Origin: Actinomycetes bacterium
Lineage (GTDB): Bacteria; Actinomycetota; Acidimicrobiia; Acidimicrobiales; Palsa-688
Assembly (NCBI GenBank): GCA_021788115.1
Contig: JAJYLA010000020.1
Location: forward strand, 1-38,938
Length of the DNA: 38,938 nt
Direction of reading: 5' to 3'
Position 1 is the first letter of the stretch, and every line of letters begins with the position of its first letter. Position numbers and translations under genes: made by a program. Of this stretch, positions 1 through 38,938 are shown piece by piece. The notes beneath the pieces were generated by a model. The model was given only the letters and a program-made list of their open reading frames with translations. It was not told the DNA's origin and did not search any database.

Positions 1-250
1 ATCTCGCGGTACTCAGGCTGCGATCCGTGCCGGACTCTGCCGTTGACCAGGACAAGCTCCATCTGGATGGTCACTCCAGAAGAGCCACACCCATTTCATT
101 TCGGAGAGCGCGCATTCCGCGCTGCCAGTCGACTGGTCCAGGGTGCGATGGCGTGGACGCCCGTGGTCGTGTTCTGACTGTCGGCGTAGCGCTTAAGAGG
201 GAGGGCGATCTGGATGGCGATTTTGTTCTCGGGGTTACGCTGGTGGACCG

Positions 251-856
251 ATGGAAGTGATCGGGTTGCGGGTCATCACGGAGGCATTCGCCCACGCGGT
301 CGAGGTGGTAGATGCTCGGCGGCCGCGGGCCGTCAGTAGCCGTACGGGGGCGTCGTATCAACCTGGGATCGGTCCTCACCCCGAGTCGCAGGCGGTGCGT
401 CTGGTGACCACAGAGATGGCAGCCGACCAGACGTTCATCGGTCAGCTAGACGTTCCATACCCCGGCGGGGGCAGACAGCGCTGCGACTGGTGTCTCGGCG
501 CCCCACCCGAGTGGTCGTGGGCGATCGAGGTCAAGATGCTGCGACTCATGGGGGACAACAACAAGCTCAACGACAACATGCTGATGCACATCTTGTCGCC
601 CTACCCTGCGCACCGCAGCGCGCTCACCGATTGCGCCAAGCTCGCCGCCAGCGGCCTCGGACGTCAGCGTGCCGTGATGATCTACGCCTTCGAGTACCCC
701 GATTGGCCCGTCGCACCCGCTGTTGAGGCCTTCGAGCTGCTCGCTGCTCGCCTAGTGGCACTCGGGCCTCGCCATGCTGCCCCTTTCCAGCATCTGATCC
801 ATCCGGTCCACCGGCATGGGTACGTCTTCGGGTGGGAAGTGGGCGGCCCACGATGA
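251..856 (+). CDS. Putative PD-(D/E)XK nuclease-like protein, coupled to the SBD-HNH nuclease
   Basis: This 201-residue protein belongs to no family I recognise with certainty. An acidic residue at D79 followed by E93-V94-K95 on a hydrophobic strand (WAIEVKML) resembles the D...(D/E)XK metal site of PD-(D/E)XK nucleases. No transmembrane segment or signal peptide is seen. The ATG at 251 is the only usable start, because an in-frame TAA lies at 194 with no ATG or GTG between. Its stop overlaps the ATG of the next gene (ATGA at 853-856), so the two are almost certainly co-transcribed and translationally coupled. Since the partner looks like a restriction enzyme for phosphorothioated DNA, I infer that this protein is a nuclease subunit or accessory factor of the same system. 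The nuclease call rests on one short motif. Confidence 0.6.
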   Translation: MEVIGLRVITEAFAHAVEVVDARRPRAVSSRTGASYQPGIGPHPESQAVRLVTTEMAADQTFIGQLDVPYPGGGRQRCDWCLGAPPEWSWAIEVKMLRLMGDNNKLNDNMLMHILSPYPAHRSALTDCAKLAASGLGRQRAVMIYAFEYPDWPVAPAVEAFELLAARLVALGPRHAAPFQHLIHPVHRHGYVFGWEVGGPR

Positions 857-1773
857 CCAGCCAGACCTGGGTTCAGCGGGTGACGACGCTGAATCAGTGG
901 CGACGAGGCGGCGAGCGGGCTCCGCACAAACCCCTACTGTTGTTGTACGCGCTGGGGCGGCTCCAACAGACCGGCTCCTCCTCCATGAGCTTCGCCGACG
1001 CTGAGGCGAACCTGCGCCGACTCCTCGAGGAGTTCGGCCCTCCCCGGACCACCAGCCCCGGATACCCCTTTCACCACCTGACAACAGACGGCCTCTGGAT
1101 GGTGCGCACCCCGTCGGGACCAGGAAGCCCCGGCCCGAATCTCGGTCGACTTCGTGCTGGTGCCACCGGCGAGTTGGCGAGAGACTTCGCCCAAGCCGTG
1201 GAGCGCGACCCGCGCCTGTTCGCATTCGTGGTCCGGGCCATCTTGGACACCAACTTCCCGTCGACCCTCCATGAGGACATCTTGGACGCGACCGGTATCT
1301 CCCTCGGAACCGCCGAGTTGAGCGAGGCTCCCGTGCTGGCGACGATGCCGAGGCGGCGCGACCCGGCCTTTCGGGAACGGGTGCTTGTGGCCTACGAATA
1401 CCGCTGCGCTGTCTGCGGCTATGACGGCCAACTGCAAAGGGAGGCGGTCGGACTGGACGCCGCCCACATCCGTTGGTGGGCAGCCGACGGGCCCGACGAG
1501 ATAGCCAACGCCATCGCCGCCTGCTCGTTCCATCACAAGCTGCTCGACCGCGGTGCGATCGGGCTCACGGTGGATCACAAACTGACCGTGTCCAGCCATT
1601 TCCTTGGCCGGAGCGCCATGGCGGAGACTCTCGTACTGTCCGTCATTGAACGCCCGCTCTTGGCTCCTCAGCTCGGACAGCCTCTGCCCCATGACCAACA
1701 CATCGCCTGGCACGCGGCGCAGGTGTTCCGGGCGCCCGCCCGGCTCGCTCCGGGCGCGCCCGGTGCCCCCTGA
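853..1773 (+). CDS. Phosphorothioated-DNA-binding HNH restriction endonuclease (ScoMcrA-like)
   Basis: This 306-residue protein probably cuts DNA carrying phosphorothioate backbone modification (type IV restriction). Residues 1 to about 150 resemble the sulfur-binding domain: an RGGERAPHKPLLLLYALGR segment, then LLEEFGPPR, a YPF block and a DGLW block. The C-terminal HNH domain has a C185-x2-C188 knuckle, H205 in AAHI, N219 and the H227-H228 pair in FHHKLLDRG. This is the order of a complete beta-beta-alpha-metal site. The ATG at 853 is chosen for its ATGA overlap with the upstream stop; an in-frame ATG at 832 would lie inside the upstream gene. No dnd or ssp modification genes are in the window, which fits an enzyme that attacks foreign modified DNA. 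Family identity is from motif recognition; specificity is unknown. Confidence 0.8.
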   Translation: MTSQTWVQRVTTLNQWRRGGERAPHKPLLLLYALGRLQQTGSSSMSFADAEANLRRLLEEFGPPRTTSPGYPFHHLTTDGLWMVRTPSGPGSPGPNLGRLRAGATGELARDFAQAVERDPRLFAFVVRAILDTNFPSTLHEDILDATGISLGTAELSEAPVLATMPRRRDPAFRERVLVAYEYRCAVCGYDGQLQREAVGLDAAHIRWWAADGPDEIANAIAACSFHHKLLDRGAIGLTVDHKLTVSSHFLGRSAMAETLVLSVIERPLLAPQLGQPLPHDQHIAWHAAQVFRAPARLAPGAPGAP

Positions 1774-1951
1774 CTATCAACTCCGAGGATCGTCGCTGGG
1801 CAAGGCCGCGCCGGACAGAGTACAGCCCGAGGTGCCTGGTTGCATCCGCCGGGCTGACTCCGATGCCGGACTCTCGGTCGCTCATTCTGCTCAGATCAGA
1901 CGGCGCTGGTGAGCCGGTGGCTGGACGGCCAAGGTTTGGGGCGCCGCCGAC

Positions 1952-2984
1952 TTGAATAGGTCTGTCGCGGCCAGGTTCTCGGCACAGTTCCTGGCGGCGC
2001 GGGGCCGGCCGTTGGGGTCCTTGGCGTTGCGGCCGCTATCGGACTGGCTGGACGACCAGGGTGTGCTCGGGACCGATCCTCTGGCGGCGAGGGGACCGCT
2101 CGATGCGCTGATGGACGACCACCGGCAGTGGATGGTGCGGAGCGGTCCCTGTCGGCACGGACGGTCGGCGGCTACGAGGAGACGGCCAGGCGCCTGTTGG
2201 CGGCCAGGGCCGAGCAGTCGAGCGGTTCGGGCGCCGAGGGGCTGACCGCGGGGGCGGTGACGGCGTTCCTGCTGGGCAAGGCGCGTCGGGGTTTGGCTGC
2301 GGGCTCGCTGCAGGGCCGGGTGGCCGAGCTTCGATCTCTGTTGCGGTTCTTGCACCAGCGAGGCTTCGTCGGCCCGGGGCTGGCCGAGGCGGTGCCGCCG
2401 GTGCCGGGATGGAAGGCCACCGGGGTGCCACCGCGGATGGCGGCCAGGGACGTGAGGGCACTGTTGGACAGTTGTGACCGGTCGGGTGCGACGGGCAGGC
2501 GGAACTTGGCCATGTTGATGCTCATGGCCCGTCTGGGGCTGAGGGCGGCCGAGGTGGCCGGCCTAATGTTGGAAGACATCGACCGGCGGTCAGGGGAACT
2601 GGTCGTGCACGGCAAGGGTGGCCCGATCGACCGGATGCCGCCCCCGGCAGACGTGGGAGACTCCCTGGTCGCCTACTTGGCTGACGGGCGTCGCCGGCTT
2701 GGGTGGCGCAACGTGTTCGTCGCCTCGCTGGCCCCTATACGCCGCTAGGTTCCACCACGGTGAGCGAGATGGTACGCCGCAACTGCGAACGAGCCGGGCT
2801 GGGCCCTCTTCGGGCGCACCGGCTGCGCCACGCACTGGCCACCGATCTGCTCGATCGAGGAGTGCGTCCGCCCGAGATAGCCCAGGTCCCCCGACAGCGG
2901 GACCTGGCCACCACAGCTGTCTATGCCAAGGTCGACCGCGCCGCTCTTCGGGAGCTGGCCCTGCCTTGGCCGGTGGCCGGGTGA
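1952..2984 (+). pseudogene. Tyrosine recombinase/integrase, disrupted by two frameshifts
   Basis: Three consecutive frames together give one phage-type tyrosine recombinase. The first, up to about 2135, ends in an SAM-like N-terminal piece (DDHRQWMVR). The second (about 2128-2748) carries RSLSARTVGGYEETARRLL, the catalytic Arg in RLGLRAAEVAGL and the GKGG lysine turn. The third (about 2740-2984) carries the HRLRH box and the Tyr of TTAVYAKVD. The frames change near 2130 and near 2740. The usual LGH motif before TTxxY reads PRQ here, so the second catalytic histidine is Gln. With the frameshifts, this indicates an inactive relic. It lies directly downstream of the nuclease pair and probably marks a decayed mobile element. 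Confidence 0.8.
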
Positions 2985-3113
2985 GCCCGCTCGAGCAGGG
3001 TGTGCTGATCCGTTACCGCGACGGGGCGCGGCCGGCCGTTGACTCCGAGGACCACCGGGCGCCGGCTCGCCTCCGGCGCCGTCCCCGCGCCCCGGTCGCG
3101 AACCGCTTCGGCA

Positions 3114-4127
3114 TCACCGGGCGCCATCGCCCGAGGTCCCCTCGAGGAGGGCGGCGCCGTTGCCGCCGAGGATTCCCTCGACGGTCTGCGCCGGCAACCC
3201 GGACTCCCTCAGATCGCGCACGAACGTCGCCAGGGCGTCGGCGGTGCGGATCTCCTGCGGGTAGTCGCTCCCGAAGACGATCCGCCCGGCGGGGATCTCG
3301 GTCAGCGCGGCGCGGACGGCCTTCACGCTGCCGAACACGCCACCCGTGTCGAAGTAGAGATTTCGCTCGAAGTACTCGTCGAACGGTCTGGCGGCGACGC
3401 GGGTGTGGGCGGACTCCCCGCGCAGGCCCATGTGCTCCTTGTCCTGGTAGCCGCGGATCCGGTGAACGACGGCCGCTATCCCTCCTCCCAGGTGCGACAT
3501 CACGACCCTGAGGTCCGGGACGCGGTCGAAGACGCCGCCGGCGATCAGCCGGTACGTCGCGAGCACGAGCTCGTGCTCGCGACCGACGCAGCGGTACAGG
3601 TCGTAGCGGTCGTAGTACGCCTCGAGTCCCCTCGGCACGGCCAGGGACGGGTGCACGAAGACGAACAGCCCGAGCCGGGCGATCTCTTCGAAGACGGGCA
3701 GCTGGAGCGGATCGTCGAGCGGGCACGAGGCGAAGCTGGTCGGGAAGGCGACACCCGGAAAGCCGTACTCCCGGGCGCACCGTCGCAGCTCGTCCACCCA
3801 GCGCCCGTCGGTGGGATCCACGTGGGCCAGCGGCCGGAAGCGGCCCGCGTGGGCCCCGGCGACCTTGGCCAGATCGGCGTTGATGTGCTCGCACACCTCC
3901 TGGGGGGCGCCCATGCCCGCTCCGCTGGAGAGGACGGCGACGTCGACGCCGGCGGCATCCATGCACTCCAGGTGGCGCTCCAGCCGGAAAAGCCCCTCGT
4001 GCTGGGTGTAGCTCGGGATGCCGCCGGCGTACACGACGGCGGGGGCGCCGCTCGCGTCGAGCTGCGGACGGACGATGTCCTCGGGGGTGTAGTGAACGTG
4101 GAAGTCGAGCACCCTCGTCACGTTCAC
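3114..4127 (-). CDS. Amidohydrolase family 2 protein (ACMSD/gamma-resorcylate decarboxylase-like)
   Basis: This is a 337-residue TIM-barrel metal enzyme of the amidohydrolase-2 group, whose members hydrolyse or decarboxylate cyclic acids. Visible metal-site motifs are HVH near residue 9, FVHPS, VMSHLGGG and the final Asp in FGSDYPQ, so the site looks complete. The GTG start at 4127 overlaps the stop of the upstream binding-protein gene as GTGA, and the HVH motif follows at once; the open frame extends further upstream but overlaps that gene. It is the last gene of the leftward operon, after the ABC importer, so it probably acts on the imported compound or an early intermediate. Hydrolase and decarboxylase roles cannot be separated from sequence alone. 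Confidence 0.85.
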   Translation of the reverse strand: MNVTRVLDFHVHYTPEDIVRPQLDASGAPAVVYAGGIPSYTQHEGLFRLERHLECMDAAGVDVAVLSSGAGMGAPQEVCEHINADLAKVAGAHAGRFRPLAHVDPTDGRWVDELRRCAREYGFPGVAFPTSFASCPLDDPLQLPVFEEIARLGLFVFVHPSLAVPRGLEAYYDRYDLYRCVGREHELVLATYRLIAGGVFDRVPDLRVVMSHLGGGIAAVVHRIRGYQDKEHMGLRGESAHTRVAARPFDEYFERNLYFDTGGVFGSVKAVRAALTEIPAGRIVFGSDYPQEIRTADALATFVRDLRESGLPAQTVEGILGGNGAALLEGTSGDGAR

Positions 4128-5140
4128 GAGCCCAGGTGGGCGACCAGGGAGTTGAGGTCGACCGGCTTCGACAGGAGGCCGAAGCGGAGGGCGGCCGTCT
4201 CCCACACCTTCAGGTCGGCGACGCTCAGCTCGGTGGTGACGTCCGGCAGGTTGATCACCTTGGCGAGCTGGGCGGAGATCTGCGTGTACTTCGGCAGGAT
4301 CTGGCGCAGATAGTCGGGGTGGGCGGCGAGGTAGGAGCCGGCGTCGTTGAGGGCGGTCACGAAGCCCTTCGCCGCCTGCTCGTGCGAGCTGAGCCAGCTC
4401 GAGCTGACCAGCCAGCAGCTGTACAGAGGCGTCGGCGCGATCGCCTGGTAGGGCCGCGGATCGAGGAGCTTCGCCCCGGCGTTCAGGCTGATGGTCGTGA
4501 AAGGCTCATCGGTGATCGCCGCGACCACGTCGCCCTTCTGGATCTCTGCCGGCATGTCCGGGAAGTTGACCGCCACGAAGTGCACCGACGACGGGTCCCC
4601 GCCGTGCTTCTGCATCCACGCCTCGGCCACGAGCTGGTTGATGTTCTGCAGGGTGTTGACGGCGATGCTCTTGCCGTCGAGGTCCTTCGCCGAGTTGATC
4701 TCGCCGGCGTACTTCGGCGACACGAGGAGTGAGAGGTTGTGCCCGGTGGCCGGCTTCTTCAGCGTGCCGGCGAGGCACTTGACGCCGAAGTTGTGCTCGC
4801 CGGCCTGGAGCACCGACACGAGGTTCGAGAAGCCGACGTTCATCGCGCCGGACTCGAGCGCGGGGATCAGAGTGGCCCCGCCGGCGATGGTGGCCGACGT
4901 GACCGACAGGTGCTCTTGCGCGAAGAAGCCCTGCGCCTCGGCCGTGAAATACTCCCCCGTGTCGGCTATGGGGATGAGCCCGACGGTCAGGTGCTCCGTC
5001 GTCGCCGTGGTCGCCGCCGTGCCGGCCGGCGTCGACGGCTGCGATCGCGTCTTGGTGGAGGCGCTCCCGCACGCCGCGAGCGACGCGAGCGCGGCGGCCG
5101 CCGCGAGGATGCCGATGGATCGGTGGAATCGTGACATCAT
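4124..5140 (-). CDS. ABC transporter substrate-binding lipoprotein, NMT1/SsuA/TauA-like
   Basis: This is a 338-residue periplasmic-type binding protein. It has a lipoprotein signal: a basic start, an Ala/Leu-rich core and the lipobox LAAC with Cys24. The mature part begins with a Ser/Thr-rich linker and then TVGLIPIADTGEYFTAEAQG, typical of the NMT1/THI5-like family that binds sulfonates, pyrimidine precursors, aromatic acids and related small molecules. The start ATG at 5140 follows GGGAG at good spacing. It lies after the ATPase gene with a 64-nt gap and overlaps the amidohydrolase start by GTGA. I infer that it captures the substrate of the IclR-controlled pathway. The ligand cannot be assigned from sequence. 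Confidence 0.9.
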   Translation of the reverse strand: MMSRFHRSIGILAAAAALASLAACGSASTKTRSQPSTPAGTAATTATTEHLTVGLIPIADTGEYFTAEAQGFFAQEHLSVTSATIAGGATLIPALESGAMNVGFSNLVSVLQAGEHNFGVKCLAGTLKKPATGHNLSLLVSPKYAGEINSAKDLDGKSIAVNTLQNINQLVAEAWMQKHGGDPSSVHFVAVNFPDMPAEIQKGDVVAAITDEPFTTISLNAGAKLLDPRPYQAIAPTPLYSCWLVSSSWLSSHEQAAKGFVTALNDAGSYLAAHPDYLRQILPKYTQISAQLAKVINLPDVTTELSVADLKVWETAALRFGLLSKPVDLNSLVAHLGS

Positions 5141-5204
5141 TCTTCTCCCGTGTTTGAAGGACAGTTCCCGTGTCGTGCCGGAGCCGGCTTGTTCCGTCGG
5201 GGTC

Positions 5205-5984
5205 TCATGAGGCTTGCTCTCCCCCTTCGATCAGCCTGAAGGCCCGCTCGCGAAGCTGCTGGAAGAGCGGGAGCGCCTTCGTGGTGAGGAGGTCGCGCGG
5301 TCGCGGAAGGGTGACCGTGATCTCCTCCTTCAGGGACGCGGGCCTCCCGGAGAGCACGAAGAGGCGGTCGGCCAGGAAGACGGCCTCCTCGATGTCGTGG
5401 GTGACGAACACGACGGAGAACCGCGATTCGGTCCAGATGTCGAGGAGCATGACTTCGAGATGGATCCGGGTGATCGCGTCCACCGAGGCGAAGGGCTCGT
5501 CCATGATGACGAGACGGGCCTGGTGCGCCAGGGCCCGGGCGATCGCCGTGCGCTGCTGCATCCCCCCGGACACCTGCCAGGGGTATTGATGGGCGGAGTC
5601 GGCGAGACCCACCCGGGCCAGGGCGTCGCGGGCCCGCTGCGCCGCCGTGGCCCGGTCCAGGCCCCGCAGCGCGAAGCGCACGTTCCGCTCCAGGCTCAGC
5701 CAGGGGAAGAGGCTCTTGTTGTACTCCTGGAAGACCACGCCGACGTCGTCGGGGACGTCGTGGACCACGCGGCCGTCGACCAGGACCTCGCCGCGGTCGG
5801 GCCGGAGCAGCCCGCTGAAGGTCCGGAGCAGCGTCGTCTTCCCGCAGCCCGAGGGGCCCAGGATGACCGCGAACTCTCCCGGCTGCACGCGGAGCGACAG
5901 GTCCTGTATGACCGTCGTCGACTCCGGGGCCGACGGGAAGCTCTTGGACAGGTGGCGGCACTCGAGCGTGGCTCCCTCAAACAC
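5205..5984 (-). CDS. ABC transporter ATP-binding protein, SsuB/TauB-like
   Basis: This is a 259-residue ATPase with all ABC motifs: Walker A GPSGCGKTT, Q-loop VVFQEYNKSLFPW, signature VSGGMQQR, Walker B LVIMDEPFA, D-loop and the switch His in VTHD. This subfamily energises SsuC/TauC-type importers. I place the start at the GTG at 5984, which has GGAGGA about six bases upstream; a TTG at 5999 in the same frame would put that site inside the gene. The start overlaps the end of the upstream permease gene by 8 nt. It belongs to the leftward operon of permease A, permease B, ATPase, binding protein and amidohydrolase. Confidence 0.93.
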   Translation of the reverse strand: MFEGATLECRHLSKSFPSAPESTTVIQDLSLRVQPGEFAVILGPSGCGKTTLLRTFSGLLRPDRGEVLVDGRVVHDVPDDVGVVFQEYNKSLFPWLSLERNVRFALRGLDRATAAQRARDALARVGLADSAHQYPWQVSGGMQQRTAIARALAHQARLVIMDEPFASVDAITRIHLEVMLLDIWTESRFSVVFVTHDIEEAVFLADRLFVLSGRPASLKEEITVTLPRPRDLLTTKALPLFQQLRERAFRLIEGGEQAS

Positions 5985-6765
5985 GGGTTCCTCCGGCAAA
6001 GTCGCTGTTCCACGCCAGCACCCGCTGCTCCACGGCCAGGAATGCGGCGTCGAAGAACCATCCCAGGACGCCCAGCAGCAGCACCCCGCCGTACGTGGCC
6101 GGGACGTCGAACGTCTGCTGGGAGGTGAGGACCAGGTACCCGATGCCGGTGCTCGACGCCAGCATTTCGGCCAGCACCATCATGATGATCGCGGTGCTGA
6201 GCGCGATGCGCAGGCCCGCCATGATCATCGGCAGGCTCGCCGGCAGGACGATCGATCTCACCATCACGTGCCGGGCGACGTGGAACACCCGGGCCGTCTC
6301 GATGTACACGGGCTCGACCTGGCGGGCGCCGTCTGTGGTGTTGAGCAGCACCGGCCAGAAGGCACCGAAGACGATGACACTGATGATGAGCTTCCCCGAG
6401 ATACCGATGATCAGCATCGCCACCGGGATGATGAGTGGCGGTGGGACGGCCCGCATGAACTCGATGACGGGCCTCACCCAGGGGTCGAGGGCCCGGAAGG
6501 TCCCGACGAAGAGGCCGATGACGACGCCGAGCGCGGCGGCGATGGCGAACCCCGCCAGGACCCGGTAGAGGGAGGGGAGCACATCGACGCCGAGCTGCGC
6601 GCTCGAGAGGATCTTCCCGAGAGCGTGGAGGGCGCTGGTGAACGTCGCCACCGAGTGGCTGTGGCGAACCTCCGCGGCCACCTGCCAGCCGGCGAGGGCG
6701 ACGACGAGCGCCACCCACCCGAGCAGCCGCTCACCGATGCGGGCGGACAGGGCGTGGGCCTTCAC
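5977..6765 (-). CDS. ABC transporter permease B, SsuC/TauC-like
   Basis: This is a 262-residue integral membrane protein of the BPD_transp_1 fold with about six hydrophobic segments. The cytoplasmic EAA-type loop is seen in YIETARVFHVARHVMVRSIV followed by LPASLP. The GTG start at 6765 overlaps the upstream permease stop as GTGA. The reading frame is open far upstream, but that part lies inside permease A in another frame and is not credible coding. Two different permeases in one operon suggest a heterodimeric membrane channel served by the single ATPase and binding protein. Confidence 0.9.
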   Translation of the reverse strand: MKAHALSARIGERLLGWVALVVALAGWQVAAEVRHSHSVATFTSALHALGKILSSAQLGVDVLPSLYRVLAGFAIAAALGVVIGLFVGTFRALDPWVRPVIEFMRAVPPPLIIPVAMLIIGISGKLIISVIVFGAFWPVLLNTTDGARQVEPVYIETARVFHVARHVMVRSIVLPASLPMIMAGLRIALSTAIIMMVLAEMLASSTGIGYLVLTSQQTFDVPATYGGVLLLGVLGWFFDAAFLAVEQRVLAWNSDFAGGTRV

Positions 6766-7730
6766 AGCCCGCGGCTCCTGTTGGCTGCGCTCCAGAACAG
6801 CACCCGCCGCTCCAGGCCGACCGCAGCGGAGTTGATGAGGTAACCGAGCAGCCCGCCGAGCAGGACGACGGCGTAGGCATCTCCGTACCGCGCGGACAGG
6901 CGGGCGTTGAGGATGAAGCCTCCGAGGCCGCCGGCCCCCGTGATGAGCTCTGCGGAGACCGCGACGACCAGGGCGATCGCCGCCGCCACCCGGATGCCGG
7001 TCGCGACCGCAGGCAGGCTCGCCGGCAGGGTGATGCGCAGGAGCACCTGCCGCCGGGAGAGGCCGATGACCCGGCCGGTGTCGCGGTACAGCTCGGGGAC
7101 CTCGCGCACGCCGTAGGCGGTGTTGATCAGGATGGGCCACACGCTCGCGAAGACGACGAGGATGAGGGTCATCTTCAATCCGAGCCCGGCGGCCAGGATG
7201 GCGACGGGTATGAGCGCCACCGAGGGCACCGGGCGGAGGAACCGAACGAGAACCCGCGCCGCGGCGGCCGCCCAGCGCCACGTCCCGATCAGCGCCCCGA
7301 CCGCGAGGCCGACCGCCAGGGCCATCGCGAGGCCGAAGAACCAGGCGGTCAGGGTCGTCCCGAGGGGGCCCAGCAGGGAGCCGTTCGCGAGGCCGCGCGC
7401 GGCGGCGGAGACGATCGTGGGGAACGACGGCGCGAACCGGGGCGGCAGGACGGCGGTGGCCCGGAGGAGCTCCCACACCCCCACCGCGGCCGCCACGCCC
7501 GCGAGGCCCTTGGCGAGCGCGACGGCGCGCTCGCGCCAGGAGCGGCGGTCGCCCCGGGAACCCCCGCGGATGCCCGGCGATCCCCCGTTCGGCGCGCCCT
7601 GCCCCTCGGTCGGGCCGGGGAGGGTCGCCGCCGGGCGGCGGTCCGGCCGGGAGGGCGTCCCCCAGGGGCGCGCCCTGATGACGGCTGCCACGCCGCCCGC
7701 ACCGATCCTCTGGGTCCCACCCTGTGACAT
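6762..7730 (-). CDS. ABC transporter permease A, SsuC/TauC-like, with a long Gly/Pro/Arg-rich N-terminus
   Basis: This 322-residue protein is the first gene of the leftward operon. The membrane core begins near residue 70 and includes LRFLRP-type loops and an EAA loop (ELYRDTGRVIGLSRRQ followed by LPASLPAV). The start ATG at 7730 has a GGGGGAGAG site; an in-frame ATG at 7802 lies upstream of the deduced transcription start and is rejected. Residues 5-65 are low-complexity, rich in Gly, Pro and Arg, and unusual for this family; they would be cytoplasmic. The gene follows a near-consensus promoter and an IclR-type operator. Confidence 0.88.
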   Translation of the reverse strand: MSQGGTQRIGAGGVAAVIRARPWGTPSRPDRRPAATLPGPTEGQGAPNGGSPGIRGGSRGDRRSWRERAVALAKGLAGVAAAVGVWELLRATAVLPPRFAPSFPTIVSAAARGLANGSLLGPLGTTLTAWFFGLAMALAVGLAVGALIGTWRWAAAAARVLVRFLRPVPSVALIPVAILAAGLGLKMTLILVVFASVWPILINTAYGVREVPELYRDTGRVIGLSRRQVLLRITLPASLPAVATGIRVAAAIALVVAVSAELITGAGGLGGFILNARLSARYGDAYAVVLLGGLLGYLINSAAVGLERRVLFWSAANRSRGL

Positions 7731-7754
7731 GGCACTCTCCCCCGAGAGAGGTGT

Positions 7755-7773
7755 TGTCCTGAGATACAGGACT
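7755..7773. promoter_or_regulatory. Putative IclR operator O1 (leftward operon)
   Basis: Inverted repeat TGTCCTG-AGATA-CAGGACT, with six of seven bases paired. It lies 18 nt downstream of the -10 box of the leftward promoter, in the early transcribed region. The same repeat occurs before the rightward operon at the same distance and, in weaker form, on the iclR start codon. I infer that it binds the regulator encoded at 7950-8753 and blocks transcription. Confidence 0.75.
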
Positions 7774-7791
7774 GTCATCCTTAGGAATGGG

Positions 7792-7821
7792 ACTATAAGC
7801 ACGGATCGGCCCTCCTGTCAA
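7792..7821 (-). promoter_or_regulatory. Promoter of the ABC importer/amidohydrolase operon
   Basis: On the minus strand, TTGACA (plus-strand 7816-7821) and TATAGT (7792-7797) are separated by 18 nt, a strong sigma-70-like promoter. Transcription would start near 7785 and read through operator O1 into permease A. Confidence 0.75.
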
Positions 7822-7843
7822 GGCGCGAGCGGGCGGGGAGCCG
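7817..7843. repeat. 27-bp direct repeat, copy 1
   Basis: A 27-bp segment here is repeated exactly at 7879-7905 (period 62 bp). This copy contains most of the -35 box of the leftward promoter. The second copy preserves a TTGACC -35-like hexamer on the minus strand, so the repeat may have duplicated the promoter region. Confidence 0.7.
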
Positions 7844-7878
7844 CCGTCGAGGCCATCCCCTGGGGGCGCGCATGGCCG

Positions 7879-7905
7879 GTCAAGGCGCGAGCGGGCGGGG
7901 AGCCG
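7879..7905. repeat. 27-bp direct repeat, copy 2
   Basis: Exact second copy of 7817-7843, located between the leftward promoter and the iclR start. It may be a duplicated promoter fragment; no separate function is visible. Confidence 0.7.
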
Positions 7906-7936
7906 TCCCCACGCCCGAACGATCCCGGTCTGCCGG

Positions 7937-7942
7937 TAATCT
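7937..7942 (+). promoter_or_regulatory. -10 box of iclR, leaderless arrangement
   Basis: TAATCT lies 7 nt before the iclR ATG at 7950, the spacing of a leaderless actinobacterial mRNA. No ribosome-binding site is present. The -35 region has no clear consensus. Confidence 0.6.
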
Positions 7943-7959
7943 GTCCCGCATGTCAGGAC
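7943..7959. promoter_or_regulatory. Putative IclR operator O3 on the iclR start codon
   Basis: The 17-bp core runs from GTCC to GGAC and matches the core of O2 (8828-8844) at 14 of 17 positions. It covers the ATG of iclR and the presumed transcription start, which suggests autoregulation. The left arm is weaker than in O1 and O2. Confidence 0.55.
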
Positions 7960-8753
7960 GCACAGGAAGGGCGCCGGTGGGCGAGGCTCCCAAGCCCACG
8001 CAACGGAATCTCACCGCCGACCGGACGATCCAGCTGCTGCTCCTGTACGACGACAGCCACCCCGTGCTCTCCGCCCTGGAGGTGGCCGCGAAGCTGGGGA
8101 TGTCCCGCAGCACGACCTACCGCTACCTCCAGAGCCTGCGCTCGGCGGGGCTACTCGAAGAGGATGCCGCCGGTTTCCGGCTGGGGCCCCGGATCCTCCA
8201 GCTGGCCCGCATCGCGCGCCGGGGACTCGGCCTCTCGGAGATCTCGATCCCCGTCATGCGCCGCCTCGCCCAGGAGACGGGCGAAACCACGCTGCTCACC
8301 CGCAGCATCGGCAACCAGGTCGTGTGCCTCGAGAGGGAGGAGAGCGACCAGCACCTCCGTCTCTCCTACGAGCGCGGGCAGCTCCTTCCCGCGCACGCCG
8401 GCGCCTCCGCCCTGGTCCTGCTCGCCTGGCTCGCCCCGGAGAAGCTCGACGCCCTCCTGGGCGACGGCCCTCTCGAGCGCTTCACCGAGGCGACGACGAC
8501 CGACTCCCAGGTCCTGCGGGCGCGCCTCGCGGAGATCCGCCACAACGGCTACGCGGTGACCTTCGGCGAACGCGACCCGGGCGTGGTCGGCATCGCGGCG
8601 CCCCTCCGCGGAGGCGACGGGAGCGTCGTCGCGGGGCTCACCGTGGTCATGCCCCAGTACCGGCTGGACGGCAACCGCCTGCGGGCCACGATCGACACCG
8701 TGATGGCCGCCGCCGCGGAGATCTCCGAGCGGCTCGCCGGCCTCGACATCTGA
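7950..8753 (+). CDS. IclR-family transcriptional regulator
   Basis: This is a 267-residue one-component regulator. Residues about 15-80 form the winged helix (VLSALEVAAKLGMSRSTTYRYLQSLRSAGLLEE), and the rest is the IclR effector domain (RRLAQETGETTLLTRSIGNQVVCLE, then HAGASALVLLAWLAPEKLDALL). The ATG at 7950 is preferred because a -10 box lies seven bases upstream; an ATG at 7872 would add an unconserved tail. The gene lies between two divergent operons whose promoters carry matching inverted repeats. I infer that it controls both and itself, with an unknown aromatic or organic acid as effector. Repression is suggested by operator position downstream of the -10 boxes. Confidence 0.92.
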   Translation: MSGRTGRAPVGEAPKPTQRNLTADRTIQLLLLYDDSHPVLSALEVAAKLGMSRSTTYRYLQSLRSAGLLEEDAAGFRLGPRILQLARIARRGLGLSEISIPVMRRLAQETGETTLLTRSIGNQVVCLEREESDQHLRLSYERGQLLPAHAGASALVLLAWLAPEKLDALLGDGPLERFTEATTTDSQVLRARLAEIRHNGYAVTFGERDPGVVGIAAPLRGGDGSVVAGLTVVMPQYRLDGNRLRATIDTVMAAAAEISERLAGLDI

Positions 8754-8779
8754 CGCCGACGCCCCTGCACGGCCCACGC

Positions 8780-8808
8780 TTGACACCCGCACGCGTCCCG
8801 CCTATATT
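8780..8808 (+). promoter_or_regulatory. Promoter of the rightward catabolic operon
   Basis: TTGACA (8780-8785) and TATATT (8803-8808) are separated by exactly 17 nt, a near-perfect sigma-70 promoter. Transcription would start near 8815, just before operator O2. Confidence 0.8.
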
Positions 8809-8826
8809 CCTGAAATAAGAGACCAA

Positions 8827-8845
8827 TGTCCTGTATATCAGGACA
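8827..8845. promoter_or_regulatory. Putative IclR operator O2 (rightward operon)
   Basis: Perfect inverted repeat TGTCCTG-TATAT-CAGGACA with 7-bp arms. It starts 18 nt after the -10 box, the same distance as O1 from its own -10 box on the other strand. Confidence 0.8.
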
Positions 8846-8863
8846 GCGCCCGGGAGGAGGGAG

Positions 8864-9988
8864 GTGCGGCGTCCGTGGGATCCCTATCACCCGCCGGCTC
8901 GCCGCAACCGACACGGGCGTTCGGTGAGCGCGGAAAGCGAGGGACTCAGGCACATGTGTGACGAGCACGCGGTATACGAGGCGTCGATGGACCAGGGGCA
9001 CGTGGGCCGGACCCTGACCGTCGAGCGGGTCCGCCAGCTGAACTCGCGGACCTACTTCTACGAGATGCTCAAGGACAATCCGCAGCTCACGGCGATCCAT
9101 CCCGGAATAGAAGACGAGTACCTCGCCGGAGCGATCGACCACCACATCCACGCCTATCCCGATTTCGTCCACCGGTCCCAGGACATGCTCCAGATCGCCG
9201 TCGACGCAGCCCGGGCGAGGATGCGCGCGGTCGTCTTCAAGGATCACTGGAACCTCACCGCCGGTGCGGCCTATCTGGTGCAGAACCAGGTCGACGAGAT
9301 GGTGCGCGACGGCCGGCTGGATCACCGCGTCGAGGTCTACGGCGGCCTCGGGCTCAACCTGGGCATGAACCCCGAAGCCGTGAGGATCGCCCTCAAGTAC
9401 CCCAACTTCAGGGTCCTCTGGTTCCCGACGTTCAAGTCCTTCGGCTGGGCCCGCTCCGCCGGGCTCAACCCGGACCCCCAAGAGTACGTGCGGCTGGTGT
9501 CGCCCGCGGGGGAGGTCCTCCCCGAGGTGCGCGAGATCCTGTCCCTCGCGGCCGAAGCCGGCGTCGCCGTCGCGCTCGGCCATACCGACTTCGAGGAGCT
9601 GCTGCCGGTGTGCACGATGGCCCGCGACCTGGGCGTCCGCGCGGTGCTCGACCATCCGCTGCTGGAGCTCAACAAGCTCCTCGTCGAAGAGATGCTCGAG
9701 CTCGCGAACCTCGGCACCTACGTGGGCCTCTACTGCCAGCCGATGATCCCCTCCCTCTACCAGCCGGTGCAGGACCCCATGGAGACGGTCACGGTCCTGC
9801 GGGAGGTCGGAGCGGACCGCTGCGTGAGCGGGTCGGACTTCGGTCAGGTGCTCCACCTCGACAGCGTCGCCGGGATGCGGGTGTTCACGCGGGCGCTGCT
9901 CGGGTTCGGGGTCTCCGGGGCCGACGTGAAGACCATCCTCTGCGACACGCCCGCGCGGCTCCTCGGCCTCGAGCCCGCCGCGGACTGA
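8864..9988 (+). CDS. Amidohydrolase-fold metal enzyme (DUF6282-like)
   Basis: This 374-residue protein has the metal-site signature of the amidohydrolase superfamily: HHIHAY, FKDHWN, ALGHTDFE, VLDHP and the terminal Asp in VSGSDFG. I place it near the uncharacterised DUF6282 group, from memory. It is the first gene of the rightward operon. The GTG at 8864 follows a purine-rich GGGAGGAGG stretch at short spacing; an in-frame ATG at 8954 is a plausible later start, since residues 1-30 look unconserved. It differs from the amidohydrolase at 3114-4127, so the pathway may use two hydrolytic or decarboxylating steps. The substrate is unknown. Confidence 0.82.
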   Translation: MRRPWDPYHPPARRNRHGRSVSAESEGLRHMCDEHAVYEASMDQGHVGRTLTVERVRQLNSRTYFYEMLKDNPQLTAIHPGIEDEYLAGAIDHHIHAYPDFVHRSQDMLQIAVDAARARMRAVVFKDHWNLTAGAAYLVQNQVDEMVRDGRLDHRVEVYGGLGLNLGMNPEAVRIALKYPNFRVLWFPTFKSFGWARSAGLNPDPQEYVRLVSPAGEVLPEVREILSLAAEAGVAVALGHTDFEELLPVCTMARDLGVRAVLDHPLLELNKLLVEEMLELANLGTYVGLYCQPMIPSLYQPVQDPMETVTVLREVGADRCVSGSDFGQVLHLDSVAGMRVFTRALLGFGVSGADVKTILCDTPARLLGLEPAAD

Positions 9989-9990
9989 CC

Positions 9991-10848
9991 ATGACCGTCG
10001 GGCTCGACCGCCGCTGCAGCATGGGCGACTTCGTCGCCGGCATCGCCGACGGCACCCATCTGGCCCTCGCCGGGTTCGCCATCTCCCGCAACGCCGTCGC
10101 CTTCGCGCACGAGCTCGTCCGGGCCGGGAGGCGCCACCTCACGGTGACCCAGGTCATCGGGGGGCTGGAAACCGATCTCCTGGCCGCGGCGGGGGCGGTG
10201 GACACCCTCACCTACGGCGGCGGGTCCCTGGACCGCTACGGCCCCCTGCACGGGGTCAACCAGGCGGCCCTGGGCGGCTCGCTGACCCTGGTCGAGTACT
10301 CCGCCCTCGCGCTGACCCTCCGGCTTCATGCGGGGGCGCTGGGGCTTCCCTTCATCGCCACCCGCTCGATGCTCGGATCCGACCTGGCGTCCGCGCCGAC
10401 CGACAGGGGGGAGGTCCGCGCCGGCGAGAACCCGTTCGACGGGGCGCCGTGCCTGATCATGTCCCCGCTGCGACCCGACGTCGCGGTGGTGCACGTCGAC
10501 GCCGCCGACAAGGCCGGGAACGCCGCGATCACGGGACCCACCTGGAGCATCCCCGAGACCGCCCGCGCCGCCCGCTCCCTGGCCGTCGTCGCGGAGGAGA
10601 TCGTAAAGGTGGGGGACATCGACCCGTCGAACGTCGACATCCCCGCTGCGATCGTCGACGCGGTGATACCCGCGCCCCGCGGGGCGTACCCCACGGCCGT
10701 CTACGGCCACTACGACTACGACGGCGCCCATCTCCAGATGTACGTCGACGCGGGCGCCTCCGGGCCCGCCGGGTTGGCCGCCTACCTCGAGCGGTGGGTG
10801 TACGGCACGGCGAGCTTCGACGAGTACCTCCTGAGGGCGGTCGCATGA
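9991..10848 (+). CDS. CoA-transferase family, subunit A (glutaconate CoA-transferase/IpdA-like)
   Basis: This is a 285-residue class I CoA-transferase alpha subunit. Typical features are MGDFVAGIADGTHLALAGFAISRNAVAFAHELVRAG near the N-terminus and FIATRSMLGSDL in the middle. It begins 2 nt after the preceding stop, and its stop overlaps the subunit B start (ATGA at 10845-10848), so the two subunits are coupled. Relatives either move CoA between acids (glutaconate CoA-transferase) or, like IpdAB of steroid catabolism, hydrolyse a cyclic beta-diketone CoA ester. Both roles would fit a ring-degradation pathway; sequence alone does not decide. Confidence 0.88.
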   Translation: MTVGLDRRCSMGDFVAGIADGTHLALAGFAISRNAVAFAHELVRAGRRHLTVTQVIGGLETDLLAAAGAVDTLTYGGGSLDRYGPLHGVNQAALGGSLTLVEYSALALTLRLHAGALGLPFIATRSMLGSDLASAPTDRGEVRAGENPFDGAPCLIMSPLRPDVAVVHVDAADKAGNAAITGPTWSIPETARAARSLAVVAEEIVKVGDIDPSNVDIPAAIVDAVIPAPRGAYPTAVYGHYDYDGAHLQMYVDAGASGPAGLAAYLERWVYGTASFDEYLLRAVA

Positions 10849-11615
10849 CTCCGGGGGTCACCTGGACCCGCGGCGAGATGCTGGCCGTGGCGGGATCCCT
10901 CCAGGTGCGCGACGGCGACGTGACCGTCGTCGGCCTCGGCCTCCCCCAGGTCTGCGGCTTCCTGGCGCGCCGCACGCACGCGCCGTCTGTCCGGCTTCTC
11001 CTCGAGATCGGCGCCTTCGAGCCGGATCCCACCGAGTCCGCCATGGGCATCGCCGACCCGCGCATGTGGGAGGGCTCCACCGCCTTCGGATCCCTGCTCG
11101 AGGTCCTCGGGGTGATGCTCCACGGACAGCGCGTGTCCCTCGGGCTGCTCGGCGCCCTCGAGGTCGACCAGTGGGGCTCGTTGAACACGACGGAGATCGT
11201 CGCGGAGGACGGGACGCGCCGGCGCTTCCGCGGATCCGGCGGCGGAAACGACATCAGCTCCAGCGCCGAGCGGACGGTCATCATCATGACCCACCAGCCC
11301 CGGAAGTTCGCGTCCACCCTGGCGTTCCTCACGAGCCCCGGACGCCGCGTCGACGGCCGCTCCCGCCCCGAGCTCGGCCTGACCGGAGAGGGACCCACCG
11401 CCATCGTGACCGACCGGGCGGTGATCGCTCTCGGAGCCAGCGGCGCGACACTCGAGAGCGTCCACCCCGGCGAGGACCCCGACGCGGTCGTCGCCGCCAC
11501 ACCGATCCCCCTCGCCGTCCCCGCCGGCGGCCCGGCCGAGACCCCGTCACCCACCCGTTTCCAGCTCGACCTCATACGCAGCCGGCTCGACCCCAAGCGC
11601 TGGTACACGGGGTGA
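10845..11615 (+). CDS. CoA-transferase family, subunit B (glutaconate CoA-transferase/IpdB-like)
   Basis: This is a 256-residue beta subunit. E54 in LLLEIG sits where class I CoA-transferases have their catalytic glutamate, so the site appears intact. A Gly/Ser-rich GSGGGNDIS segment lies in the middle, as in GctB/IpdB-type subunits. The ATG at 10845 overlaps the subunit A stop. Together with subunit A it should form the active complex, either activating the substrate acid as a CoA thioester or opening a ring. Confidence 0.87.
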   Translation: MTPGVTWTRGEMLAVAGSLQVRDGDVTVVGLGLPQVCGFLARRTHAPSVRLLLEIGAFEPDPTESAMGIADPRMWEGSTAFGSLLEVLGVMLHGQRVSLGLLGALEVDQWGSLNTTEIVAEDGTRRRFRGSGGGNDISSSAERTVIIMTHQPRKFASTLAFLTSPGRRVDGRSRPELGLTGEGPTAIVTDRAVIALGASGATLESVHPGEDPDAVVAATPIPLAVPAGGPAETPSPTRFQLDLIRSRLDPKRWYTG

Positions 11616-11637
11616 GCCCGCACAGCACAAGGAGCAC

Positions 11638-12672
11638 ATGGTGATCATCGACACCGAGTTCAATTCCGCTGCACAGATCCCCATGAAGATCTGCCTCGAC
11701 GCCGCCCAGGTCGCCGAGGACGTCGGCTTCGGGGCGGTCTGGAAGGGCGAGTCCAACTCGAGGGACCCGATGGTGCTGCTCTCGGCGATGGCGGCGAAGA
11801 CGTCGCGCATCGACCTGGGGACGGCGATCTACCACATCTACGGGCGCTCCCCCATCACCCTCGCCCTGCAGGCCGCCTCCTTCAACGAGATGACCGACGG
11901 CAGGCTGATCCTCGGCCTCGGCGTCGCCAATCCGATCATCGCCGGCTGGCACGGCGAGACCTTCGACCGTCCGCTGCGCCGCATCCGGGAATATCTCGAG
12001 ATCCTCCGCGCCGCGTACTCGGGGGAGCGCGTGCCCGACTACGAGGGCGACTACTTCTCGACGCGGGGGTCGTTCAAGATGGCCTTTCGGCCCCCCAGCC
12101 AGCCGCTGCGGATCTACATAGCGGGTCTCGGCCCCCAGATGGCCCGCCTGGCCGGCCAGCTCGGCGACGGGATCATCATCAACATGGCCAACCCGCCGAT
12201 GATCCGCACGATCGTCGAGGACTTCCGCAGCGGGGCGCGCGCCGCCGGCCGGGACCCCGACAGTCTCGAGATCGTCTCCAAGGTCCGCGTCTCGCTGTCG
12301 GAGGACCCGGCCGACGCCCGGTCGGCGCTCAAGAAGGTCCTGACCTTCTACTCGCTCCAGCGGGGCTACGCGGCCACCCTCACCAAGATGGGCTGGGGCG
12401 AGGTCGTCGCGGCGGTCCAGGCCGCGCACCGCAACCAGGGCTTCGCCGCCGCCCGGGCCCTCATCCCCGACGAGATGGTCGACGACGTCCCCATGTACGC
12501 GGACCGGAACCTCGACGGGCTCCCGGCCAAGCTGGCCGGATACGAAGAGGCCGGGTCGACGCGCTGCGACGTCGCCTACGTCCCGGTCACAGAGGACCTG
12601 TCCGGGGAGCTGCGACGGTTCCTCACCGGCGCGACCTTCGCCCGTCCGGCGGCGCTGTCGGGCGGTGCGTGA
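11638..12672 (+). CDS. LLM-class flavin-dependent oxidoreductase
   Basis: This is a 344-residue TIM-barrel protein of the luciferase-like monooxygenase family (FMN or F420 dependent). Visible family blocks are AEDVGFGAVWKGES, LGTAIYHIYGRSP, FNEMTDGRLILGLG, IYIAGLGPQMARLAGQLGDG and the C-terminal RCDVAYVPVT. The ATG at 11638 follows AAGGAGCAC. It starts 22 nt after the CoA-transferase B stop, and its own stop overlaps the acyl-CoA dehydrogenase GTG by GTGA. In this context it may oxygenate or redox-convert a CoA-bound ring intermediate. Whether it uses FMN or F420 is unresolved. Confidence 0.88.
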   Translation: MVIIDTEFNSAAQIPMKICLDAAQVAEDVGFGAVWKGESNSRDPMVLLSAMAAKTSRIDLGTAIYHIYGRSPITLALQAASFNEMTDGRLILGLGVANPIIAGWHGETFDRPLRRIREYLEILRAAYSGERVPDYEGDYFSTRGSFKMAFRPPSQPLRIYIAGLGPQMARLAGQLGDGIIINMANPPMIRTIVEDFRSGARAAGRDPDSLEIVSKVRVSLSEDPADARSALKKVLTFYSLQRGYAATLTKMGWGEVVAAVQAAHRNQGFAAARALIPDEMVDDVPMYADRNLDGLPAKLAGYEEAGSTRCDVAYVPVTEDLSGELRRFLTGATFARPAALSGGA

Positions 12673-13844
12673 TCGGGGCCGGGATGGACTTCCACCTCGA
12701 CGAAGACCAGATCGCGGTCGCCGAGGCCGTCGCCGGCGTCTGCGCCAAATTCCCCGGCCGCTACTGGCAGGAGCTGGAGGAGACCGGCGCCTACCCCGAG
12801 GAGTTCGTCCGCACCCTCACGGACCTCGGCTGGCTGTCCATACTCATCCCCGAGGAGTACGGCGGAGGCGGGCGGGGCATCACCGAGGCGGCCATCGTCC
12901 TCGAGGAGATCCACCGCTCCGGGGCCAACGCCAACGCCTGCCACGCCCAGATGTACACGATGGGCACGGTCCTGCGCCACGGAAGCAGAGAGCAGAAGGA
13001 CCGCTACCTGCCGGAGATCGCGGCGGGCCGTCTGCGCCTCCAGGCCTTCGGCATCACCGAACCGGACGCCGGGATCGACACGACCCGGATCCAGACCCGG
13101 GCCGAGCGGGACGGCGACCGCTACATCATCAACGGACAGAAGACGTTCATCTCCCGGATCGAGTACTCGGACCTGATGCTCCTCCTGGCCCGGACCACCC
13201 CGCTCGGCGAGGGGGCGCCCCCCGCCGAAGGGCTCTCGGTGTTCCTCGTCGACCTCCGCGACGCCGGGGACGCAGTCCAGTTCTCCCGCATCCCGGTGAT
13301 GTTCAACCACCACACCTACCAGGTCTTCATCAACGATCTCGAGGTGCCCGTCGAGAACCGGGTCGGCGAGGAGGGCCGGGGGCTGCGCTACATCATCGAC
13401 GGCTGGAACGCGGAGCGGATCCTGATCGCGTCCGAGGCGATCGGCGACGGCCGGTTCTTCACCGAGAAGGCGGCCTCCTACGCGACCTCCCGGGTGGTGT
13501 TCGGCAAGCCCATCGCGTCGAACCAGGGCGTCCAGTTCCCCATCGCCGAGGCCTACGCCGCCGTCCAGGCGGCCGGCCTCATGCGGTTCAAGGCGGCGAC
13601 CCTCTTCGACTCCGGCGCGCCCTGCGGGGCGGAGTCGAACATGGCCAAGCTGCTCGCCTCGAAGGCTTCCTGGCAGGCCGCCAACGCGGCGCTGACCGCG
13701 TTCGGGGGGAACGGGTTCGCCCGGGAGTTCGACGTCGAGCGCAAGTTCCGCGAGACCAAGCTGCTCGAGATCGCGCCGGTGAGCAACAACCTCGTGCTCT
13801 CCTACGTCGGGCAGCGCGTGCTCGGCATGCCCAAGTCGTACTGA
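12669..13844 (+). CDS. Acyl-CoA dehydrogenase with Pro at the usual catalytic-Glu position
   Basis: This is a 391-residue FAD enzyme that should introduce an alpha,beta double bond into an acyl-CoA. Family blocks: LGWLSILIPEEYGGGG, AFGITEPDAGIDTT, the IINGQKTFIS strand, FGKPIASNQ and AFGGNGFAREFDVERKFRETK. In most members the base is the Glu of IYEGTxEI; here that stretch reads LEIAPVSNNL, with Pro in its place. E249 in WNAERILIA corresponds to the position used by isovaleryl-CoA dehydrogenase and could serve instead. The GTG at 12669 overlaps the preceding stop; an ATG at 12684 is the alternative start. It is followed 61 nt later by the MaoC gene, suggesting successive dehydrogenation and hydration. 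Confidence 0.9.
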   Translation: MIGAGMDFHLDEDQIAVAEAVAGVCAKFPGRYWQELEETGAYPEEFVRTLTDLGWLSILIPEEYGGGGRGITEAAIVLEEIHRSGANANACHAQMYTMGTVLRHGSREQKDRYLPEIAAGRLRLQAFGITEPDAGIDTTRIQTRAERDGDRYIINGQKTFISRIEYSDLMLLLARTTPLGEGAPPAEGLSVFLVDLRDAGDAVQFSRIPVMFNHHTYQVFINDLEVPVENRVGEEGRGLRYIIDGWNAERILIASEAIGDGRFFTEKAASYATSRVVFGKPIASNQGVQFPIAEAYAAVQAAGLMRFKAATLFDSGAPCGAESNMAKLLASKASWQAANAALTAFGGNGFAREFDVERKFRETKLLEIAPVSNNLVLSYVGQRVLGMPKSY

Positions 13845-13905
13845 GCGGTCCCGTGACCGCTCGACCGATCACCCGTGGCTGGACAGGACCCGGACGGAGG
13901 AACAG

Positions 13906-14415
13906 ATGACGACCATAAAGCCCGGCTGGCAGGGCCGGTACTTCGAGGACTTCGAGGTCGGTGACGTCTACCGCTGCCGCTACGGCCGGACGGTGACCGA
14001 GGCCGACAACATCAGCTTCACGCTCCTCACCAACAACACCAACCAGATCCATTTCAACCGCGAGTACGGCAAGAGGACGCCGTGGGGCCAGTGCCTCGTG
14101 AACAGCGCCCTGACGCTGTCGATCGTCGCCGGGATGGGCGTCGCCGACGTCAGCGAGAACGGCTTCGCCCTCGGCTGGGACGAGATCCACCTCCCCCATC
14201 CGGTGTTCGCCGGGGACACGCTGTACTCCGAGAGCGAGGTGGTCGAGACCCGGGAGTCGCGGTCGCGCCCCGACCAGGGGATCGTGCGCGTCGAGACCCG
14301 CGGCTACAATCAGGACGGCGAGCTGGTCATCTCCTACCGGCGGTCCGTGATGGTGTGGAAGCGCGATGCCGCCCCGAGCGTCGACCTCTTCCCCGAGGTG
14401 CGGACAGCCCGGTGA
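13906..14415 (+). CDS. MaoC-like hydratase (mesaconyl-CoA hydratase-like)
   Basis: This is a 169-residue single hot-dog domain. The catalytic loop reads TNNTNQIHFN: H49 is kept, but N44 replaces the usual Asp of the D-x-N-P-x-H motif. Similar loops occur in the mesaconyl/beta-methylmalyl-CoA hydratase branch, as I recall it. PHPVFAGDTLYSESEVVETRESRSRPDQG is split over the second half and is typical of MaoC enzymes. The gene follows the acyl-CoA dehydrogenase and precedes a CaiB-type transferase by 37 nt, an order resembling that of C5 branched-diacid (mesaconate-type) routes. It probably hydrates the enoyl-CoA made by the dehydrogenase. Confidence 0.87.
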   Translation: MTTIKPGWQGRYFEDFEVGDVYRCRYGRTVTEADNISFTLLTNNTNQIHFNREYGKRTPWGQCLVNSALTLSIVAGMGVADVSENGFALGWDEIHLPHPVFAGDTLYSESEVVETRESRSRPDQGIVRVETRGYNQDGELVISYRRSVMVWKRDAAPSVDLFPEVRTAR

Positions 14416-14452
14416 CGGCCTCCCCCCAGCAGCGGCGAAGGAGGGCGCAGCG

Positions 14453-15628
14453 ATGACCGGGCCCCTGTCCGGGGTCAAGGTGGTGGCGCTGGAGCAGGCC
14501 GTCGCCATGCCCTTCTGCTCGTTCATCCTCGCCGAGATGGGGGCCGACGTCGTCCGCATCGAGCGACCGGGGCGGGGCGACGTGGTGCGCGGCTGGGACG
14601 GCGTGGTGCGGGGACTGTCGAGCGGGTTCGTCGCGTTCAACGCCGGGAAGCGGGACATCGCGGTGGACCTCCGCCAGGAGGAGGGCCGCGAGGTCGTGCG
14701 GGACCTGGCGGCCGGATGCGACGTGTTCCTCGAGAACTTCAGCCCCGGCGTCGCCGCCCGCCTCGGCCTGGCCGACGCCGACCTGCGCCCGCGCAACCCG
14801 GCCCTCGTCTACTGCAGCCTTTCCGGGTACGGGCAGGACGGCCCCTACCGGGACGTCAAGGCGTACGATCTCCTCATCCAGGGCGAGGCGGGGATCCTCC
14901 TCTCCAACGGCTACCCCGACGCCCCGGCGAAGGTCGGGCTGCCGATCACCGATCTGGTCGGCGGGTCGACCGCGGCGCTCGCCGTGCTCGCAGCCCTCTA
15001 CGAGAGGGAGCGGACCCACGAGGGGGCTTACCTGGACATCGCCCTGCTCGACTCTGTCGCCACGTGGCTGGCCTACTTCCCGCACCATTTCTGGCACCAG
15101 GGCACGGAGCCGCCGCGGACGGGCATGCACCACCAGTACCTCTGCCCCTACGGGCCCTACCTCGCCCGCGACGAGGTGTACGTCAACCTGGTCGTGGCCA
15201 GCGACGACGACTGGGGGAACCTGTGCGCCGCGGTGCTGGAGCGGCCCGACCTGGCCGGCGAGGAGCGCTTCGCCACGGTGCAGGCGCGCCGGGACCACCG
15301 CGAGGACCTCGAGAAGCTCGTCGCCGACCTGATCGCCCGCGAGCCGAGCGACGTGTGGCTCGCCCGGCTGGCCTCGGCCGGGCTGCCCCACGGCCGCGTG
15401 CGGACGGTCGGCGACGTGCTCAGCCACCCGCAGCTGCTCGCCCGGCGCATGTTCGTGGAAGCCGGCTCCCCGGTCGGCACGCTCCCCGTGGTCCGCTTCG
15501 CCGCCGCCGCAGAGGGTCGCGCGCGGCGGCTCCCCGGCCTCGGAGAGGACACCGACGCGGTCCTCGGCGAGCTCGGCTACGGGCCGGACCGGATCGGGTC
15601 CCTGCGCGACAGGCGGATCGTGGCCTGA
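14453..15628 (+). CDS. CaiB/BaiF-type (class III) CoA-transferase
   Basis: This is a 391-residue enzyme with LSGVKVVALEQAVAMPFCS at the N-terminus, ADVVRIERPGRGD, the RLGLADADLR block and the putative catalytic D139 in AYDLLIQGEAG. Class III enzymes move CoA between carboxylic acids or within one diacid. The ATG at 14453 has GAGGG eight bases upstream; the frame is open to 14366, but that part overlaps MaoC. It is the last gene of the rightward operon and stops inside a hairpin shared with the convergent gene. The operon thus has both class I and class III CoA-transferases, suggesting two separate thioester steps. Confidence 0.9.
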   Translation: MTGPLSGVKVVALEQAVAMPFCSFILAEMGADVVRIERPGRGDVVRGWDGVVRGLSSGFVAFNAGKRDIAVDLRQEEGREVVRDLAAGCDVFLENFSPGVAARLGLADADLRPRNPALVYCSLSGYGQDGPYRDVKAYDLLIQGEAGILLSNGYPDAPAKVGLPITDLVGGSTAALAVLAALYERERTHEGAYLDIALLDSVATWLAYFPHHFWHQGTEPPRTGMHHQYLCPYGPYLARDEVYVNLVVASDDDWGNLCAAVLERPDLAGEERFATVQARRDHREDLEKLVADLIAREPSDVWLARLASAGLPHGRVRTVGDVLSHPQLLARRMFVEAGSPVGTLPVVRFAAAAEGRARRLPGLGEDTDAVLGELGYGPDRIGSLRDRRIVA

Positions 15629-15645
15629 CCCGCCACAGGGTCAGG
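15624..15645. terminator. Hairpin spanning both convergent stop codons
   Basis: CCTGACCC and GGGTCAGG form perfect 8-bp arms around a 6-nt loop. The left arm includes the TGA of the CaiB gene (15626-15628) and the right arm includes the complement of the TGA of the CHAP gene (15641-15643). No U-tract follows, so it may act as a bidirectional, Rho-dependent or processing signal. Confidence 0.55.
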
Positions 15646-16939
15646 GCTGGACCCACGCGTACACGGGGAAGCCGTTGTAGCCGCGGGAGTAAGCAGGCAG
15701 GAAGGGCCCGTTGACCACGACCGCGTAGTCGCCCGCCGGCTCGGGGCCGGCGTCCCCCTCGACGGTGGCGACGGCCCCGTCGGGCCACACCTGGGCGACG
15801 ATTCCCATGTGGGGGGAGGTGGCGACATTCTCGGGGCCGGTCCCGAAGAGCACGAAGTCGCCGGGGGACGGCATGGTGGTGGGCGAGCGGGTGAGGCCTC
15901 GCGCCGAGCCCCAGTCGTACACGTCGCCGACGAACGCGTAGCGGGGGATGGCGACGCCCCTCTGCCCCCACACCCAGGTGGCGAACAGGGCGCACCACTC
16001 CTCGCAGGGACCGTAGGGGTTGCAGTAGGGCCCCGAGGTGAAGTCGGGGTCGGGCCCGACCTGCGACTCGGCGACAGCCACGATGCTCCGCCCGAGCGCC
16101 GAGCCGCCGGGGTCGCCGGGGTCGCCGAAGGAGGTCTCCACCTCGTCGGGGCGCAACAGCCAGTAGCCCTTCCCGTCGGCGGTGGCCACTATGTCCGCGG
16201 TCGGCGAGAACGGCGGCTTGTTCGGGTCGGGACCGTAGGAGGTGGCGTCGCCGAAGGTGAGCACGCCGCCGGTGGCGGCCACCATCCAGTAGCCTCCCCC
16301 GTCGGGGGTGCGGGCCATCGCCACGACGCCGGCCCCGAGGTTCTCGTTGGCGGCCGAGCCGAAGAAGCGGGCGTCCCCGAAGGAGAAGATCCCGCCGTCG
16401 GAGGCGACCAGCCAGTAGCCCTTCCCGTCCGGCGTCGACGCCATCCCGACCACCGGCTGGTTCAACTTGATGGCGCCCGTCGAGCCGTAGAACCGGGCGT
16501 CGCCGAAGCTGAACACCCCGCCGTCGGAGGCGACCAGCCAGTAGCCGAGCCCGTCCGGCGTCGACGCCATCCCGACCACCGGCGCCTGGAGCGGCTTCCC
16601 CGCCATCGAGCCATGGTCGGAGGCGTCGCCGAAGCCGTACACCGACCCGTCGGCGGCGGTCACCCAGTAGCCCTTCCCGCCGGGCGGGGCGGCCATCGCT
16701 ACCAGCGGCGAGGGGACCGTCTGGCCGGAGAAGCCCCCGTAGTCGGTGGCGCCGCCGTAGGCCGAGATGCCCGAGCCGGCGAAGCCGGTGCCGGCCGCCT
16801 GCGCCGGCGGGACGGCCAGGCCGGGGGCCAGCGTCGAACCCGCGAGCGCGCCCGCGAGGAGCAGCCGCAGCCTCCGGCCTCCCCGCAACCGGGGGCGCCG
16901 CCGACTCGAACCCGCCGGGACCGTCGCGCTTCTTCGCAT
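15641..16939 (-). CDS. Secreted [10 protein letters not shown]-repeat protein with C-terminal CHAP hydrolase domain
   Basis: This is a 432-residue exported protein. It has an Arg-rich start, a hydrophobic core (LRLLLAGALAGSTLAPGLAV) and a likely AQA signal-peptidase site near residue 48. Residues about 65-270 contain some five tandem repeats of roughly 42 residues with GYW(L/V)VASDGG(V/I)FSFGDARF(Y/F)GS, likely blades of a beta-propeller or adhesion module. Residues about 295-432 look like a CHAP domain, with Cys316 in EEWCALFATWVW and His377 in SPHMGIV, implying peptidoglycan amidase or peptidase activity. The ATG at 16939 is chosen because it begins the signal peptide; the frame is open further upstream but overlaps the neighbour. 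Confidence 0.85.
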   Translation of the reverse strand: MRRSATVPAGSSRRRPRLRGGRRLRLLLAGALAGSTLAPGLAVPPAQAAGTGFAGSGISAYGGATDYGGFSGQTVPSPLVAMAAPPGGKGYWVTAADGSVYGFGDASDHGSMAGKPLQAPVVGMASTPDGLGYWLVASDGGVFSFGDARFYGSTGAIKLNQPVVGMASTPDGKGYWLVASDGGIFSFGDARFFGSAANENLGAGVVAMARTPDGGGYWMVAATGGVLTFGDATSYGPDPNKPPFSPTADIVATADGKGYWLLRPDEVETSFGDPGDPGGSALGRSIVAVAESQVGPDPDFTSGPYCNPYGPCEEWCALFATWVWGQRGVAIPRYAFVGDVYDWGSARGLTRSPTTMPSPGDFVLFGTGPENVATSPHMGIVAQVWPDGAVATVEGDAGPEPAGDYAVVVNGPFLPAYSRGYNGFPVYAWVQP

Positions 16940-17030
16940 CGCCTGCCCCCTGCCGCCGTGGACCCGCCCATCCTTCGAGGAATTGAGGAGCGCGCCCTCC
17001 CGATACTTGAGACGGTCGGGACGATAGCAG

Positions 17031-17045
17031 GCGCCCGGCGGGCGC
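17031..17045. other. Small GC-rich hairpin after the maleylpyruvate isomerase gene
   Basis: GCGCCC-GGC-GGGCGC lies 8 nt beyond the stop of the leftward operon and upstream of the CHAP gene. It lacks a U-tract; it could help end transcription of the gentisate operon. Confidence 0.35.
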
Positions 17046-17052
17046 GTCCCCG

Positions 17053-17742
17053 TCAGAGCCAGGCAGGCAGCAGCGGAACGGGGCCGTCGAAGGTCAGGCC
17101 GCCGGCGGCGCCGCGCCCGGTCAGCCAGGCTGCCAGCCGCGGCAGGGGACCGGACACGGTGACCGAGCCGCCCCCCCAGGCGTGGGGGCCCGAGACGCAG
17201 CGGATGTCGGGGAGCCGGCCGGCGCGGCCCCACATCGCCATCACGTCGTCGACCAGGGCGGCGAGCAGGTCCTCGGGGATGCCGGCGAACCCGGCGCCGC
17301 TGCCGAGGTCGACCGCGTGCACCCAGACCTCCCGGCACCGCATCCAGGGGACCTCCGAGGCGGGCACGGCGCGGCCCTGCGCGGTGCGCACCTGGGCCGC
17401 CCACGCCCCCTCCGGGTGGCCGCGCACCGCCTGCGAGAGGCGTCGCACGGCCGCCGCGTACTCCTCCCGCAGCTCGCCGGCGGGGAGCGACGCCGTCCCG
17501 GCGATGCCCGCGTCGCGCGCCTCGGGCGAGGGGTACATCGGTGTCTCGACCCCGGTGCGCGCCCAGACGAGGAGGTTGACGAGCGCGTCGGCGTTGCGGG
17601 CGACGTGGGCGGTCACGTGCCGGCGCGACCAGCCGGGCAGCAGCGACGGGCGGTCGAGGTCGCCGTCGGGGATCGTGTCCAGCGCCGACTGGTAGAAGCG
17701 CTCGCCGCTGTCCCACCAGTCGAGGGCGGCGGGCAGGGTCAC
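17053..17742 (-). CDS. Mycothiol-dependent maleylpyruvate isomerase
   Basis: This 229-residue DinB-fold enzyme isomerises maleylpyruvate to fumarylpyruvate in the gentisate pathway, using mycothiol. The start TLPAALDWWDSGERFY and the block LLPGWSRRHVTAHVARNADALVNLLVWARTG (two adjoining halves) are typical. Zinc ligands are visible as H46 in TAHVARN and the E-x3-H of REVWVHAVDL. The GTG at 17742 overlaps the preceding stop as GTGA; the open frame extends upstream only within the neighbouring gene. It is the last gene of the gentisate operon, and its mycothiol dependence supports an actinobacterial host. Confidence 0.92.
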   Translation of the reverse strand: MTLPAALDWWDSGERFYQSALDTIPDGDLDRPSLLPGWSRRHVTAHVARNADALVNLLVWARTGVETPMYPSPEARDAGIAGTASLPAGELREEYAAAVRRLSQAVRGHPEGAWAAQVRTAQGRAVPASEVPWMRCREVWVHAVDLGSGAGFAGIPEDLLAALVDDVMAMWGRAGRLPDIRCVSGPHAWGGGSVTVSGPLPRLAAWLTGRGAAGGLTFDGPVPLLPAWL

Positions 17743-18560
17743 TTCTCGGTCACGCACATGTTGCGGCACTCCCCGACGCCCGCGATGGTGGTGACGAGCA
17801 GCTGGCCGGGCTGCAGGTAGCGGGGAGGTTTGCGGGCGTGGCCGACCCCGCCGGGGGTGCCGAGGGACACGACGTCGCCGGGGTTGAGGGTGAGGATGGT
17901 CGACAGGTAGGCGAGGGTGGTCGCCGGCCCGAAGACGAGGTCGGCGGTGTTGGCGGTTTGCATCGTCTCGCCGTCGAGGGTGCAGGTGAGCTCGAGGCCG
18001 GTGCCGGCCTCGTCGGGGGTGACGAGGTGGGGCCCGATGGGCGTGGTCGCCTCGAAGTTCTTGCCCTGCAGCCACTGGAGGGTGCGGTACTGCCAGTCGC
18101 GCGCGGTGACGTCGTTGAGGACGGTGTAGCCGGCGATCGCCGCCTCGGCGGAGGCCTCGTCGGCGTGGCGCACCGGGGCTCCGACGACGACGGCGAGCTC
18201 CGCCTCCCAGTCCATGGCCTGGGAGGCGGAGGGCAGGACGATGTCGTCGTAGGCGCCGATCAGCGCCTCGGGGTACTTGGCGAACACGGTCGGGTACCGG
18301 GGGACCTCCCTGCCCATCTCCCGGATGTGGGCGTGGAAGTTGACGCCGACGCAGATGAGCTTTCCGGGCCGGGGCACGACCGGTGCGTAGTCGAGCCCGG
18401 CCGTGTGGTGCGTCGGGCCGCCCGCCTCGGCGGCCAGGCGGGCCCAGGCAGGGTCGGCGAGCAGCGCTCCCACGTCGGGGTGGCCGGTCTCCACCGCCCG
18501 GTCGGGGTCGACGCGCACGGCCCGGGGGCCCCGCGCGGTGCGGATGGTGGCGAGACGCAT
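17739..18560 (-). CDS. Fumarylacetoacetate hydrolase family protein, probable fumarylpyruvate hydrolase
   Basis: This 273-residue enzyme probably splits fumarylpyruvate into fumarate and pyruvate, the last step of the gentisate pathway. FAH-family features: GKLICVGVNFHAHIREMG, TVFAKYPEALIG, the metal-binding acid cluster in DWEAELAVVVG, GYTVLNDVTARDWQ and SLGTPGGVG. The ATG at 18560 shares one base with the upstream TGA (TGATG), and its own stop overlaps the isomerase start, so the operon is tightly coupled. The specific substrate is inferred from neighbours. Confidence 0.9.
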   Translation of the reverse strand: MRLATIRTARGPRAVRVDPDRAVETGHPDVGALLADPAWARLAAEAGGPTHHTAGLDYAPVVPRPGKLICVGVNFHAHIREMGREVPRYPTVFAKYPEALIGAYDDIVLPSASQAMDWEAELAVVVGAPVRHADEASAEAAIAGYTVLNDVTARDWQYRTLQWLQGKNFEATTPIGPHLVTPDEAGTGLELTCTLDGETMQTANTADLVFGPATTLAYLSTILTLNPGDVVSLGTPGGVGHARKPPRYLQPGQLLVTTIAGVGECRNMCVTEK

Positions 18561-19657
18561 CAGGCGACGACCTCCGTGCGCAGCAGGTGAAGCTTCTCGA
18601 AGACGGGCGCGTCCGAGAAGCTGAACAGGTCGAGGCCGTCGCCGGCGCGGAAGCTGAGCTCGGTCCACGCCGGCACGGCGACGACGTCGCCGCGGCCGAC
18701 CGGGTGGTCCGCGCCGCCCACGGTGACCGTGCCGGCGCCGGCGAAGACCTGCCACACCGACGACGCGGAGCTGCGCGTGCGGAGGCTCGACGCGCCGGCG
18801 CGCAGGCGGTGCATCTCGGTGCGCATGGTCGTGAGGGCGTCGCCGCCGGTGGCGGGGTTGGTGAAGCGGACCGCCGCGTGGCCGGCGGACACCACCCCGG
18901 GGTACCCGCCGTCCTCGAGCTCGAGCTGCGCGGCGAGCGCGGCGTCTGTGTGCGCCCAGCGGTAGGCCATCAGCGGGGAGGAGGGCCGGGCTCCCGTCGA
19001 GGAGACCGGGGTGAGGCCGGGGCCGCCCCAGAGGAGCTCGCTGCGGCTGCGCTCGGGGACCGAGCGGTCGGTGAGCTCGTCGGGACCGAACTCGAAGAAG
19101 CCCTGGTCGGTCTGGGACACGAAGGGGATGTCGAGCCCGTCGAGCCAGGCCATCGGCTGGTCGCTGACGTTGTGGTGGCCGTGGAAGCACCAGCCGGGGG
19201 TGAGCAGCAGGTCCCCGCGGCGCATGGCGACGGGATCGCCGTCCACCACCGTCCAGACGCCCTCGCCTTCGAGGACGAAACGGAACGCGCTCTGGGTGTG
19301 CCGGTGCTCGGGGGCGTTCTCGTGCGGCGCCAGGTACTGGATGGCCGCCCACAGCGTCGGGGTGGCGTAGGGGGAGCCGCCCAGGCCGGGATTCGCGAGG
19401 CTGATCGCCCGGCGCTCCCCGCCGCGCCCGACGGGGACGAGATCGGCGCTCCGCGCGGCGAGGGGGTACAGCTCGCTCCACCGCCACAGGTGGGCGACGG
19501 CGCGGGGCCGGGGCGACAGCGGCATGAGCTCCTCGCGCGCCGTCCACAGCGGCGCCATGCCCGCCGCGGCGAAGTCCCGGTAGAGCTCGGCGAGCCTGGC
19601 CTGGTGTTCGGGGCTGTCGAAGTCGATGTCGGTGCGGTGGCTGCTCGTGGTGGTCAT
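18560..19657 (-). CDS. Gentisate 1,2-dioxygenase
   Basis: This is a 365-residue bicupin dioxygenase that opens the gentisate ring to maleylpyruvate. The N-terminal cupin carries PEHRHTQSAFRFVLEGEG, with the iron-binding histidines, followed by GDLLLTPGWCFHGHHN; a second cupin occupies the C-terminal third (VFAGAGTVTVGG, GDVVAVPAW). Length and layout match gentisate or 1-hydroxy-2-naphthoate dioxygenases; the operon context favours gentisate. The ATG at 19657 overlaps the stop of the hydroxylase-ligase frame by TGATG. Salicylate itself could also be a substrate for some relatives. Confidence 0.92.
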   Translation of the reverse strand: MTTTSSHRTDIDFDSPEHQARLAELYRDFAAAGMAPLWTAREELMPLSPRPRAVAHLWRWSELYPLAARSADLVPVGRGGERRAISLANPGLGGSPYATPTLWAAIQYLAPHENAPEHRHTQSAFRFVLEGEGVWTVVDGDPVAMRRGDLLLTPGWCFHGHHNVSDQPMAWLDGLDIPFVSQTDQGFFEFGPDELTDRSVPERSRSELLWGGPGLTPVSSTGARPSSPLMAYRWAHTDAALAAQLELEDGGYPGVVSAGHAAVRFTNPATGGDALTTMRTEMHRLRAGASSLRTRSSASSVWQVFAGAGTVTVGGADHPVGRGDVVAVPAWTELSFRAGDGLDLFSFSDAPVFEKLHLLRTEVVA

Positions 19658-22600
19658 CAGCTCTTCTCCATGCGTCGGGCGATATCTTCGCGTAGCGCCT
19701 TCTTGTCGATCTTGCCCACGTTGGTGGTGGGGAGCGCCTCGACGATCTCGAGCCGCTCCGGCCATTTGAACGCGGCGACGCCGGCCGCGGACATCGACCC
19801 GCGGATGTCGTCGAGGGTGAGGGCGGCGCCCGGCTTCACCGCCGCGTACAGGCAGACCCGCTCGCCGAGCTGCGCGTCGGGCATCGCGACGGCTGCCACC
19901 TGGTTGACCTGCGGGAGCTGGTAGGCGAGGTTCTCGACCTCCTCCGCGCTGATCTTCTCCCCGCCGCGGTTGATGATGTCTTTTTCCCTTCCCTCGACGA
20001 CGAGGTTGCCGCCGCGCCGGCGCCGGACGATGTCGCCGCTGCGATACCAGCCGTCCGCCGTGAACGCGCGGGCGTTCTGCTCGGCGGCGCGGTAGTAGCC
20101 GCGAGGCGTGTACGGCCCCCGGGTGAGCAGCGCCCCCGCCGCGCCGTCGGGGACGTCGCGGTCGGAGCCGTCGACGACGCGCACCTCGTCGCCCTCGCTC
20201 AGCGGCCGGCCCTGCGTCGTGCAGATCACCTCCTCGGGGTCGTCGAGGCGGGTGTAGTTGAGCAGCCCCTCGGCCATGCCGAACACCTGCTGCAGCGTGC
20301 AGCCGAGGACCGGGCGGACCCTCCTCGCCAGCTCGTCGGCGATCCTGGCCCCGCCGACCTGCAGGAGCCTGAGCGTGGCGACCTGCCCGGCGCCGCTGCC
20401 GGACGCGTGGGCCAGCCACCGCTGGGCGACGGCGGGGACCGCGGTGGCGACCGTGACGCCTTCTGCGGCGATCGCCGCGAACGCCCTCTCGGGCTCGGGG
20501 GAGGGGAGCATGACCACGCGGCCCCCCGACATCAGGGTGCCGAGGATCCCCGGGCAGGCCAGGGGAAAGTTGTGCGACACGGGCAGGGCGCCCAGGTACA
20601 CGGTGTCGGGCCCAAGGGCGCACAGCTCGGCGCTGGCGCGGGCGTTGTAGGCGTAGTCGTCGTGGGTGCGGGCGATCAGCTTGGGAAGGCCCGTCGTGCC
20701 GCCCGACAGCAGGAAGAGGGCTACCGTGCGGCTCGACGGCTGCTCGGCGTCCCAGCGCTCCCGGTGGGCGCCCGGGTCGGGGGGCTCGGCGCACAGGGCG
20801 GTGAGGTCGAGCTGGCCCGGGCGCACCGCGTCGCCGACGACCAGGACGTGCTCGAGGGTCTCGGACCCCGAGCGCAGCTCCTCGGCCATCTCCGCGTGGT
20901 CGAAGCCGCGCAGCACCGACGGCACCGCGATCGCCACCGCCTCCGAGTGCGCCGCCAGGTAGCTCAGCTCGTGGCGCCGGTGCGCCGGCAGCGCCATCAC
21001 CGGCACGACGCCTGCCCGCAGGCACGCGAGGGTGAGGACGACGAACTCCCAGCAGTTGGGGAGCTGGACGACGATGCGGTCCTCGCGGACCAGGCCGAGC
21101 TCGTCGACGAGCCGGCTGGCGAGGGCGTCGGCCCGCGCCGCGAGGGATCGGTAGGAGAGCCGGACGTCGCCGTCGACGACCGCTGTGGCGTCGGGGCGGC
21201 GGTCGGCGGCGTCGAGCAGTTCGGCGCCGAGCGCCCGGCCCCGCCACCACCCCTTCTCGGTGTAGGCGCGGGCGAGGTCCTCGGGCCAGGGGACGACGCC
21301 TTCGGCGACGGGGGTGGCGTGGTGGCGCAGGCTCATGAGCGTCCATTCTCCTCCCCTCCCTTCGCGGCTGTCCTCCCGGCGGGGCGCGGCGGCGCCGGCA
21401 GGCACGCCCACCAGGTCTGTCCGTCCGGACAGGACGGCGGTCAGCGCACCCTCCTCGTCGAGGCCCGGGCCGGCGTCTTCGACCAGCAGGGTGGCGGCGC
21501 CGTGCTCGAGGCGCGCCGCCTCGCAGACGAGGCGGCGGGTGAGCGGCGTGCCGCCGGTCACGGCGACGAGGGCGCAGCCGGCCGCCACCCCCTTCGCGAC
21601 CGCGTCCGTCGCCGCGGGGAGGCCGTGCTCGGCGTCGGGGGCGCTCACCCACAGCGCCCAGGGGCCGCCCGCGCCGTCGGGGCGGGGCCGCAGCGGGAGC
21701 GGCCCCCCGGGGAGGTGCACGGCGCCGTCGCCGACCGCGACGGCCCTGCCGTCGAGACGCCGCCCGGCGACCTCGAACGGGCTGTGCAGCGGCTCCGAGC
21801 CGTGGATGTCCCGCCAGCGGCGGTGGACGCCGGCCACGAAGCCGTCGTCGCGCAGCCGCAGCTTCGTGTCGGTCAGGCTGCGGGTGAAAAAGTGGTAGGC
21901 GAACTGCCACGGGGGCAGGCTGTCGTAGGCCCGGCCGAAGTGCTCCCACCACGACACGCTCGGTCGGGCGGAGCCCTGGATCCTGGTGACCGGGGGCTGG
22001 CGGACGGCCTCGTAGGCGGCCAGCGCGGCGTCGGCGTCGTCGCCGTGGCGGTCGAGCGCGTCGACGAGCGCCACGGCGTCCTCCATCGCCATCTTGGTGC
22101 CCGAGCCCACCGAGAAGTGGGCGGTGTGCGCCGCGTCGCCGAGCAGCGCTATCGCGGTCCCGCCGACCCGGTGCCGCCAGCGGCGGGCACGGCGGGTACG
22201 GAAGCTGCCCCAGCGGGAGTTGTTGACCAGCAGCGGGTGGCCCCCGATCTGCTCGGCGAACAGCCCCTGCAGGTAGTCCCTCGATTTCTCGTCGCTCGGC
22301 CCCGGGGGCCCGGTGACGTCGAACTCGTCGAGGCCGGCGGCCCTCCAGGTGCCCTCGTCGGTCTCGACGATGAACGTGGAGACGCCGTCGCCGACCGGGT
22401 AGCCGTGCACCGCGAAGACGCCGTGCGGGCCGCGCTGGTGGACGAAGGTCAGGCCGCCGAAGGGGTACGTGGTGCCCAGCCAGATGAACTTCGCCGCCGC
22501 GGTCTCCGCCGCCGGTTCGAACACCTCGGCGAAGCGGTCGCGGACCTTCGAGCCGGCGCCGTCCGCGGCGATGACCAGGTCGTAGCCGGCGCCCAGCAGG

Positions 22601-23034
22601 TCCTCGGCGCCGACTTCGGTGGAGAACCGCACGTCCACGCCCGCCTCGATCGCCTGCCCCTGCAGCAGGGACAGCAGCGTCCGCCGGTGCACGGCGGCCA
22701 TGCCGTTGCCGCCGCAGAGGTGGCGCTCGCCGTGCACCCGCACCTCGATGGCGTCCCAGTGCACGCCGTACCGGCTGAGGGCGCTGCGCAGCACCGGGTC
22801 CGCCTCGTCGATGCCGGCGAGGGTGGCGTCGGAGAAGACGACGCCGAAACCGAAGGTGTCCTCGGCACGGTTGCGCTCGAAGACGGTCACCTCGCGTGCA
22901 GGATCCCTTCTCTTCGCCAGCGCGGCGGCGAACAGCCCCCCCGGACCGCCCCCGAGTACGCAACCCGCAACGTCAGACCACCCCCGGCACCGAGATGTGC
23001 CACTTTCGCGAAAAGGAACCCAAGACTGGCACAT
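19657..23034 (-). CDS. Salicylyl-CoA 5-hydroxylase and salicylate-CoA ligase in one open reading frame
   Basis: One uninterrupted frame of 1125 codons. Residues 1-566: an FAD hydroxylase with GGGPGG (28-33), GFGVVFSD, an ADGAGS block and [20 protein letters not shown], closest to salicylyl-CoA 5-hydroxylases; after about residue 400 a shortened OYE-like segment follows. Residues 567-1125: an acyl-adenylate-forming ligase with [21 protein letters not shown] and the catalytic Lys in [11 protein letters not shown]567 (ATG at 21334-21336) follows GGGGAGGAG, so the ligase may also start separately as a 559-residue protein. Together they would convert salicylate to salicylyl-CoA and gentisyl-CoA, like SdgA and SdgC of Streptomyces. 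The N-terminus is uncertain: the ATG at 23034 lacks a ribosome site, and the canonical pre-GGGPGG strand appears to start in another frame. Confidence 0.85.
22996..23033. promoter_or_regulatory. Inverted repeat around the hydroxylase-ligase start, possible PaaX-type operator
   Basis: TGTGCCA (22996-23002) and TGGCACA (23027-23033) form a perfect 7-bp inverted repeat whose arms are 31 bp apart (three helical turns). Between them lies the palindrome TTTCGCGAAA (23004-23013). The position, between a catabolic operon and a divergent regulator, suggests operator function. Confidence 0.5.
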
Positions 23035-23041
23035 ATAGTCG

Positions 23042-23057
23042 GGGGGGTCAACCCCCC
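23042..23057. repeat. GC-rich inverted repeat in the divergent promoter region
   Basis: GGGGGGT-CA-ACCCCCC is a perfect 7-bp-arm inverted repeat. On the minus strand it contains TTGACC, a possible -35 box for the leftward operon. Confidence 0.45.
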
Positions 23058-23099
23058 GTCCGGCGGCGGTCGACCGCTCGTCCGGCGGCGGTCGACCGC
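23057..23099. repeat. Two 21-bp tandem direct repeats upstream of the PaaX-like gene
   Basis: A 21-bp unit at 23057-23077 is repeated exactly at 23079-23099, a period of 22 bp (two helical turns). Each contains the 10-bp palindrome CGGTCGACCG. The repeats end 15 nt before the paaX-like start, so they are candidate autoregulatory or shared operator sites. Confidence 0.6.
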
Positions 23100-23114
23100 A
23101 ACTCGAGGAGCGCC

Positions 23115-23918
23115 ATGAAGCCGAGAGCGATCGTCTTCGACCTGTTCGGGGACCACGTGCGCTACCACGGCGGCCGGGCACGGACCCGGGCCCTGTGCGA
23201 GCTCCTCGGGGTGTTCGGGGTGCCCGAGGCCACCACGCGCGTCGTCCTCTCCCGGATGCGCAAGGAGGGCTGGCTCGACACCCAGCGGGAGGGCCGGGCC
23301 GTCGTGCACGCGCTCACGGACAAGAGCTGGCAGCTCCTCGACCAGGGCCGGACCCGGATCTTCGAGCGCGCGCGCCGGCCGTGGGACGGGCAGTGGCGCA
23401 TGGTCATCTACGGCGTCGCGCGGGAGGACCGCAGCGGCAGGGAGCGGCTGCGCCGCACCCTGTCGTGGCTCGGGTTCGGGCCGCTGGCGGCGGCAACGTG
23501 GATCAGCCCCCACCCCCGCCTCGACGACGTCGCAGGCGCGCTCGCCGGCATCCCCCTCCGGCGCCTCGACCTGCTGACCTGCCGATCGCGCAGCAGGGCC
23601 GACGACCTTCAGATGGTCGGGCGCTGCTGGGATCTCGGGGGGCTCGGCCGGGACTACAGCGGCTGGGCCCGCCGGCTGGGGGACCTGCCCCCCGCCGCCG
23701 AGCTCGCCGCCGTCTCCGGGGCCGCGGCGCTGCGCCTCCGGGTGGAGCTCGTGGAGGAGTACCGCCAGCTGCCCTTCCGCGACCCCGACCTTCCCGGCGA
23801 GCTCCTCCCCGAGGGGTGGATGGGCCGCACCGCCCACGACCTGTTCGTCGCCCGGCACGAGGCGCTGGCCGCTCCCGCCGACGCCTACGTGCGCGAGGTG
23901 CTGGAGCGGCACCGCTGA
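23115..23918 (+). CDS. PaaX-family transcriptional regulator
   Basis: This is a 267-residue regulator of the PaaX family, which typically represses aromatic-acid catabolism and is released by an aryl-CoA ester. Features: KPRAIVFDLFGDHVRYHGG at the start, a winged helix with VPEATTRVVLSRMRKEGWL, the PaaX central domain (DGQWRMVIYGV, RRTLSWLGFGPL) and the C-terminal domain (YRQLPFRDPDLPGELLPEGW). The ATG at 23115 follows GAGGAG at five bases. It is divergent from the hydroxylase-ligase operon and probably responds to salicylyl-CoA or gentisyl-CoA; that ligand is inferred. Confidence 0.92.
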   Translation: MKPRAIVFDLFGDHVRYHGGRARTRALCELLGVFGVPEATTRVVLSRMRKEGWLDTQREGRAVVHALTDKSWQLLDQGRTRIFERARRPWDGQWRMVIYGVAREDRSGRERLRRTLSWLGFGPLAAATWISPHPRLDDVAGALAGIPLRRLDLLTCRSRSRADDLQMVGRCWDLGGLGRDYSGWARRLGDLPPAAELAAVSGAAALRLRVELVEEYRQLPFRDPDLPGELLPEGWMGRTAHDLFVARHEALAAPADAYVREVLERHR

Positions 23919-23951
23919 CCCGGCACCGCCGGCATCGATGAGGAGGTACCC

Positions 23952-24086
23952 GTGTCCAGGAAAGCCGAGGCCCCGAACCCGATCCTTTCGCCCGGCCGCG
24001 ACAGGCCCGCCGGCCGGCTGCCGGCGGCACCCCCGTCCCGCAGGGCCGCGCTGGACGCCTGCACGATCGGCCAGGCGTCGGGGTGA
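23952..24086 (+). CDS. Small ORF with an excellent ribosome-binding site
   Basis: A GTG at 23952 lies six bases after AGGAGGT (23941-23946/7), the best ribosome-binding site in the region, and opens a 44-codon frame. The peptide (MSRKAEAPNPILSPGRDRPA onward) is Pro/Arg/Ala-rich with no recognised domain. It sits between the PaaX-like gene and the helicase. It may be the truncated 5' end of a former gene cut off when the helicase segment arrived, or a true small protein. Function unknown. Confidence 0.4.
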   Translation: MSRKAEAPNPILSPGRDRPAGRLPAAPPSRRAALDACTIGQASG

Positions 24087-24092
24087 TCGAAT

Positions 24093-24098
24093 TACGAT
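24093..24098 (+). promoter_or_regulatory. -10 box of the helicase gene, leaderless arrangement
   Basis: TACGAT lies 7 nt before the GTG at 24106, the same spacing as the iclR -10 box. There is no ribosome-binding site. No clear -35 box is seen. Confidence 0.5.
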
Positions 24099-24105
24099 CC
24101 CTCCC

Positions 24106-27100
24106 GTGCAGGGGCTGACCGGCGGGGCCTACGACGAGCTGATCACCGCCGGCCTCGCCGAGCTCCTCCGCCGGCCCGGAGTCGTATCCGACACCTCACC
24201 CGTCGCCCAGGCCGAAGTCGCCGAGGTCCTCGCCGCCCACCTGGAAAAGGTGGCAGCCCGAGTTCTCGACCTGCTTCCGTTCGAGCGCCGCGTGGCGGTC
24301 GCCAACGACCTCCTCGACCGCCTCCTTCGACAGGACCGGCGCGCCGACAGGAGAGAACTCGTCGCCGACGGCCCCCGGATGCTGCACGCGGTGGAGCCCG
24401 CCGGCAGACTCCGCCCCCTCAACCCGCTCAGGCGCGCCGACCTCCTCATCAACGCACGGGGGGAACCCGCCCTCCACGAGGAGCTGGCCGCCGAGATCGC
24501 CTCGGCCGACCGGGTCGACCTCCTGTGCGCCTTCATCAAATGGCAGGGCTTGCGGCTGCTCACCGACGCCCTCACCGAACACCACCGCCACGGCCGTCCC
24601 CTCCGGGTCATCACCACCACCTACGTGGGCGCCACCGAACGTAAGGCCATCGACAAGCTGGTCGAGCTGGGCGCGGCGGTGAAGATCAGCTACGAGACCC
24701 GCAGCACCCGCCTGCACGCCAAGGCCTGGCTGTTCCGCCGCAACACCGGCTGGGACACGGGGTACGTGGGCTCCTCGAACATGTCCCGCTCGGCCCTCGT
24801 CGACGGCCTCGAGTGGAACGTGCGGCTGTCCACCGGTGACACCCCCCTCCTCTTGCGGAAGTTCGCCGGCACCTTCGACTCCTACTGGGCCGATCCCCGC
24901 TTCGAGGACTACGACCCCGGCCGCGACAGCGCCAGGCTCGACCAGGCCCTCCAGGCCGCCCGCGGCCCGATCCCGGTCTCCATAGCGGGCCTCGAGGTGC
25001 GCCCCTACCCCTACCAGCAGGCGATGCTCGACCAGCTCGAGGTCGAGCGCAAAGTCCACGACCGCTGGCGCAACCTCGTCGTCGCCGCCACCGGCACCGG
25101 CAAGACCGTGGTGGCCGCCCTCGACTATCGCCGCCTGACCGAGGAGCTCGGCGATCTCTCCCTCCTCTTCGTGGCGCACCGACGGGAGATCCTCCAGCAG
25201 AGCCGGGCCACCTTCGCCGCCGTCATGACCGACGGCACCTTCGGCGAGGTGTGGGTGGGCGGCCGGCGGCCCACCGACTGGCGCCACGTGTTCGCCTCTA
25301 TCCAGAGCCTGCACGCCGACGGCCTGGCTTCCGTCCGACCCGAGCAGTTCGACGTGGTCATCGTGGACGAGTTCCACCACGCCGAGGCCGCCACGTACCG
25401 CCGCCTGCTCGAGCACATCCGCCCCAGGCTGCTGCTCGGGCTGACCGCCACCCCGGAAAGGGCCGACGGAGGAGACGTCACCGAGTGGTTCGACGGCCAC
25501 ATCGCCACCGAACTGCGGCTGTGGCACGCCCTCGAACAGGACCTGCTGTGTCCTTTCAACTACTTCGGCATCGCGGACAGCACCGATCTGCGCGGCATCG
25601 CCTGGCGCCGGGGCGCCTACGACGTCGCGGGTCTGTCCAACCTCTACACAGGCAACGACGCCCGAGCCGCGATCGTGATCCGCGCCGTTCGCGACATCGT
25701 CACCGATGCCGGGGCGATGAGAGCCCTCGGCTTCTGCGTGTCGATCGACCACGCCCACTACATGGCCAGGGTGTTCAACGAAGCCGGCATTGCCGCGATC
25801 GCGGTCGACGCGACCACCGTCGCCGAGACGCGGAGCGCCGCCCTCCGCGACCTGCGCAGCCGCAAGGTCAACGCCGTCTTCGCCGTAGACCTCTTCAACG
25901 AGGGCCTCGACGTGCCCGAGGTCGACACCGTCCTGTTCCTGCGCCCCACCGAGAGCGCCACCGTGTTCCTGCAGCAGCTCGGCCGGGGTCTGCGCCGCAC
26001 GCCCGGCAAGGCTTGCCTGACCGTCCTCGACTTCGTCGGCCAGCATGACCGTCGCTTCCGCTGGGATGTCCGCTACCGGGCGCTGACCGGGTCGTCCCGA
26101 GCGGAGCTGGTACGCCAGATCGAGCACGGCTTCCCGTTCCTGCCCGCCGGCAGCTCCATGCGGCTGGACCGCGTCGCCCGGCAGCTCGTGCTGGACAACG
26201 TCAAGGCCCAGGTGGCCCTGCGCCGTCCGCAGCTGGTCGCGGACATCCGCAGCTACGGAAACGTGACGCTCGGCCGGTACTTGAGCGCATCGGGCCGTGA
26301 GCCAGCGAGCATCTATCCCCGCCACTCCTGGACTGCTCTGCGCCGGGAGGCCGGCCTGCCCACCCCCCCGCCGGGCCCCGGCGAGGACCGGCTTCTTCGG
26401 CGCACCGCCCGGATCCTGCACGCGGACGACCGCGAGCGGCTGCGCGCCTGGCGGGAGGTGCTGATCGCACCCGCTCCCCCGGCCGTTGAGGATCTGGGAA
26501 AAAGGGAGCAGCGCCTCCTCTTGATGCTCTTCTTCACCCTCTGGCCGGACGGCGGAGGCTTCTCCGACTATGCCCAGGGCTGGCGTCAACTATGGGCCGA
26601 CCACGCGGTCCGCGAGGAGATCGTCCAGGTGCTCGAGGTGGCGGGAGAGCGGATCTCCCACGTGCCGGTACGCCTCGGGGGCATGGACTCCGTGCCGCTG
26701 TGGGTCCACTGCCGCTACGGGAGGGAGGAACTCCTCGCGGCGGTCGGCTCGGCGACCCTGAAGCGGCCACCCCTCAACGACCGCGAGGGGGTCCGGTTCA
26801 GCGAGGAGGAGCAGGCCGACGTCTTCACCTTCACCCTGGCGAAGAGCGAGCGGGACTACTCGCCGACCACCATGTACCGCGACTACGCCATCAGCCGGGA
26901 GCTGATCCACTGGGAGTCGCAGAGCACCACCAGCGCCGAATCGCCGACGGGACAGCGTTATGTGAACCACGTCTCCCGGGGCAGCCGCGTGCTCCTGTTC
27001 TGCCGGGAGACCAACGACGGCGAGTTCGGGGCCCAGCCGTTCTTCTTCCTGGGCACCGCCCGCTACGTCAGCCATACCGGCAGCCGGCCGATGGCCGTCA

Positions 27101-27168
27101 CCTGGAAGCTGGACCATCCCATGCCCGCCGGGTTCTTCGAAGCCGCCTCCATGCTGGCCGGCGGATGA
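24106..27168 (+). CDS. PLD-nuclease/SF2 helicase with DUF3427-like C-terminus
   Basis: This is a 1020-residue protein. Residues about 115-290 form a phospholipase-D-like domain with H204-x-K206 in RLHAKAWLF and the following GSSNMSRSAL, as in PLD nucleases. Residues about 300-690 form a superfamily 2 helicase: Walker A AATGTGKT (K333), DEFHH (D421, E422), GLTATPERADG, LFNEGLDVPEVD and the arginine motif QQLGRGLRR. The C-terminal third resembles DUF3427 (SPTTMYRDYAISRELIHWES, then RETNDGEFGAQPFFFLG). Such proteins are thought to act in DNA repair or anti-phage defence. The gene appears monocistronic, with a leaderless GTG start, and stands between a catabolic regulator and a housekeeping-like gene, suggesting insertion. 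Confidence 0.87.
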   Translation: MQGLTGGAYDELITAGLAELLRRPGVVSDTSPVAQAEVAEVLAAHLEKVAARVLDLLPFERRVAVANDLLDRLLRQDRRADRRELVADGPRMLHAVEPAGRLRPLNPLRRADLLINARGEPALHEELAAEIASADRVDLLCAFIKWQGLRLLTDALTEHHRHGRPLRVITTTYVGATERKAIDKLVELGAAVKISYETRSTRLHAKAWLFRRNTGWDTGYVGSSNMSRSALVDGLEWNVRLSTGDTPLLLRKFAGTFDSYWADPRFEDYDPGRDSARLDQALQAARGPIPVSIAGLEVRPYPYQQAMLDQLEVERKVHDRWRNLVVAATGTGKTVVAALDYRRLTEELGDLSLLFVAHRREILQQSRATFAAVMTDGTFGEVWVGGRRPTDWRHVFASIQSLHADGLASVRPEQFDVVIVDEFHHAEAATYRRLLEHIRPRLLLGLTATPERADGGDVTEWFDGHIATELRLWHALEQDLLCPFNYFGIADSTDLRGIAWRRGAYDVAGLSNLYTGNDARAAIVIRAVRDIVTDAGAMRALGFCVSIDHAHYMARVFNEAGIAAIAVDATTVAETRSAALRDLRSRKVNAVFAVDLFNEGLDVPEVDTVLFLRPTESATVFLQQLGRGLRRTPGKACLTVLDFVGQHDRRFRWDVRYRALTGSSRAELVRQIEHGFPFLPAGSSMRLDRVARQLVLDNVKAQVALRRPQLVADIRSYGNVTLGRYLSASGREPASIYPRHSWTALRREAGLPTPPPGPGEDRLLRRTARILHADDRERLRAWREVLIAPAPPAVEDLGKREQRLLLMLFFTLWPDGGGFSDYAQGWRQLWADHAVREEIVQVLEVAGERISHVPVRLGGMDSVPLWVHCRYGREELLAAVGSATLKRPPLNDREGVRFSEEEQADVFTFTLAKSERDYSPTTMYRDYAISRELIHWESQSTTSAESPTGQRYVNHVSRGSRVLLFCRETNDGEFGAQPFFFLGTARYVSHTGSRPMAVTWKLDHPMPAGFFEAASMLAGG

Positions 27169-27202
27169 GCGAGGATCGGCAGCAACGACACCGCGTTGGC
27201 CA

Positions 27203-28798
27203 TCAGCCGGCTGCGAGGTCGGCCAGGGCGCCGGCGAGCTGATCGGGCTCCGCGGTCAGGCCGCCCTCGGCCGCGCCCGCGCCGTTCAAGAGCACGAAGC
27301 GGGGTTCGCCTCCTGCTCTCCGGCTGCGACGCCAGGCGTCGACCATGTCGTCGGCTGAGACGGCCATCCGGGTCGGTAGCCCGAGACGCCCGAGCACCCG
27401 CCGGTGCGTCTCGACCACGGGCCGGTCGATCCGCCCCAGGCGTGCCGCCAGGAAGCCCGCCGCCACCATCCCGAGCGAAACCGCGTCCCCGTGCCGATCC
27501 GGCCCCGGGGGCAGCAGCCGTTCGAAGGCGCGGCCGAAGGTGTGCCCGTAGCGGAGTTGCACACGCTCCCCCTGCTCACGCTGGTCGGCGGTGACGATGG
27601 CCGCCTTCACCGCCGTCGAGCGAGCCAGCAGGTCGGCGAGGACGTCCACGTCGCCCCCGAGCACCTGGTCGGCTTCTTCTTCGAGGGCGCTCAGCAGGGC
27701 CCGGTCCCCGATGATGGCGTGCTTCACCATCTCGGCCAGCCCCGACCGGAAGCCGTCGTCGCGGTGCTCGAGGGCCAGTTCGACGTCGCTCACCACCACC
27801 ACCGGCTGGTGGATGGTCCCCGCCAGGTTGCCTCCGCCGGACAGCCGGACACCGTTCTTCCCGCCGATGGCCGCGTCGGCCTGGCCGTGGAGGGTGGTCG
27901 GGACAAGCGCGAGGTGCATCCCCCGGTTGTAGGTGGACGCGACGAACCCGGTGAGGTACGCGACCTCCTCCCCTCCCACGCCGATCAGCAAATCGTCGCG
28001 CCGGGCCTCGGAGCCGGCCAGCCCGTCCGACAACCGTTCCACGACAGCGAAGCGGTTGACCGCCCCTCCCTCCGGTAGGTGGAAGTGCACCGTCTCGGCG
28101 TCATGGCGTTCATCCAGGCGGGCGACGAGCGCCTCGGCCGCCCGGTCCCCGCCGGCCGACACGACGAAGCACCGACCGACCGCGATCGCCCGGGGCAGCA
28201 GCGCTTCGATGTCGGCCGCGATGCCTCCCCCGATGTGCACCAGGTGCGCGCCGCCCATGGGCGCCACGAGCACGCTCCTCGACCCCGGCGGGGCCGACCG
28301 CGGCGCCACGAGGTACTCGAGGAGGTGGTGGACGATGTCCTCGGGGCGGCGGCCGTCGGTGCGCACGGTCACCTTGGCGGCATCGTGGTAGCCGGGAAGG
28401 CGGCTCCGGTAGATCTCGCCGACGTCCGGCCGCCGCATCATCGGCCGCAGGTCGTCCTTGCCTATGCGCAGGAGCGCCTCCTCGTAGCCGACCTCGAGGT
28501 GGACGCCCATCACCGCCTCGAGTGCCTTGCGGGTGCCAGGGTGCTCGACCGCCCCGCCGCCCAGGGCGACGACGGCGGGAGGCCCGGAGAGCGTTTCGAC
28601 GACCGTGTCGTGCTCGAGCTGGCGGAAGGCCGCCTCGCCGTCCTCGGCGAAGATGTCCACGACCCGCCGGCGGGTGCGGTGCTCGATCAGGATGTCGATG
28701 TCGACGAAGGGGAGCCCTAGCTTCTCCGCCAGCAGGTAGCCGATCGTGGTCTTGCCGGCCCCCATGAAGCCCATCAGCACCACCATCGACCCGGCCAT
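27203..28798 (-). CDS. Shikimate kinase / 3-dehydroquinate synthase-like fusion
   Basis: This is a 531-residue fusion. Residues 1 to about 165 are a shikimate kinase with GFMGAGKTT, the DIDILIE strand, FRQLE and the lid arginines in LRPMMRRPD. Residues about 175-531 are a dehydroquinate-synthase fold with LALVPTTLHGQADAAIGGKNGV, GLAEMVKHAIIGD, H419 in RYGHTFGR and H436 in DRHGDAVSLGM, so the metal ligands appear kept. Usual synthase residues are changed: NxGHTxGHA is read R-Y-G-H-T-F-G-R423, and the common GDLAGF is AYLTGF. It could be a divergent shikimate-pathway enzyme or another sugar phosphate cyclase. The ATG at 28798 directly follows GGGAG; ATG 28786 is an alternative. Confidence 0.85.
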   Translation of the reverse strand: MAGSMVVLMGFMGAGKTTIGYLLAEKLGLPFVDIDILIEHRTRRRVVDIFAEDGEAAFRQLEHDTVVETLSGPPAVVALGGGAVEHPGTRKALEAVMGVHLEVGYEEALLRIGKDDLRPMMRRPDVGEIYRSRLPGYHDAAKVTVRTDGRRPEDIVHHLLEYLVAPRSAPPGSRSVLVAPMGGAHLVHIGGGIAADIEALLPRAIAVGRCFVVSAGGDRAAEALVARLDERHDAETVHFHLPEGGAVNRFAVVERLSDGLAGSEARRDDLLIGVGGEEVAYLTGFVASTYNRGMHLALVPTTLHGQADAAIGGKNGVRLSGGGNLAGTIHQPVVVVSDVELALEHRDDGFRSGLAEMVKHAIIGDRALLSALEEEADQVLGGDVDVLADLLARSTAVKAAIVTADQREQGERVQLRYGHTFGRAFERLLPPGPDRHGDAVSLGMVAAGFLAARLGRIDRPVVETHRRVLGRLGLPTRMAVSADDMVDAWRRSRRAGGEPRFVLLNGAGAAEGGLTAEPDQLAGALADLAAG

Positions 28799-28967
28799 CT
28801 CCCTGCGTACGTGATTGTCGTCGACCGCTGCCGCGCGACCCGTGGCCGGCCGACGAACGGTATCGCGGACGCGCCCGGAGCGCCCCTGCACAGGGGTGAA
28901 GACATCCGCCCGCCGCCGGCCGGCATCCGCGCGTGCAATCTGGTCGGGCGAGACAAAAAGGGGTGGA

Positions 28968-28998
28968 CGCGACTATACCCCAGGGGGGTATAGTCGCG
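28968..28998. promoter_or_regulatory. CsoR/CstR-type operator before sqr
   Basis: A perfect inverted repeat with 14-bp arms, CGCGACTATACCCC and GGGGTATAGTCGCG, around AGG. The TATACCCC...GGGGTATA core matches the operator type of CsoR-family regulators, of which CstR senses persulfide. It includes TATAGT (28989-28994), the likely -10 box of sqr, with TGGACG (28964-28969) as a weak -35. By symmetry a second TATAGT faces the opposite gene. No csoR/cstR gene is in the window. Confidence 0.8.
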
Positions 28999-29045
28999 GA
29001 ACGGGAGGGACCCGGGAGGGACCGTCAGCTAGAGGGGTCGTTTGC

Positions 29046-30506
29046 ATGGCACGTGTCGTCATCTTGGGCGCCGGCATCTCCGGGCACACCGCGGCGCTGC
29101 ACCTCCGACGGCTGCTCAAGAAGCAGCACGAGGTGGTAGTGGTCTCGCCCAGCCCGGACTACAACTGGATCCCGTCGAACATCTGGGTGGGGGTCGGGCG
29201 GATGAAGACCGGGCAGGTCAAGTTCCCCCTCGCCCCCGTCTACCGGAAGAAGAAGATCGACTTTCGCCAGGCCAAGGCCGTCGCCATCTGGCCCGAAGGC
29301 GCGGGTGACAACCACACGGGTGCGGTCGACATCGAGTACACCCTGCCGGGGCGGGAGGGAGAGCGGCAGCGGCTCTCGTATGACTTCCTGGTCAACGCCA
29401 CCGGCCCGAAGCTCAACTTCGCCGCGACTCCGGGCCTCGGGCCCGACGCGGGCTTCTCGCTGTCGGTCTGCACGCCCGCGCACGCCGAGCAGACGGCGGC
29501 GAGGCTCGTGGAGGTCATCAAGAAGCTCGAGAGCGGCGAGCGCCAACGCCTGGTCGTCGGCGTCGGCCACGGCGCCTGCACGTGCGAGGGGGCCGCGTTC
29601 GAGTACGCCTTCAACGTCGAGCACGAGCTCCGGGTTCGGGGCCTGCGTGACCGGGCCGAGGTCGTCTACCTCACCAACGAGTACGAGCTGGGCGACTTCG
29701 GGGTGGGGGGCATGTCCTTCGAGCAGGACGGCTACGTCACCTCGAGCCAGCTGTGGACCGAATCGCTGTTCAAAGAGCGCGGCGTCAGGGCCATCCTGCG
29801 GGCCCACGTGCAGCGGGTCGAACCCGGCAAGGTCTTCTACGAGACCCTCGACGGAGAAGAGGACGCGCTGAGCTTCGACTTCGCGATGCTCCTCCCGCCT
29901 TTCCGCGGGCAGGAGCTCGAGGCCTTCGACCGTGCCGGCGGGGACATCACGTCGGAGCTGTTCGCCGCCAGCGGGTTCATGAAGGTCGACGCCGACTACA
30001 CCCCGAAGGGCTACGACGAGTGGCAGGCCGCCGACTGGCCGAGGACCTATGTGAGCCCCAAGTACCCGAACGTCTTCGCGATCGGTATCGCCTTCGCCCC
30101 GCCGCACCCGATATCGCGGCCACACTCCACGTCGAGCGGGACCGTCATCTCCCCCGCTCCGCCCCGCACGGGCATGCCTTCGGCCATCATGGGCCGCCAG
30201 GTCGCCCGCAGCATCGCCGACATGGTCAACAAGGGCAAGGGCGCCCCCACCCACACCGCTTCGATGGCCGAGATGGGGGCGGGCTGCGTCGCGTCAGCAG
30301 GAGCGGGGATCATGCACGGCACGGCCGCCTCGATGACCATGTACCCCATCGTCCCCGACCACGGGAAGTTCCCCGACTACGGGCGCAACATCAAGCAGAC
30401 GACCGGCGAGATCGGCCTGGCCGGACACTGGATGAAGCACCTGCTCCACCACATGTTCATCTACAAGGCGAAGGCCCGCCCGGGCTGGTCCTTCATCCCC
30501 GAATGA
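29046..30506 (+). CDS. sqr: Sulfide:quinone oxidoreductase family FAD protein
   Basis: This is a 486-residue flavoprotein of the SQR family, oxidising sulfide to persulfide or sulfur with transfer of electrons to quinone at the membrane. It has an N-terminal Rossmann motif RVVILGAGISGHTAALHL, C142, a C178-x-C180 pair in GHGACTCEG (candidate redox cysteines) and a C-terminal amphipathic/hydrophobic region (GHWMKHLLHHMFIYKAKARP) for membrane contact. The ATG at 29046 follows GAGGGG; the frame is open further upstream, but that part would cross the promoter. A CsoR/CstR-like palindrome lies just upstream, consistent with sulfide or persulfide induction. A related ferric-sulfide or type-specific SQR role cannot be excluded. 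Confidence 0.9.
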   Translation: MARVVILGAGISGHTAALHLRRLLKKQHEVVVVSPSPDYNWIPSNIWVGVGRMKTGQVKFPLAPVYRKKKIDFRQAKAVAIWPEGAGDNHTGAVDIEYTLPGREGERQRLSYDFLVNATGPKLNFAATPGLGPDAGFSLSVCTPAHAEQTAARLVEVIKKLESGERQRLVVGVGHGACTCEGAAFEYAFNVEHELRVRGLRDRAEVVYLTNEYELGDFGVGGMSFEQDGYVTSSQLWTESLFKERGVRAILRAHVQRVEPGKVFYETLDGEEDALSFDFAMLLPPFRGQELEAFDRAGGDITSELFAASGFMKVDADYTPKGYDEWQAADWPRTYVSPKYPNVFAIGIAFAPPHPISRPHSTSSGTVISPAPPRTGMPSAIMGRQVARSIADMVNKGKGAPTHTASMAEMGAGCVASAGAGIMHGTAASMTMYPIVPDHGKFPDYGRNIKQTTGEIGLAGHWMKHLLHHMFIYKAKARPGWSFIPE

Positions 30507-30513
30507 GGTCCCG

Positions 30514-30660
30514 ATGACTGGCGAACACATCCACACCATCGCGCCGATGCCGACGAAGAAGACCGTGCGCCGGCGCACCTCGGTGCCGATGCAGGCGTAC
30601 CGGTTTGCCGTCGTGAGCCTGCGGATGCTCAAGATGATCCGCCGCACCCACATGACCTGA
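30514..30660 (+). CDS. Small basic protein downstream of sqr
   Basis: This 48-residue ORF begins 7 nt after the sqr stop, with GAGG eight bases upstream of its ATG. It encodes MTGEHIHTIAPMPTKKTVRR and then an RTSVPMQAYRFAVVSLRMLKMIRR-type helix (about residues 21-44). It is strongly basic, with a hydrophobic/basic amphipathic C-terminal half that could touch a membrane or SQR. No family is recognised. Its placement argues for co-transcription with sqr. Confidence 0.6.
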   Translation: MTGEHIHTIAPMPTKKTVRRRTSVPMQAYRFAVVSLRMLKMIRRTHMT

Positions 30661-30792
30661 TCGACTCCGCCTCGCGGTGCCGGAAGCAGTGACGCCTCCG
30701 GCATGGGTTCGTTGGTCCCGTGCCGCCAGGTGCTTGGGGCCCTTGCCGCGCGGCCCCCCGCGCGCCACCGTTGCCTCATCGAGGTGGCAAGT

Positions 30793-31772
30793 GGTCCATC
30801 GAGGGTACGTGCTGCTGTACGCCGCGGCGCTGACCCATCCGAGGGTGTCGGTGCTCAAGGCGGTGTCGGATTCAACCGACCTGCTCGGACTCCTGCAGGA
30901 GGCAAGCGCGGCTGGTGTCGTGCGGGTCGACGGCGACAGTGTCTCGTTCTCCCACCCACTCATCGCGTCGATGCTGTACGCCGATGCTCTCGGTGCCCGC
31001 CGGCGCGCGGTGCACCGGCGGCTCGCCGAAGTGGGCACCGACCCCGAGGAGCGTGCGCGCCACCTGGCCGTGAGCACGGACGGGCCGGACGGGTCGGTCG
31101 CCGCCGTTGTGGATCGTGGAGCCCGCGCCACCCTCTCGCGAGGCGCACCGCACTCGGCAGGCGCGACGCCCTGGCGGTGCTCACGGCCATCGACTTCTAC
31201 CTCGGTCGCGGGATCGACCAGCGTCGCCTGGACGCCGCCCTGCGTGCCGGGGACCCGGACCGCCACACGCCGCCCGTGCTGGCCCCGTCATTCATCGCCG
31301 GCACGTTGCTCGCTGCGACGGAGCTCTTCGACGACTCCCGCGCCGCCCTCGAACGCCTTCGCTCGCGCCTCATCGAGCGCGGCCGTACGTCCGAGCTGTT
31401 CGTCGATGCGCACGTCGGCCGGCTCGGCGAAGCACGCGCGGCCGCCGAGCAGGCGCTGGCGATCGCGCAGCAGAAGCAGTGGACTTCGTCGCGCTGTACC
31501 CGCTGCACACCCTCGGCTTCGTTGCCGCCTCCACCAACGACCCGGCCGCCGTCGACGGGACCCTGGGCGCGGTCAACGAGGCGTGCGTGGCCCAAGGGCT
31601 GCCCGAGCCGTCGCTGGCGCCGTTCCTCCCGGATGAGATCGAAGCCCTGGTCGCCCTGGGGGAGCTCGACCGGCCACGTGCGCTGCTCGACTTCTTCGAA
31701 GAGCTCGTGGCCTCCGTAGGCCGCCCTGCCCTCCCCGCGACCGCCTATATGCATTTCTGCGGTCTTGGAGAG
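30793..31772 (+). pseudogene. Fragmentary AAA/LuxR (MalT-like) regulator, frameshifted
   Basis: Three frames give one helical-repeat regulator: about 30793-31146 (FSHPLIASMLYADALGARRR, RRLAEVGTDPEERARHLAVS), about 31157-31478 (FYLGRGIDQRRLDAALRAGD, ARAAAEQALAIAQQ) and about 31478-31772 (DFVALYPLHTLGFVAASTND). Frames change near 31150 and 31475. Both the N-terminal ATPase Walker region and the C-terminal LuxR helix-turn-helix are missing, so it is decayed at both ends. Its 3' end runs into the convergent AI-2E-family gene. It resembles, but is not a copy of, the intact regulator at 33874-36663. Confidence 0.7.
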
Positions 31773-31778
31773 GGATCG

Positions 31779-32957
31779 CTACATCTCCTCCAGGCGCGGC
31801 TTGGCCAGTTCGTGGAGGAGCAGCTTGACCCCCGCCGCCAGCGGGATGGCCACCACAGCGCCGATTATCCCGAACACCGTGCCACCGATCACCGTGGCCA
31901 CGACGGTCACCAGCCCCGGGACGTCGACGGTGCGTCGCATGACCTTCGGGGTCAGCAGGTAGTCCTCGGCAAAGCGGTAGAGGATGTAGAAGACCCCGGT
32001 GGCGATGGCCACCGGAAGCGAGACGGTCAAAGCCACCAGGGCCACGACGATCCCGCCGATGGTCGACCCGATGATCGGCACGAGGTCGAGCAGGCCCACC
32101 AGCAAGCCGAGGAGCAGCGCGTAGGGGATGCCCCACGCCAGGCACCAGACCCAGGTCCCGGCGAAGGACACCACCGAGATGGCGAGGTTGCCGAGGACGT
32201 AGCCGCCGACCCGCCCGAAGATCTCGTCGGTGAGCAGCACCATGCGGGCACGGCGGCTGCGGGGTGCCAGATGGTAGAGGCCGCGCTTGATGCGCGGCAT
32301 GTCGGCCAGGGCATAGACCGCCACGATCAGCACCAGCACGGTGGAGGCCAGCACCCCGATCACCGCCTTCCCCAGGCCGAGGACACCCCTTCTCATCGAC
32401 GAGCTCCCGCCGCCGTTGAGCAGGCTCTGCAGCTTGGAGACGATGTGGTACCGCGCGTTGAGCCGGCCCAGGGTGGGGCTATGGGCCTGCAGGCTGCTCA
32501 TGTAGCTGGGCAGGTTGTCGACGAGGTGGGTGACCTGGGTGACGAGGACCGGTATCGCCAGGGCCAGGAAGGCTCCCACCGTGCCGAGCAGGACCAGAAC
32601 CACGACGGTTACGGCCGCCCAGCGCGGCATCAGGCGCCGGGCCAGCCAGGTGACGGCCGGGTCGAGCCCCACGGCGATGAAGAAGGCCAGCCCGAGCAGG
32701 GTGAGCACCTGGGCCGCAGACATGACGAACCACACCAGGGCGAAGGCGGCGGCCGCTCCGAGCGACGCCAGGAGCCCGAACACGAACGGATTCCTGCGGT
32801 CGAAGCGGGCCCCCGTGCGCCCGTACGCCCTGTCGTCGCTGACGCCCGCCTCGGCTGCGGCGTGGGCCTCCATGGTGTCCAGAAGCTCCTGGTCGTCCTC
32901 GGTCCCGGGCGGACCGTGGGACGGCAGGGAGGACAGAGGATCGGTTTCGAGGGCCAT
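31779..32957 (-). CDS. AI-2E family transporter
   Basis: This is a 392-residue polytopic membrane protein of the AI-2E/YdiK family (export of small molecules or ion exchange in known members). A charged N-terminal tail of about 58 residues is followed by some seven or eight hydrophobic segments. Family blocks include GLAFFIAVGLDPAVTWLARR, the long cytoplasmic or periplasmic helical region (TQVTHLVDNLPSYMSSLQAH), IPYALLLGLLVGLLDLVPIIGS and YRFAEDYLLTPKVMRRTVDV. The ATG at 32957 has no strong ribosome site. It is apparently monocistronic. AI-2 transport itself cannot be inferred from family membership. Confidence 0.9.
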   Translation of the reverse strand: MALETDPLSSLPSHGPPGTEDDQELLDTMEAHAAAEAGVSDDRAYGRTGARFDRRNPFVFGLLASLGAAAAFALVWFVMSAAQVLTLLGLAFFIAVGLDPAVTWLARRLMPRWAAVTVVVLVLLGTVGAFLALAIPVLVTQVTHLVDNLPSYMSSLQAHSPTLGRLNARYHIVSKLQSLLNGGGSSSMRRGVLGLGKAVIGVLASTVLVLIVAVYALADMPRIKRGLYHLAPRSRRARMVLLTDEIFGRVGGYVLGNLAISVVSFAGTWVWCLAWGIPYALLLGLLVGLLDLVPIIGSTIGGIVVALVALTVSLPVAIATGVFYILYRFAEDYLLTPKVMRRTVDVPGLVTVVATVIGGTVFGIIGAVVAIPLAAGVKLLLHELAKPRLEEM

Positions 32958-33014
32958 GGGCAGGCGGGCGCTCAGGAGTGGCGAGTGGGGTGCATGGACC
33001 CTCCGGGTCGGCTG

Positions 33015-33245
33015 TCAACCACTCTTATTCCCCCCGTGTGTTGGGCTGTACCGACGAGGTTCGACCGGGCGGATCTCGTTTTTCAGCCTCGTGCTGCGGT
33101 TGAGCGGCTCGGCAGCCGGCTGCCGGCGGCTGCGCAGACCCTCGTCTATCAGTTCCTCCGCCAGGGAAGACACCGACGATCCTCGGGTCGCGGCCTCGGT
33201 TTTCAGCCGCTCCACCACCCGGTCGTCCTGGAAGCGAACCGACAT
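33015..33245 (-). CDS. Ribbon-helix-helix (antitoxin-like) protein with atypical C-terminus
   Basis: This 76-residue ORF opens with MSVRFQDDRVVERLKTEAAT and SVSSLAEELIDEGLRSRR, the strand-helix-helix pattern of RHH antitoxins that bind DNA and pair with a PIN toxin. The tail after about residue 40 (QPAAEPLNRSTRLKNEI) does not look like the usual toxin-binding segment, and no PIN-domain gene is adjacent. It may be a solitary or truncated antitoxin. I chose the ATG at 33245; an upstream ATG at 33296 adds an unconserved tail. The start overlaps a divergent ORF by 2 nt. Confidence 0.55.
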   Translation of the reverse strand: MSVRFQDDRVVERLKTEAATRGSSVSSLAEELIDEGLRSRRQPAAEPLNRSTRLKNEIRPVEPRRYSPTHGGNKSG

Positions 33246-33544
33246 GGGATGCGGGCCCACACCCTTCCATGGGTGGATGCGGACCGGCATCTCCATCTAC
33301 GAAGCGCTCGGCGAGGTCTACCCGCTCTTCGCAGGCGACGATCCCGACCGCAAGGCGGACGAGGTGTTCCCCAACGCATCCGCGGTCGTGCTCGCCGGGC
33401 GAAAGGTGGCCCTTGCGGCGTGGTGTGCTGGAGCACCGGGGGTGTGGATGTGGGCCTTTGCCGACTCCCGACCGGGTCGACGCCGCGTTGGCGGCCCTCA
33501 CCGGAGTGCTCGCACTCGAGGGAAGCTGGGAGTTGTGTCGGTGA
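33244..33544 (+). pseudogene. Unknown ORF with a frameshift near 33470
   Basis: Frame 1 encodes ISIYEALGEVYPLFAGDDPD, then ASAVVLAGRKVALAAWCAG and VWMWAFADS with high GC at third positions. The coding pattern then continues in another frame as DRVDAALAALTGVLALEGSW to a TGA at 33544. Joined, these give about 95-100 residues of one protein with no family I recognise. The start could be 33244 or 33277. It overlaps the divergent RHH gene start by 2 nt if the first is used. Confidence 0.4.
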
Positions 33545-33873
33545 TCCACTCGAAGGGGTGATCCTGCTCCCGCAAGGCCGTGGTGCGAAGCGCGAAGCCC
33601 GGCGTGCCGGCGTCGGGCCGCGCGGCCGGAGCACCCGGGTCGCGGACCGTGATCGTCACCGGCCAACCCCTCGCAGCGATACCGACGCTCCGTGTATCAC
33701 GTCGGAGATCACAGGTAGGGGCTGAAGCTGCTTCGCGAACACCAAGGTGGCCCGAAGCCGGCGGCGACAAAGCGCTGAAGGGCGAGTTTGCCGCCGGTGA
33801 CCGTCACCCAGGTGTGACGCCGGGTCTGGATTGCTCCGGCCCGAACCTGCCACGTCCACCGCTTGACGGCGGG
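33545..33873. other. Gap without a supported gene
   Basis: This 329-base stretch holds no frame with convincing coding character on either strand and no tRNA or clear hairpin terminator that I can see. It may contain debris of the broken ORF upstream, since the surroundings are degenerate. Confidence 0.6.
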
Positions 33874-36663
33874 TCACAGCAACGGTGTCGGGCGTTCGCT
33901 TGGATTGCTGAGTGCTGGTCGGAGTTGACGACGGGATGTGATGCCTAGTCGAGCGTAGGTGTGGGTGAGGTGGAGTTCGACGGTGCGGACCGAGATTGAG
34001 AGCTGCCGGCCGATCTCGGTGTTGGTTTTGCCGCTGGCAGCGAGTTCGGCGACGCGCTGTTCGATCGGGCTGAGTGGCTCGTCCGGTGTGCGGTGCTTTC
34101 GCCGGCGACCGCCTGCCGCGTGCAGCTCGGCCAAGGCGCGTGTCTCGAGCCTTTGGGCGTCGCAGCTGTTGGCTAGGTCGACTGCCTGAGTCAGGACTGG
34201 GCGGGCCGAGCTAGCAGAGCGGCGCCGGCGGAGGAACCCTCCATACGCTATGAGCGTCTCAACCTCCTCGAGGGGCATGGGTAAGCCCTGGTGCCACTCG
34301 AGGGCGGCGGCGAAGTGGGAGGCTGCGCTGTCGAGATCTCCGGCCCGCTCGGCTAGTAGCGCCCTTCCTCTGGCGGCGACGGCACGAGGGAAGCGGGTCC
34401 CGAGGCCCACCCCGGCGACTTCGGCCTTGTCGATGACCCGTTGGGCGTCGCTGTCGCGTCCGGTGGCCAGGGAGGCGACGATGGCCACGGGATGCCACAT
34501 CCCGATGATGGGATCGACGGCGCCGATCCGTTCGGCCAGGGTCTCCACTCGGGCCATGAGCGTGCGGGCGGCGCGGGGATCGTCGGCCTCCAGGGCCAGA
34601 GTGGCTCGTAGCGGCCAGAGGAACAGCCGCACCGTCGGAATGAACTCGCCGTCGGCTCCCACCATCGCCTCGACGCGGTCGCAGTACCGGGCCGCCTCGT
34701 CGAGCATCCCCATCTCGAGATGCACCGAGGCCAGGCCGATGCAGGTCCATACGCCTAGCGCGGGGGCGTTACCCTCCCGGTTCAGGGCGTCCAGCAGCGT
34801 CTGTCGGGCCTCGGCCAGCCGCCCCAGGAGGGCCAAGGTGTGGGAGTGGGCCACGTCGTAGGTCGTGCGCGCCCAGGGCGTGTTCGCCTCGCCGGCCTCG
34901 GCTATGGCCGCGCGGTAGTCGGCCATAGCCTCCTCGAAGGCCTCCAATGACTTGTGGGCCTGCAGTTGCTGGAACCGGGGGCCGTACTCGACGGCTCCGT
35001 GCAGGCCTCGCAGACCGGAGCCGGCGGGCAGGCGGGCGAGCGCCGCCTCGATCTCGGCGGCGCCCTCGACCCGGGCGTGGCAGAGGCGGGCGGACCCTCG
35101 GGCGGCCATGACCCAGGCGGCGAGCTCGGGCTCGGCGTCGCCCGGCAACATGGCCGCGGCCCGCTCGGCGAAGTCCAAAGAGCGAACCGGGCCGGAGAAA
35201 TACATGGTCATCAAGGACGCCTCGAGTAGCACCTCGGTGGCCAGGACCCGGTGACTGTCACGGGCCCCGGCGGCGGCGCGTTCGAGGGCGGCCTCCGCCC
35301 GGTCGAGCATCCCCATCCTGACCAGGCACCGGGCCAGGATGCGGTTGACGTCGGCCTCGACGAGCCTGTCGGTCCCGGGTCGGGCCAGCATCGACCGGCA
35401 CACCCCGGCGGCCTCGGCCGGCTCTCCCGCCGCCAGCAGGGCATCGGCCAAACGGCGCGAAAGGTCCGGCGAGGGCCGGTCCCCCGCCAGGGCGACGGCG
35501 TGGCGCAGCCACCTGGCCGCGGTGGCGGTGGCCCCGTGGGTCAGCGCCTCGGCGCCGGCGGCTTCCACGGCTGAGACCGCGTCGTTGTCGCCGACGAGTT
35601 CACCGGCAACGGCGTGACGGGCGGCCTCGGCAGCGGGAAGGCCGTGGGCCCACGCCAGGCGGAAAGCGGCCGCGTGCATCTGGGCGCGCACCGGCGAGGG
35701 CAAGTCCTCATACAGCGCCTCTTGGAGCAAAGCATGGTTGAAGAGGGCATGGCCGCTCACGGCTCGGATCAGCCCCGCTCCGCACAGCGCTTCCAAGGCG
35801 GCCCTGGCCGCCGCCGCGTCCAGTCCGGCGAGCGCCGCCGCCAGGCTGGGACGGAAGCTCACCCCGAACACAGCGGCGGCGCGCGCGTAGTCAAGTGACG
35901 CACCATCCAGTCCGGTAAATCGGGCCAGGAGCAACCCGCCGGGGCCCAGATCCAGGCCAGTTTGCGACAGCTCACCGAGTTGGTCCACGATGGGAGCCAG
36001 CTGGTGCAGCAGGGCTGGGTTGCCCGCGCACAGCGCCGGCAACTCCTTGGTCAGGCGTGCGCCGACGGGTCTCGCAGTGATACGAGACAAAAGCTCGATC
36101 GAGGCTGGCTGGCTCAATGGGCTCAAGGCCGAGACACGGGCCGCCCCTCCCGCAACCAGCGCATTGACCGCCTGGGCGGCGGCCGGGGGCCAAGGCCGCA
36201 AGGTGGCAACGATCGCCAACGAGGTCGGCTCCAGGTGGCGTGCCAGAAGCCCCAGCAGGGCCAGGGAATCGCCGTCGGCCCAGTGCAAGTCGTCAAGGGC
36301 GAGCAAGATGGGCGCATCGGCACCGCCAAGCCAGTCCTGGACCCGGTACCACGCGGCCACCGCCCGCTCCGCGGCGGGCAGCTCCGACGCGGCGCGCGTC
36401 ACATCCCCGCTCCCCGCTTGGTGTAGGGCCCCTCCCAAAAGTCCGAAGGGCAACACAACCTCTGACGCCTCCCCGCTGGCCTGCCCCACGACAAACCCGT
36501 CCGCGGCGCGGATCGCCTCGCCCAGCAGGGCCGACTTGCCCAAACCGGCTTCCCCCATGACAAAAAGGACCGACATGCGGCCGGCCCGGGCGCCGGAAAG
36601 GGCCACGCCGATCGCCCCCATCGCATCTGAGCGCTCAAGCAGTCCCAGCTGTCCCCCGGGCAC
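33874..36663 (-). CDS. Large AAA/LuxR-family (MalT/LAL-type) transcriptional regulator
   Basis: This is a 929-residue regulator. The N-terminal NTPase has Walker A MGEAGLGKSALL and Walker B ILLALDDLHWADGDS. A long helical, TPR-like region of about 500 residues follows, and the C-terminus is a LuxR HTH (PLSPIEQRVAELAASGKTNT, then IGRQLSISVRTVELHLTHTYARLG over the join). Such proteins sense an inducer with the ATPase/TPR part and bind DNA through the HTH. I favour the GTG at 36663, because AGGAGGGG lies just upstream; a GTG at 36675 is the alternative. It is divergent from the small ORF at 36754. Target genes are unknown. Confidence 0.9.
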   Translation of the reverse strand: MPGGQLGLLERSDAMGAIGVALSGARAGRMSVLFVMGEAGLGKSALLGEAIRAADGFVVGQASGEASEVVLPFGLLGGALHQAGSGDVTRAASELPAAERAVAAWYRVQDWLGGADAPILLALDDLHWADGDSLALLGLLARHLEPTSLAIVATLRPWPPAAAQAVNALVAGGAARVSALSPLSQPASIELLSRITARPVGARLTKELPALCAGNPALLHQLAPIVDQLGELSQTGLDLGPGGLLLARFTGLDGASLDYARAAAVFGVSFRPSLAAALAGLDAAAARAALEALCGAGLIRAVSGHALFNHALLQEALYEDLPSPVRAQMHAAAFRLAWAHGLPAAEAARHAVAGELVGDNDAVSAVEAAGAEALTHGATATAARWLRHAVALAGDRPSPDLSRRLADALLAAGEPAEAAGVCRSMLARPGTDRLVEADVNRILARCLVRMGMLDRAEAALERAAAGARDSHRVLATEVLLEASLMTMYFSGPVRSLDFAERAAAMLPGDAEPELAAWVMAARGSARLCHARVEGAAEIEAALARLPAGSGLRGLHGAVEYGPRFQQLQAHKSLEAFEEAMADYRAAIAEAGEANTPWARTTYDVAHSHTLALLGRLAEARQTLLDALNREGNAPALGVWTCIGLASVHLEMGMLDEAARYCDRVEAMVGADGEFIPTVRLFLWPLRATLALEADDPRAARTLMARVETLAERIGAVDPIIGMWHPVAIVASLATGRDSDAQRVIDKAEVAGVGLGTRFPRAVAARGRALLAERAGDLDSAASHFAAALEWHQGLPMPLEEVETLIAYGGFLRRRRSASSARPVLTQAVDLANSCDAQRLETRALAELHAAGGRRRKHRTPDEPLSPIEQRVAELAASGKTNTEIGRQLSISVRTVELHLTHTYARLGITSRRQLRPALSNPSERPTPLL

Positions 36664-36753
36664 GCCCCTCCTCACCCTGTGAGCCTTCGCCCCTGCTTAT
36701 CCATGCGGGCTGTCCCCGATGCTATCAATGGCCCGGCCGCTGAGAATACCCAT

Positions 36754-36969
36754 ATGGTCACACCGCGGCGCGATTCCGAGCCCGTCACCGCCTTCGAAGA
36801 GCCGCCCCCCAAAGCGGCACACCTGGCGGTCGACCTGGTCATGGATTTCGACAACAACAGCCTGTCCGGAACGGTGGGGTGGCGCGACCGGCCGCCGGTC
36901 GCCTTCAGCGGATGGATCGGCCTGATGGCCGCCATCGACACTCTCCGCCACGAACGAGCCCGCAGCTGA
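36754..36969 (+). CDS. Small hypothetical protein divergent from the LuxR regulator
   Basis: This 71-residue ORF contains HLAVDLVMDFDNNSLSGTVG and RDRPPVAFSGWIGLMAAIDT. The alternating strands and closing helix suggest a compact domain; I have seen similar small actinobacterial hypotheticals but cannot name the family. The same frame is open from a GTG at 36679 and an ATG at 36703, so the start is uncertain, and none has a good ribosome site. It lies directly divergent to the regulator at 33874-36663, which may control it. Confidence 0.6.
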   Translation: MVTPRRDSEPVTAFEEPPPKAAHLAVDLVMDFDNNSLSGTVGWRDRPPVAFSGWIGLMAAIDTLRHERARS

Positions 36970-37165
36970 CCTTCTCCTTATTTTTGCGGGGTACCCACGA
37001 TGCTAAGGCCATCCCAACCCGCTCAATATTGATCGCGGACGCCAAGCGCGAAGGGGACAGCCATGACCGTGCAGCGAAGTCCACCTAGCCGGGAATATCG
37101 AGCCCGCCAGCCGTGACGGCGCGAGGAGGGGCCAATGGTTGTCTCGACCGACGTGAGGAGTGCCG

Positions 37166-38938
37166 ATGAGATCTGCCGCCGCGTTTGGTATAGGCCGTGG
37201 CGCGGGGAGGTGGACTACAGCGATTCGGCTGGTGGCCCTAGTGGCGATTGCGGGTCTGGCGGTGAAGTCATGCTCGTTCCCAACCTCCGTATCAGGTGCG
37301 AAATCCGCACCTGTGACGCCAAAGGCGATCCCGTCGAAGGTGGTCCGGCCTGCATCTGCCAGCGTCGCTCCGATTCGACCGGCCAGTGGCAGTTCGAAGA
37401 AGGGGTACTGGGCGGTGGCATCGGATGGAGGGGTCTTCTCTTTTGACGCGCCGTTCTTCGGGTCGATGGGCGGGATGCATCTCGACCAGCCGATCGTCGG
37501 CATGGCAGCGGCACCCGGGGGTGACGGATACTGGCTGGTCGGCCGCGATGGCGGCGTTTTCAGCTTCGGGCCGCTCGCCCATTTCCACGGGTCGACCGGC
37601 GGTATGCATCTGAACCAGCCGATCGTCGGCATGGCCGCCGACCCGGCCACCGGCGGCTACTGGCTGGTGGCCTCCGACGGGGGGGTCTTCTCGTTCAAGG
37701 CCCCGTTCTTCGGGTCGACCGGCGGGGTACACCTCGACCAGCCGATCGTCGGCATGGCCGCCGACCCGGCCACCGGCGGCTACTGGCTGGTGGCCTCCGA
37801 CGGGGGGATCTTCTCGTTCAAGGCCCCGTTCTTCGGGTCGACCGGCGGGATCCACCTCGACCAGTCCATTGTCGGCATGGCCTCAACCGGAGGCGGGACC
37901 CAGAGCGGGCCCCTCACCATCGTCACCGCGAACCTCCCCTCCGCCATCGTCGGTCAGCCCTACCATCTCGATCTGGAGGCAACCGGCGGGCTGCCCCCCT
38001 ACGTCTGGTCGATCGAGTCGGGGATGCTGCCGTCGGGGCTTGCCCTGGAGGCGACGACCGGCGCGATCAGCGGGGTCCCCAGCTCCGCGGCGGTGGCACC
38101 GCTCACCATCGAGGTCTCAGACTCCCGCGGCCAGCTGGCGACGAAGGCCCTCACCCTGGTGGTCGGTCTTCCACCGGCCGGGGTGGGGACCCTGGCGGTG
38201 TCGATCGACCAACTCCCAGCCGGCGTGCCGGCGTCGGTGAGCGTGCAAGGCCCGGGGGGCTACTCGAAGGACTTGTCGGCTACGGGCGCGCTGGCGGTCC
38301 CCCCCGGCACCTACACGGTGTCGGCGGCACCGGTGAGCAACGGCACCAGCACCTTCTACCCGACGGTGACAGGCAGCCCGGCGACGGTCGTGGCCGGCCG
38401 GGAGGCCGTGGTCGGGGTCAGCTACCTCACCACGGTCCCCGACACGACCAAGGTGGTGGCCACCCCTGACATCTCGGCCGACCTCCAGTCGGTGTCAAAG
38501 GACGGCTCCACCTACACCTTCTCCCCGGTGCCCTCCAGCCTGGACGACGTTCAGATCGGTGACGTCATCGCCGGCGGTGCGACCCCCAGCAGGCCGGCGG
38601 GGTTCCTGCGCAAGGTCCTGAGCATGAACGAGGACGGCAGCACCCTCACCTTGATCACCGCTCCGGCCTTGCTGTCGGAGGCGATCAGCAGGGGCATGTT
38701 CGATGTCACGGGGCCGAGAGGCAGCCTCGACCCTTCCCAGCTGCGGCTGCTTGCCTCACGCGTCCGCCCGCGCCTGGTTGCCGCCTCCAGCAACCCGCCG
38801 CACTCGGGGTCCCTGAGGATGGCGGCCAACGCCAGCGAGAACTGCGGCCTGAACGTCCAGGGAAGCCCCTCGGCCAGCTTCTCGCAGTTCAGCGTGACGC
38901 CGGTGCTGAACGCCGGTTGGGGCGCGAGCTCGGGGGTC
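37166..38938 (+). CDS. Secreted [10 protein letters not shown]-repeat protein with Ig-like domain, 3' end outside the window
   Basis: This frame stays open to the last base (591 codons seen). The ATG at 37166 has GAGGAG five bases upstream. Residues about 15-38 are a hydrophobic export signal ([16 protein letters not shown]). Residues about 78-235 hold four tandem 41-residue repeats with GYW(L/A)VASDGG(V/I)FSF and [18 protein letters not shown]. Next comes a putative Ig (He_PIG) domain ([20 protein letters not shown], then [17 protein letters not shown]), and further beta-rich segments follow with no recognised name. It shares its repeats with the CHAP protein at 15641-16939, but with a different C-terminus. 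Likely a surface or secreted protein. Confidence 0.85.
37619..37864 (+). repeat. Two nearly identical 123-bp tandem repeats
   Basis: Units 37619-37741 and 37742-37864 differ at only a few positions (for example V/I codons) and encode 41 residues each. They lie inside the secreted repeat protein and indicate recent duplication or gene conversion. Confidence 0.85.

What the first reader, a model, noticed from the sequence alone, without database searches (positions are those of the whole stretch)
251..1773. Two-gene candidate system: PD-(D/E)XK-like protein coupled to a phosphorothioate-reading HNH nuclease
Seen: an ATGA overlap couples the two genes; the second has an SBD-like N-terminus and a complete HNH site (C185, C188, H205, N219, H228); the first has D79 and E93-x-K95. 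Known: ScoMcrA-type SBD-HNH enzymes cut phosphorothioated DNA and are usually described as single proteins. Inference: the upstream protein is a second nuclease or specificity subunit, making this a two-component type IV system.
Basis: partly seen in the sequence, partly recalled or inferred. Interest (0 to 1): 0.72.

Follow-up and report, generated by a model that had tools for sequence, protein, structure and literature searches.

The report
Nuclease-like gene beside phosphorothioate-reading HNH nuclease
A known kind of enzyme that is predicted to cut sulfur-tagged foreign DNA shares an operon here with a small, undescribed nuclease-like protein whose relatives sit beside many other restriction enzymes, so the two look like separate defence nucleases bundled together rather than one dedicated two-part machine.

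Summary
In detail: ORF1 (251-856, 201 aa) and ORF2 (853-1773, 306 aa) overlap by ATGA. ORF2 is a standard SBD-HNH phosphorothioate-dependent enzyme (NCBIfam NF045808, 315 bits against a cut-off of 180; sulfur-pocket HK/YP and HNH residues invariant). ORF1 matches no Pfam, NCBIfam, PADLOC, PHROG or PDB entry, but has homologues in haloarchaea (33 of 292 genomes) and, rarely, in bacteria. E45, D79, E93 and K95 are conserved in essentially all 43 homologous loci. A confident AlphaFold model (pLDDT 89) shows strand and helix order fitting a PD-(D/E)XK core; fold-library matches are weak. ORF1 is not a dedicated SBD-HNH partner: none of 10 other SBD-HNH loci in the phylum has it, and none of 11 other ORF1-bearing genomes has an SBD-HNH above cut-off. 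Relatives instead adjoin SRA-HNH, AspBHI-type, HNH or GIY-YIG nucleases, or, in two distant same-class relatives and one broken copy, C5-methyltransferases as in type II R-M loci. Haloarchaeal ORF1 neighbourhoods hold such nucleases in 12 of 26 cases against 0 of 40 same-genome controls. Best reading: an undescribed restriction-type nuclease, co-transcribed with but mechanistically separate from the SBD-HNH enzyme.

The parts
251..856 (+). ORF1: 201-aa PD-(D/E)XK-type nuclease candidate of an undescribed family
   Evidence: 43 homologous loci; AlphaFold model pLDDT 89.4, pTM 0.87
383..385 (+). codon of E45 (start of helix 45-57), invariant
485..487 (+). codon of D79 (strand 77-82), invariant catalytic candidate
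527..535 (+). codons of E93-V94-K95 (strand 90-98), the (D/E)-x-K element
853..856 (+). ATGA start/stop overlap coupling the two genes
853..1773 (+). ORF2: 306-aa SBD-HNH phosphorothioate-dependent restriction endonuclease
   Evidence: NF045808 315 bits, cut-off 180; PDB matches to the SBDs of ScoMcrA and relatives
925..930 (+). codons of H25-K26, equivalent to the HR/HK pair of the sulfur-binding domain
   Evidence: HR/HK and YP as sulfur-recognition residues in PMC7461809
1063..1068 (+). codons of Y71-P72, aligned with Y164-P165 of the ScoMcrA sulfur pocket
   Evidence: PMC6224610 abstract
1405..1566 (+). HNH nuclease domain (C185, C188, H205, N219, C224, H227, H228)
   Evidence: PF13391, 28.4 bits against cut-off 21; invariant columns

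Best explanation
The two genes form a small co-transcribed restriction unit made of two largely independent DNA nucleases. ORF2 binds phosphorothioated (PT) DNA through its sulfur-binding domain and cuts nearby with its HNH domain; the host shows no PT-making gene, so only incoming PT DNA would be hit. ORF1 is a catalytically competent PD-(D/E)XK endonuclease of restriction-enzyme lineage (E45, D79, E93, K95) acting on its own target, probably as a homodimer. Relatives of ORF1 occur alone, as likely R proteins beside C5-methyltransferases, or bundled with other modification-dependent nucleases. Shown: gene order, ORF2 family and key residues, ORF1 conservation, its varied neighbours, and no cytosine-C5 methyltransferase found in the own assembly. 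Inferred: catalysis by ORF1, its oligomeric state, its independence of ORF2, and co-transcription. If a cognate methyltransferase is truly absent, ORF1 should be modification-dependent or tightly controlled, since otherwise it would cut host DNA.
For: ORF2: NF045808 at 315 bits; SBD and HNH residues invariant over 7 members. Host lacks PT synthesis as far as seen: the only two PAPS-reductase-family genes look like CysD and CysH. ORF1: E45, D79 and K95 in 43 of 43 and E93 in 42 of 43 loci, and all four in three far relatives. Model pLDDT 89.4 with order alpha-beta-beta-beta-alpha-alpha-beta-alpha-beta-beta after an N-terminal helix; EcoRV is the top Foldseek hit, though at E 5e-3; EcoRV, SwaI, OkrAI and BglII reach Z 5-6. 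Independence of ORF2: ORF1 absent from 10 other SBD-HNH loci, no SBD-HNH above cut-off in 11 ORF1 genomes, no recognised nuclease partner beside ORF1 in the two closest relatives. Restriction context: C5-MTase plus Vsr (PF00145, PF03852) next to the L178 relative and a C5-MTase-like end overlapping the L177 relative; EcoRV-family protein plus C5-MTase before the L043 copy; AspBHI-type enzyme 6 bp upstream in L094; TagI-like SRA-HNH 2 bp downstream in L048; HNH overlapping in L044; GIY-YIG overlapping in three plasmids. Enrichment 12 of 26 against 0 of 40, p = 2e-6.
Against: The ATGA overlap and the repeated pattern 'ORF1 then HNH gene' (window, L044, L048) would also fit a physical complex. 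Fold searches give no significant match, and methyltransferase folds score equally in the second look. The MTase-linked relatives are distant (45-70 bits). The enrichment test used query families taken from ORF1 neighbourhoods of other genomes, and such islands gather defence genes anyway. No activity was measured.
Confidence: 0.52

Rival explanations
1. True two-component type IV system: ORF1 and ORF2 form a complex in which the SBD of ORF2 reads phosphorothioate and both nucleases cut, or ORF1 adds sequence specificity.
For: ATGA overlap; ORF1 relatives directly upstream of other HNH nucleases in L044 and L048, the latter with an SRA-like reader matching TagI; reader-nucleases also adjoin ORF1 in L094.
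Against: ORF1 is missing from all other SBD-HNH loci examined and from 395 of 396 phylum genomes; SBD-HNH above cut-off is missing from the other ORF1 genomes. The partner types are unrelated (HNH, GIY-YIG, AspBHI/Mrr), so no conserved interface partner exists. PMC7461809 reports PT restriction by SBD-HNH enzymes such as EcoWI without naming a partner in the passages read.
Confidence: 0.2
2. ORF1 is the restriction enzyme of an ordinary type II R-M system whose methyltransferase gene lies just beyond the contig start, with ORF2 an unrelated passenger in the same operon.
For: Relatives L177 and L178 in the same class lie next to C5-methyltransferases, one with Vsr; the L043 copy follows a C5-methyltransferase by 19 bp; the contig starts 250 bp before ORF1.
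Against: No C5-methyltransferase in the assembly, about 94% complete; the N4/N6 methyltransferase genes found are on other contigs; the closest relatives in Acidobacteria and most haloarchaeal copies have no methyltransferase recognised beside them.
Confidence: 0.18
3. ORF1 is not a nuclease now but a regulator or DNA-binding guard with a PD-(D/E)XK-like scaffold; some plasmid annotations call relatives 'transcriptional regulator'.
For: That annotation on three haloarchaeal plasmids; no significant match to a solved nuclease.
Against: Near-perfect conservation of all four candidate catalytic residues over 43 loci in archaea and bacteria is not expected for a scaffold that has lost catalysis; no DNA-binding domain family is recognised by Pfam.
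Confidence: 0.1

Closest known systems
SBD-HNH phosphorothioate-dependent restriction endonucleases (NCBIfam NF045808; SprMcrA, EcoWI, Ksp11411I kind)
   Same: ORF2 scores far above the family cut-off, with the sulfur-pocket HK and YP residues and a full HNH site
   Different: ORF2 overlaps an upstream PD-(D/E)XK-type gene. In other members the upstream neighbour varies: PLD-like in L116, helicase in Euzebya, notch-type NTPase in Azospirillum, none recognised in the E. coli, Klebsiella and Methylibium plasmids
PD-(D/E)XK restriction endonucleases such as EcoRV and the EcoRV-family enzyme of locus L043
   Same: E, D, E-x-K order, strand placement and helix-borne Glu; weak in-register profile alignment (P about 0.01)
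   Different: No sequence-level membership in any Pfam family; own conserved elements (G39-I-G, Y70, R98, N103, P117, D127, H184, W195)
Type II R-M loci of C5-methyltransferase plus Vsr
   Same: Two distant ORF1 relatives in the same class occupy the place of the R protein beside a C5-methyltransferase
   Different: No methyltransferase adjoins ORF1 in the window and no C5 methyltransferase was found in the assembly
TagI and ScoMcrA-type SRA-HNH and AspBHI-type modification-dependent enzymes
   Same: Genes of these kinds directly adjoin ORF1 relatives in haloarchaea (L048, L094)

Membership tests
NF045808 phosphorothioated DNA-binding restriction endonuclease (ORF2) | full-length score above the curated cut-off | tested here: met
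   315.1 bits against 180, residues 5-293 of 306
NF045808 phosphorothioated DNA-binding restriction endonuclease (ORF2) | sulfur-recognition HR/HK and YP residues | tested here: met
   H25-K26 and Y71-P72 invariant in 7 members, aligned to ScoMcrA (PMC7461809)
NF045808 phosphorothioated DNA-binding restriction endonuclease (ORF2) | PT-dependent DNA cleavage | not testable with these tools
   needs an enzyme assay
PD-(D/E)XK nuclease superfamily (ORF1) | D-x(n)-(D/E)-x-K motif with a helix Glu, conserved in the family | tested here: met
   E45, D79, K95 in 43 of 43 and E93 in 42 of 43 loci; all four in three far relatives
PD-(D/E)XK nuclease superfamily (ORF1) | alpha-beta-beta-beta-alpha-beta core | tested here: met
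   H45-57 E64-69 E77-82 E90-98 H124-134 E139-147 in a model of pLDDT 89.4; element order only, coordinates were not inspected
PD-(D/E)XK nuclease superfamily (ORF1) | significant structural match to a known member | tested here: inconclusive
   EcoRV top at E 5e-3; Z 5-6 shared with methyltransferase and Schlafen folds
Type II R-M system | cognate methyltransferase in the same locus | tested here: inconclusive
   none seen beside ORF1 and no C5-MTase in the draft assembly, but the contig begins 250 bp upstream of ORF1
   0 of 10 other SBD-HNH loci, 0 of 11 other ORF1 genomes
   needs co-purification and restriction assays

The most novel reading that the evidence does not exclude
ORF1 is a shared second nuclease, itself modification-dependent, that has been combined repeatedly with different modification readers (sulfur-binding, SRA, AspBHI-N, GIY-YIG proteins) in bacteria and archaea, so that the window shows one member of a new class of composite type IV systems.
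Probability: 0.2. Interest if true: 0.65.

Novelty: new variant of a known kind. Interest (0 to 1): 0.42.

Why it matters
It brings to light an unnamed nuclease-like family, found in about one in nine sampled haloarchaeal genomes, that keeps company with enzymes which destroy modified DNA. If active, it is a source of a new restriction specificity. If it needs modified DNA, it adds a second reader to type IV restriction and explains why it persists without an adjacent protective methyltransferase.

Tried and rejected
Viral origin of ORF1: no relative in viral contigs or phage records; the fold search against viral models gave nothing under E 0.001. Named family for ORF1: none in Pfam, NCBIfam, PADLOC, PHROGs or PDB by sequence; a profile search of PDB gave only SfsA at E 0.22, with the D and E-x-K positions in register. 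Host PT-modification genes: only CysD- and CysH-like members of the PAPS-reductase family. A C5-methyltransferase partner elsewhere in the genome: none. A published description of this pair: none found by text search; six papers on phosphorothioate, SBD and HNH were listed and two consulted by term search.

Full report
Observation. ORF1 (251-856, 201 aa) and ORF2 (853-1773, 306 aa) are as described and share the ATGA at 853-856. The window is one whole contig (C49) of a 238-contig draft genome of 3.58 Mb, about 94% complete, and it starts only 250 bp before ORF1.

ORF2. It matches NCBIfam NF045808, 'phosphorothioated DNA-binding restriction endonuclease', over residues 5-293 with 315 bits against a cut-off of 180. 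Sequence matches in the PDB include ScoMcrA, other sulfur-binding domains and TagI. H25-K26 and Y71-P72, at the positions of the sulfur-recognition pairs described in PMC7461809, are invariant in seven aligned members, as are C185, C188, H205, N219, C224, H227 and H228. The host shows no sign of making phosphorothioate: the two PAPS-reductase-family genes found look like CysD and CysH. A role as a type IV enzyme is therefore the established expectation. PMC7461809 reports that fewer than 3.6% of such enzymes may be associated with dnd modification clusters.

ORF1 family. No curated library and no solved structure matches it by sequence. Relatives were found on four haloarchaeal plasmids, in a scan of GTDB genomes (12 loci: Acidobacteria, an actinobacterial MAG, an alphaproteobacterial single-cell genome and haloarchaea), in 33 of 292 sampled haloarchaeal genomes, and, distantly, in three further genomes of the window's own class. 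In the phylum sample the profile found only the own genome, 1 of 396. Over 43 loci E45, G39, G41, Y70, D79, K95, R98 and D127 are invariant, and E93 is missing only in L043, a copy that has lost codons at the motif and is broken further on. The three far relatives keep E45, D79, E93, K95, N103, P117, D127, H184 and W195.

ORF1 structure. An AlphaFold model from an 11-row alignment has mean pLDDT 89.4 and pTM 0.87. D79 lies on strand 77-82, E93 and K95 on strand 90-98, and E45 starts a helix before the three strands, which is the order of the PD-(D/E)XK core. Library searches are weak. EcoRV is the top Foldseek hit at E 5e-3 with a poor TM-score. The second look lists EcoRV, SwaI, OkrAI, BglII, Schlafen and Rossmann methyltransferase folds together at Z 5 to 6.4, which cannot separate them. 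Two weak profile matches place the motif in register: the EcoRV-family protein of L043 (P about 0.01) and SfsA (E 0.22). Nuclease assignment therefore rests mainly on conservation and topology.

Linkage to SBD-HNH. In the phylum sample 11 of 396 genomes have NF045808 above cut-off. The ten besides the window carry no ORF1 relative in their retrieved flanks, some of which are cut short by contig ends. None of 11 other ORF1-bearing genomes has an NF045808 match above cut-off. The upstream neighbours of SBD-HNH genes vary: an overlapping PLD-like protein in L116, an overlapping helicase in Euzebya, a notch-type NTPase in Azospirillum, and none in the Methylibium, E. coli and Klebsiella plasmids. 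The pair in the window is thus one of several combinations.

What ORF1 relatives do adjoin. Overlapping GIY-YIG genes on three plasmids. ORF1, DUF6884, GIY-YIG in L049, L050, L051, L090, L092 and L112. HNH overlapping downstream in an alphaproteobacterium (L044). An HNH protein 2 bp downstream in Haloglomus (L048), whose N-terminal part aligns with haloarchaeal SRA-like proteins and which matches TagI at E 2.6e-6. An AspBHI-type enzyme 6 bp upstream and a NucS-type nuclease about 27 bp downstream in L094. A C5-methyltransferase preceded by an EcoRV-family enzyme in L043. A C5-methyltransferase with Vsr in L178 and an overlapping C5-methyltransferase-like end, recognised by eye, in L177. In many loci, including the two closest relatives from Acidobacteria, no nuclease partner was recognised.

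Is this more than chance? Using query proteins from ORF1 neighbourhoods outside the test set, 12 of 26 haloarchaeal ORF1 neighbourhoods (12.7 kb) hold at least one such relative against 0 of 40 control stretches from the same genomes (Fisher p = 2e-6). This shows residence among restriction genes. It does not show function, because defence genes cluster in islands in general. Two genomes gave two test loci each.

Tree. The window ORF1 groups with the two acidobacterial copies and then the alphaproteobacterial one (support 96/91 and 100/100), apart from all haloarchaeal copies. Neighbour types differ within this small bacterial group (SBD-HNH, none, HNH), which points to exchange of partners rather than one inherited system.

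Mechanism. I favour two co-transcribed but independent nucleases: ORF2 reads phosphorothioate and cuts; ORF1 cuts its own target by metal-dependent PD-(D/E)XK chemistry. The relatives next to C5-methyltransferases suggest a type II restriction-enzyme ancestry. No C5-methyltransferase was found in the own assembly, so the window protein must be modification-dependent, silent, or protected by another kind of methyltransferase or by a gene not assembled. Catalysis, target and independence are inferred.

Verdict. The step to a dedicated two-component type IV system is not. What is new is the uncatalogued nuclease-like family and its varied company.

Noticed in passing
window 1952-2984 (+): Remains of a tyrosine-recombinase-like gene directly downstream of the pair, split between two reading frames; recognised by eye only. 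Suggests a mobile-element setting.
   Followed up: no
L116 906-2048 and 2039-2980: Another SBD-HNH gene of the phylum overlaps an upstream 380-aa gene with a weak PLD-like match (PF13091, 5e-5): a second kind of nuclease coupled to SBD-HNH.
   Followed up: partly
L167 (Euzebya pacifica plasmid) 58-4295; L166 (Azospirillum plasmid) 1-4337: SBD-HNH genes follow large helicase or strawberry-notch-type NTPase genes, the former with a 4-bp overlap: possible multi-gene PT-restriction units.
   Followed up: no
L049, L050, L051, L090, L092, L112: Recurrent haloarchaeal cassette: ORF1 relative, DUF6884 protein, GIY-YIG protein, mostly overlapping. DUF6884 has no known function in this setting.
   Followed up: partly
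L043 6995-7411: The ORF1 relative behind an EcoRV-family enzyme and a C5-methyltransferase has lost codons at the E-x-K motif and is broken further on: probably a dying copy.
   Followed up: partly
haloarchaeal plasmid records: Public annotation names three of four ORF1 relatives 'transcriptional regulator'; nothing found here supports that name.
   Followed up: partly
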